DNA of 41,547 nt from Akkermansiaceae bacterium (GTDB lineage Bacteria > Verrucomicrobiota > Verrucomicrobiia > Verrucomicrobiales > Akkermansiaceae): NCBI GenBank assembly GCA_029242935.1, contig JAQWSX010000003.1, positions 1 through 41,547 on the forward strand, in the 5' to 3' direction. The notes below the pieces were generated by a model. The model was not told the origin of the DNA. It searched no databases and was given only the letters and a program-made list of their open reading frames with translations. A program made the position numbers and the translations under genes. Of the stretch, positions 1 through 41,547 are shown one piece after another; position 1 is the first letter of the stretch, and the number at the start of each line of letters is the position of its first letter.

Positions 1-1
1 C

Positions 2-838
2 CGTCATAGCGAAACTATGAAAATCTATCGTGAGATTGGAGAGCGTTTTGGTATGAATGACAGTCTTCGTGGAACGATGGCGCAATGGTATAAGTCGCGA
101 GACCGAAGGAACGAAGCTCGAAGAATCTATGGCGAATTTGAAGATCAGCTAGCAGGTCTCAAAAATCTTGCAGCGATGTCACTTGAGGAGAAAAAAGTTG
201 CAGCGGCTATCACAATTTACCGGAAGCTCATAAAAATCGACGGAAATAACTCTGTCGGATATCTTTTGAATATTGCCAGTTGTTATGAGAGTCAACCTGA
301 CTGGGAAAAAGCGATCGCTTGCTATCGTGAAATCATCGAAATCGATAAAGATAATTCTGTTAAATATCTTTTGACGATAGCCGGTTGTTATAAGACCCAA
401 TCCGACTGGGAAAAAGCGATCGCCTGCTATCGTGAAATCATCGAAATCGACGGAGATAATTCGGGCGAATACCTCTGGTTGATTGCTGGATGTTACGAAA
501 CACAATCGGACTGGAAAAAAGCGATCGCCTGCTATCGTCAAATCGATCGATTTCCCGCGAACTACTTTGCGATGGCTAATTGCCATCGAAAGATTGAGGA
601 GCACCAAGAGGCCATTACACTCTACAATCAGATTAAGATTCTAGAGAAGTCAGCACCTGAGGCGAGTTTACAGATCGGTTACACCTACGAAGAGGCAAAG
701 GACAAGGAAAAGGCGATTCGCACCTTTCAACTGACTTGCAAACGCTACCCAAAATCCGGCCAAGCTAGCAAAGCCCACTCCCACCTCCAGAATAAGTATA
801 AGATCAACGTCACTCTCGGGGGCACCGAAGAAGAATAG
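2..838 (+). CDS. TPR-repeat protein (5' end outside window)
   Basis: The frame is open to the left edge with no stop before base 17. The first Met (base 17) begins in what looks like the middle of a helical repeat, so this is probably the C-terminal part of a longer protein. The visible part is a run of tetratricopeptide repeats with a 35-residue period and the pattern W-E/K-K-A-I-A-C-Y-R. Three consecutive repeats are nearly identical, also at DNA level. A later repeat reads KEKAIRTFQLTCKRYP, typical of a terminal TPR. TPR domains are protein-interaction scaffolds, and no catalytic domain is visible. It is convergent with the EamA-type transporter downstream. Specific function unknown. Confidence 0.8.
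   Translation, partial: RHSETMKIYREIGERFGMNDSLRGTMAQWYKSRDRRNEARRIYGEFEDQLAGLKNLAAMSLEEKKVAAAITIYRKLIKIDGNNSVGYLLNIASCYESQPDWEKAIACYREIIEIDKDNSVKYLLTIAGCYKTQSDWEKAIACYREIIEIDGDNSGEYLWLIAGCYETQSDWKKAIACYRQIDRFPANYFAMANCHRKIEEHQEAITLYNQIKILEKSAPEASLQIGYTYEEAKDKEKAIRTFQLTCKRYPKSGQASKAHSHLQNKYKINVTLGGTEEE
302..528 (+). repeat. 105-bp tandem coding repeats (TPR units)
   Basis: The octamer GCGATCGC occurs at 311, 416 and 521, exactly 105 bp apart, each in the same near-identical context encoding WxKAIACYR. The period equals 35 codons, so the repeats keep frame. The high DNA identity suggests recent internal duplication or gene conversion of TPR units. Confidence 0.8.
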
Positions 839-931
839 CCGAAGTCGTCTCCGATCATGGGGCCACGAGCAGTCGACCCTCATCTCCCTTTTTAGAGAAC
901 ACTCTCACCCCCTAGATAAAGAGTTGGTTTT

Positions 932-1804
932 CTATGCTCCCAGCACGATCGCCAGAGCAATCACCATCAAGACCCCACCTGCACTCTGTTTCCTTACAAA
1001 ACGTGGATCGCTCTTACGCCCAATGAAATAGAGGAAAAGAACCGCCATCAGCCCTCGAGTGCTAAAAACAACATTAGTTAAAGTTGGCTGTCCATATCTG
1101 CTGAATGCCAGATTCACGACAAGGGCCTGCAGTCCAAGCAAAACCCCCGCTCCAACCACAACAGCAGTAATACACGGGTTCCTAGCCAACATCGCCACCT
1201 GTCCTCTACAAGGTAATAACAGACCAATTGAAATAATTCCACTGGTTCCCATCATCAGAATGAGCCAGCGCGCTGCTCCAATTTCACGGCTCTGCCAACC
1301 GGTTAAAAAATCATTAATGCCGAAAAATAGGCAAGCCACCAAAGTGAGACCTACCGTTACGCGATGCGTCCGCCAACCTTCCGCACTCCCTCCAGAGACA
1401 AGGAAGACCGCTATCGTTGCTAAGATGACCCCACAAACCAAACTCCATGAGCTCGTTTCAAGCCCCACCAGCATAGAAAAGAATCCCACTATCAACACCT
1501 TCATCCCCAAGGCGGAAGAATGAACCGCAAGATCACCCGTCTTCACCGATTGGATGGAAAACCATTGTCCCAAAAAAAAGAAACCGCCATTTCCGATCGC
1601 CCACCAATCTCTACCAGAAATTTCCCACCCCCCGGTTGGATGAAGACATGAGAGAAAAATGAGTCCCGTGACTAAATTTGCGATAGCAACGATGACCGAT
1701 AACCGGACTCCATGAGCCGTCCCTTTCTGAATACACCACCCCAAAAGCGGATGCAGCACCGCGCCAAGCAAAGGAAGAAGGACGGCACCACCAGGAACCG
1801 TCAT
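932..1804 (-). CDS. EamA/DMT-family transporter-like membrane protein
   Basis: This 290-residue protein is almost entirely hydrophobic, with about ten predicted membrane segments in two halves. That is the layout of the drug/metabolite transporter (EamA) superfamily. It ends with a short basic stretch (GRKSDPRFVRKQ) followed by a final helix running to the C terminus, typical of EamA proteins. The substrate cannot be read from the sequence; the family includes amino-acid, nucleotide-sugar and drug exporters. The start is the ATG at 1804 and no better start is visible. It lies downstream of the thuA-type gene on the same strand, but a hairpin with a T tract separates them, so it probably has its own transcript. 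Confidence 0.75.
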   Translation of the reverse strand: MTVPGGAVLLPLLGAVLHPLLGWCIQKGTAHGVRLSVIVAIANLVTGLIFLSCLHPTGGWEISGRDWWAIGNGGFFFLGQWFSIQSVKTGDLAVHSSALGMKVLIVGFFSMLVGLETSSWSLVCGVILATIAVFLVSGGSAEGWRTHRVTVGLTLVACLFFGINDFLTGWQSREIGAARWLILMMGTSGIISIGLLLPCRGQVAMLARNPCITAVVVGAGVLLGLQALVVNLAFSRYGQPTLTNVVFSTRGLMAVLFLYFIGRKSDPRFVRKQSAGGVLMVIALAIVLGA

Positions 1805-1808
1805 TGAC

Positions 1809-1864
1809 TAAAAAAGAAAAAATTCATGCCCCAAACGGCAAAAAGCTATGCCACGCTTGGGGCA
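1809..1864 (-). terminator. Rho-independent terminator after the ThuA-domain gene
   Basis: Reading the minus strand just after the ThuA stop codon, arms TGCCCCAA (1857-1864) and TTGGGGCA (1827-1834) pair perfectly. An inner GGCA/TGCC stem extends the structure, and a T-rich run corresponding to 1809-1823 follows. Orientation and position fit termination of the ThuA transcript. Confidence 0.7.
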
Positions 1865-1872
1865 GCGTAAGC

Positions 1873-2772
1873 TCACTTAACTGGAGTAACCTTTTCTTTG
1901 GTAGGGAAATCCTTGGACCAGGCAACCGTCACCTCTTTACCTGCAACCCACTCAGTACCTCTTAGAAGGGTATCGTAGAATCCTCGGCACTGCATTGAGT
2001 AATTAGCATGTCCTAGCGTTGTGTGAAAAACACGGCCTTTTCCATAGTTAAGAGCCATGAGCATAGGCTCATCGCGATTCGTCTTATCACTTGGAGCGGT
2101 CGCAAGAACTTTCATATTTTTAGCAGGTCCCCGAAGCATGTCATAAAGCTCATCTTTGGCATGTAACCACTCTTGGGGCATCCCCTTGGTGATCGGGTGA
2201 TCATTGGCGCGGTTTGTAATCACAAACTCGTGCTGAGGCCCATGATTTCCACCTCTTCCCTTGGATTTATCGACAACCTCCTTACCATCTTTGTAATAAA
2301 CGTAAGGACCGCTTTTCTCGTTACGCCCTCCCCAGCCGCCAAGGCCGATCATTTCATTGTATTCGGGCCACATTGAAAACGCGTTATCTGCCGCGTGCAC
2401 CACAACAAATCCTCCACCATTCTTCACAAAATCAACGAATGAGGTGCGCACTTCCCCGGGCCACATCTGACCATTGTAGTTGCTCACCACGACATCATAC
2501 TTATGGAACTCGGGGCTCCACTTATCCCACTCTTCCTTTGCGGCCTTATTTCCCGGACTGGTGCTAACATCTAGTGAAAAGCGTCCGTTACTTCCAAAGA
2601 TTTTTTCAAGAACCGGGGTCGTCTCTTTCCAGTTATGATTATTTTGACCATCAATGATCAACACCCTGACAACATTTTCCTCTTTTTCGTTGTCTTTTTT
2701 GGCGGCGAAACTGACAAATACGAAACTGGCGAGTAGCATGAGCGCGATGCCGAGCGTTAAACGGTTCTTCAT
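1873..2772 (-). CDS. Secreted ThuA-domain protein
   Basis: The protein opens with a Sec signal peptide (MKNRLTLGIALMLLASF, ending near FAAKK). A single ThuA-like, class I glutamine-amidotransferase-like domain follows: VRVLIIDGQNNHNWKETTPVLEKIF near the mature N terminus, then DVVVSNYNG, GGGFVVVHAADNAF, and the late motif GKGRVFHTTLGH. ThuA-type proteins are common in Planctomycetota and Verrucomicrobiota and often linked to sugar metabolism, but the reaction is generally not established. A longer reading from 2832 would put 20 extra residues before a clear signal peptide, so the ATG at 2772 is chosen. It is divergent from the M20 peptidase at 2855. Confidence 0.85.
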   Translation of the reverse strand: MKNRLTLGIALMLLASFVFVSFAAKKDNEKEENVVRVLIIDGQNNHNWKETTPVLEKIFGSNGRFSLDVSTSPGNKAAKEEWDKWSPEFHKYDVVVSNYNGQMWPGEVRTSFVDFVKNGGGFVVVHAADNAFSMWPEYNEMIGLGGWGGRNEKSGPYVYYKDGKEVVDKSKGRGGNHGPQHEFVITNRANDHPITKGMPQEWLHAKDELYDMLRGPAKNMKVLATAPSDKTNRDEPMLMALNYGKGRVFHTTLGHANYSMQCRGFYDTLLRGTEWVAGKEVTVAWSKDFPTKEKVTPVK

Positions 2773-2854
2773 TCGACTATCATCACCAAAACAGTCCCTG
2801 ATTGCCAAGACGAAAAACTTCCACATTAGCATTTGGTTTCTTAGGATCTCGTAA

Positions 2855-3973
2855 GTGCACTCTGTAGTCGAACTTCTCGAGGCCCTCGTCCAAATCCCCT
2901 CGGTTAATCCAGATGGGGATCCCGGAGTGTCCCCGGGTGGAGAAGAAGAGGTTGCCGTCCTAGTTTCCGGGTTTCTTCAACAATACGGGTTCAATTCCAT
3001 CTTCGAAGAAGTCGAACCAGGACGACCCAATCTAATTGCTCGAGCTCCGGGCTCCGAAGGCCGCCCTCGAATCCTTCTTGGGCCTCACCTTGACACCGTT
3101 GGCGTTTCCGGAATGACGATTGATCCTTTTTCCGGCTCAATCAGTGACGGTAAAATTCACGGACGGGGGACCTCCGACACCAAAGGTCCAATGGCGGCAA
3201 TGCTCTGGGGGCTTCGCGAAAACGCCCACCTTTTGGAAAAGCTCCCCATAGCAGTCGATTTTGTCGGATTTATGGGCGAAGAATCGAGGCAACCAGGTTC
3301 TCGGCACTTTGCCAAAAACCACGCACACCAATACGATTTCGCAGTTGCTGGTGAGCCGACTTCTCTCGAAGCCGTATATTGCACCAAAGGCTGCCTTTGG
3401 GCCACAGTAAAGGCAATAGGCACAGCCACCCACGCATCACAACCTCATCTCGGCGAAAACGCTATTCTTAAACTTCTCAGAGAAGTAGAAGATCTCCAGA
3501 GCTCTTTTCTTAGAAATCTTTCGGGCTTTCACCACCCTGTTCTGGGTCAATCAACCATGAATGTTGGAATGATCTCGGGAGGAACACGCGCTAATATTGT
3601 GCCAGCACAGGCAACCGCTACCCTCGATATTAGAACAGTGCCCGCCTTGGTGAAAGATGAACCCGCAAGCGAAATTCTAAAACGACATCTTAATAACGTT
3701 AAATTAACACACAGCGCGGAATCGCCACCCATGTCCATGCCTGCCAACCATCCCTGGCTCGTGAAACTTCAGGAAATTCATTTAGATCTCAAACTCGTCG
3801 GAGCACCCTGGTTTTCTGATGCCGCTCATTTATCGGCCGCCGGAATTCCAGCAATTTGCCTCGGACCCGGATCCATCGACCAAGCCCACACCGCAGATGA
3901 ATTCATCCATATTTCCGATCTAGAAGAGGGTGCCGCGTGGTTCACCAAAATGATCGCAGGCCTAGGATCCTAA
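2855..3973 (+). CDS. M20-family metallopeptidase (ArgE/DapE-like)
   Basis: This is a two-zinc M20 peptidase/deacylase of 372 residues, the usual family length. Motifs are in order: metal-binding H78 and D80 in GPHLDTVG, D108 in GRGTSDTKGP, the catalytic EE at 142-143 in GFMGEES, a GEPTS motif, and a late AHTADEF metal-ligand motif. A dimerisation (lid) domain lies in the middle, with the G-MISGGTRANIVP signature. The family includes acetylornithine deacetylase, succinyl-diaminopimelate desuccinylase and carboxypeptidase G2-like enzymes; sequence alone does not pick one. The start is GTG at 2855, immediately after an in-frame TAA, with AGGA at 2843-2846 as ribosome binding site. No signal peptide, so it is cytoplasmic. 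Confidence 0.88.
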   Translation: MHSVVELLEALVQIPSVNPDGDPGVSPGGEEEVAVLVSGFLQQYGFNSIFEEVEPGRPNLIARAPGSEGRPRILLGPHLDTVGVSGMTIDPFSGSISDGKIHGRGTSDTKGPMAAMLWGLRENAHLLEKLPIAVDFVGFMGEESRQPGSRHFAKNHAHQYDFAVAGEPTSLEAVYCTKGCLWATVKAIGTATHASQPHLGENAILKLLREVEDLQSSFLRNLSGFHHPVLGQSTMNVGMISGGTRANIVPAQATATLDIRTVPALVKDEPASEILKRHLNNVKLTHSAESPPMSMPANHPWLVKLQEIHLDLKLVGAPWFSDAAHLSAAGIPAICLGPGSIDQAHTADEFIHISDLEEGAAWFTKMIAGLGS

Positions 3974-3997
3974 TCTAAATTGTTATCGAAGCCGCTT

Positions 3998-4927
3998 TCA
4001 CTTGTCGGCATCGGAAAGATATCGCTCTGCCTCAATCGCAGCAGCACACCCTTGCCCGGAAGCCGTGATTGCCTGACGATAAATATGGTCAGCGACATCA
4101 CCCGCAGCGTAAAGCCCCGGAGTCTTCGTGCTTGTACTGTGAGGATTTTGAAGAACGTAACCATTTTCATCGAGATCAACCAGATCACCAACAAACTGAG
4201 AGTTTGGAACGTGACCAATTGCTACGAAGACGCACTTTACTTCTAACTCAGAATTTTCTCCGGTCTTGAGATTCTCAAGATTGACAGCACGAACCTCACC
4301 TTCGTCATCTGTGAGATACTCAGTGATTCCAGAATCCCAAACGGGCTCGACCTTTTCATTGGCCAGAACACGATCGGCCATGATCTTTGAAGCTCGGAGT
4401 TCGTCACGACGATGAATGAGATAAACCTTCGATGCGAAGCGAGTCAGGAAATTAGCTTCCTCACAGGCTGAGTCCCCTCCACCAACCACAGCGACTGGGA
4501 CATCACGATAGAATGCCCCGTCGCAAGTCGCACACGACGTCACTCCATGGCCCACTAGACTCATTTCGTTTTCCAAGCCTAGGTAGCGAGGAGCAGCTCC
4601 GGTGGCAATGATGACAGTCTTTGACTGAACCGTCCCTTGGTCTGTTTCGAGAGCGAAGGATCCGTCCTCATTCTTGGTAATTTCGTTAACCTTTTTGTAT
4701 TCAACCTTGGCCCCAAACTTTTCCGCCTGCTGTTGCATGCGACCCATTAATTCCGGCCCCATAACTCCGTCAGGAAAACCCGGAAAGTTTTCGACCTCGG
4801 TCGTTGTCGTCAACTGGCCGCCAAGCTGCGTCCCCGAAAGGACAAGAGGCTCCAGATTAGCGCGACCCGTGTAGATAGCAGCGGTCCAACCGGCACAGCC
4901 GGTTCCAATAATAACAACATTTTCCAT
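3998..4927 (-). CDS. trxB: Thioredoxin reductase (NADPH)
   Basis: This FAD-dependent enzyme reduces thioredoxin using NADPH in the cytoplasm. The 309-residue length matches bacterial low-molecular-weight TrxB. Visible features are the N-terminal FAD-binding GTGCAGWTAAIYTGRA, the redox-active CATC at about residues 132-135 in SCATCDGAFY, the NADPH-binding GGGDSACEEANFL, and the C-terminal FAD motif GLYAAGDVAD. It lies 47 bp after ftsH on the same strand, so the two are probably co-transcribed. The 3' end is convergent with the M20 peptidase gene, with only 24 bp between. No unusual residues are seen. Confidence 0.96.
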   Translation of the reverse strand: MENVVIIGTGCAGWTAAIYTGRANLEPLVLSGTQLGGQLTTTTEVENFPGFPDGVMGPELMGRMQQQAEKFGAKVEYKKVNEITKNEDGSFALETDQGTVQSKTVIIATGAAPRYLGLENEMSLVGHGVTSCATCDGAFYRDVPVAVVGGGDSACEEANFLTRFASKVYLIHRRDELRASKIMADRVLANEKVEPVWDSGITEYLTDDEGEVRAVNLENLKTGENSELEVKCVFVAIGHVPNSQFVGDLVDLDENGYVLQNPHSTSTKTPGLYAAGDVADHIYRQAITASGQGCAAAIEAERYLSDADK

Positions 4928-4974
4928 AATTACTTTTTGAGTGTGTGTTCGAGAAACTTGATTCCCGAAAAAAA

Positions 4975-7326
4975 TTAACTGAAGGCCGATATAAACGCAC
5001 CATCGTCACCCCGATTTTCTTCCTCGGTCGACTCCGGAGCTTTCTCTTTCTGCATGTCATCAGGGATCTCCGGCGGTTCTGGTGGCCTTGGTGGATCCTT
5101 CATCTCGCCATGCTCGATGAGATCCTTGATATGCTGCGCGTCTAATGTCTCAAACTCTAAAAGAGCCTCCGAAATTTTGTCGAGCAAAGTCCGATTTTTG
5201 TTGAGAAGTCTTTCGGCCTCTTTGTAGGCATGATCAATAAAATCCTTGATTTCATTATCAATTTTTTGAGCTGTGTCTTCCGAGTAATTTTTAGACTGGC
5301 TCATCATATCGCGGGCGAGGAAGCCCCCTCCTCCACCATCGCCATACTCAACCATTCCCAAGTCTGTACTCATTCCCCACTCACAAACCATTTTGCGAGC
5401 AAGATTCGTCGCCATTCGAATGTCTCCCATCGCGCCGTTGGTCACATCTCCGAAAATAATTTCCTCGGCAACACGTCCTCCCATGAGAACGATTAGCTGC
5501 GAAAGAAGTTCATTCTTACGATAGTTAAACTTATCTTCATCCGGGAGGAACATGGTAGATCCGAGCGATGGACCACGCGGGATGATCGTGACTTTATGAA
5601 GTGGATCGGTGTAATCCAAAATCTCATTCAAAATAGCATGCCCAGCCTCGTGGTAGGCAGTATTCTTTTTCTCCTTATCCGAGAGCGCCAGACTTCGCCG
5701 TTCGCGGCCCCAACGAACCTTATCACGGGCCTCTTCCATCTCAGCAAGAGTAACCGCCTTGATTTCCTTACGAGCCGCAAGAAGAGCAGCCTCGTTGATG
5801 AGGTTTGCCAACTCAGCCCCTGAAAATCCGGGGGTTCCACGCGCGATAACACCGAGATCCGTTCCAGCAGCTAGTTTGATTTTCTTGGTGTGAACCCCGA
5901 GAATTTGCTCCCGTCCTTTAACATCGGGGAGAGCTACTGTTACCTGACGGTCAAAACGACCAGGGCGAAGAAGGGCTGGATCCAAAACGTCTGGACGGTT
6001 CGTAGCGGCAATAATAATGACACCCTCTTGGGTATCAAAACCGTCCATCTCAACAAGAAGCGCATTCAAGGTTTGCTCCCGTTCGTCGTGACCGCCTCCC
6101 ATTCCGTGTCCACGGTGGCGACCGACAGCATCAATTTCATCAATGAAAACAAGGCACGGGGCATGCTTCTTCCCCTGCTCAAACATATCGCGGACCCGAC
6201 TAGCGCCAACACCCACAAACATTTCCACGAAGTCAGAACCACTAATCGAGAAGAACGGGACGTCGGCCTCACCGGCGATCGCTCGAGCCAAAAGAGTCTT
6301 ACCAGTTCCTGGAGGCCCAACCATAAGAACTCCTTTCGGAATCGTTCCACCAAGAGCCTGAAACTTCCGGGGATCACGAAGAAAATCGACAATTTCAAAA
6401 AGCTCCTCTTTTGCCTCTTGGATTCCAGCAACATCTTTAAAGGTCACCTTCTGTTGGTCCATTGTCAGAAGCTTCGCCTTGGATTTTCCAAAACTCATCG
6501 CGCCACGACCGGCCGACTTCATCTGGTGTCTGAAAAGAAAGAAAATCAGGACGATTAGGAGAAGCACCGGGAGAAGGCTCATCATAATTTTACCAAAAGT
6601 GTTATCCTGACTTCGCGTGGAAATACCTGAGTCGATCAAGGCCTCCAATTTTCCGCGTGAGCTTGCGCTTAGCCTGACCTGAAAACTCTTAAGTTTATCA
6701 TCCGACACCATCTCCTTCAGCTCCTCAGAACTAAAGCCCTCCGGAATTCCCTTAGTCGCGTAGAGAGTAGCAACGTTTGAATTTAGTTCGCGAAAGATCT
6801 TAAATTCCACATCTTTCCCAAGAACCAGTTTGTTTTCTGATAGGAGAGTTTTGATCTGAGAAAAAGGAACCTCCTGAGCTAAGCCGTCCTGATCAGGCGC
6901 TGCAGCCACCCAATTCAATTTCTCCCCAAATGACTCGTCGAGATCGTTGCTAATGCTGTCAATATCGACCTGCACGACAGCTTTGATTGGAGTCTGCTCG
7001 TCCCACTGTTTCACAAGAACATCATCCTCAGAAAACCGCCCAGTAATCTCAGCGCGAGCCTCACCAGCGAAAGTTACCAGCTCGAGTTTACCGCTTTTGA
7101 AGTCTTCCGAGGACGTCTGAAGGATTCGCCCCTCTAGCATTGCCTCGCGGAACTCCGTAAATTCCAAGGTTTCACGATCGCTATCGCTGGCCCCGTCAAT
7201 CGCCACGAAAACAATCGCCAAAGCGATGGTGAACAAAATGATCACTCTCCAATTCACTCCCTTGTCGGAGGGAGTCTGGGCTGGCTTTTTCGATCCCGGG
7301 ATCTCTGGTGGCTGTTGCTCGGACAT
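4975..7326 (-). CDS. ftsH: ATP-dependent zinc metalloprotease FtsH
   Basis: This membrane-anchored AAA+ protease degrades damaged membrane proteins and regulatory substrates. Order of parts in 783 residues: a short cytoplasmic N terminus, TM1 at about 26-45, an extracytoplasmic region of roughly 200 residues, TM2 at about 248-268, the AAA domain, then the M41 peptidase domain. The AAA domain has Walker A GPPGTGKT at about 335-342, Walker B LVFIDEID, and a second region of homology ending [11 protein letters not shown]. The peptidase domain has the zinc-binding HEAGH at about 558-562. The C terminus is Pro/Glu-rich. The extracytoplasmic region is much longer than the roughly 70 residues of E. 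coli FtsH. It is followed by trxB on the same strand. Confidence 0.97.
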
Positions 7327-7475
7327 AATAAACTACCGGCGGCCTCAAAGCCTCCTTGCCGGCACAGGACGCTAACGCAAGAAAATAGAATGAAAACGCC
7401 TTTTTTTACTGATTTACACGACCAGGTCCAAGCAACAATCCGCCTACCTTGGAGAATATTAGTTCTAGTCTGATA

Positions 7476-7967
7476 TTACTCAACCTCTTCATTTGAAACC
7501 CTAATTGTCGAAGGTCCTTTCGGCGCCATGTTTTCTTCAGCCAAAGCCTGTTCAATCTCTTCCAGCGAATTCACCGAAACGAGAGCCGGGCTATGAAATC
7601 CATTGCCGTCAATGCTAACCGCCAGACTATCTTCCACGATCACAGTGACCTTTCCGTGGGAGCCCTCCCCGACTTGACTGGAGATCGAAAAACTCCGCTT
7701 CAGTAGATCATGTCGTCTCGTTCCCAGCACAGTCACAAAGAGTTCCTGATTATCCTCCGCTGGCTCAACGATAACTTGCAGATTAGCCGGAACCTTCTGA
7801 AGAGCGAGGTAACTTATAAGATCCCCGTTCTTCTTGTGATGAATCACCAAAAGCGGGATCTTCTCGATTACAGGGAAAGGAGCTTCTTCCACGGCAATCT
7901 CTCCTTCGTTTTTGCAGCCTAATAAAAAGAGAGCCACCAGAAGAAGGGAAATAAACACCTTAGACAC
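7476..7967 (-). CDS. Putative lipoprotein of unknown function
   Basis: The product has a type II signal peptide: VSKVFISLLLVALFLLGC, with lipobox LLGC, then an acidic linker (KNEGEIAVEEAP). It should therefore be a lipid-anchored periplasmic or outer-membrane protein. The rest is about 145 residues of predicted beta-rich sequence with no motif I recognise. The GTG at 7967 is chosen because GAAGG lies 7 bases upstream and it puts the signal peptide at the N terminus; a TTG at 7985 is the alternative. It lies between the small basic protein gene and ftsH on the same strand, with about 150 bp before ftsH. Function unknown. Confidence 0.65.
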   Translation of the reverse strand: MSKVFISLLLVALFLLGCKNEGEIAVEEAPFPVIEKIPLLVIHHKKNGDLISYLALQKVPANLQVIVEPAEDNQELFVTVLGTRRHDLLKRSFSISSQVGEGSHGKVTVIVEDSLAVSIDGNGFHSPALVSVNSLEEIEQALAEENMAPKGPSTIRVSNEEVE

Positions 7968-8004
7968 CGCACAACCTTCACTCAATTCCGACCAATAGCC
8001 ATAG

Positions 8005-8038
8005 AAAAACCCGCCGAGCCGGAGCTTGGCAGGTTTTT
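8005..8038 (-). terminator. Rho-independent terminator after the small basic protein gene
   Basis: An imperfect 15-bp stem (8005-8019 with 8024-8038, loop CGGA) is flanked by an A run on one side and a T run on the other. On the minus strand the stem ends GGGTTTTTC. It lies 26 bp after the stop of the small basic protein and could act in both directions. Confidence 0.7.
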
Positions 8039-8063
8039 GAAATTGGAACTAAAGAGACTATTC

Positions 8064-8372
8064 CTACTTTTCGGCCGCAGAATCCTTGGACTCTTCGGCG
8101 GGAGTCCCCTCTGATTTGGGATCTTCTGCCTTGGGCTTCTCCACTTTTGGCTTGGCTGCCTTTTTAGCAGCTTTCTTAGCAACTTTCTTAGCAGCTTTCT
8201 TAGCAACTTTCTTGGCAGCTTTCTTAGCAACCTTCTTGGCAGCTTTCTTAGCAACCTTCTTGTCTGCTTTAGCTGCCTTTGAAGAGGCTCCAGCTTTAAT
8301 ACGTTCGTTCTTCCGCTTTAGGTAAAGTTTTCTGCGGCGGCGCTTCTGGCGAGTTTTAAGATTTTGACCCAT
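8064..8372 (-). CDS. Small basic protein with histone-H1-like lysine/alanine repeat tail
   Basis: This 102-residue protein begins with a strongly basic segment (MGQNLKTRQKRRRRKLYLKR). It continues with a low-complexity middle made of alternating AAKK and VAKK units, and ends in an acidic Pro/Glu/Lys tail. The Ala/Lys repeats resemble the C-terminal tails of bacterial histone-H1-like (Hc1) proteins, which bind DNA or RNA through charge. I recall small basic proteins with a similar N terminus in Verrucomicrobiota, but their role is not known to me. The repeat tract is also a DNA tandem repeat of 24 bp, so tail length may vary between strains. Start ATG at 8372; a terminator follows. Confidence 0.75.
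   Translation of the reverse strand: MGQNLKTRQKRRRRKLYLKRKNERIKAGASSKAAKADKKVAKKAAKKVAKKAAKKVAKKAAKKVAKKAAKKAAKPKVEKPKAEDPKSEGTPAEESKDSAAEK
8167..8262 (-). repeat. 24-bp tandem repeat coding for the Ala/Lys tail
   Basis: Four consecutive 24-bp units (8167, 8191, 8215, 8239) each begin GCAGCTTTCTTAGCAAC on the plus strand and differ at only one or two bases. They encode the repeating eight-residue AKKVAKKA-type unit of the small basic protein. Confidence 0.85.
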
Positions 8373-8474
8373 AGGATTAAGTTCGCCACGGAGTTAGGCC
8401 CCATTGCCAAGATGTTCAAGCGAAAAGGCACGCCATGTCTTGATCTCCCCGCTTCCCTGCCCTTTTCTTCTCGC

Positions 8475-9635
8475 ATGCCAGGCCTCATCATTAAACCCCG
8501 CTCCCGTATTTTCCACGGCCACGAGTGGGTCTACTCTTCGGAAATCCAAAAAACTTTTGGAAATCCCGAGCCTGGCGACCTAGTGACGCTCAAGGATTTC
8601 AAGGATCGTCCCCTAGGGGTGGCAATCTATAACCCACAGTCACAAATTGTGGCGCGTAGGATCTCCCGAAGAAAACAAAAGCTCGATGCCGAGTTTTTTC
8701 TACGACGACTTGGTCAGGCCGTTAATTATCGGGAATCTCTTACCATTGCGCAAGACCTCCGAAGACTTGTTTGGAGCGAATCGGATGGCCTCCCAGGCGT
8801 CATTGTCGATCAATATGGGGAGCATCTCGTTCTACAAACAACTACCTTGGCCATGGATCAACGCAAAGATCTCATCGTCAGCTGTCTCGTTGAACTCCTC
8901 TCACCCAAATCAATCACTCTTCGTAATGACTCCTCAATGCGACGACCAGAGGGGCTTGAGCAAGAAATTATCATGGTTCACGGAGATCAACCGAAACCTT
9001 TTACGGTCTCACACCAAGACTCCGTCTTCGAAATCGATCCTGCGAATGGACAAAAAACCGGACTCTACCTCGATATCATGGACAGTTACCAAAAAGTCGC
9101 CCGCTTGGCACCCGGCAAGAAGGTCCTTGATCTATTCTGCAACCAGGGAGGATTCAGCCTTGCATGCGCACTCGCTGGAGCCCAATCGGTCCGTGCTGTC
9201 GATATTTCTGAAGATGCCACGGCGGCTGCGGCCAAAAATGCCGAACTGACTGGAGTGCAAATTGAAACCGTCACTGCTAATGCCTTCGATTTCCTTAGAA
9301 AACACGATGAAACCTACGATCTGATCATTCTTGATCCCCCATCGTTCACCCGAAATAAAAAAACAGTCAAGGACGCCATGCGCGGCTACAAGGAAATCCA
9401 TCTTAGAGCTCTCAATATGTTGAATCAGAGTGGAATACTAGCCACCTTCTGTTGCTCCCATCACGCGACCCGCGAGCTTTTTCTCGATAGTATCAAGAGT
9501 GCCGCTGTTGATGGAAAACGGACTCTCCGAATGATTGACAACCATTCCCAGCGACTCGATCACCCGATTATAGCAACCCTCCCGGAAACAGGATATTTAA
9601 AAGGATTCACCTTCCAGCTTGCACCAAATCGATAA
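8475..9635 (+). CDS. rlmI: RlmI-like class I SAM-dependent rRNA methyltransferase
   Basis: The protein matches the RlmI family, which methylates C5 of a cytosine in 23S rRNA (C1962 in E. coli). The start is a PUA-like domain beginning PGLIIKPRSRIFHGHEWVYSSEI. An EEHAD-type insert follows with SESDGLPGVIVDQYG. The Rossmann methyltransferase domain has KVLDLFCNQGGFSL (SAM motif I), AVDISEDA (motif II) and LIILDPPSF (motif IV), with the cysteines of FCCSHH near the end. The ATG at 8475 gives the usual family N terminus. Earlier starts at 8412 (ATG) or 8364 (TTG) would add an unrelated leader, the latter overlapping the divergent small basic protein gene. A small membrane protein gene follows after 6 bp. 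Confidence 0.88.
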   Translation: MPGLIIKPRSRIFHGHEWVYSSEIQKTFGNPEPGDLVTLKDFKDRPLGVAIYNPQSQIVARRISRRKQKLDAEFFLRRLGQAVNYRESLTIAQDLRRLVWSESDGLPGVIVDQYGEHLVLQTTTLAMDQRKDLIVSCLVELLSPKSITLRNDSSMRRPEGLEQEIIMVHGDQPKPFTVSHQDSVFEIDPANGQKTGLYLDIMDSYQKVARLAPGKKVLDLFCNQGGFSLACALAGAQSVRAVDISEDATAAAAKNAELTGVQIETVTANAFDFLRKHDETYDLIILDPPSFTRNKKTVKDAMRGYKEIHLRALNMLNQSGILATFCCSHHATRELFLDSIKSAAVDGKRTLRMIDNHSQRLDHPIIATLPETGYLKGFTFQLAPNR

Positions 9636-9641
9636 CACCAG

Positions 9642-10133
9642 ATGAAAACCCGTATCGCGCTCATCTCCCTCATTTTAGTCGCGGTGATCAGCTGGTATTT
9701 CTGGCACTACAATCAACCCAAGCAACAAATCAACCGGACAGTCGACCAATTCATCGGCGCTATCGAATATAACAGCTCAAAACTCCGAAGCCGTCAGGAG
9801 GTTCATGAGGCAGTCAGAACTTCTACAGAAGAGCCCATTACTCTCAAAGTCTTGGAGCTTCCATTCAATATCGAGATCCCCAGAGAGATGTCGTTGGAGG
9901 GCCTTTGTAGTCGAATCGATCTGCTTCACTCCATGACAGCCAGACGAAATTTCAGGAAGCTCGAGGAAGACCTCCAACTAATGGGCAATAAAGCTCAGCT
10001 CACTCGAATCGACGAAATCACGATGACAACGCCCCTTCGCGAGAAGAAAGCTGAATTATGGGAACTTGTCTTTGATCTCGAACTTCAGGAGCAATGGAAA
10101 ATCACCGCGATCCGGGCCAGGAGACACCAGTAA
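9642..10133 (+). CDS. Small membrane-anchored or secreted protein of unknown function
   Basis: The 163-residue product has one N-terminal hydrophobic helix (TRIALISLILVAVISWYFW) directly followed by charged sequence, consistent with an uncleaved anchor facing the periplasm. The rest is mixed alpha/beta, starting with a helix QQINRTVDQFIGAIEY and ending in a strand-rich LWELVFDLELQEQWKITAIRA. That layout resembles an NTF2-like or DUF4440-type fold, but this is only an impression. It starts 6 bp after the RlmI-like gene, so the two are probably one transcript. It is convergent with recG, with 10 bp between stops. Confidence 0.7.
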   Translation: MKTRIALISLILVAVISWYFWHYNQPKQQINRTVDQFIGAIEYNSSKLRSRQEVHEAVRTSTEEPITLKVLELPFNIEIPREMSLEGLCSRIDLLHSMTARRNFRKLEEDLQLMGNKAQLTRIDEITMTTPLREKKAELWELVFDLELQEQWKITAIRARRHQ

Positions 10134-10143
10134 TCTACGAGGA

Positions 10144-12156
10144 CTATTGGTTTGATACCTCAGCCTGTTCTAAGAGCCACGTTTTTAGGTGAACGTTTTG
10201 TCTGAGACTTGGATCTTCACGCAGCAATTTCTCAGCAATTTCACGCACCTCCCGAATGATAGACGTGTCTGCCAAAAACTCTACAAACCGCAAACCTCCC
10301 GCCCCGCTCTGTCGGGTTCCCAAAACTTCACCTGGCCCACGCAACTTCAAATCCTCCTCCGCAATCTTGAATCCATCAATCGTCCCAGCCAAAATATTCA
10401 GTTTTTCAGATGATTCGGGATTTTTACCATCGGTTACGAGAATACAATAACTCTTGTGCTCTCCCCGTCCAATCCGTCCTCGTAATTGGTGAAGCTGGGC
10501 CAAGCCAAAACGCTCGGCATTAAAGATCACCATGACATTGGCATTGGGCACATCGACTCCGACCTCGATGACAGTTGTCGAGACCAACACCTCCGATTTA
10601 CCGTCACGAAAGCGGTTCATCACCTCTTCCTTCTCGTCGGATGGCATCTTGCCATGAAGTAATTCGACTTCGAAGTGCTTGAATCGCTTCTTCCACTTCG
10701 GATGCTCCTCAACAGCCGAAGCTGCTTTTACCGATTTGCTATCATCCACAAGCGGATAAACCAAATAGGCCTGACGACCCTCTTCAAGTTGCTCAATAAG
10801 AAATTTAGTCATTTCCGTAACCTTCGGTTTCACACGCACTCCGCTGATAATCTTACCTCTCCCGGCTGGTAACTCATCCAGAATCGAGACGTCAAGATCA
10901 CCGTAGATCGTTAAGGTCAAAGTTCTTGGAATTGGCGTTGCCGTCATCACCAATACATCGGGCATCACTCCCCGCCGAATGAGTTTTCCTCGCTGGGATA
11001 CCCCAAACTTGTGCTGTTCATCGATCACAATCAGACCGAGATCATCAAAATCCACTTTGTCGTAAAGCAGTGCATGAGTTCCGACTATTATCTGAGCTGT
11101 GTTCACATCTTCCCGACGATCAGCCGTTGCTAAGCCCACCTTAATACCAAGTGGCGAGAGCCATTTCGAAAAGGTGAGATGATGTTGCTCCGCCAAAATC
11201 TGGGTCGGAGCCATCAAAGCCGCCTGACAACCAGAATCAACAGCAAGAAGCATTGCGCACATTGCCACGAAAGTCTTCCCACTCCCAACATCGCCTTGCA
11301 GCAACCGATTCATTGGTCGCCGCACCCGCATGTCCCCGATGATTTCTTTAACACTTCTCTTTTGCGCACCAGTCAAATCAAAGGGCAGGGAATTGTAAAA
11401 CTCAGTGAGAAGCGCCGTGCGCTTCCCAAGAATCCGCCCACTCAAATCTGCATGACGCGCCCTTCGCCAAACGACTCGCAGCTGCTGAAGGAAAATTTCT
11501 TCCTTCGCAAAATAGCGCCGTGCCGCATCAGCTTCTTTCAATATCCCGGGGAAATGAGCCTCGCGGAAAGCTTCAATTCTGGGATAAGTTGGATCGATAT
11601 CATGCACCGGAATCAAGGAAACACTATCAACCACTTCGAGCGCCCCAAAAATGACCTCCCGCAATCTCCTCTGAGGAACACCGCTCACATTCTTGTAGAT
11701 TGGCACAATACGCTCGAGATGAATGCTCCGTCCTTCTTCCGAAACAACCTCAAATTCTGGATGATCAATCACCACTTTCCCTCCGCTTTCCTTAGGCTTC
11801 CCATAAAGCACAACCTCATGCCCCGCTGCTATGATCTTATGGAGGAAAGGCATCTTAAACCAACGGCATGTGACCTGAGAAAAACCTCCCCCCGCATGGT
11901 CCTCGACGACAGCCTCGTAAAAACCCTTGCCGCCAAAACCTTTGCGTTGGGTATCGATCACTAGACCTCGAAGACAAACCGAACCACCACCTGCTTGAGC
12001 TGGAAAGGCGTCGAAACGACGTCGGTCCTCATATCGTTTGGGCAGCCAGTCGAGAAGATCCCCCACCCTTTCAATTCCGGCCACCCTTAGCGCTTCGACT
12101 TCCTGACCTCGAACGCCCGATAGCCCCTTAAGTAAATCATTCGCATTCATTCCCAT
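10144..12156 (-). CDS. recG: ATP-dependent DNA helicase RecG
   Basis: RecG remodels stalled replication forks and branch-migrates Holliday junctions. The 670-residue protein has an N-terminal wedge/OB region (LLDWLPKRYEDRR, then an OB-fold LRGLVIDTQRKGFGGKGFYEAVVEDHAGG). Superfamily 2 helicase motifs follow: Walker A GDVGSGKT at about 287-294, DEQH at about 377-380 with DEQHKFGVSQR, TATPIPRTLTLT, and the C-terminal motifs STTVIEVGVDVPNA and QLRGRIGRGEHKSYC. The QLRGRIGR segment is RecG/Mfd-typical. The start overlaps the end of recJ by 20 nt, which implies translational coupling. An alternative Met two codons in (12150) is possible. Confidence 0.97.
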   Translation of the reverse strand: MGMNANDLLKGLSGVRGQEVEALRVAGIERVGDLLDWLPKRYEDRRRFDAFPAQAGGGSVCLRGLVIDTQRKGFGGKGFYEAVVEDHAGGGFSQVTCRWFKMPFLHKIIAAGHEVVLYGKPKESGGKVVIDHPEFEVVSEEGRSIHLERIVPIYKNVSGVPQRRLREVIFGALEVVDSVSLIPVHDIDPTYPRIEAFREAHFPGILKEADAARRYFAKEEIFLQQLRVVWRRARHADLSGRILGKRTALLTEFYNSLPFDLTGAQKRSVKEIIGDMRVRRPMNRLLQGDVGSGKTFVAMCAMLLAVDSGCQAALMAPTQILAEQHHLTFSKWLSPLGIKVGLATADRREDVNTAQIIVGTHALLYDKVDFDDLGLIVIDEQHKFGVSQRGKLIRRGVMPDVLVMTATPIPRTLTLTIYGDLDVSILDELPAGRGKIISGVRVKPKVTEMTKFLIEQLEEGRQAYLVYPLVDDSKSVKAASAVEEHPKWKKRFKHFEVELLHGKMPSDEKEEVMNRFRDGKSEVLVSTTVIEVGVDVPNANVMVIFNAERFGLAQLHQLRGRIGRGEHKSYCILVTDGKNPESSEKLNILAGTIDGFKIAEEDLKLRGPGEVLGTRQSGAGGLRFVEFLADTSIIREVREIAEKLLREDPSLRQNVHLKTWLLEQAEVSNQ

Positions 12157-13849
12157 TTCGGACCGCAGGCCTCACATTTTGAATACTAATCTGCACGTTC
12201 ACCCGACCACGGAAAACATTTCGATCAACCGCAAATGCGATATCCCAAGGAGGATCTGGCAGTTCATTGGCTCCCCCGCCGAAGAAAATGGCATCACGTT
12301 CGTCATATCCTTGTCGCAGGAATAGACGAAGATGGTTGTTCTTCAGACGCCTGGGCGGCTCGGTGAGCCAAACATTACGAGCCATGAACACCGGCTGAGG
12401 ATTCGAACTACCGAATGGTTGCAAGAGTTCGTAACTCGCCAGAAAATCGAGGGAAAGTTCCCCGAGCTCAACTTCAGCATCAACATGAACCTTCGCCTCG
12501 AGATCCTTCTCACCGCAAGTCTCATCCACAAATTTCACGAAGTCCTCGCGGAAGACACCTATTAAATCCTCGTGGATACTCAAACCGGCTGCCATATGAT
12601 GTCCACCGCCTGCGATCAGATGTTCTCGACACGATCCGATTGCCTCAACCAATGAAATTCCGGCGATACTTCGGCCGCTCCCTTTCCCAATCCCATTTTT
12701 GTCGATCGAAATCACAAAAGCAGGTTTATGGTACATCCGCATCAGGCGGGAGGCAACGATTCCAACCACTCCGGCGTGCCACGATCGCGAACCAACCACG
12801 ATAACCGGGTCGTTGGAACTATCCTTCAACATCGCCATCGCTTCCGCAAAAATTGCTTGCTCCAACTGTTGGCGGTTTCGGTTGAAATTCTCCAATTCGT
12901 CAGCTAAATCGAGGGCTTCGTTTGAACATTCCGTCATCAAAATCGCAAGAGCTTGCTCCGGTTGATCCATCCGTCCGGCTGCATTCAACCTAGGACCGAT
13001 CCGAAAACCAATATCGGCACTACTTAACCTCCCCTCAGTTCCTGTGAGCTTCAAGAGTGCTCGCAGTCCTGGCCTGACCGAATGCTCCAGTTTCCGCAAC
13101 CCATGCCTTACTAAAAGGCGATTTTCTGCCACCAAAGGAACGATATCGGAAATAGTCGCAACTGCCACCAAATCGAGCACCGATTTAAGATCGAATTTCT
13201 CGAGCGGCCTTTGCTTCAGTAAAGCATGAGCTAGCTTAAAAACGACTCCTGCCGCACAAAGATATTCGAGGGAATGACCAGAGGCTTTCGGATTAACCAA
13301 AGCAACGCAATCAGGTCGCCCATCAGGACCAATCTCGTGATGATCAACCACTACAGTATCGACCCCTTTGCTCTTAAGCATCGCGATCGCTTCGTTAGAA
13401 ACCGTCCCGCAATCAACCGAGATCATGAGGTCGGGCTTACCGCATTCGTTCAGGCAGCGCTCTAGCCCTCCCGCACTCAAACCATACCCCTCACTACTCC
13501 GGCGAGGAATGAACGAGTCAGGTTTCAAACCATACGCTTCGAGTGTCTTGCAAAGCACTGCAATTGAACTGACCCCATCAACATCGTAATCACCATATAC
13601 GCAGACGCGTTCTTCATTGTCGATCGCATGTAAGATACGCTCGACCGCAAAATCGATCTCTGGGATCTCGAAAGGATCGGTCAACTCAGCAAGACGTGGG
13701 CGTAGAAATCTATCAACCTCATCGTATTGGATTCCTCTCTGCGCAAGCAACCGCCCAAGAATGCCCGGCATTCCCTTTGGAACCAGATCCTCCCAACCCT
13801 CGGGTGCTTCGCGGATTACCCACTGCACCAGCTTTTCTTCCTGGCTCAA
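12137..13849 (-). CDS. recJ: Single-stranded-DNA-specific 5'-3' exonuclease RecJ
   Basis: RecJ digests single-stranded DNA in recombination and mismatch repair. The 570-residue product has DHH-family motifs: GDYDVDGVSS at about 82-91, the SVDCGT motif, DHHEIG near 168, and the DHHA1-domain GGGHHMAAG. A C-terminal OB-like domain follows. The apparent start is TTG at 13849, 6 bp after the stop of a small secreted protein gene and with no strong ribosome binding site. The N-terminal residues WVIREAPEGWEDL fit the family, so the TTG is plausible. Its 3' end overlaps recG by 20 nt, giving a recJ-recG pair of repair genes under one transcript. Confidence 0.96.
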   Translation of the reverse strand: MSQEEKLVQWVIREAPEGWEDLVPKGMPGILGRLLAQRGIQYDEVDRFLRPRLAELTDPFEIPEIDFAVERILHAIDNEERVCVYGDYDVDGVSSIAVLCKTLEAYGLKPDSFIPRRSSEGYGLSAGGLERCLNECGKPDLMISVDCGTVSNEAIAMLKSKGVDTVVVDHHEIGPDGRPDCVALVNPKASGHSLEYLCAAGVVFKLAHALLKQRPLEKFDLKSVLDLVAVATISDIVPLVAENRLLVRHGLRKLEHSVRPGLRALLKLTGTEGRLSSADIGFRIGPRLNAAGRMDQPEQALAILMTECSNEALDLADELENFNRNRQQLEQAIFAEAMAMLKDSSNDPVIVVGSRSWHAGVVGIVASRLMRMYHKPAFVISIDKNGIGKGSGRSIAGISLVEAIGSCREHLIAGGGHHMAAGLSIHEDLIGVFREDFVKFVDETCGEKDLEAKVHVDAEVELGELSLDFLASYELLQPFGSSNPQPVFMARNVWLTEPPRRLKNNHLRLFLRQGYDERDAIFFGGGANELPDPPWDIAFAVDRNVFRGRVNVQISIQNVRPAVRNGNECE

Positions 13850-13855
13850 GATTTG

Positions 13856-14095
13856 CTAGGATTTTCCTTTTAAGATCGAAAAGCTCTTTTTCCTTTCGAC
13901 CATGAGAAGGTTTCCCGCTTTCACTGGACCCTCAATGACGGAAAAAAGATCAACGGCCCTAGTCATCTCAACCTCATGTTCTCCAAGCCTAACTTTACAC
14001 ATGTATAAAAGCGGGGGGTCATCAGCGCCGGACGCTAATGACCCGAGAACGGCCATCAGGATCCAAAACCGGATCAAATGAGTAATCGAATTCAT
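13856..14095 (-). CDS. Small secreted protein of unknown function
   Basis: The 79-residue product starts with a Sec-type signal peptide (MNSITHLIRFWILMAVLGSL, cleavage expected near ASGADD). The mature part of about 55 residues includes MCKVRLGEHEVEMTRAVDLF and a basic C terminus. No known domain is recognised. It is supported by the signal peptide, the ATG start, and a spacing of 6 bp to recJ on the same strand, which makes it the likely first gene of the recJ-recG transcript. It could still be a chance open frame. Confidence 0.5.
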   Translation of the reverse strand: MNSITHLIRFWILMAVLGSLASGADDPPLLYMCKVRLGEHEVEMTRAVDLFSVIEGPVKAGNLLMVERKKSFSILKGKS

Positions 14096-14398
14096 AGCCT
14101 ATTACTGACAGCCGATTCTCACCCCCGCAAGCGAAAGACTTCGGACACTCGGATTGAACGTTGCATAATGGTCCTCTCTCTCCTTCGTTCACCTCACAAC
14201 TAGGAACCTCACAACTAGGAACCTCAACATCCAGTATTAAGAAAGATTTTACTGAAATACCCTGAATGAAACTTCACACCATTGACGGTTGCTTTCGATT
14301 GGATTGCTATTTGCTGCGCAGAAGCTTGCATTTCACAAACCCACAAAAGTAATCTGATAGATCGACGAATTAGCCAACTTAGAATAAAGATTAACTTT
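14096..14398. other. Intergenic region before the first cytochrome gene
   Basis: Three hundred bases without a convincing gene separate two divergent transcripts. An in-frame extension of the downstream gene to 14282 exists but lacks any recognisable coding signal. The stretch holds a 15-bp tandem repeat near 14191 and should contain both promoters. I could not pick confident -35/-10 boxes. Confidence 0.5.
14191..14226. repeat. 15-bp direct repeat, 2.4 copies
   Basis: The unit ACCTCACAACTAGGA occurs at 14191-14205 and 14206-14220, followed by a partial third copy ACCTCA at 14221-14226. It lies in the divergent intergenic region about 175 bp before the cytochrome gene start. Confidence 0.85.
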
Positions 14399-16654
14399 AT
14401 GGTTTTCAAATGCTCTCACAAGATTGCTTTCGCCAGCGTCCTTTTCACCAATGCTCTCCATAGCACCGAGAAGGTGGATTTCGCCCGCGAAGTCCTGCCC
14501 ATTCTCTCGGATAAGTGCTTCACCTGCCACGGCCCAGATACCAAGAAGGCAAAAGACCTGCGGCTCGATAGTTACGAAGCAGCCACCAAAGATCGTAAAG
14601 GAATTCGTTCCATCGATCCTGACAATCTCGAGGACAGCGAACTGATTTTCCGGATCCACGATGAAGACGATCCCATGCCTCCTGAAGACGATGGCAAGCC
14701 TTTGACAGCAAAAGAAAAAGAAATTCTCACCCGCTGGGTCAAGCAGGGCGGAAAATACGCTTCCCACTGGGCCTTTGTTCCTCCAGCAAAGAGCGAGAAT
14801 GCTCCTGAAGAAAAAGCAATCGATTTCTTTATCGAGAGAGGCTTAAGAGACGAAAAGCCTTCCGTATCCTTTGCTAAAGAAGCCTCACGGGAGGTCCTCG
14901 CACGTCGGGCCGCCCTAATCGTTACCGGACTCCCTCCGAAGCCTGCCCTCCTCGAAAACTTCCTTGCCGACAATTCTCCCAATTCCTACGAGAAATTCGT
15001 CGATAAACTCCTCTCTTCTCCAAAATACGGCGAACATCAGGCGCGATACTGGCTCGATGCCATTCGCTATGGTGACACTCACGGTCTCCATCTCGACAAT
15101 AAACGGGGAATTTATCCTTACCGGGATTGGGTGGTTCGCGCCTTCAACGAAAATCTTCCGATCAACGATTTCATCACTTGGCAACTCGCTGGCGACCTTC
15201 TCCCAAACCCAACAGTCACTCAGAAAATTGCCACAGGCTACGTCCGGATGAATCCGACAACTTCCGAAGGCGGAGCGATTCCCGACGAATTTCAAGCCAA
15301 AAACAACTTCGACCGAACCGAAACGCTTGGGACAGTTATGCTTGGAATGACAATGTCGTGCGCGAGATGCCACACGCACAAATACGACCCGATCACTCAG
15401 AAGGAATACTTCAACCTCCTAGCGTTCTTCAACAGCACCGCAGAGAGCCCACTTGACGGCAATAAATACGATCACGGCCCGGTCATGAAAGCTCCTGCCA
15501 GTCCCAAGGAGTGGGAAGCCTTGGCTTCTTCCGACGGCAAAGAACAGGAAGCCGCAAAATCATTCACAACCACGACCTTGATCGCTCAGGAGCTTCCAAA
15601 ACCAAGAGTAACTAAAATCCTAAAACGGGGCGAATACCATAGCCCAATCGGCGAAGCCCTTAACCCCGATGTTCCAGCGATAATGGGAAATTTCCCTGAA
15701 AGCGCGCCGCGCAATCGCTTGGGTCTCGCTCAGTGGCTAACTGGAGACAAACAACCTCTCGTCACTAGGGTTCTTGTAAACCGAATGTGGCAAAGGGTTT
15801 TCGGGTATGGCTTGGTTCGTACTCCAGAAGATTTTGGACTCCAGGGAGAACAGGCAACCCACCCGGAATTGCTCGACTGGCTGGCCGTGGAGTTCCGTGA
15901 AAAGGGTTGGGATCTGAAGCATATCCTCCGCCTCATGGTCACAAGTCAGACCTTCAAACAGAGTTCCCAATTTCGCACAAATCTGGATGACCCCGAGAAC
16001 CGGCTTCTCGCGCGCGGACCAGGTTTCAGGCTCGATGCCGAAGTCATCCGCGACATTGGCCTTTGGACCAGCGGACTCCTTGACCCGACCATGGGTGGAG
16101 AAGGAGTGAAACCTTATCAGCCGGCTGGGCTTTGGAAGGCTCTGATGCATCCTGGCAGCAACACCAAAAACTACGTGCAGGATAAGGGAGATAAACTCTA
16201 TCGGCGCAGCATTTACGTCTATTGGAAACGAACGAGTCCGCATCCCATGATGACCCTCTTCGATGCTCCTAACCGCGAATCTAGCTGCGTAAAGCGTTCT
16301 CGTAGCAGCACTGCACTACAATCGCTCGCTCTTCTCAATGAGACTCAAAGGGTCGAAATGGGCCGCAAGCTTGCTGAGCGACTGATTCAGTCATCTCCAA
16401 ATGATAAATCACGACTTGATCAGCTCTACAAGCTGCTTGCCTGTCGCAAGTCTCTCCCTCGAGAAAGCAAGGTCTGCCTAGGCCTTCTTGCATCCATGAA
16501 GGATCGCTATTCCTCAGCTCCTGAGGAAGCCAAAGCCCTTCTTTCGACCGGAGATGCCCCGCTAAACTCGGAGCTCAATCCCACTGAACTTGCGGCCTGG
16601 ACTCAGGTCGTCACAACCGTCCTCGCCAGTGACGTCGCCCTCTCCCTCTTTTAA
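14399..16654 (+). CDS. Exported cytochrome: PSCyt1-type heme domain + DUF1549 + DUF1553
   Basis: Numbered from the ATG at 14399, this 751-residue protein has a signal peptide (MVFKCSHKIAFASVLFTNAL). A c-type heme motif CFTCH at 40-44 follows, in the planctomycete-cytochrome context FAREVLPILSDKCFTCHG. DUF1549 comes next (ARRAALIVTGLPP to WLDAIRYGDTHG) with a second heme motif CARCH at 321-325 in MSCARCHTHKYDPI. DUF1553 completes it (NRLGLAQWLTGDKQPLVTRV through LRLMVTSQTFKQSS and RSSTALQSLALLNE). It lacks the LamG-like insert found in many larger homologues. The family is exported and presumed to be redox active; the substrate is not established. It is followed 20 bp later by a DUF1501 gene, its usual partner. 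The longer reading from 14282 is rejected because it buries the signal peptide. Confidence 0.88.
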   Translation: MVFKCSHKIAFASVLFTNALHSTEKVDFAREVLPILSDKCFTCHGPDTKKAKDLRLDSYEAATKDRKGIRSIDPDNLEDSELIFRIHDEDDPMPPEDDGKPLTAKEKEILTRWVKQGGKYASHWAFVPPAKSENAPEEKAIDFFIERGLRDEKPSVSFAKEASREVLARRAALIVTGLPPKPALLENFLADNSPNSYEKFVDKLLSSPKYGEHQARYWLDAIRYGDTHGLHLDNKRGIYPYRDWVVRAFNENLPINDFITWQLAGDLLPNPTVTQKIATGYVRMNPTTSEGGAIPDEFQAKNNFDRTETLGTVMLGMTMSCARCHTHKYDPITQKEYFNLLAFFNSTAESPLDGNKYDHGPVMKAPASPKEWEALASSDGKEQEAAKSFTTTTLIAQELPKPRVTKILKRGEYHSPIGEALNPDVPAIMGNFPESAPRNRLGLAQWLTGDKQPLVTRVLVNRMWQRVFGYGLVRTPEDFGLQGEQATHPELLDWLAVEFREKGWDLKHILRLMVTSQTFKQSSQFRTNLDDPENRLLARGPGFRLDAEVIRDIGLWTSGLLDPTMGGEGVKPYQPAGLWKALMHPGSNTKNYVQDKGDKLYRRSIYVYWKRTSPHPMMTLFDAPNRESSCVKRSRSSTALQSLALLNETQRVEMGRKLAERLIQSSPNDKSRLDQLYKLLACRKSLPRESKVCLGLLASMKDRYSSAPEEAKALLSTGDAPLNSELNPTELAAWTQVVTTVLASDVALSLF

Positions 16655-16674
16655 TTTTTTAACCCTCTATTTCC

Positions 16675-18168
16675 ATGAACTCAGCACGCGAATTTGATCT
16701 AAACATGACCCGCCGTCAGCTCTTCGGGCGAAGTGCTCTTGGTCTTGGAACAGCCACCATGGCGCAACTACTGGGCGCGGATCTTTTAGCTCAGACTCCC
16801 GATAGCCCCGATGGCTTGCACCATCCCGCCAAAGCAAAACGCGTCATTTACCTCTTCATGAGTGGTGGTCCGAGCCAGCACGACATGTGGGACTACAAGC
16901 CAAAGATGAAAGAGATGTTTGGCAAAGACCTACCCGAGCACGTTCGAGACGGCCAGCGTATCACGGGAATGACCGCCCGACAAAAAAACCTCCCGGTTTG
17001 CCCGTCGAAATATAAGTTTAATAAACATGACAACAACGATCAGGGAGTCTGGATCAGCGAACTCCTCCCTCACACCGCCAAGGTAGCCAAAGAGCTTTGT
17101 GTCATTAACAGCACCTTCACCGAGGCCATCAACCACGACCCCGCTGTCACCTATATTCAAACTGGCAGTCAGATCCCTGGGCGTCCCAGCTTCGGGTCAT
17201 GGCTCAGCTATGGACTCGGCCGCATGAACGACGACCTTCCTGGCTACGTCGTGATGCATGCGAAAACCAACTTCGGTGAGCAAAGCCTCTTCAACCGTCT
17301 CTGGGGTCCCGGCTTCTTACCATCCGAACATCAAGGTGTCCTCCTTCGAAGTCAGGGGGACCCCGTTCTTTATCTCAACAATCCAAAAGGCGTTTCCCGA
17401 ACCGACCGCCGGGCCCAACTCGATACCCTCGCTGCTCTCAACCAATCCCAGCACGACCGTTTTGGAGACCCCGAGATTCTCGCCCGCATTAAGCAACATG
17501 AGATGGCCTATCGCATGCAAACTTCGGTTCCAGAGCTAATGGATCTTTCCAACGAAAAGGATTCCACTTTCAAACTCTACGGAGAGGAAGCACGCCAAGC
17601 AGGAACCTTCGCCGCTTGTTGTCTCAATGCTAGGCGCCTCGCCGAGCGTGGCGTTCGGAACATTCAGATCTTCCATCGTGGCTGGGATGCCCACGGCAGC
17701 CTTCCCAGAGAGCACGAATCACAATGCAAGGATATTGATCAGGCCTGCGCCGCGCTGATCACCGATCTCAAGGAACGTGGAATGCTCGAAGATACCCTTG
17801 TGGTCTGGGGCGGAGAATTTGGACGTACTGCTTACTGCCAGGGCGCACTCAGCAAGACAAATTATGGAAGAGACCACCACCCACGCTGTTTTACCACCTG
17901 GATGGCCGGAGGTGGCATAAAGCCTGGGATTACCTACGGTCGAAGCGATGACTATGGTTACAATATTGCCGATGCCGATGGAAACCCTATCTTCCCGCAA
18001 CCCACCAAGGATCACTGGACTCCGGGCAGCATGCATATTCATGATCTCAATGCCACGATCCTACACCTGCTCGGCATCGATCACCGCAAACTGACCTATC
18101 GATACCAGGGCCGGGACTTCCGCCTCACGGACATCCATGGCCACGTCATTAAAGATCTCCTCGCTTAG
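16675..18168 (+). CDS. Tat-exported DUF1501 protein (first copy)
   Basis: The 497-residue product begins with a twin-arginine signal (MTRRQLFGRSALGLG, R13-R14) and an AQ cleavage region, so it should be folded in the cytoplasm and exported by Tat. The DUF1501 domain, distantly related to the alkaline phosphatase/sulfatase fold, carries GGPSQHDMWDYKP, the GWDAHG segment, WGGEFGRT, and GRDHHPRCFTTWMAGGG. Such proteins usually sit beside DUF1549/DUF1553 cytochromes, as here (20 bp spacing, same transcript). The reaction is unknown; a hydrolase acting on sulfated or phosphorylated material is a guess from the fold. The 3' end overlaps the convergent PDZ/HEAT gene by 4 nt. Confidence 0.9.
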   Translation: MNSAREFDLNMTRRQLFGRSALGLGTATMAQLLGADLLAQTPDSPDGLHHPAKAKRVIYLFMSGGPSQHDMWDYKPKMKEMFGKDLPEHVRDGQRITGMTARQKNLPVCPSKYKFNKHDNNDQGVWISELLPHTAKVAKELCVINSTFTEAINHDPAVTYIQTGSQIPGRPSFGSWLSYGLGRMNDDLPGYVVMHAKTNFGEQSLFNRLWGPGFLPSEHQGVLLRSQGDPVLYLNNPKGVSRTDRRAQLDTLAALNQSQHDRFGDPEILARIKQHEMAYRMQTSVPELMDLSNEKDSTFKLYGEEARQAGTFAACCLNARRLAERGVRNIQIFHRGWDAHGSLPREHESQCKDIDQACAALITDLKERGMLEDTLVVWGGEFGRTAYCQGALSKTNYGRDHHPRCFTTWMAGGGIKPGITYGRSDDYGYNIADADGNPIFPQPTKDHWTPGSMHIHDLNATILHLLGIDHRKLTYRYQGRDFRLTDIHGHVIKDLLA

Positions 18169-20669
18169 GCGGGACCATACTTTACTTCCCAGTCGGCTAT
18201 CGCTTTGAGGATCGTTTTCTCAAGGTCTGCTCCCTCTTTACCAATTCTTTTACTCTCGAATGAAGTGAATCGTTTTTGAATTCTTTTCAGTGCCATTACG
18301 ATCGGTTTCCCCTCTTCGCCAAAGCCTCCCAAAATCTTAGGAACACCGGGTTGCCAACGGCTCCCCGTAATCAGCCAAACACTGTGCTGGTAGTAAGGCT
18401 CCCAGAGGTCGAGATAAGCGACAAGATCTCCAATCATGTATTGGTAAACCTGGGGATCAAAATGTTTCAGAACCATCATGGTGCGGTGGGTTGCTTCGTG
18501 GATTCCCCCAGCCCCATACCCTTCCATTACTCCCGGCTTATGGGTCGTTTTCCCCAGAGCTTGAATAGCTTTTTCCATGCTGAGTTCGTCGATTAAAGCC
18601 TTACTGCTTTTCAAAATTGTTCGAAATCCAGCATCGTAAGACGAGCGGGCAAAGACATGTCGTGAATCCCGGTAGATTTCAGAAAGGTAATTGAACTCTT
18701 TGCCCGTGATTGAGTCACGCAATCCCACGATTGCCCAAAAAGCGGATTCTCTAAGATACCATTCCTCGTGTTTAGCAAACTTCAGGATGAGCGAGAGAGA
18801 GTTGCGAATGTCGTACGGCTTGGCACAACCAAGCGCGAATAAGGCCCCATCCGATTCCCACCAAGCTGCCTTGGGGTCGTTGAGAGTCCTCAAGATGGCA
18901 GGCAGGAAATGAGTTGAAACAATCTCAGGTGGAATCGTCGTTTTGAAGGGACGGCCCCAATTATCATAACCTGAGACTGCATCATAAGCCGCACGACGAA
19001 CCCTCGGGTCCTTGTGATTCGAAGCCTCAAAAAGCGCTTTCACAGAGTCCTCCGAGGACATATCCTTCAGCCTTTTTGAAGCCCACGTGCGCACAAGTGG
19101 ACTAAAGTGCCGCAGATGTTTTGCACAAAAATTAACTGAAGTTAAGCCACTCGTCTTCCCTAAAAGTTTTTCGTGAACAAGATGCGGAGGAACATCCTCC
19201 TCACCAAAACCTTCGGCGTTATCACTAGAGAGAAACGTAAGATCAGCCTCAGAACCCCAAGAAAAACCCAGATGTGAAACCTTCACACTAAACTTACTTT
19301 TCTGGGCTCCAGTGATTCGAAGATTTCGAAGCGGCGCGGTGTAAGCAAGCCCAAGAGACACCCCCCACCCTCGGCCAAAGTAGCGTTTATTATCAGGAGG
19401 GGTTGTCAGCATGGAGAAACCACCATCCGGCATACGCGCAAGATCATAATACCAAGAAAGATGATTCATTTGGCGATGATAATGACTTCGCTTTTTCTCG
19501 TTCACATGGACTGAGGCAATACCACGCCACATCATATTAAAACCACCACCAGTGTGTCCAAATTCGGGTTGATAATACGAATCAGAAACGAGAAGCGCCA
19601 GATGCTCGGATGCCAATTGAAATCGTTTTTCATCCAAAAGCGACAAGGCGCAAGCAAGCATAGCATTGCGTCCATTTGTATTCGACCACCAGAGTTCACT
19701 TCGATGGTCACCATAGGGAACACATCCATGCCCAGACATCCGATAGAGAAATTTCACTCCGCGTTGATAGGCTTTTTCATCAAACTCAACGCCACACTCC
19801 TTCGCAAGAATCATAGCGGTGACAATCGGAACGGAAGTGTGATTAAGAAGACCACTTTGCACATACCCAGGCCCAGGATTGGCTCCGTGTCCCCAGCCCC
19901 CTGCGGCCTGACCCTCAACCGCCCAATCGCAAATCTCTTTCAATCCCGCCAAGACTTTTTGGTCGCCGGTTCTTAGAAAATACTCGCTAAGGAATATTCC
20001 CTGATACCCCAATTGCCAATTGATATGACCTCCTGCATTACGACGCGATTCAGCAGATTTTGCCAGAATTTGCGCATGATTACCAATCGCTGCAAGGTAG
20101 GAATCATCGCCCGCCGAAAGAAGAAACAGACTGGCCATACAAGCCTTTAAATCGTTGAAACCCAATCGAGTATCTCCCAACTCATAGGATCCGTCTTTCT
20201 TAAGTGCTCTAAAAACGTATTTCGAGTTCTTAAGGATGATAGCTTTAGACTTGGCGCAATTGGTTGGCCACGTCCTCCGGTAAGCCCCGATTTGTTCCAA
20301 GCGAATCGAGACTTCCATCTTTGAAGGGTTGGAATGTTCCGCTCGCACGATTTCCAAATCCAAAACACCATTGCCACCTTCCGCCAAACCAATGGCCTTT
20401 CCTAGCGCGACGCGAGGATCAGGCCCCTGAATCATTAGTCCTCCGGCACGAGAAATTAAATCCCCAGCCTGAAGACCTGAGTTTTCAGCGGGAGACCCGG
20501 TGTCGACAGATTTCACCGTCACTTTAAACCCCGGCTCAATCGAGACATGAATCCCTGTTGGTCCGATTGGAAAAACCGGATAAGCCTTTGCTCCGCCAAC
20601 CTCTTTTCCTGATACTAGTCCAATCAACAGAATTAGGAAAAGTGCTCCAAATCTCATAAAGTCTCTCAT
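18165..20669 (-). CDS. Secreted PDZ + alpha/alpha-toroid (DUF6288-like) + HEAT-repeat protein
   Basis: The 834-residue product has a signal peptide (RFGALFLILLIGLVSG). A PDZ domain follows at about 45-135, containing VKSVDTGSPAENSGLQAGDLI and the carboxylate-binding-type loop. A long helical region comes next whose repeating G-W-G-H/G-Q-L motifs (INWQLGYQGIFLSEYFL, GGWGHGANPGPGYVQSG, MPDGGFSMLT) look like an alpha/alpha toroid of the terpenoid-cyclase/glucanase type. The C-terminal third has HEAT-like repeats (LVRTWASKRLKDMS, DPRVRRAAYDAVSGYD, WYLRESAFWAIVGLRD). I relate the middle to DUF6288 from memory. Catalytic activity is not evident. It is transcribed after the pseudokinase gene, 66 bp away, so the two may share a transcript. 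Confidence 0.75.
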   Translation of the reverse strand: MRDFMRFGALFLILLIGLVSGKEVGGAKAYPVFPIGPTGIHVSIEPGFKVTVKSVDTGSPAENSGLQAGDLISRAGGLMIQGPDPRVALGKAIGLAEGGNGVLDLEIVRAEHSNPSKMEVSIRLEQIGAYRRTWPTNCAKSKAIILKNSKYVFRALKKDGSYELGDTRLGFNDLKACMASLFLLSAGDDSYLAAIGNHAQILAKSAESRRNAGGHINWQLGYQGIFLSEYFLRTGDQKVLAGLKEICDWAVEGQAAGGWGHGANPGPGYVQSGLLNHTSVPIVTAMILAKECGVEFDEKAYQRGVKFLYRMSGHGCVPYGDHRSELWWSNTNGRNAMLACALSLLDEKRFQLASEHLALLVSDSYYQPEFGHTGGGFNMMWRGIASVHVNEKKRSHYHRQMNHLSWYYDLARMPDGGFSMLTTPPDNKRYFGRGWGVSLGLAYTAPLRNLRITGAQKSKFSVKVSHLGFSWGSEADLTFLSSDNAEGFGEEDVPPHLVHEKLLGKTSGLTSVNFCAKHLRHFSPLVRTWASKRLKDMSSEDSVKALFEASNHKDPRVRRAAYDAVSGYDNWGRPFKTTIPPEIVSTHFLPAILRTLNDPKAAWWESDGALFALGCAKPYDIRNSLSLILKFAKHEEWYLRESAFWAIVGLRDSITGKEFNYLSEIYRDSRHVFARSSYDAGFRTILKSSKALIDELSMEKAIQALGKTTHKPGVMEGYGAGGIHEATHRTMMVLKHFDPQVYQYMIGDLVAYLDLWEPYYQHSVWLITGSRWQPGVPKILGGFGEEGKPIVMALKRIQKRFTSFESKRIGKEGADLEKTILKAIADWEVKYGPA

Positions 20670-20735
20670 CGATTCGCCGGATGGTGTTGCAGACTTCGAG
20701 AGAGAGGAACAAAAAAATATGAATGCTTAAAAAAG

Positions 20736-23279
20736 CTACTCCACGCCCATTTCGGTGAGTCGTTTAACAGCCCAGTCATAGCCTTCTTCAATCTCCAGTT
20801 GATTGCCTTCATCGCTCTTCAATTCCTGCCAAAATCGTTTACACTCCTGAAGGTGGGCAATCGCCTCATCTCTCTTGTTTCTAAGTTCAGAAGAATGCCC
20901 GAGATCACCGCAGAGATAAGCCAGAGATTTCCGCACTTCGGAAGGTCGTGGTCGTTTCATAGCGGGATTATTCAGAAGGGCTTTCAATTCATCCTGAGCC
21001 TCTACACCAAGCCGGGTTTCTTCATCACCATCCCCCTGCTGTCCTAGGAGTCCCGAGAGCTGCCATTTTAATGACGCTAGCAGGTAGCGGGCACTCCAGT
21101 TTTTAGGATATTCTACAACCCCCTTTTCAAGAACCTTAATCCCCTCCACCAAAAGCCTTCGGGCTTCGCTTGCTTTTCCCTCATCTCGAAGTGTCGTCGC
21201 AATGATTCCCTGCTGAGCCGCAAGATCAATCGCGACCCTCATATCACCGGGCATTTTTCTTTGCAGTGCTATCAATCGTGTCACTCCTTCTCTTGCCAAC
21301 TTCTCGGCTCCAAACGAATCTCCTTTTTGCCATAATGAAACCGCCTGAGCCGCTATGGCCGAGGCAATTTGATATTGAGTCTCCGGAGTCGAATTTACCT
21401 GTTTTTCGGCTAAAGAAGTAAAGGCCGCCGCAGCTTCCCCACGGAGCTTGGCCGCATTCTCAGAAGCCCCATCCTCTTCCGCAATACCAGCAGCAGAGAG
21501 GTAACCCCGACCGATCATAAAACCAACGTTCGAATTGGCAGGATGGAGTTTTTCGAGGTCTTGAAAAACCCTTAAACTTTCAAGATAGCTCGCCAGCGCT
21601 GCGCTATTTTCCCCATTTGATTCAGCGACACGAGCCTTCACAAGAGCCAAAGCCGCCTTGACGCGGATTCTGGAAGTTCCCTCTTCGTAACTGCCCAAAA
21701 TTTCAGCCTCAGTTTTGGGAAGCAGATCCTTCAGTCCAGATGGTTTCAACCTTGAAGCAAGAAGCAAATATCGAAGTTGCGCCCTCGCTGCGAGATCAGA
21801 AGAAAGCTTTGGATCACCGATAGCTTCCTTGAGCCAGGCTTCCCCTTTTTCCAAGTCACCCATCGCGAGCCCCAATTCGGCACGCCGAAGTTTTAAGACT
21901 CTCGCCTGCGCAGCAAGTTCGGAGCTCGCAGAGATAACCTCGAGTTGTTCGCCAACCTCCTTAAGAAGGGACTTAAGGCGGGAGGTTTTCCCTTCAAGAA
22001 CAGGAAGCCCGTCGATGCCTTCTGCAAGGATCCAGTCGAAAAGTTTTTCATTTGTTTCCTGGGCCGAACGAATCACATCTCGAGCAAGGCTCTTTTCCTG
22101 TGCCATCGCTCTCTCAACAAATCCCTTTGCCACTAGGGCTTCTTCCTCTGACTGGAGCGCCAGGTCGCGCTTATGGGCCCATTCCTTTTCTCTTGCTTCG
22201 ACGGTCTTCTGATAATTAAGAAGTTTCTTGTTTGCCTCTTCGACTCGCAGGAATTGGGCACCACCCCAGATGGCAGAAAGAATGAGAGCCACCACTGATG
22301 CTGTGGCGATACGATTGGAGACACCCCGACATTTCCGCTCTGCCTCTTTCTTCAAAAATTCGAGATGGTTCCGCTCTTTTTTTTGGGAGTATTCAAGCTC
22401 TATCACCCCAAGTTTTTGGGCCACCTCACGCATATTGAATGGACGCTTCCGCGGATCAAGCTGAAGACAGGAGTCTACCACTTTTCGAAAAGTTTCCTCC
22501 TTTTCATTAGCGGCTTCATGAGGCCACAATACTTTGCTCTGCTCCTCCAAACCCGCCGCAATACCTTCATGATCAGCATCGATCTCAAATCGTTGGTTTT
22601 CTCCGGGAGTGGGACACAACCACTGGAAAAGATTGTCCGCACGCGGAAAGACTCCGTTTAGCAAGCGATAAGCCAGAACGCCAAAAGCATAAACGTCCCA
22701 TCGATACCCAGCTTCCCCTTCGTAGCCCTGCGGCAAGCGAAGTTGCTCGGGCGGAGAATAAAGCAGAGCGTCACTATAGTTCGGCCGATGAACCCCTGGC
22801 ATTAAGCCGCTCGCAAAATCGGCGAGGAGAGGTAATCCGTCCTGACTCAGAAAGATATTCCCAGGCTTGAGGTTTCCATGAGCAACACTAGCCGAGTGGA
22901 GTTTTGCGAGCGCTGACGCCAGATTTTGCAAAAAAGGCCAAGTAGAGTCATTTTGGAAGTATTGCTTGAACGCAAACTGGAGAGTTCTTGCAGTCACGGG
23001 ACTTTCATCATCCCCACTCTCAGCAAGAAGCTCCATAATGACCCAAGCCGGTCTAACCTCCAGTTCATGTGCCGTTATTGGAACGATTACGTCTTCAGCT
23101 CCGGCGTCAAAAACCCGCTGAATTCTATCGGACATCAGTCCAGGATTGGAAGACATGCTATGAAAGACCTTGAGCGCACAACGAGAACCGTTGTCTCGGG
23201 TCGCTAGGTAGACCACACCAGCTGACCCCGAGCCAATTTCGGCCTTTATCTTGTATCCTTGGATTTGTGGGGTTTCCAT
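20736..23279 (-). CDS. Membrane-anchored serine/threonine kinase-like protein (predicted pseudokinase) with TPR-type C-terminal domain
   Basis: Residues 8 to about 290 form a Hanks-type kinase fold: Gly loop GSGSAGVVY, Lys37 in CALKVF, Asn141, Asp154 in ADFASG, SPPEQL, and DVYAFG with Asp195. The catalytic loop reads HGNLKPGN (134-141), so the HRD aspartate is Asn136 and the arginine is Gly; DFG is DFA. Phosphotransfer is therefore likely weak or absent, although ATP binding may remain. A single membrane helix (about 325-345, ATASVVALILSAIWGGAQF) divides it from a roughly 500-residue helical region. That region has a coiled coil, then TPR-like repeats (DFLEKGV, ASEARRLLVEGIKVLEKGV), presumably extracytoplasmic. 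It is divergent from the DUF1501 operon across 130 bp. Confidence 0.85.
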   Translation of the reverse strand: METPQIQGYKIKAEIGSGSAGVVYLATRDNGSRCALKVFHSMSSNPGLMSDRIQRVFDAGAEDVIVPITAHELEVRPAWVIMELLAESGDDESPVTARTLQFAFKQYFQNDSTWPFLQNLASALAKLHSASVAHGNLKPGNIFLSQDGLPLLADFASGLMPGVHRPNYSDALLYSPPEQLRLPQGYEGEAGYRWDVYAFGVLAYRLLNGVFPRADNLFQWLCPTPGENQRFEIDADHEGIAAGLEEQSKVLWPHEAANEKEETFRKVVDSCLQLDPRKRPFNMREVAQKLGVIELEYSQKKERNHLEFLKKEAERKCRGVSNRIATASVVALILSAIWGGAQFLRVEEANKKLLNYQKTVEAREKEWAHKRDLALQSEEEALVAKGFVERAMAQEKSLARDVIRSAQETNEKLFDWILAEGIDGLPVLEGKTSRLKSLLKEVGEQLEVISASSELAAQARVLKLRRAELGLAMGDLEKGEAWLKEAIGDPKLSSDLAARAQLRYLLLASRLKPSGLKDLLPKTEAEILGSYEEGTSRIRVKAALALVKARVAESNGENSAALASYLESLRVFQDLEKLHPANSNVGFMIGRGYLSAAGIAEEDGASENAAKLRGEAAAAFTSLAEKQVNSTPETQYQIASAIAAQAVSLWQKGDSFGAEKLAREGVTRLIALQRKMPGDMRVAIDLAAQQGIIATTLRDEGKASEARRLLVEGIKVLEKGVVEYPKNWSARYLLASLKWQLSGLLGQQGDGDEETRLGVEAQDELKALLNNPAMKRPRPSEVRKSLAYLCGDLGHSSELRNKRDEAIAHLQECKRFWQELKSDEGNQLEIEEGYDWAVKRLTEMGVE

Positions 23280-23409
23280 CGTCCTTTACAGTAAGAATTC
23301 TCTCCATTCGAACAGAAATGTCCAGTCCATGAAAATGCCCACTTTTTTAGGTGAAATTGATTAAAAAAAGAAGAAGGATGCGTAGATAAATCACCTTTCC
23401 CACTAAACT
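23280..23409. promoter_or_regulatory. Divergent promoter region, pseudokinase / DUF1501 operon
   Basis: The 130 bp between two outward-facing start codons must hold both promoters. It is AT-rich around 23341-23370. A spaced 6-bp inverted pair AGGTGA (23349-23354) and TCACCT (23391-23396) is present but could be chance. No confident -35/-10 assignment. Confidence 0.4.
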
Positions 23410-24741
23410 ATGAACAAATCTTGCCCAGGAAACCCCTTTGCTAATGACTTCTCGCGCCGTGGGTTTCTCCACGTCGGTCTACTCGGAGGCCTAGGACTCT
23501 CCCTTCCTCAATTCCTCTCGATGGAAGCGAAGGCCCAACAAAAACACTACAAAACCCGCGAGGGCGTCGCCAAATCGGTCATTCAAATTTTTCTCCCTGG
23601 TGGAATGGCTCACCAAGAATCATGGGACCCCAAGCCCTATGCTCCGACCGAATACCGAGGGCCTTTCGGCACCATCAACACCTCGATCAAAGGTATCAAG
23701 TTCAGTCAAAACCTCAAGCACACCGCCAAAATCGCCGATAAAATGACGATTATTCGCTCGATGGCTCACGGCGAGGCGGCCCACGAACGCGGAACCCACA
23801 ACATGTTCACCGGTTACAAGCCGTCGCCAGCCCTCGAGTATCCAGCATTGGGTTCAGTGGTCGCCCACGAATTAGGGCCTCGGAACAATCTCCCTCCCTA
23901 TGTTTGTGTCCCATCTGTTCCCAATGAATTCGCCAATTCCGGATACCTTTCATCGGCGTTTGGTCCATTTGCTATTGGGTCAGAGCCATCCCGCGGAGAT
24001 TTCAAGGTGCGCGATCTCAACATGCCAGGCGGCGTCGATGACACACGCTTTAATCGTCGCCGCAACTTGCTGGAAACGGTCGATCATCATTTTAAGACCA
24101 TCGAAGAATCGGATGCACTCGATTCAATGGACGCCTTTTATCAGCACGCCTATAAATTGATTTCCTCCCAAGAAGCCCGCGAGGCTTTTAATCTCAAGGC
24201 AGAGCCGGAAGCCGTCCGAAATCGTTACGGAATGAACACCCCGGGACAGCGCATGCTTCTCGCACGTCGCTTGGTAGAGGCAGGAACTCGCTTCGTTTCA
24301 CTCACAGCCGGCGGATGGGATCACCACGACAATATTAAGAATGGCATTCAGCAGCAGATGCCTCCAGTAGACCAAGCCATCGCTGCTCTCATTTCGGATC
24401 TCGATGAACGAGGGCTCCTCGACTCCACGCTAGTGATGGTGACCTCGGAATTTGGGCGCACCCCAAAAATTAATGGGACCGGCGGGCGCGATCACTGGCC
24501 ACGCGTCTTTTCGGTCGGCCTTGCCGGCGGCGGCGTGCAACGCGGACTCGTTCACGGTTCGTCAGATGCTCTTGGCGGCGAACCTGAAGAGGACATGGTC
24601 GGCATCGAAGATCTTGCCACAACCGTATACAACCAGCTTGGAATCACCGGTGACAAAGAGCTTATGGCTCCCGGAGATCGCCCCATCGAGATCGTCGCCG
24701 GAGGTCGTATCCTCGACGAAATCCTCGCTAAAAAAGCCTAA
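23410..24741 (+). CDS. Tat-exported DUF1501 protein (second copy)
   Basis: The 443-residue product has a twin-arginine signal (FSRRGFLHVGLLGGLGLS, R16-R17). A DUF1501 domain follows: FLPGGMAHQESWDPKP, ADKMTIIRSMAHGEAAHERG, GGWDHHDN, VTSEFGRTPKINGTGGRDHW, and VGLAGGGVQRG. It is shorter than the first copy and clearly diverged from it, so not a recent duplicate. It is the first gene of a tight four-gene operon with a PPC protein, a large cytochrome and a WD40 cytochrome. The reaction is unknown; export to the periplasm or cell surface is expected. Confidence 0.9.
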   Translation: MNKSCPGNPFANDFSRRGFLHVGLLGGLGLSLPQFLSMEAKAQQKHYKTREGVAKSVIQIFLPGGMAHQESWDPKPYAPTEYRGPFGTINTSIKGIKFSQNLKHTAKIADKMTIIRSMAHGEAAHERGTHNMFTGYKPSPALEYPALGSVVAHELGPRNNLPPYVCVPSVPNEFANSGYLSSAFGPFAIGSEPSRGDFKVRDLNMPGGVDDTRFNRRRNLLETVDHHFKTIEESDALDSMDAFYQHAYKLISSQEAREAFNLKAEPEAVRNRYGMNTPGQRMLLARRLVEAGTRFVSLTAGGWDHHDNIKNGIQQQMPPVDQAIAALISDLDERGLLDSTLVMVTSEFGRTPKINGTGGRDHWPRVFSVGLAGGGVQRGLVHGSSDALGGEPEEDMVGIEDLATTVYNQLGITGDKELMAPGDRPIEIVAGGRILDEILAKKA

Positions 24742-24754
24742 TTAGAAAATCGTC

Positions 24755-27184
24755 ATGGCTCGCACGCTGCTCCTATTTTTATTCTCCTCAATTTTCGCAC
24801 ACAGCTTTAGCCCCGAACTCTCACGCGTGGAACCTCGTGGCGGCAAGTTGGGCTCCGAAGTTCAAATTCAACTCTATGGGAGTCGTTTAAACGACCCTCA
24901 GGAGCTTCTGCTCTATCACAAGGGGCTAACTGTAAAATCGCTTACTCCCAGCGAAGATGGCAAAAGCGTGAAGGCAATCATTGCCATTGCTCCAGATGCT
25001 CCACTTGGGGAGCATCCGATGAGACTTCGCTGCAAGGGCGGACTCACCTATATGCGCACCTTTTGGGTGGGGCAATTCCCTACGGTCATGGAAGCTCGAT
25101 CCGAGGATAAAAAAAGGGACCTCAACAACACTTTTAAAGAACCCCAGAAAGTCGATCTTAACGTCACCGTGCAGGGAGTCGCTGACCGGGAGGACGATGA
25201 CTACTACCAAGTCCAGTGCAAAAAGGGCCAACGCCTTTCAGTCGAGGTCGAAGCGATGCGCTTGGGTCGGGTTATGTTCGATCCTTACATTGCGATCCTT
25301 GATAAAAATCGATTCGAACTTGCCGTCAATGATGACTCCCCTTTGCTTAAGCGGGATTGTGCTGCTTCCATCATTATTCCTGAAGACGGTCCTTACACGG
25401 TTGTGATCCGAGAATCATCATACGAAGGAAACACCGCTTCACAATACCGCATTCACATTGGAACCTTCCCAAGACCTCGGGCCATTTTCCCACCAGCAGC
25501 CAAGCCCGGTGAAGCGATTGAATTCACCTTCATTGGCGATGCTAAGGGCGACTTGAAAAAGAAGATCGAAGTGGGCGACCAAGCCTTCGCAGCCTTCATC
25601 GAAGATGGCGGGCAAAGCTCACCGTCTGGAAACAGCGTGCACATCTCACCTCTCGATTATCTGAACGAAACCGAGCCCAACGAAAATTACAAGCAAGCTT
25701 ATCCACTCAAGAACCCGCCGAAGGCTCCGATTGCTTTTCACGGAATTTTATCGAGTAATGACGACAAAGACTGGTTTCGCTTCCAGGCTAAGAAAGGCGA
25801 GAAACTCCGCTTTCAGGTCTTGGCCCGCCAACTCCGCTCACCACTCGACAGCCTGATCTCAATCCGTCAGGCCGCGGATAATAAATACCTTATCGCAAAT
25901 GACGATCAAACAGGCGGCATTCCCGATAGTCGGCTCGATTACGAAATCCCCACCGACGGAGAATATGTTCTGGAGGTTCGTGATCAGCTCAAACGTGGCG
26001 GACCGGACTTCGTTTATCGTATCGAGATTCAAAACCGTGCCCCATTAATCTCAGCAACACTCCCAAAGGCAGATCGGGTCGACACCCAAAAACACAAAAT
26101 GATCCATGTGCCGCGTGGGAATCGTTTAGCCATTGTCCCAAACATCGCCCGGTCCAACATCGGTTGTGATATCAATTTTCACGCTCCTAAACTTCCAGAA
26201 GGAATTTCTGTCAAATCCCACACCGTTCCGCGTAGTCTGAGCAACTTTCCGATATTATTTGAAGCGACAGCCAACGCCCCAATAAAAGGGGCCCTTTATT
26301 CTTTTGAAATTGAAGACCCAAAGACAAAACTCAAAGGTCCATTCACCGAAAAAATTTCGCATCTCTATGTAAACAATCAGGGAGATTACCACATCACTGA
26401 TACCGAAAAAATTTCTATCGCTGTTATTGAAGAGGCTCCCTTCCACCTTGAACTTTTCGCCCCTCCGGTCCCGCTCGTAAGAAACGGCACCATGACACTT
26501 AAGATCACGGCCAACCGAGCGAAGGATTTTAATAAAAAAATAAAGGTGAAGCTTCCCTGGAAACCACCCGGGATCGGAGCTCCAAACGAAGTGGAAATCC
26601 CTGGAGGCAAAAACGAAGTAAGCCTCGTCCTCAACGCCAACAGCGACGCTCCCATCAATGACTGGAAAATCCTCGTCACCGGAGAATCGGTCACCGCCGA
26701 CGGGACAGTGAGAGTCTCTTCCCAATTTGCGGAGCTTAAAATCTCCGAGCCTTTTGTGAATCTCACAATCGCTATGGCCGCGACCAATCCTGGGAAAAAT
26801 ACAAGCGTTGTTGCCACTGTAGACCACCTCGAACCTTTCACCGGAGAAGCCCGCGTCATTCTTCACGCCCTCCCACACGGGGTGAAATCGAACGAGAAAA
26901 AAATCACCGCAACATCAGCCGAAGTCACGTTCCCACTCGAAGTCGCCGAGGACGCTCGTAAGGGCAAACATGCCAATCTCTTTTGCCAGGTGATCATAAC
27001 CAAAAACGGCCACCCGATTCCACACAATGTAGGGCAAGGAGGCACCCTAAGAATCGACCCTCCGCCACCAGCCCCAAAAAAGAAGCCCGAAACCAAGGCT
27101 ACTCCGGTAAAAACAGAACAAAAAGAGGCACCTAAAAAGCCCCTCTCACGCCTCGAACAACTTCGTCAGTCCCAAAACCAATGA
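24755..27184 (+). CDS. Exported protein with bacterial pre-peptidase C-terminal (PPC) domains
   Basis: The 809-residue protein begins with a signal peptide (ARTLLLFLFSSIFAHSF). An IPT/TIG-like N-terminal domain follows (LSRVEPRGGKLGSEVQIQLYG). Two or more PPC-type beta domains come next, recognisable by DREDDDYYQVQCKKGQRL and NDDKDWFRFQAKKGEKLRF, each followed by D-Y/P-I-A-I-L or S-L-I-S-I and DGEYVLEVRD. Further beta-sandwich regions occupy the C-terminal half, then a Pro/Lys-rich tail. PPC domains usually help secretion or binding and carry no catalysis. Its start is 13 bp after the DUF1501 gene, and its stop overlaps the next start (ATGA), indicating translational coupling. Confidence 0.85.
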   Translation: MARTLLLFLFSSIFAHSFSPELSRVEPRGGKLGSEVQIQLYGSRLNDPQELLLYHKGLTVKSLTPSEDGKSVKAIIAIAPDAPLGEHPMRLRCKGGLTYMRTFWVGQFPTVMEARSEDKKRDLNNTFKEPQKVDLNVTVQGVADREDDDYYQVQCKKGQRLSVEVEAMRLGRVMFDPYIAILDKNRFELAVNDDSPLLKRDCAASIIIPEDGPYTVVIRESSYEGNTASQYRIHIGTFPRPRAIFPPAAKPGEAIEFTFIGDAKGDLKKKIEVGDQAFAAFIEDGGQSSPSGNSVHISPLDYLNETEPNENYKQAYPLKNPPKAPIAFHGILSSNDDKDWFRFQAKKGEKLRFQVLARQLRSPLDSLISIRQAADNKYLIANDDQTGGIPDSRLDYEIPTDGEYVLEVRDQLKRGGPDFVYRIEIQNRAPLISATLPKADRVDTQKHKMIHVPRGNRLAIVPNIARSNIGCDINFHAPKLPEGISVKSHTVPRSLSNFPILFEATANAPIKGALYSFEIEDPKTKLKGPFTEKISHLYVNNQGDYHITDTEKISIAVIEEAPFHLELFAPPVPLVRNGTMTLKITANRAKDFNKKIKVKLPWKPPGIGAPNEVEIPGGKNEVSLVLNANSDAPINDWKILVTGESVTADGTVRVSSQFAELKISEPFVNLTIAMAATNPGKNTSVVATVDHLEPFTGEARVILHALPHGVKSNEKKITATSAEVTFPLEVAEDARKGKHANLFCQVIITKNGHPIPHNVGQGGTLRIDPPPPAPKKKPETKATPVKTEQKEAPKKPLSRLEQLRQSQNQ

Positions 27185-29973
27185 AGCTCCCAACTTCCCT
27201 TCTCTTCACCGCACTCACCCTTGGAGCCTCAGCATCCATCACCAAAGTTCGTGATATCTTTGAGCACTCCTGTGTCGAATGCCATAATGCCGACAAGGAC
27301 AAAGGCGGCCTCCGTATGGACATCAAAGAAAACTTCTTCGAAGGCGGCGATTCCGGGTCCCCGATCGACTTAAAAGCGCCGGACAAGTCCGAGCTCCTCC
27401 GCCGAGTTCTTCTTGCACATGACGATGATGAATTCATGCCTCCTTCCTCAAAAAAGAAGGAACGAAAACCTCTAACACAAGAGGAAACCGCCCGTCTCAA
27501 AGATTGGATCGCCAGCGGCGCCAAATGGGATGAAAAAATCATTCTCCAGCATCGGGAACGAAGCGCGGCCATGGAAGATCATTCCAAGCCTGATCCAAAT
27601 CTGGCCTCGATTGCGGTTTACCCAACCTCGATCACTCTCGAAACGAAGCGTGACTTGCACCGCCTGATAATCCTCGCAACCGACAAGAATGCCGTCACCC
27701 GCGATGTTACACCCTCGGCTAAATTCACGATTGCCGATCCATCACTCACCCGCATTGAGGGCTCAACTTTATTTCCGATCAAGGACGGTGCTACCACCGT
27801 GAACATCGCCTTCCGAGGCAAGGAACTCACCGTTCCAGTCGTCGTGAAGGACGCAGAAAAGGACCGCCGCGTAAGCTTCCAACAAGACATCGTTCCTGTT
27901 TTCACTGCAGCAGGCTGCAACACCGGAGCTTGTCATGGTTCCGCACGAGGACAAGATGGCTTTATGATCTCACTTTTTGGCTATGACCCTAAAGGTGATT
28001 ATCAACGGGTCACCCGAGAGTTCGCCGGACGCCGGATCAACCTTGCTCTTCCCGAAGAATCTCTCTTGCTCACCAAGACCATCGGCTCGGTGCCCCATAC
28101 AGGCGGTAAGCTCTTCGAAAAGGACTCTCCTTTTTACTCAACTCTCCTCGAATGGATTAAAGACGGCGCAAACTATGATCCCGCCGAAATTGCCTTACCG
28201 GTCAAAATAGAAGTCGAGCCCAAAGAATTTCTCCTCGAAGGATCAGGCAAGAAGATCCCACTAACGGTTAAGGCCACCTACTCTGACGGCACAGATCGCG
28301 ACGTCTCTACTCTCTCGAGTTACACCTCTTCAAATGACAACTCGATTTCCATCGATGCAAGTTCGGGCGTCACCAGTTCAAAAACTCAAGGCGAAGCATT
28401 CCTGATGGCCCGCTTCCACACTTTCACCGAAGGCTCCATGGCAATTGTAATCCCAGATGGATTAAAATACACGCAACCGAAGCTCGAGCAATTCAACTAC
28501 ATCGATAAACACGTCCACGAGAAACTTCACAAGCTGCGGATTGTTCCATCAGAAATCTGTTCCGACGAGATCTTCATTCGGCGTGTCTATCTCGACATCA
28601 TCGGACTTCTTCCGACCGAAGAAGAATTGAAGGTTTTTGTCTCCGATCCCAATCCGAAGAAGCGTGATGCATTGGTAGACGAACTCTTGGAGCGCAAGGA
28701 CTTCACCGAACTCTGGGTCATGAAGTGGGCCGAACTCCTTCAAATTCGAACCACCGGGAACAATAGCAATGATGTCACCTACAAATCTGCACTCCTTTGG
28801 TATGAATGGCTCCGTGGCCAGATCGCAAACAATCGCCCCTTTAATGAAATCGTTCGGGAACTGCTCTCGGCCACCGGTGGTTCCTACGAGAGCCCGGCGA
28901 CCAACTTCTTCAAATCAGAGCAAGACATCAAAAAACTCACCGAGAACGTCGCCCAAGTCTTTATGGGGACCCGGATTCAGTGCGCTCAGTGCCACAACCA
29001 TCCATTCGATCGCTGGACGATGGACGACTACTATGGCTTCGCATCCTTTTTCACCCAAGTGAAGCGCAAGCGGGGGGAGGATCCAACTGACATGATCATT
29101 TATGATGGTGGAGGCGAGATTAAACATCCTGTCACCAACCAAAATGCAACCCCAACCTATCTAGGCGACGGACCCGCGGAGATCAAGGGAACAACACGGC
29201 GCAAGGCTATGGCAGAGTGGTTAACCAAGCCCGGAAACACCTGGTTTGCACGAAACGTATCCAACATTATTTGGTCTCACTTCTTCGGCATTGGCATTGT
29301 CGACCCCGTCGATGACGTCCGTATTTCCAATCCAGCAACAAACCCTGCTTTGCTCGAAGCACTAGGCCAAAAGTTTACCGAATACAACTTCGATATGAAA
29401 AGATTGGTCCGCGATATCTGCACCTCACGTACTTATCAACTTTCGACCAAAGCTAACGAAACCAACGGAAGCGACGAGACGAACTTCTCCAAATCCCGTA
29501 TTCGCAGACTCCGCGCCGAGGTTCTTCTCGACACCTTGGCACAGGTTACGGACACCCCGAACAAATTTCGCGGGCTTCCACTTGGGGCGCGTGCTGTCAA
29601 TATTGCTGACGGCAACACATCCACCTACTTCCTGACAACATTTGGTCGCGCTACGCGCAAGACTGTTTGCTCATGCGAGGTGAAAATGGAACCCAACCTT
29701 TCCCAGGCACTCCACCTTCTTAATGGGGACTCCGTGCACAATCGCATCATTCGCGGCCGGGTTATCAACAAGATGATCAACGATAAAATCCCCCCTGAGG
29801 AAATCGTAAAGTCTCTTTATCGCAAGACACTTTCCCGCGATCCAAACGAAGCTGAGGTTTCGAAACTCAATCACACTCTCGCCAACGCCAAGGATCCAAA
29901 AGAAAAACCGATCGTGCTTGAGGATATTTTTTGGGCTCTCCTTAACTCCAAGGAATATCTCTTCAACCACTGA
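27181..29973 (+). CDS. Large exported cytochrome: PSCyt1 + Ig-like + DUF1549 + DUF1553
   Basis: The 930-residue product has a signal peptide (KLPTSLLFTALTLGASA) and heme motif CVECH at 31-35. A bacterial Ig-like domain follows (YPTSITLETKRDLHRLIILA). An atypical CNTGACH motif lies at 246-252, in GCNTGACHGSARGQDGFMIS. A second Ig-like region comes next (KKIPLTVKATYSDGTDRDVS). DUF1549 starts FIRRVYLDIIGLLPTEEEL and carries CAQCH at 601-605 in CAQCHNHPFDRWTMDDYY, and DUF1553 follows to the end (RKTVCSCEVKMEPNLSQALH). It overlaps the upstream PPC gene by 4 nt. It is longer than the 14399 copy by the Ig-like domains. Presumed periplasmic redox protein; partner and substrate unknown. Confidence 0.9.
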   Translation: MKLPTSLLFTALTLGASASITKVRDIFEHSCVECHNADKDKGGLRMDIKENFFEGGDSGSPIDLKAPDKSELLRRVLLAHDDDEFMPPSSKKKERKPLTQEETARLKDWIASGAKWDEKIILQHRERSAAMEDHSKPDPNLASIAVYPTSITLETKRDLHRLIILATDKNAVTRDVTPSAKFTIADPSLTRIEGSTLFPIKDGATTVNIAFRGKELTVPVVVKDAEKDRRVSFQQDIVPVFTAAGCNTGACHGSARGQDGFMISLFGYDPKGDYQRVTREFAGRRINLALPEESLLLTKTIGSVPHTGGKLFEKDSPFYSTLLEWIKDGANYDPAEIALPVKIEVEPKEFLLEGSGKKIPLTVKATYSDGTDRDVSTLSSYTSSNDNSISIDASSGVTSSKTQGEAFLMARFHTFTEGSMAIVIPDGLKYTQPKLEQFNYIDKHVHEKLHKLRIVPSEICSDEIFIRRVYLDIIGLLPTEEELKVFVSDPNPKKRDALVDELLERKDFTELWVMKWAELLQIRTTGNNSNDVTYKSALLWYEWLRGQIANNRPFNEIVRELLSATGGSYESPATNFFKSEQDIKKLTENVAQVFMGTRIQCAQCHNHPFDRWTMDDYYGFASFFTQVKRKRGEDPTDMIIYDGGGEIKHPVTNQNATPTYLGDGPAEIKGTTRRKAMAEWLTKPGNTWFARNVSNIIWSHFFGIGIVDPVDDVRISNPATNPALLEALGQKFTEYNFDMKRLVRDICTSRTYQLSTKANETNGSDETNFSKSRIRRLRAEVLLDTLAQVTDTPNKFRGLPLGARAVNIADGNTSTYFLTTFGRATRKTVCSCEVKMEPNLSQALHLLNGDSVHNRIIRGRVINKMINDKIPPEEIVKSLYRKTLSRDPNEAEVSKLNHTLANAKDPKEKPIVLEDIFWALLNSKEYLFNH

Positions 29974-29987
29974 TCCCCCCACTCAAG

Positions 29988-32357
29988 ATGCTCAAACCAT
30001 CTCTCTCAGTTTTGCTTCTCTCCGCAAACTTATCCGGCGCAGCAGACAAAATCACTTATGATGATCACATCTTCCCGATTTTCGAATCGAAGTGCCTAAA
30101 TTGTCACAACCCCGACAAGAAAAAAGGTGACCTCGACCTTTCCACCTACACCGGGACCATGGCCGGAAGTTCGGGTGGTAAAATTGCACTTTCCGGAGAC
30201 GGTGGTTCTTCAAAACTATTCGCCGTAACCGTTCACACTGAGGAACCGGTCATGCCACCCGAAGGCGACAAAATCGCAAAGAAGGATGCCGATCTTATCC
30301 GGACATGGATCGACGGCGGGCTTCTTGAAAACAAGGGATCGAAAGCAAAAAAGCGACAAAAGCCGGCCTTCACCCTAGGATCTATTCCAAGCGGAAAGCG
30401 GCCCGAAGGACCGCCCCCAATGCCTCAGGACCTTCTTCTTGAACCGGTCGTCACACCGCCAAGAGCTACCGTCGTTGCGGATATGGATGCCAGTCCTTGG
30501 GCTCCCCTGCTAGCTGTAACCGGACAGAAGCAGGTTCTTCTCTATCACTCCGATACTCTCGAGTTGATCGGCGTTCTTCCCTTTCCCAAAGGAAACCCTG
30601 AGAGCATTTCTTTTCACCCCAGCGGTAAATATCTAATCGCCGGTGGCGGGATTGGTGGAAAATCGGGAACGACTGTCACCTGGGATGTCACCAACGGTAA
30701 AGAAATGATGACGATGGGCAAAGAATTCGATTCCGTGCTCGCCGCTGATCTTAGGGCCGATCTCGGAGGTATTGCACTCGGAGGACCTTCACGACTCGTC
30801 AAACTTTGGGACACCCAAGAAGGCGAACAAATCAAAAGCATAAAAAAGCACACCGATTGGGTTACTGCACTCGCCTACTCTCCAGACGGAGTCCTTCTTG
30901 CGACAGGTGGTCGTGGTAGCGGAGTTCAAATTTGGGAGGCCGCAACCGGCAACGAATTCCACAGTCTCCGCGGCCACCAGAAAGCTATCGTCGATATCAA
31001 ATGGAGGGCCGACTCAAACCTCGTAGCAACTGCCTCAGAGGACGGAACAATTCGTTTTTGGGACATGAATCGAGGCAAGGAGGTTAAAAGAGGCACTGCC
31101 TCTGGCGGCGGAATCCTAGCTCTCGACTACGCCCGAAATGGGAAATTAATATCCTCAACTCGTGACGGTCGCGTCAAACTTTGGAAGGCCGACCTTACCC
31201 TTGAGAAGCAATCTCAACCCTTCCCAGAGATGATAACCGAGGTCGCATTCTCTCATGATGCCGCCCGCTACTTCACGGCTGACTGGAATGGCCAAATCGA
31301 AGTCTGGAACACTTCAGATCTTAAGAAGATCGGAGACCTCAGCACAACGCCACCCTCAATCAAGGAACGTATTGTTTCCATCTCCGAGGAAAAGAAAGCC
31401 ATTGAATCTGGGCTCATTTTACACCGAGAAAAAAGCACGACTGCTGACGTCGCTTTGAAAGCCGCTGCCGCCGATCTCAACAAATCCAATGCAAACATTT
31501 CAGTCCTTAGAAAGGAGTCCGCCGATCTTCAACAGGAAATTGATTCCCTCTCCACAAAATGGAAGCAACTCGACCAGATAGCTGGAAATAAAATTAAAGA
31601 TCGTGATCAAATCGCACAAAAAACAAAAGAATTGACCCAACAAAAACTTAAAATTGATCAAGAGTGCCTAGATCTTACTACCGAAAAACAGAAGCTGGAA
31701 CAAGAGCGTATTGCGGCGGACCAGACCCTCGTTGCAGCCTGTCAGGATACAGCCGAAAAACGGGGGGCCTCGAACAGGGATCCTCAAAATACCGAAGCTA
31801 AGAATCTTTTGATTGTAGCGGAGCAAATCGAAGGCCTCGCAAGACAGATCGTCCAACGTTATGCTGGAAAATTAGCAAATCTCAAAATGCTCCTTGCGAC
31901 CCACGCCACCTCTATCGAAAAACTAAAAGCTGAAATACCCCAGCAAAATGCGCGAATCGGGCAACTTACCGCCGAACATCAAGAACTGATTACGAAGCTG
32001 GAACAGTCAACCAAAGACAAAGGCGCTAAGCTTGCCAAAATGAAGGCCACACAGACCGAAATTCTAAAGATCGAAAAACAACTTCAAGCGCTCCGCAAGA
32101 CTGTTCAAGACAAAGAACAGATTTCGGCAGCAGCTAAGGAAGAGGTCACAAAAACAATGGCCAAAAGATCTCAATTTGCTGGACGCCTCAAGACGTGGCA
32201 GGCTGCCTCTATCAATACCAGTTTGATTCAGGCCCGCTCCGAACTAGCTGAGTTAGCATCACTGAACAATGAAGACCCGTCCATTGCATCTAAAATTGTC
32301 GCACACCAAAAAAAATGTGACGATTTGTATTCAAAATATCAGGCCGCTAAAAAATAG
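29988..32357 (+). CDS. Exported cytochrome with WD40 propeller and long C-terminal coiled coil
   Basis: The 789-residue product has a signal peptide (LKPSLSVLLLSANLSGA) and a PSCyt1-type heme motif CLNCH at 36-40 (FPIFESKCLNCHNPDKKKG), ending PPEGDKIAKKDADLIRTWIDGG. WD40 repeats follow from about 160 to 450 (LAYSPDGVLLATGGRGSG, VATASEDGTIRFWD, LISSTRDGRVKLWKA). The last roughly 330 residues are Lys/Glu/Gln-rich with heptad spacing and few helix breakers, so a long coiled coil is predicted. This combination suggests a scaffold joining a heme domain to other proteins. It is last in the operon, 14 bp after the large cytochrome gene, and convergent with rex. Confidence 0.87.
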   Translation: MLKPSLSVLLLSANLSGAADKITYDDHIFPIFESKCLNCHNPDKKKGDLDLSTYTGTMAGSSGGKIALSGDGGSSKLFAVTVHTEEPVMPPEGDKIAKKDADLIRTWIDGGLLENKGSKAKKRQKPAFTLGSIPSGKRPEGPPPMPQDLLLEPVVTPPRATVVADMDASPWAPLLAVTGQKQVLLYHSDTLELIGVLPFPKGNPESISFHPSGKYLIAGGGIGGKSGTTVTWDVTNGKEMMTMGKEFDSVLAADLRADLGGIALGGPSRLVKLWDTQEGEQIKSIKKHTDWVTALAYSPDGVLLATGGRGSGVQIWEAATGNEFHSLRGHQKAIVDIKWRADSNLVATASEDGTIRFWDMNRGKEVKRGTASGGGILALDYARNGKLISSTRDGRVKLWKADLTLEKQSQPFPEMITEVAFSHDAARYFTADWNGQIEVWNTSDLKKIGDLSTTPPSIKERIVSISEEKKAIESGLILHREKSTTADVALKAAAADLNKSNANISVLRKESADLQQEIDSLSTKWKQLDQIAGNKIKDRDQIAQKTKELTQQKLKIDQECLDLTTEKQKLEQERIAADQTLVAACQDTAEKRGASNRDPQNTEAKNLLIVAEQIEGLARQIVQRYAGKLANLKMLLATHATSIEKLKAEIPQQNARIGQLTAEHQELITKLEQSTKDKGAKLAKMKATQTEILKIEKQLQALRKTVQDKEQISAAAKEEVTKTMAKRSQFAGRLKTWQAASINTSLIQARSELAELASLNNEDPSIASKIVAHQKKCDDLYSKYQAAKK

Positions 32358-32360
32358 CGT

Positions 32361-33020
32361 CTAGGAAACATCCGTCGTGCCGGTTCCGGACCGCCCATCT
32401 TTTTTGATGAAAAGGCTGACCTGCTCTAACTCGAGAGCAAGATCAACACTGTTCACTGTCACAGAAGCAGGCACTTCAAGAACAGTCGGTGAAAAGCTCA
32501 AAATCCCTTGAATTCCAGAATCGACTAATTCGTTGGTGACTTCCTGAGCGTGCGCTGCTGGTACCGAAAGCACCGCCAGCTTGACCTTATTATTTTGAAT
32601 AAAGGTCGACATCTCGTCGACATGATGGACCGGCACATTAATTCCCCGGAGAATCACAGCTTCAGGAACAGTGTCGAATGCTGCAACTGGTTCAAATCCT
32701 TCCTTTTTAAATCCATCATATCGGAGCAACGCCGCACCAAGATTACCAACACCGACTAAAATCACCGGTTGCAAGTGCTCCCGGCCCAAAACCTCACGAA
32801 TCGCCTCAGCAAGTTCAATAACCTGATATCCAAGTCCCCGAGTGCCAAAAGTCCCAAGATATCCTAAGTCGCGCCGGAGCTGGGCTGGATTCACACCAGC
32901 CGCCTTGGCTAGACTCGATGAACTCACGGTCTCAATCGAATTATCCTCCAATCGTCGAAGACAGCGATGGTAGATCGAGAGTCGATAGATAGTTTTTCCA
33001 GGAATCCTCGGCTTATCCAC
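32361..33020 (-). CDS. rex: Redox-sensing transcriptional repressor Rex
   Basis: Rex senses the NADH/NAD+ ratio and represses fermentation and respiration genes when NADH is low. The 219-residue product has the winged-helix N terminus (YRLSIYHRCLRRLE, SSSSLAKAAGVNPAQLRRDLGYLGTFGTRGLGY). A Rossmann domain follows with VGVGNLGAALL and AAFDTVPEAV. FVVPA-type residues are present as AVLSVPAAHAQEVTNEL. Length and motifs fit typical Rex proteins. It is transcribed away from ptsH, with a 500-bp upstream region. The sequence tells nothing about its targets here, and I found no Rex-type inverted repeat directly upstream. Confidence 0.93.
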   Translation of the reverse strand: MDKPRIPGKTIYRLSIYHRCLRRLEDNSIETVSSSSLAKAAGVNPAQLRRDLGYLGTFGTRGLGYQVIELAEAIREVLGREHLQPVILVGVGNLGAALLRYDGFKKEGFEPVAAFDTVPEAVILRGINVPVHHVDEMSTFIQNNKVKLAVLSVPAAHAQEVTNELVDSGIQGILSFSPTVLEVPASVTVNSVDLALELEQVSLFIKKDGRSGTGTTDVS

Positions 33021-33549
33021 AGAACTATTTTTGTATATCGTAGGCGAAAGTCAAGAGGTCGAAATGACCAATCTCTGACAAACATTCACCCACACAAAAC
33101 ACCATTCTTTGATGAGCATCTCTATTCCAGCAACTTGGAATCAGAACAAACATGAATTTTTCGAACCTCTCGACGACTCCTGCACACCTTCCATCGCCCG
33201 GATTTCCTAGGAGCTTCGGTCCAGAAATCCCAAAACGAAAAAAAACGCCGGTCCTCAGACTGACAAGTGGCATCAAGAAAAACCACTGTAAGAATTTCAT
33301 TTTCCCAAGGATCCGCCAACCTCACCCCCCCCGGACTGGGGGAATCCTATCCCAATCAATTCTAGCAACCTACAATTTAAATGATCGCCAAAAACGCAAC
33401 GATTTCGCGCTTAGGTGAAAAACCCCCTTGCATAACTGCAATTCTGTAATCGAGAGTGAAGATGTCGACATCTTCACAATCCATTCAAAATATTTATCTT
33501 TGCGAGGATGATTTCGGAATACAGAATGGCTTGGTCACAAGACGTATCT
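33021..33549. other. Intergenic region between rex and ptsH
   Basis: About 500 bases have no convincing gene. Short open frames on both strands overlap each other, lack motifs and are not supported by a ribosome binding site. The region holds a 22-bp palindrome near the ptsH end and a C-run/G-run hairpin (33325-33342) of unknown role. It should contain both promoters. Confidence 0.6.
33456..33477. promoter_or_regulatory. Perfect 22-bp palindrome upstream of ptsH-ptsI (candidate operator)
   Basis: The left arm GTGAAGATGTC is followed immediately by its exact reverse complement, with no spacer and no mismatch; the flanking bases do not pair. It lies 73 bp before the preferred ptsH start and in no gene. 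Perfect dyads of this size in a promoter region usually bind a dimeric regulator; the regulator is unknown. Confidence 0.55.
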
Positions 33550-33825
33550 ATGCCTCATAAAGATTTTACTATTACCAATCAACTTGGAATCCATGCTCGG
33601 CCCGCCGCGCAATTCGTTAAAATCGCGAACAGTTTTCCATGCGACATTCGCGTGGAGAAAGACGACGATGAGGTCGATGGAAAAAGTATTCTTGGATTGA
33701 TGATGTTGGCTGCGGGGCATGGTTCCGTGATCTCCGTGACCACGGAAGGTGACCAAGAAGGCGAAGCACTTGCCGCCCTCGGGGACTTGATCGAAAGAAA
33801 TTTTGAAGAAAACGCAACTGCTTAG
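33550..33825 (+). CDS. ptsH: Phosphocarrier protein HPr
   Basis: HPr carries phosphate from PEP via enzyme I to sugar-specific EII proteins or regulatory partners. With the ATG at 33550 the phosphorylated histidine in GIHARPAAQF is exactly His15 and the KSILGLMM serine is exactly Ser46, the canonical numbering. Upstream in-frame ATGs at 33508 and 33526 would add a leader of 14 or 8 residues, and no clear Shine-Dalgarno decides. The 91-residue length fits HPr. Ser46 and its neighbours are kept, so regulation by an HPr kinase is possible but not shown. It is followed by ptsI after 69 bp. Confidence 0.92.
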   Translation: MPHKDFTITNQLGIHARPAAQFVKIANSFPCDIRVEKDDDEVDGKSILGLMMLAAGHGSVISVTTEGDQEGEALAALGDLIERNFEENATA

Positions 33826-33894
33826 AGTCGGCCTTACCCTCATTTCCTTGTGATTGACCGAACGAGCCCAACTCGTCAGGCTCTCATTCAGTAA

Positions 33895-35661
33895 ATGGCG
33901 GAAAAACCACCAGAAGAAGAAGTATTTTGCGGCACCCCAGCGTCCCGTGGAATCGCTTTTGGTCCAGTTCATGTCGCCGCCCGAGGTTTTTCCGCACCCA
34001 ATGTTTACGAGATTCCGGAAGATGGGCTCAAACTCGAAAAAGGTCGGCTCACAGCTGCCTTTGATATCACGAGACAACAGCTTGCTAGTCTAAAAACAAA
34101 AATCGATGAAGTCGCTGGTGGCGATGAAGGTTTGGTTTTCGAAGCACACGGCATGGTTCTCGACGATCCGAGCCTGCAAACAAAGGTTGAACTCGCCATT
34201 GAAAACCGAAAGCAAAATGCCGAGTATTGTTTTTACGCAGTAATGCAGACAGTCCTAGAGGCTATGCGCCGCATCTCCGACCCCTACCTCCGTGAGAGAA
34301 CGATCGATATCGAGGATGTTTCCCAGCGGGTGCTGAGAAATTTCGAAGCTTCCACCAATATCATAGGCCTAGATCATCAGCACCTTTTCGTCGCCCATGA
34401 TCTGACACCGTCGGATACCGCCTCAATGGACCGCAGTAAATTACTCGGTTTTGTAACCGAGGAAGGGAGCGTAAATTCGCATACTGCAATTCTTGCACGG
34501 GCCTTGGGCATTCCTGCGATTGTCGGACTGGGAAAGGTCGTTGTTGAAATCACGGCCCTCGCCCCCGCCATTGTAGATGGCTACAGCGGAAAATTCATTG
34601 TCCATCCTTCGGAGGAAACCACCAAGTATTACCGTTCCCTCGCGAATCGAAAGCGCGAGCAACGCAAAGCACTCGAGGAACTTCGCGATCAGGAAAGCAC
34701 GACCAAGGACGGTCGACATATCACCCTTTCAGCGAATATCGAATTCACCCACGAACTCGATCTTGTTCAAGACAACCGGGCTGAGGGTGTCGGGCTCTTT
34801 CGAACCGAGTTCTTCCTCCTCGAAACTGGGTATCCGCCCACTGAAAAAAATCAAACAGAAACCTATACCGAGCTGGCCAAACGAACCGGCTCCCATCCTG
34901 CGATTATTCGAACTCTTGACTCCGGAGGCGATAAACTATCGGTGGAACCTCTCACCGAACCAGAACCTAACCCATTTCTGGGATGGCGGGGTATTCGGGT
35001 CTCACTAGATCGGCCTGATTTTTTCAAGGAGCAACTTCGAGCTATTCTTCGCGCGAGCGCTCACGGCAAACTTGGCATGATGTTCCCTTTCATTTCTGGT
35101 GTAAGTGAGATCCAACGCTGTCAGGCTCTCGTCAAGGAGTGCATGGCCGAACTGGAGGCCGAAGGCTGCAAGTTCGATGCCGATCTCGAAATTGGGGCGA
35201 TGATCGAAATCCCATCCGCCGTTCTCGTAGCAGATGAGATCGCTCAGGAGGTCGACTTTTTCTCTATCGGAACGAATGATTTGATTCAGTACACCGTAGC
35301 TGTCGATCGTATCAACAACCGTGTTGCCAAGCTTTACCGCTCCACCCACCCAGCCGTTATTCGTATGATTAAGATGACAACTGACGCCGCTTCTCGCGCT
35401 GGTATCTGGACCGGGATTTGCGGAGAAATGGCAGCCGATCTAAGCCTTACTCCGCTGCTTGTAGGGCTTGGCGTCGACGAGCTTTCAGTCGGGCCTCATG
35501 AGGTCGCACCTGTTCGAAAAGCCCTCTTGTCCGTTGATTTTGGCGAGTGCAAGGCACTCGCCCAGAAAGCTCTTGCGATGCCGACCAGCGCCGAAATTTA
35601 CCACCTCAGTCATGAAGCCGCAAAAGCTGCGTATCCTGATTTGATAGATGAAGATGAGTAA
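33895..35661 (+). CDS. ptsI: PEP-protein phosphotransferase (enzyme I)
   Basis: Enzyme I transfers phosphate from phosphoenolpyruvate to HPr. The 588-residue product carries the N-terminal HPr-binding helical domain, then the phosphohistidine motif GSVNSHTAILARALGIPAIVG (His196). The C-terminal PEP-binding TIM barrel has GVGLFRTEFFLL, TLDSGGDK, GWRGIRVSLDRP, FFSIGTNDLIQYT and GICGEMAADL with the active-site Cys. Length and motifs match ordinary PtsI. It forms an operon with ptsH. No EII gene is nearby, so it may serve remote permeases or a purely regulatory PTS. The 3' end is convergent with the Rrf2 gene, 10 bp apart. Confidence 0.96.
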   Translation: MAEKPPEEEVFCGTPASRGIAFGPVHVAARGFSAPNVYEIPEDGLKLEKGRLTAAFDITRQQLASLKTKIDEVAGGDEGLVFEAHGMVLDDPSLQTKVELAIENRKQNAEYCFYAVMQTVLEAMRRISDPYLRERTIDIEDVSQRVLRNFEASTNIIGLDHQHLFVAHDLTPSDTASMDRSKLLGFVTEEGSVNSHTAILARALGIPAIVGLGKVVVEITALAPAIVDGYSGKFIVHPSEETTKYYRSLANRKREQRKALEELRDQESTTKDGRHITLSANIEFTHELDLVQDNRAEGVGLFRTEFFLLETGYPPTEKNQTETYTELAKRTGSHPAIIRTLDSGGDKLSVEPLTEPEPNPFLGWRGIRVSLDRPDFFKEQLRAILRASAHGKLGMMFPFISGVSEIQRCQALVKECMAELEAEGCKFDADLEIGAMIEIPSAVLVADEIAQEVDFFSIGTNDLIQYTVAVDRINNRVAKLYRSTHPAVIRMIKMTTDAASRAGIWTGICGEMAADLSLTPLLVGLGVDELSVGPHEVAPVRKALLSVDFGECKALAQKALAMPTSAEIYHLSHEAAKAAYPDLIDEDE

Positions 35662-35671
35662 GGTTCTCTTC

Positions 35672-36082
35672 CTAAATGTAAAACATAGGCTCGTCCTCAG
35701 CAGCCAGCGTTTCGAGGCTATTCTGCGCTAAAATCTGCCGACTGCTTTCACGGACGCTTTCCCAAAGGTTTCTCACAGCCACTCCGGACTCACCAGTTGG
35801 TTGGGGAATCTGCCCTAGTGCTTCTGGCTCCAAAGCCTCCACAATTCTGAGTAGACTAATATCCGCCGGAGGCTCGATGAGCTTCCAGCCCCCGGTTTTA
35901 CCACGCCGACTGGTCACCACTCCGGTTCTTTTAAGCTCATGAAGGATTTGCGCTAAAAAACTAGATGGTATCCCCTCGCTCTCTGCAATATCGTCTGCTC
36001 GAGTAACCGATTGACCATCGTGCTTTTTTGCCAGATGAACCACCGCGCGACTTGCATAATCTAATTTCTGCGAAATCCTCAC
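35672..36082 (-). CDS. Rrf2-family transcriptional regulator, CymR-like
   Basis: The 136-residue protein has an Rrf2 winged helix: RISQKLDYASRAVVHLA, then DIAESEGIPSSFLAQILHELKRTGVV, then the wing SRRGKTGGWKL. It has no cysteine at all, so it cannot hold the Fe-S cluster of IscR or NsrR. It ends in EPMFYI, like CymR of Firmicutes as I recall it. CymR controls cysteine metabolism by binding O-acetylserine sulfhydrylase (CysK) through its C terminus. The neighbour cysE, only 2 bp away and divergent, makes cysteine-synthesis control the best inference. The start is GTG at 36082, fixed by the family N terminus. Its promoter must lie inside cysE. Confidence 0.85.
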   Translation of the reverse strand: MRISQKLDYASRAVVHLAKKHDGQSVTRADDIAESEGIPSSFLAQILHELKRTGVVTSRRGKTGGWKLIEPPADISLLRIVEALEPEALGQIPQPTGESGVAVRNLWESVRESSRQILAQNSLETLAAEDEPMFYI

Positions 36083-36084
36083 TG

Positions 36085-36942
36085 ATGAAAGGAAACCACA
36101 AAGCTCCTAAAGATGCCATCCCTAAGAGTAATCTCTTGTGTGTAAAGGGGAAACCAGACCTCGACCTAGTGTGGCAAAAAATCCAGGACGAAGCTCACCG
36201 GATCTCAAGCTCCGAGCATCGACTTACCGCCCTCATGGAAGACATTTTCATTTCACGGAACTCCATCGCCTGCTCGGTAGCAGCCCGCCTCTCGCGCAAA
36301 CTGGCCCGTGAAGACATGACGCGTGATGAACTCCTTCCATTATTGCAGGAGATTCTAATCGAATATCCTGAACTCGTTTCAAGTATGGTCTCCGATCTAA
36401 TTGCGATCGATGAACGTGACCCAGCCTGCCATTCTTTGACTCAACCGCTCCTTTATTACAAAGGTTTCCTCGCACTGGCGACTTATCGGCTGGGCCACCG
36501 AATGTGGAAAAATAACCGACACGATTTGGCCTACTACTTTCAAAGTTTAGCTTCGGAGGTCTTCGGAGTCGATATCCACCCGGCCGCCCAGTTGGGCTGC
36601 GGCATCTTCCTCGATCATGCAACCAGCGTTGTGATTGGCGAAACTTCCATCGTTGAAGATAACGTCTCGATTTTACACGAAGTCACACTCGGCGGAACCG
36701 GAAAAACATCGGGAAATCGGCACCCGATCATCCGCTCGGGAGTGATGATTGGATCCGGATCCAAGATTCTCGGTCCTGTCGAAGTTGGCAAAGGTGCCAA
36801 AATCGGAGCTGGAAGTGTGGTCCTCGATGACGTAGCTCCCCACAAGACAGTTGCTGGAGTTCCGGCCGTTGTCGTTGGAACCAGCCCCTCTGAAAATCCT
36901 GCCGAGGCGATGGATCAAAGCCTTTCATGCTCCAGAATCTAG
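36085..36942 (+). CDS. cysE: Serine O-acetyltransferase
   Basis: CysE makes O-acetylserine from serine and acetyl-CoA, the first step of cysteine synthesis. From the ATG at 36085 it is 285 residues. An N-terminal helical domain (LDLVWQKIQDEAHRISSSE) precedes a left-handed beta helix of hexapeptide repeats: GVDIHPAAQLGCGIFLDHAT, VSILHEVTLGGTGKTSGNRHP and KIGAGSVVLDDVAPHKTVAGVPA. The protein ends in Ile (CSRI), and a C-terminal Ile is what docks SAT into CysK in the cysteine synthase complex. It is divergent from the CymR-like Rrf2 gene with 2 bp between starts. An upstream ATG at 36028 would overlap that gene and adds no homologous sequence. Confidence 0.92.
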   Translation: MKGNHKAPKDAIPKSNLLCVKGKPDLDLVWQKIQDEAHRISSSEHRLTALMEDIFISRNSIACSVAARLSRKLAREDMTRDELLPLLQEILIEYPELVSSMVSDLIAIDERDPACHSLTQPLLYYKGFLALATYRLGHRMWKNNRHDLAYYFQSLASEVFGVDIHPAAQLGCGIFLDHATSVVIGETSIVEDNVSILHEVTLGGTGKTSGNRHPIIRSGVMIGSGSKILGPVEVGKGAKIGAGSVVLDDVAPHKTVAGVPAVVVGTSPSENPAEAMDQSLSCSRI

Positions 36943-37031
36943 ACTAGCGGTCTTGGGTGCTTGCCAAGTCATCCGTTTGCCGCTTGATTACTGAAAACCA
37001 CTCAATTCCAACCAACTCACACACCAAGATC

Positions 37032-38438
37032 ATGTTAGAAACGAAAGAAATTCGAGAGATCACTGAGACCGAATTACCAGCTGCCCTCAAGGACCACTGG
37101 AAGAATGCAAAAGCCAGTGTTGAAAAAAACAACCACGGATACGCCATCAAATTCCTTCAGGCCATCCTCAAAGAAGAGCCCGGATTTTTGAATGCCCGTA
37201 AACTGGTTCGCCAAGCCGAGATCATCGAGTCCGGCGCAGCTCCAGGCGCGGCCAAAAAAGGCCTTTTTGGGAGCAGCGGTGGCGGTGGCAGTTCTTTTAT
37301 CCGTCAGGCGAAAAAGGATCCTATAGGTGCGCTGATCGCAATCGAAAAGGAACTTGAGAAGGACCCATTCAATTGCAGCGTCAACGAAGCATTTCACGAG
37401 ATCGCTCTTCGTATGAACCTTCTCGATACCGCAGCTTTCGCTCTCGAAACTGCCAAAACAGGTAGCCCTGAAAATACCAAGGTTGCTCACAAATTAGCTC
37501 TATTTTACGTCGCTCGTGAGATGCACCTCGATGCCTCGAGAGTCTATCGTGAAATCGTAAAGCAGGATCCCGGCGATGGCGAAGCAGTACGCGGCGAGAA
37601 AGACTGCTCGGCAAAAGCCTCAATGCAGCAAAACCGTATGTCTGAAAACTCGAGTTTCCAAGACATGGTGAAAACCGACGAAGCCGCGGAATTGGAGAAG
37701 GCTTCCCGAACCGCTCTCACTAAAGAGCAACTGAAAGAGCGTGCCGCCGAACTAGCCGCGGAATACGAAGCAGATCCCAATAATCTCGCTGTCGTGAAGC
37801 AGCTCGCCCAAACTTATGAGCAACTCGAGGACTGGAACACCTGCCACTCATTTTACAGCTGGGCCTACGAACTTTCCAACGGAGATGTTGCCCTGCGCGC
37901 CAAAGCCAACGAAATCAAGGACAAGGCCGCCGACCAATACATCAAAGATGTTGAGACCGCTGCCGCTGCTGATCCGGACAACCAAGAACTGCAGACCCAA
38001 CTGAAAGACATTCAGCAATCGCGCGTCGGTGAGCGCCTTGAGGAATGCCAGGAGCGAGTGAAACAAAACCCAACCGATCCAAAAATGCGCTTGGACCTTG
38101 GTCAGGCTCTTTATGATTCCGGCGAATACAGCGATGCCATTCCGCACCTTCAACAAGCCACCCGGAACCCACACATTCGCACCAAGGTGCTCCTTTTGCT
38201 TGGCCGGACATTTGACGCGAAGGGCATGAATGACCTTGCAATCAAACAGCTTAAGGATGCCAATGACGAGCTCACCCAAATGGACAACACCAAGAAAGAA
38301 ATTCTTTACGAATTAGGTGTTATTTACACCAAGGCTGAGAAAAAGGAGGAGGCTCTTAATTGCTTCAAGCAGATCTACGAAATCGATTATGGCTACCGAG
38401 ACGTTGCCTCCCGCGTAGAAGGATCCTACGAAGGATAA
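37032..38438 (+). CDS. Cytoplasmic TPR-repeat protein
   Basis: Numbered from the ATG at 37032, the product has 468 residues and no signal peptide. TPR-like helical repeats run throughout, for example GYAIKFLQAILKEEPGFL, ASRVYREIVKQDPGDGEAV, EYSDAIPHLQQATRNPHIR and EALNCFKQIYEIDYGYRDVA. A flexible Gly/Ser segment (GSSGGGGSS) lies near residue 80, after the first repeat. The role is likely protein interaction; no specific partner can be read. The longer reading from 36957 adds 25 residues of unlike composition and is not preferred. It lies 89 bp after cysE, so it could share a transcript, and is followed by a strong terminator. Confidence 0.85.
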   Translation: MLETKEIREITETELPAALKDHWKNAKASVEKNNHGYAIKFLQAILKEEPGFLNARKLVRQAEIIESGAAPGAAKKGLFGSSGGGGSSFIRQAKKDPIGALIAIEKELEKDPFNCSVNEAFHEIALRMNLLDTAAFALETAKTGSPENTKVAHKLALFYVAREMHLDASRVYREIVKQDPGDGEAVRGEKDCSAKASMQQNRMSENSSFQDMVKTDEAAELEKASRTALTKEQLKERAAELAAEYEADPNNLAVVKQLAQTYEQLEDWNTCHSFYSWAYELSNGDVALRAKANEIKDKAADQYIKDVETAAAADPDNQELQTQLKDIQQSRVGERLEECQERVKQNPTDPKMRLDLGQALYDSGEYSDAIPHLQQATRNPHIRTKVLLLLGRTFDAKGMNDLAIKQLKDANDELTQMDNTKKEILYELGVIYTKAEKKEEALNCFKQIYEIDYGYRDVASRVEGSYEG

Positions 38439-38462
38439 CTCGATCTCTGTTCCATCAATCTC

Positions 38463-38497
38463 AAACGCCGCCGGAGAAATCCGCGCGGCGTTTTTGA
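38463..38497 (+). terminator. Rho-independent terminator after the TPR gene
   Basis: A 9-bp GC-rich stem (38463-38471 with 38485-38493, AAACGCCGC and its complement), with an inner CGG/CCG pair, is followed by TTTTTG. It lies 25 bp after the stop of the TPR gene on the plus strand. Confidence 0.88.
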
Positions 38498-38550
38498 TTC
38501 GTCCTTATCAGAAAACCCTTAGCAAAACAGAATTCCAGCAGCAGCAAAGA

Positions 38551-38571
38551 GAAAATCTCAATGAGATTTTC
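38551..38571 (-). terminator. Inverted repeat after thrC, possible terminator
   Basis: Perfect 10-bp arms GAAAATCTCA and its complement are separated by one base, 55 bp after the thrC stop. On the minus strand the hairpin is followed by TCTTTGC, a weak T run. AT-rich stem and tight loop make termination uncertain; it could instead be a protein-binding dyad. Confidence 0.4.
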
Positions 38572-38625
38572 ACCTCAGCAACATGCTTCGGTAGTAGCTC
38601 CCCTTGTTGATATCTTGAGGTGGTG

Positions 38626-39936
38626 TTATTGGCCAAGAGACTGCAACCATTCTGCGAACACTTCTTCGTCCGGCGCCATCGGTATTGCAACTTTTTCCAA
38701 ATCAACGAGGCACCTCAGACGCTTGGGAATCGCCACCGCCCCTTCACCCAGTTCTTCCTCCATAACATCAAGAAATTTTGCGGGATGGGCTGTTTCCAAA
38801 ACCACTGTATGCGCTTCCGAATTTGATTTTCGCCACTCTTCCGCAGCCAACCAACCGACAGCCCCGTGTGGATCGAGAGTGTAACCCGTCTCTGCTCTAA
38901 TTCGCCGAATCGTTTCCCGCGTCATTTGGTCGTCATAGGAAAAGCCAGCGACTCGCGCCTTCATTGACTCCCATTCGTCACCAAAAATATTTTCCATCCT
39001 CGCGAAATTGCTCGGAGCACCCACATCCATCGCGTTGGAAATTGTCGCCACACTCGGCCTCGGACGATACTCACCTTCGCGCAAATACGCAGGAACGACA
39101 TCATTTCGGTTCGTAGCCGCCACAAAACGTTCGACCTCCAAACCGAGTTTTTCCGCAAGCAACCCCGCCGTGAGATTTCCAAAATTACCACTCGGAATGA
39201 CAAAGCTTGGTTTCACATCTTGGGGCAGCCTTTTGGCAGCTTCAAAGTAATAAAAACTCTGCGGAACTAATCGCGAAATATTGATCGAGTTCGCCGAAGT
39301 GAGGTTCAACCTCTCCGCCATCTCTCGTTGGAGAAAGACCGACTTTACGAGCCTTTGACAATCATCAAAAGTCCCATCGACCTCTAAAGAAGTAATATTT
39401 CCTCCGAGAGCGGTCAGCTGCTTTTCCTGAAGCTCACTTACCTTTCCTTTTGGATAAAGAATAACAACCCGCGTTCCGGGCACCTTATGAAAAGCACTCG
39501 CCACGGCACCTCCGGTATCACCACTGGTTGCAACCAGCACAGTCAACAATCCTTCATCCTCACGGGTCAACCACCCCATTAAGCGGGCCATGAAGCGAGC
39601 TCCGAAATCTTTAAAAGCGAGGCTCGGACCATGAAAAAGCTCAAGGATATGCTCCTGTTGCTTCACCGTCACAAGGGGAGCGGGAAAGTTGATCGATTGA
39701 TGGACGATCTTCTCAAGTTGGTCTTCTGGAATGCTGTCCCGAAAAATTGCCTTGGCCACTTCAAAGCCGATCTCAGGTAACGAAAGACCTCTCCATTTGC
39801 CCCAAAACACAGCCGATAAAGGCTCAATATATTCCGGCATATAAAGCCCGTTGTCGGGAGGAAGAGAACGCAGCACCGCCTCCTTCAGGTCAACAAATTG
39901 GCCAGGACTCTTGGTGCTATAAAACTTTTGGGGCAT
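38626..39936 (-). CDS. thrC: Threonine synthase
   Basis: This PLP enzyme converts O-phosphohomoserine to threonine, the last step of the pathway. The 436-residue protein begins with the family N terminus (FYSTKSPGQFVDLKEAVLRS, DNGLYMPE). It carries the PLP-binding lysine K109 in GPSLAFKDFGARF, then VATSGDTGGAVASAFH, SANSINISRLVPQSFYYF and FVIPSGNFGNLTAG. The two-domain fold-type II layout and length fit the longer threonine synthases. Its start lies 8 bp after the thrB stop, so the two form a thrB-thrC operon. No signs of regulation such as a leader peptide are visible. Confidence 0.96.
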   Translation of the reverse strand: MPQKFYSTKSPGQFVDLKEAVLRSLPPDNGLYMPEYIEPLSAVFWGKWRGLSLPEIGFEVAKAIFRDSIPEDQLEKIVHQSINFPAPLVTVKQQEHILELFHGPSLAFKDFGARFMARLMGWLTREDEGLLTVLVATSGDTGGAVASAFHKVPGTRVVILYPKGKVSELQEKQLTALGGNITSLEVDGTFDDCQRLVKSVFLQREMAERLNLTSANSINISRLVPQSFYYFEAAKRLPQDVKPSFVIPSGNFGNLTAGLLAEKLGLEVERFVAATNRNDVVPAYLREGEYRPRPSVATISNAMDVGAPSNFARMENIFGDEWESMKARVAGFSYDDQMTRETIRRIRAETGYTLDPHGAVGWLAAEEWRKSNSEAHTVVLETAHPAKFLDVMEEELGEGAVAIPKRLRCLVDLEKVAIPMAPDEEVFAEWLQSLGQ

Positions 39937-39944
39937 TGTGCAAT

Positions 39945-40892
39945 CTACCCAATCACCGTGACGCCAGTCTGATTCACTCTCGAGACATAAAGCTGATTCC
40001 CAAGGTCAATTTTCGAGAAAACCTCCTTAATTGCCTCGCCCACCCTCTTGGCAGACTCCTCGCCCTCACAAAGACCAAAGACACTAGGACCAGCTCCGGA
40101 GATGCTAAAGCCAAGGGCTCCTGCAGCCATTGCCGAACGTTTGGCCTGATAAAATTCTGGAATGAGTTTCTGCCGTCTAGGCTCAGCGATCACATCATGC
40201 ACTGAGCGGCTGATCATTCCATAATCTTCCTGAATTAATCCGCAAATCAGGCCTCCTAGATTCCCGATTTGCTGGGTGACATTTGCCAGCGGCACTTCGG
40301 CCGGAAGAATTCCACGCGCAACTTTCGTTAGGATCTCGATATCTGGATGAACCACCGCCGCCCAAAGATCCTTAGGAACCGGGAGCTGTGCGATATCCAG
40401 CTCCTGGTTGTCACGGATAAATACAATCCCACCCAAAAGACAGGGCCCCACGTTGTCTGCGTGCCAAGCACCGTCCGCACTCGCTTCTCCAGCCATTGCA
40501 AATGGGAGAAGCTGTTTCTTCGTCAGTGGTTCCCCAATCAACTTATTAACCGCATATGCCCCCGCAACCGCACTCGCAGCACTCGATCCCAACCCGCTCC
40601 CGAAGGGCATCTTTTTATGGATCTCCAACTCAATTCCCAAGTCGAGCATACCGAGATGCTTCAACAAATCATAAGCAGCGACTCCAGCCGTGTTTTTTTC
40701 AGCCTCCAAAGGAAGTTTCCCACCGTCTCCGGTAATTTTGGCAATGCGCAATCCAGGTTCATCCGTGTGGCGCGCCACGACTTCATCTCCCGGAGCATCA
40801 ATCGCAAAACCAAGAACATCGTAACCACATGCCACGTTTGCCACCGTCGCAGGGGCAAAAACGCGCACCTCCTTCAGCGTCTCCGTCGTCAT
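39945..40892 (-). CDS. thrB: Homoserine kinase
   Basis: ThrB phosphorylates homoserine to O-phosphohomoserine, the substrate of the adjacent ThrC. From the ATG at 40892 it has 315 residues. The GHMP-kinase motifs are the N-terminal VFAPATVANVACGYDVLGFA, the ATP-binding PFGSGLGSSAASAVAGA (about 96-112) and the C-terminal GALGFSISGAGPSVFGLC. The TTG at 40931 would add 13 residues ahead of the recognised N terminus and is not preferred. It is the first gene of thrB-thrC and divergent from the M50 protease gene. Confidence 0.95.
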   Translation of the reverse strand: MTTETLKEVRVFAPATVANVACGYDVLGFAIDAPGDEVVARHTDEPGLRIAKITGDGGKLPLEAEKNTAGVAAYDLLKHLGMLDLGIELEIHKKMPFGSGLGSSAASAVAGAYAVNKLIGEPLTKKQLLPFAMAGEASADGAWHADNVGPCLLGGIVFIRDNQELDIAQLPVPKDLWAAVVHPDIEILTKVARGILPAEVPLANVTQQIGNLGGLICGLIQEDYGMISRSVHDVIAEPRRQKLIPEFYQAKRSAMAAGALGFSISGAGPSVFGLCEGEESAKRVGEAIKEVFSKIDLGNQLYVSRVNQTGVTVIG

Positions 40893-40914
40893 TTCAGGAG
40901 GGGCCGTAGCAGAT

Positions 40915-40928
40915 CCCGCGAAAGCGGG
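40915..40928. other. Short hairpin in the thrB leader
   Basis: CCCGC and GCGGG pair around a four-base loop (GAAA on the plus strand), 22 bp before the thrB start. The plus-strand loop is a GNRA type. It may be a leader structure or a lone REP-like palindrome; no second copy was seen. Confidence 0.3.
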
Positions 40929-41000
40929 CAATCCTTACCTTATCCGAAGGTTCAATCTTCTTTTGGTTGCCGCCTTCTCCAAACGTCATAGAGTTCGCCA

Positions 41001-41547
41001 GTGCTCGACTTCAAGCTTTTCAAGATTCCAGTTCGGGTAGAACCATGGTTTTGGCTCATGGGATTTTTTCTAGGAGGTGGGATTGGGATCAAGTCTCGCC
41101 AAGAGTTACTGATGGTTCTCCTCTGGATTATCGTTCTGTTCGTTTCTATCCTGGTTCATGAGCTTGGACATGCTCTTACGAGCAGGAAGATGACGGGAGT
41201 CACCCCTTCCATCAAGCTGTGGGGCATGGGTGGATTGGCTTATCCAAATACCCAGCTTACCCAAAAACAAAGCTTCTGGGTCACTTGGGCTGGGCCACTG
41301 GCGGGCCTCGGATTCTTTGGACTGATCGTCTTGACCTGCTGCGCCATCTATGGATTCGCTGTCGGGACCGACCTTACCATGATTCTCCTTTTCCCAAGTC
41401 GTGAGACTTACACAGTGCTCGCCGAAATGAACGATCCCGTTTTATATATGTTAAAGGACCTTTTATGGGTCAATTTCTGGTGGAGCCTTATAAATCTTCT
41501 TCCCGTATTCCCCCTAGATGGCGGACAAATTTATGCGTCTATCGAAA
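41001..41547 (+). CDS. M50-family site-2 protease-like membrane protein (3' end outside window)
   Basis: The frame is open to the right edge, giving 182 residues. It begins LDFKLFKIPVRVEPWFWLMG, typical of the SpoIVFB-like M50 subfamily. The zinc-binding HELGH follows in a membrane helix (WIIVLFVSILVHELGHALTS), and NLLPVFPLDGGQ, the third-ligand Asp motif, is present near the end of the window. These are intramembrane metalloproteases that cleave membrane-bound regulators. A stop at 40989-40991 precedes the GTG at 41001, which fits the family N terminus; no good ribosome binding site is seen. It is divergent from thrB across about 108 bp. Confidence 0.88.
   Translation, partial: MLDFKLFKIPVRVEPWFWLMGFFLGGGIGIKSRQELLMVLLWIIVLFVSILVHELGHALTSRKMTGVTPSIKLWGMGGLAYPNTQLTQKQSFWVTWAGPLAGLGFFGLIVLTCCAIYGFAVGTDLTMILLFPSRETYTVLAEMNDPVLYMLKDLLWVNFWWSLINLLPVFPLDGGQIYASIE

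Follow-up and report, generated by a model that had tools for sequence, protein, structure and literature searches.

Corepression by the cysteine synthase CysK through the C-terminal tail of a transcription factor has reportedly been described for CymR of Bacillales. In B. subtilis, CysK is the corepressor of CymR, and in a model of the CymR2-CysK2 complex the CymR C-terminus is the anchor in CysK, with the penultimate Tyr near Gly223 (PMC11487621). The serine acetyltransferase CysE inserts its C-terminal Ile into CysK, a residue that supplies ~80% of the binding energy, and the other known CysK partners with such C-termini are CymR, CdiA (GYGI) and EGL-9 (PMC12895370). The best designed CysK peptides carry an aromatic residue in third-last position and Ile at the end, as in MNYDI and MNWNI, with a value of 0.22 uM for MNYDI on StCysK (PMC9547175). 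Among the papers of an open-access library that was searched, we found no description of CysK-tailed Rrf2 regulators beyond Firmicutes.

The window, by which we mean the whole 41,547-nucleotide stretch of Akkermansiaceae DNA that was analyzed, belongs to a 3.16-Mb genome with a completeness of 85.5%, whose nearest named relatives are MAGs of Akkermansiaceae. It encodes an Rrf2-family regulator of 136 aa on the reverse strand (35672..36082, GTG start at 36082) and, head-to-head with it, a CysE of 285 aa on the forward strand (36085..36942, ATG at 36085). The regulator exceeds the thresholds of the Rrf2 superfamily in both PF02082 (104.6 bits vs 30) and TIGR00738 (96 vs 73.3). The window CysE has a SATase_N domain (PF06426, 88.7 bits) and scores 220.4 bits with TIGR01172, above the cut-off of 210.65 bits, which identifies it as a serine O-acetyltransferase; no other SATase_N protein was found in this incomplete (85.5%) genome. 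Translation confirmed what the earlier note had read at the two C-termini. The regulator (35672-36082, reverse strand) has no cysteine and ends EPMFYI, with the tail codons at 35675..35686 (reverse strand), and CysE, for which CSRI had been given, ends SCSRI, with the SRI codons at 36931..36939 (forward strand), so that it has the C-terminal Ile of a CysE that forms the cysteine synthase complex. The note's reading also presupposed a cysK elsewhere in the genome, and one is present: among six PLP-fold proteins, L033 is CysK by TIGR01139 (436.7 bits, cut-off 351), the solved structures that match it most closely are annotated as cysteine synthases, and it carries TSGNTG, QFDNPANP and GIGAGF, the known tail-contact motifs. 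The sole other Rrf2 protein found in the genome (L002:1492-1929) contains five cysteines, and its C-terminus, QASK, lacks Ile. On the far side of rrf2, an HPr-like and a PTS enzyme I-like gene, named by eye as ptsH and ptsI (33508-35672), adjoin the regulator gene, and the end of the enzyme I gene at 35661 converges on the rrf2 stop, ~10 bp away.

The tail is the most constant part of the regulator. Its last residue is Ile in 27/27 Rrf2 orthologues of the order, where the preceding linker varies in both sequence and length, and in the Rrf2 proteins of 72/72 non-redundant cysE-linked loci. Because Ile ends only 7/398 (1.8%) of the other long ORFs in related loci, this exceeds what chance would give, and the conservation of an MFYI-type tail expected by the earlier note held when it was checked. 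Across the wider orthologue set the tails are MFYI, MYYI, MYFI, MFFI, MWFI, MWHI, MFHI, EYHI, EYYI and DWVI. In an AlphaFold model of the regulator (mean pLDDT 90.5), residues 133-136 are the sole stretch under 50, and this combination of highest conservation with no predicted structure of its own is typical of a docking peptide. The CymR tail that the note had cited was also right, since CymR of S. aureus (3t8r) and of Listeria both end MFYI, identical to the window protein, while IscR of Thermincola potens ends MYYI. (The Listeria monocytogenes record, L148, is catalogued as a plasmid; at 2.9 Mb it is evidently the chromosome.) Tails of this kind obey the rules of CysK-ligand peptides, with the third-last residue aromatic and the last one Ile, and paralogue tails include NYDI and DFSI. 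The C-terminal Ile of CdiA of E. coli and EGL-9 of C. elegans is a comparable mimic of the CysE tail (PMC12895370), although these proteins and their functions are unrelated to Rrf2.

How close the regulator stands to CymR depends on the trait considered. Among solved structures, the CymR proteins of B. subtilis and S. aureus are its best relatives by sequence and by fold, and it shares with them the absence of Fe-S cysteine ligands, the MFYI/MYYI-type Ile tail (MFYI in S. aureus) and a context of cysteine genes. It differs from them in having only ~30% identity and in lying head-to-head with cysE. Membership in CymR proper was rejected: the score against the CymR equivalog NF047409 is 59.6-61.9 bits, well under the curated cut-off of 195, and in a 118-row tree the verrucomicrobial proteins form a separate clade (support 100/99), whereas CymR is placed with IscR of T. 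potens and with paralogues that contain Cys. A single clade of verrucomicrobial Rrf2 and CymR is rejected by the AU test (p 0.0069). Judged by tail, missing Fe-S ligands and gene context, the protein is thus CymR-like and, given the AU result and the missed cut-off, not a CymR orthologue. Of the earlier reading as a CymR-like regulator, the tail and the sulfur context stand, with the corrections that the protein falls outside CymR in the tree and that many Rrf2 paralogues with cysteines carry the tail too. The T. potens protein (4cic), deposited as a BadM/Rrf2 regulator and titled IscR, shares the family and the MYYI tail but falls with CymR, not with the window protein. Either the ancestor of this part of the Rrf2 family already had the tail, or the tail was gained more than once.

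Sulfur genes surround the orthologues in several arrangements. Orthologue and cysE are divergent genes in Akkermansiaceae. In the order's other families, the orthologue lies beside cysK with cysH/cysC/cysD (L021, L023, L024), or is divergent from a sulfite-reductase-like gene, cysI (L027, L029-L032), and one orthologue from the genus Akkermansia (L026) is divergent from cysK. Two members of the orthologue clade that came from the census described below adjoin cysN/cysD, and Opitutales orthologues keep MYYI, mostly without a sulfur gene within 1.5 kb. Sulfur genes were named by BLAST to queries, with the family checked for CysK, CysH, CysC, MetB and MetY; for CysI, CysD and CysN, the names come from inspection of the sequence by eye. 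The clade of the cysE-linked orthologue is mostly missing from Akkermansia genomes, with a cysK-linked member in G086, and an Akkermansia Rrf2 protein that contains cysteines and ends DYGAGI, like CysE, is encoded upstream of metY and cysK (L273:164-2995).

The two start codons of the window are separated by 2 bp (CAC TG ATG, 36080..36087, no strand assigned), as the earlier note had observed, and near-overlap turned out to be a family trait, with spacing conserved from -2 to +18 bp. Among the cysE-linked loci surveyed, mostly from Akkermansiaceae, nearly all fit one of three classes: -2, where a CATG holds both ATGs (most Akkermansiaceae), +2 in the window's genus, and 6-18 bp elsewhere. Outside these classes fall L025, L028 and L092, where the cysE start is further downstream, and L107, where the cysE frame is broken. 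Since the spacing is conserved across cysE-linked loci, both annotated starts are supported, and since the start codons nearly overlap, the leader or promoter sequence of each gene must lie in the other. For cysE, synonymous codon identity in the cysE-linked set has one peak at rrf2 codons 25-29 and another near 33-37, which is 73-110 bases upstream of cysE, in scores that are inflated by the relatedness of the sequences; orthologues not linked to cysE have their peaks at other positions. Read in the cysE direction, the consensus of the constrained region is TTGCGC, ~15 nt, TGTAA, from which the window's own genus has drifted away. We suggest that this region (codons 25-37, 35972..36010, no strand assigned) is a candidate promoter or operator of cysE embedded in rrf2. 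The earlier proposal of promoters within opposite genes is supported in part: the codon constraint lies where such a promoter would be expected, while a consensus scan for a sigma-70 promoter at the rrf2-cysE junction found none. On the other side of the junction, CysE has an N-terminal extension of ~26 residues ahead of SATase_N (36085-36165), with an A-S-x-K ... L-C pattern conserved in relatives. As this extension overlaps the expected rrf2 promoter, its constraint may act on DNA rather than on protein.

Conservation of the enzyme tail follows a different course. CysE ends in Ile at only 35/72 non-redundant cysE-linked loci and in Leu at 11 more; of the two tails, it is that of the regulator which stays constant. 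In the cysteine synthase complex of E. coli, Salmonella and H. influenzae, a C-terminal Ile peptide enters the CysK active site, as is proposed here; the difference is that the constant tail is now on a transcription factor and that CysE has lost its own in half of the relatives. Competition of the CysE and Rrf2 tails cannot be a conserved logic, because about half of the relatives lack the CysE Ile, and we rejected it as such. Nor does the Firmicutes precedent invoked by the earlier note, in which CymR and CysE both dock on CysK by their tails, hold up: B. subtilis CysE, unlike that of the window, has no C-terminal Ile, and a CysE-CysK complex is not thought to form there (PMC12895370). Firmicutes therefore show no two competing tails, and OAS (O-acetylserine) acts on CymR-CysK.

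Non-orthologous Rrf2 paralogues of the phylum failed as a tail-less control, as 38/41 of them also end in Ile, and a family-based census was therefore made instead. PF02082 searches over 59 Verrucomicrobiota genomes gave 70 complete Rrf2 proteins, of which 43 end in Ile; the third-last residue is aromatic in 32, and others end GAGI, DGI or GGGI, like CysE. Counting cysK, cysH, cysD, cysN, metB and metY in neighborhoods of up to 8 kb, a sulfur gene lies within 3 kb of 20/33 Ile-tailed rrf2 genes vs 0/27 non-Ile ones (Fisher 1.5e-7), a p value that is not phylogenetically independent because a single deep division of the Rrf2 tree largely separates the Ile-tailed from the tail-less class. Examples from the census are an Akkermansia rrf2 (GAGI) with metY-cysK, an rrf2 (DYVI) with cysHDN and an rrf2 (MFNI) with cysK. 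Outside the phylum, the tail is found in 6/6 cyanobacterial Rrf2 proteins fetched, a set that was found with a tailed query and so gives no unbiased rate, as well as in a member of the Fusobacteriota and in several Firmicutes. The cyanobacterial set includes an Rrf2 of the S. elongatus plasmid pANL and one from Pseudanabaena, which has a cysK-cysE-rrf2 operon in which Rrf2 ends MFYI and CysE ends GAGI. The tail is absent from the Rrf2 proteins fetched from Streptomyces, Nonomuraea, Paracoccus, Tistrella, Priestia and Acetoanaerobium. On pANL, cysK, epsC/cysE and the SrpI encapsulin, together with the cysteine desulfurase that is its cargo, are encoded a few kb away from the MFYI-tailed regulator (L147:1-10426), which may control this locus.

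We infer CysK binding, OAS sensing, repression and the operator position for the window regulator, which would on this proposal be a CysK-docking, OAS-relieved repressor of cysteine genes; we put the probability of this reading at roughly two in three. With ample cysteine and sulfide, and little OAS, CysK would bind the Rrf2 tail, and the complex would sit on its operator and repress the divergent cysE and rrf2. Under sulfur shortage, OAS made by CysE would build up, fill CysK and release the tail, lifting repression. The CysE of this genome, which is also Ile-ended, may be a second competitor for CysK. Because the starts nearly overlap and each promoter would lie in the other gene, one operator across the junction could govern both genes. 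Against a CysK-docking repressor, the link between tail and sulfur context rests on few independent events, since a tree-based test of the two found only 5 independent pairs and is too weak.

Descent from an Fe-S (IscR-type) ancestor would also account for a tailed regulator that lacks cluster ligands. The tail would then be an inherited dock for CysK or a desulfurase-related partner, with another signal now sensed. That CymR itself clusters with IscR of T. potens and with paralogues that carry cysteines fits such a history, as do the 30/43 Ile-tailed census proteins with at least three Cys in the cluster-loop region; the many Ile-tailed paralogues with 3-4 cysteines could be Fe-S sensors. We nevertheless consider this origin unlikely to explain the window protein, as the tail is kept in every one of its orthologues although they have no three-Cys loop, and as their neighbors are sulfur-assimilation genes, with a nifS-like gene near only 3/41 Ile-tailed loci.

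Similarly improbable is a tail that docks not on CysK but on a PDZ-like domain, on a protease adaptor or on a different PLP enzyme, or that packs against the Rrf2 oligomer. An aromatic-x-Ile-COOH end is compatible with generic hydrophobic C-terminal motifs as well, but these tails equal the CymR tail and known CysK ligands residue for residue, and the rrf2 genes adjoin cysE or cysK. Least credible to us is the possibility that rrf2 is no more than a neighbor of cysE and has other targets, with genome compaction as the origin of the start region that the two genes share. Opitutales orthologues mostly lie away from cysteine genes, as such an accident would allow; the divergent, near-overlapping starts are, however, kept across many genera, and orthologues elsewhere adjoin other sulfur genes.

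Beyond the proposed CysK-docking repressor, we are evenly divided on a broader proposal, in which a very old Rrf2 branch, present in Verrucomicrobiota, Cyanobacteria, Firmicutes and Fusobacteria, bears a CysE-mimic tail and uses CysK as the shared co-sensor of many sulfur regulators, some of them Fe-S proteins and CymR one branch among them. In Akkermansiaceae, regulator and cysE target would be locked together by overlapping starts, with promoters in opposite genes. That the tail is kept in nearly every relative suggests that CysK-based control of sulfur genes reaches much further back, and is much more widespread, than has been recognized. Should the tail have the same meaning here, OAS sensing through CysK would be an ancient and general control of sulfur assimilation. 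Such regulators could then be predicted simply from an Rrf2 C-terminus of the form aromatic-x-Ile or GxGI, and it would become testable in many phyla whether CysE, regulator and OAS compete for one CysK pocket.
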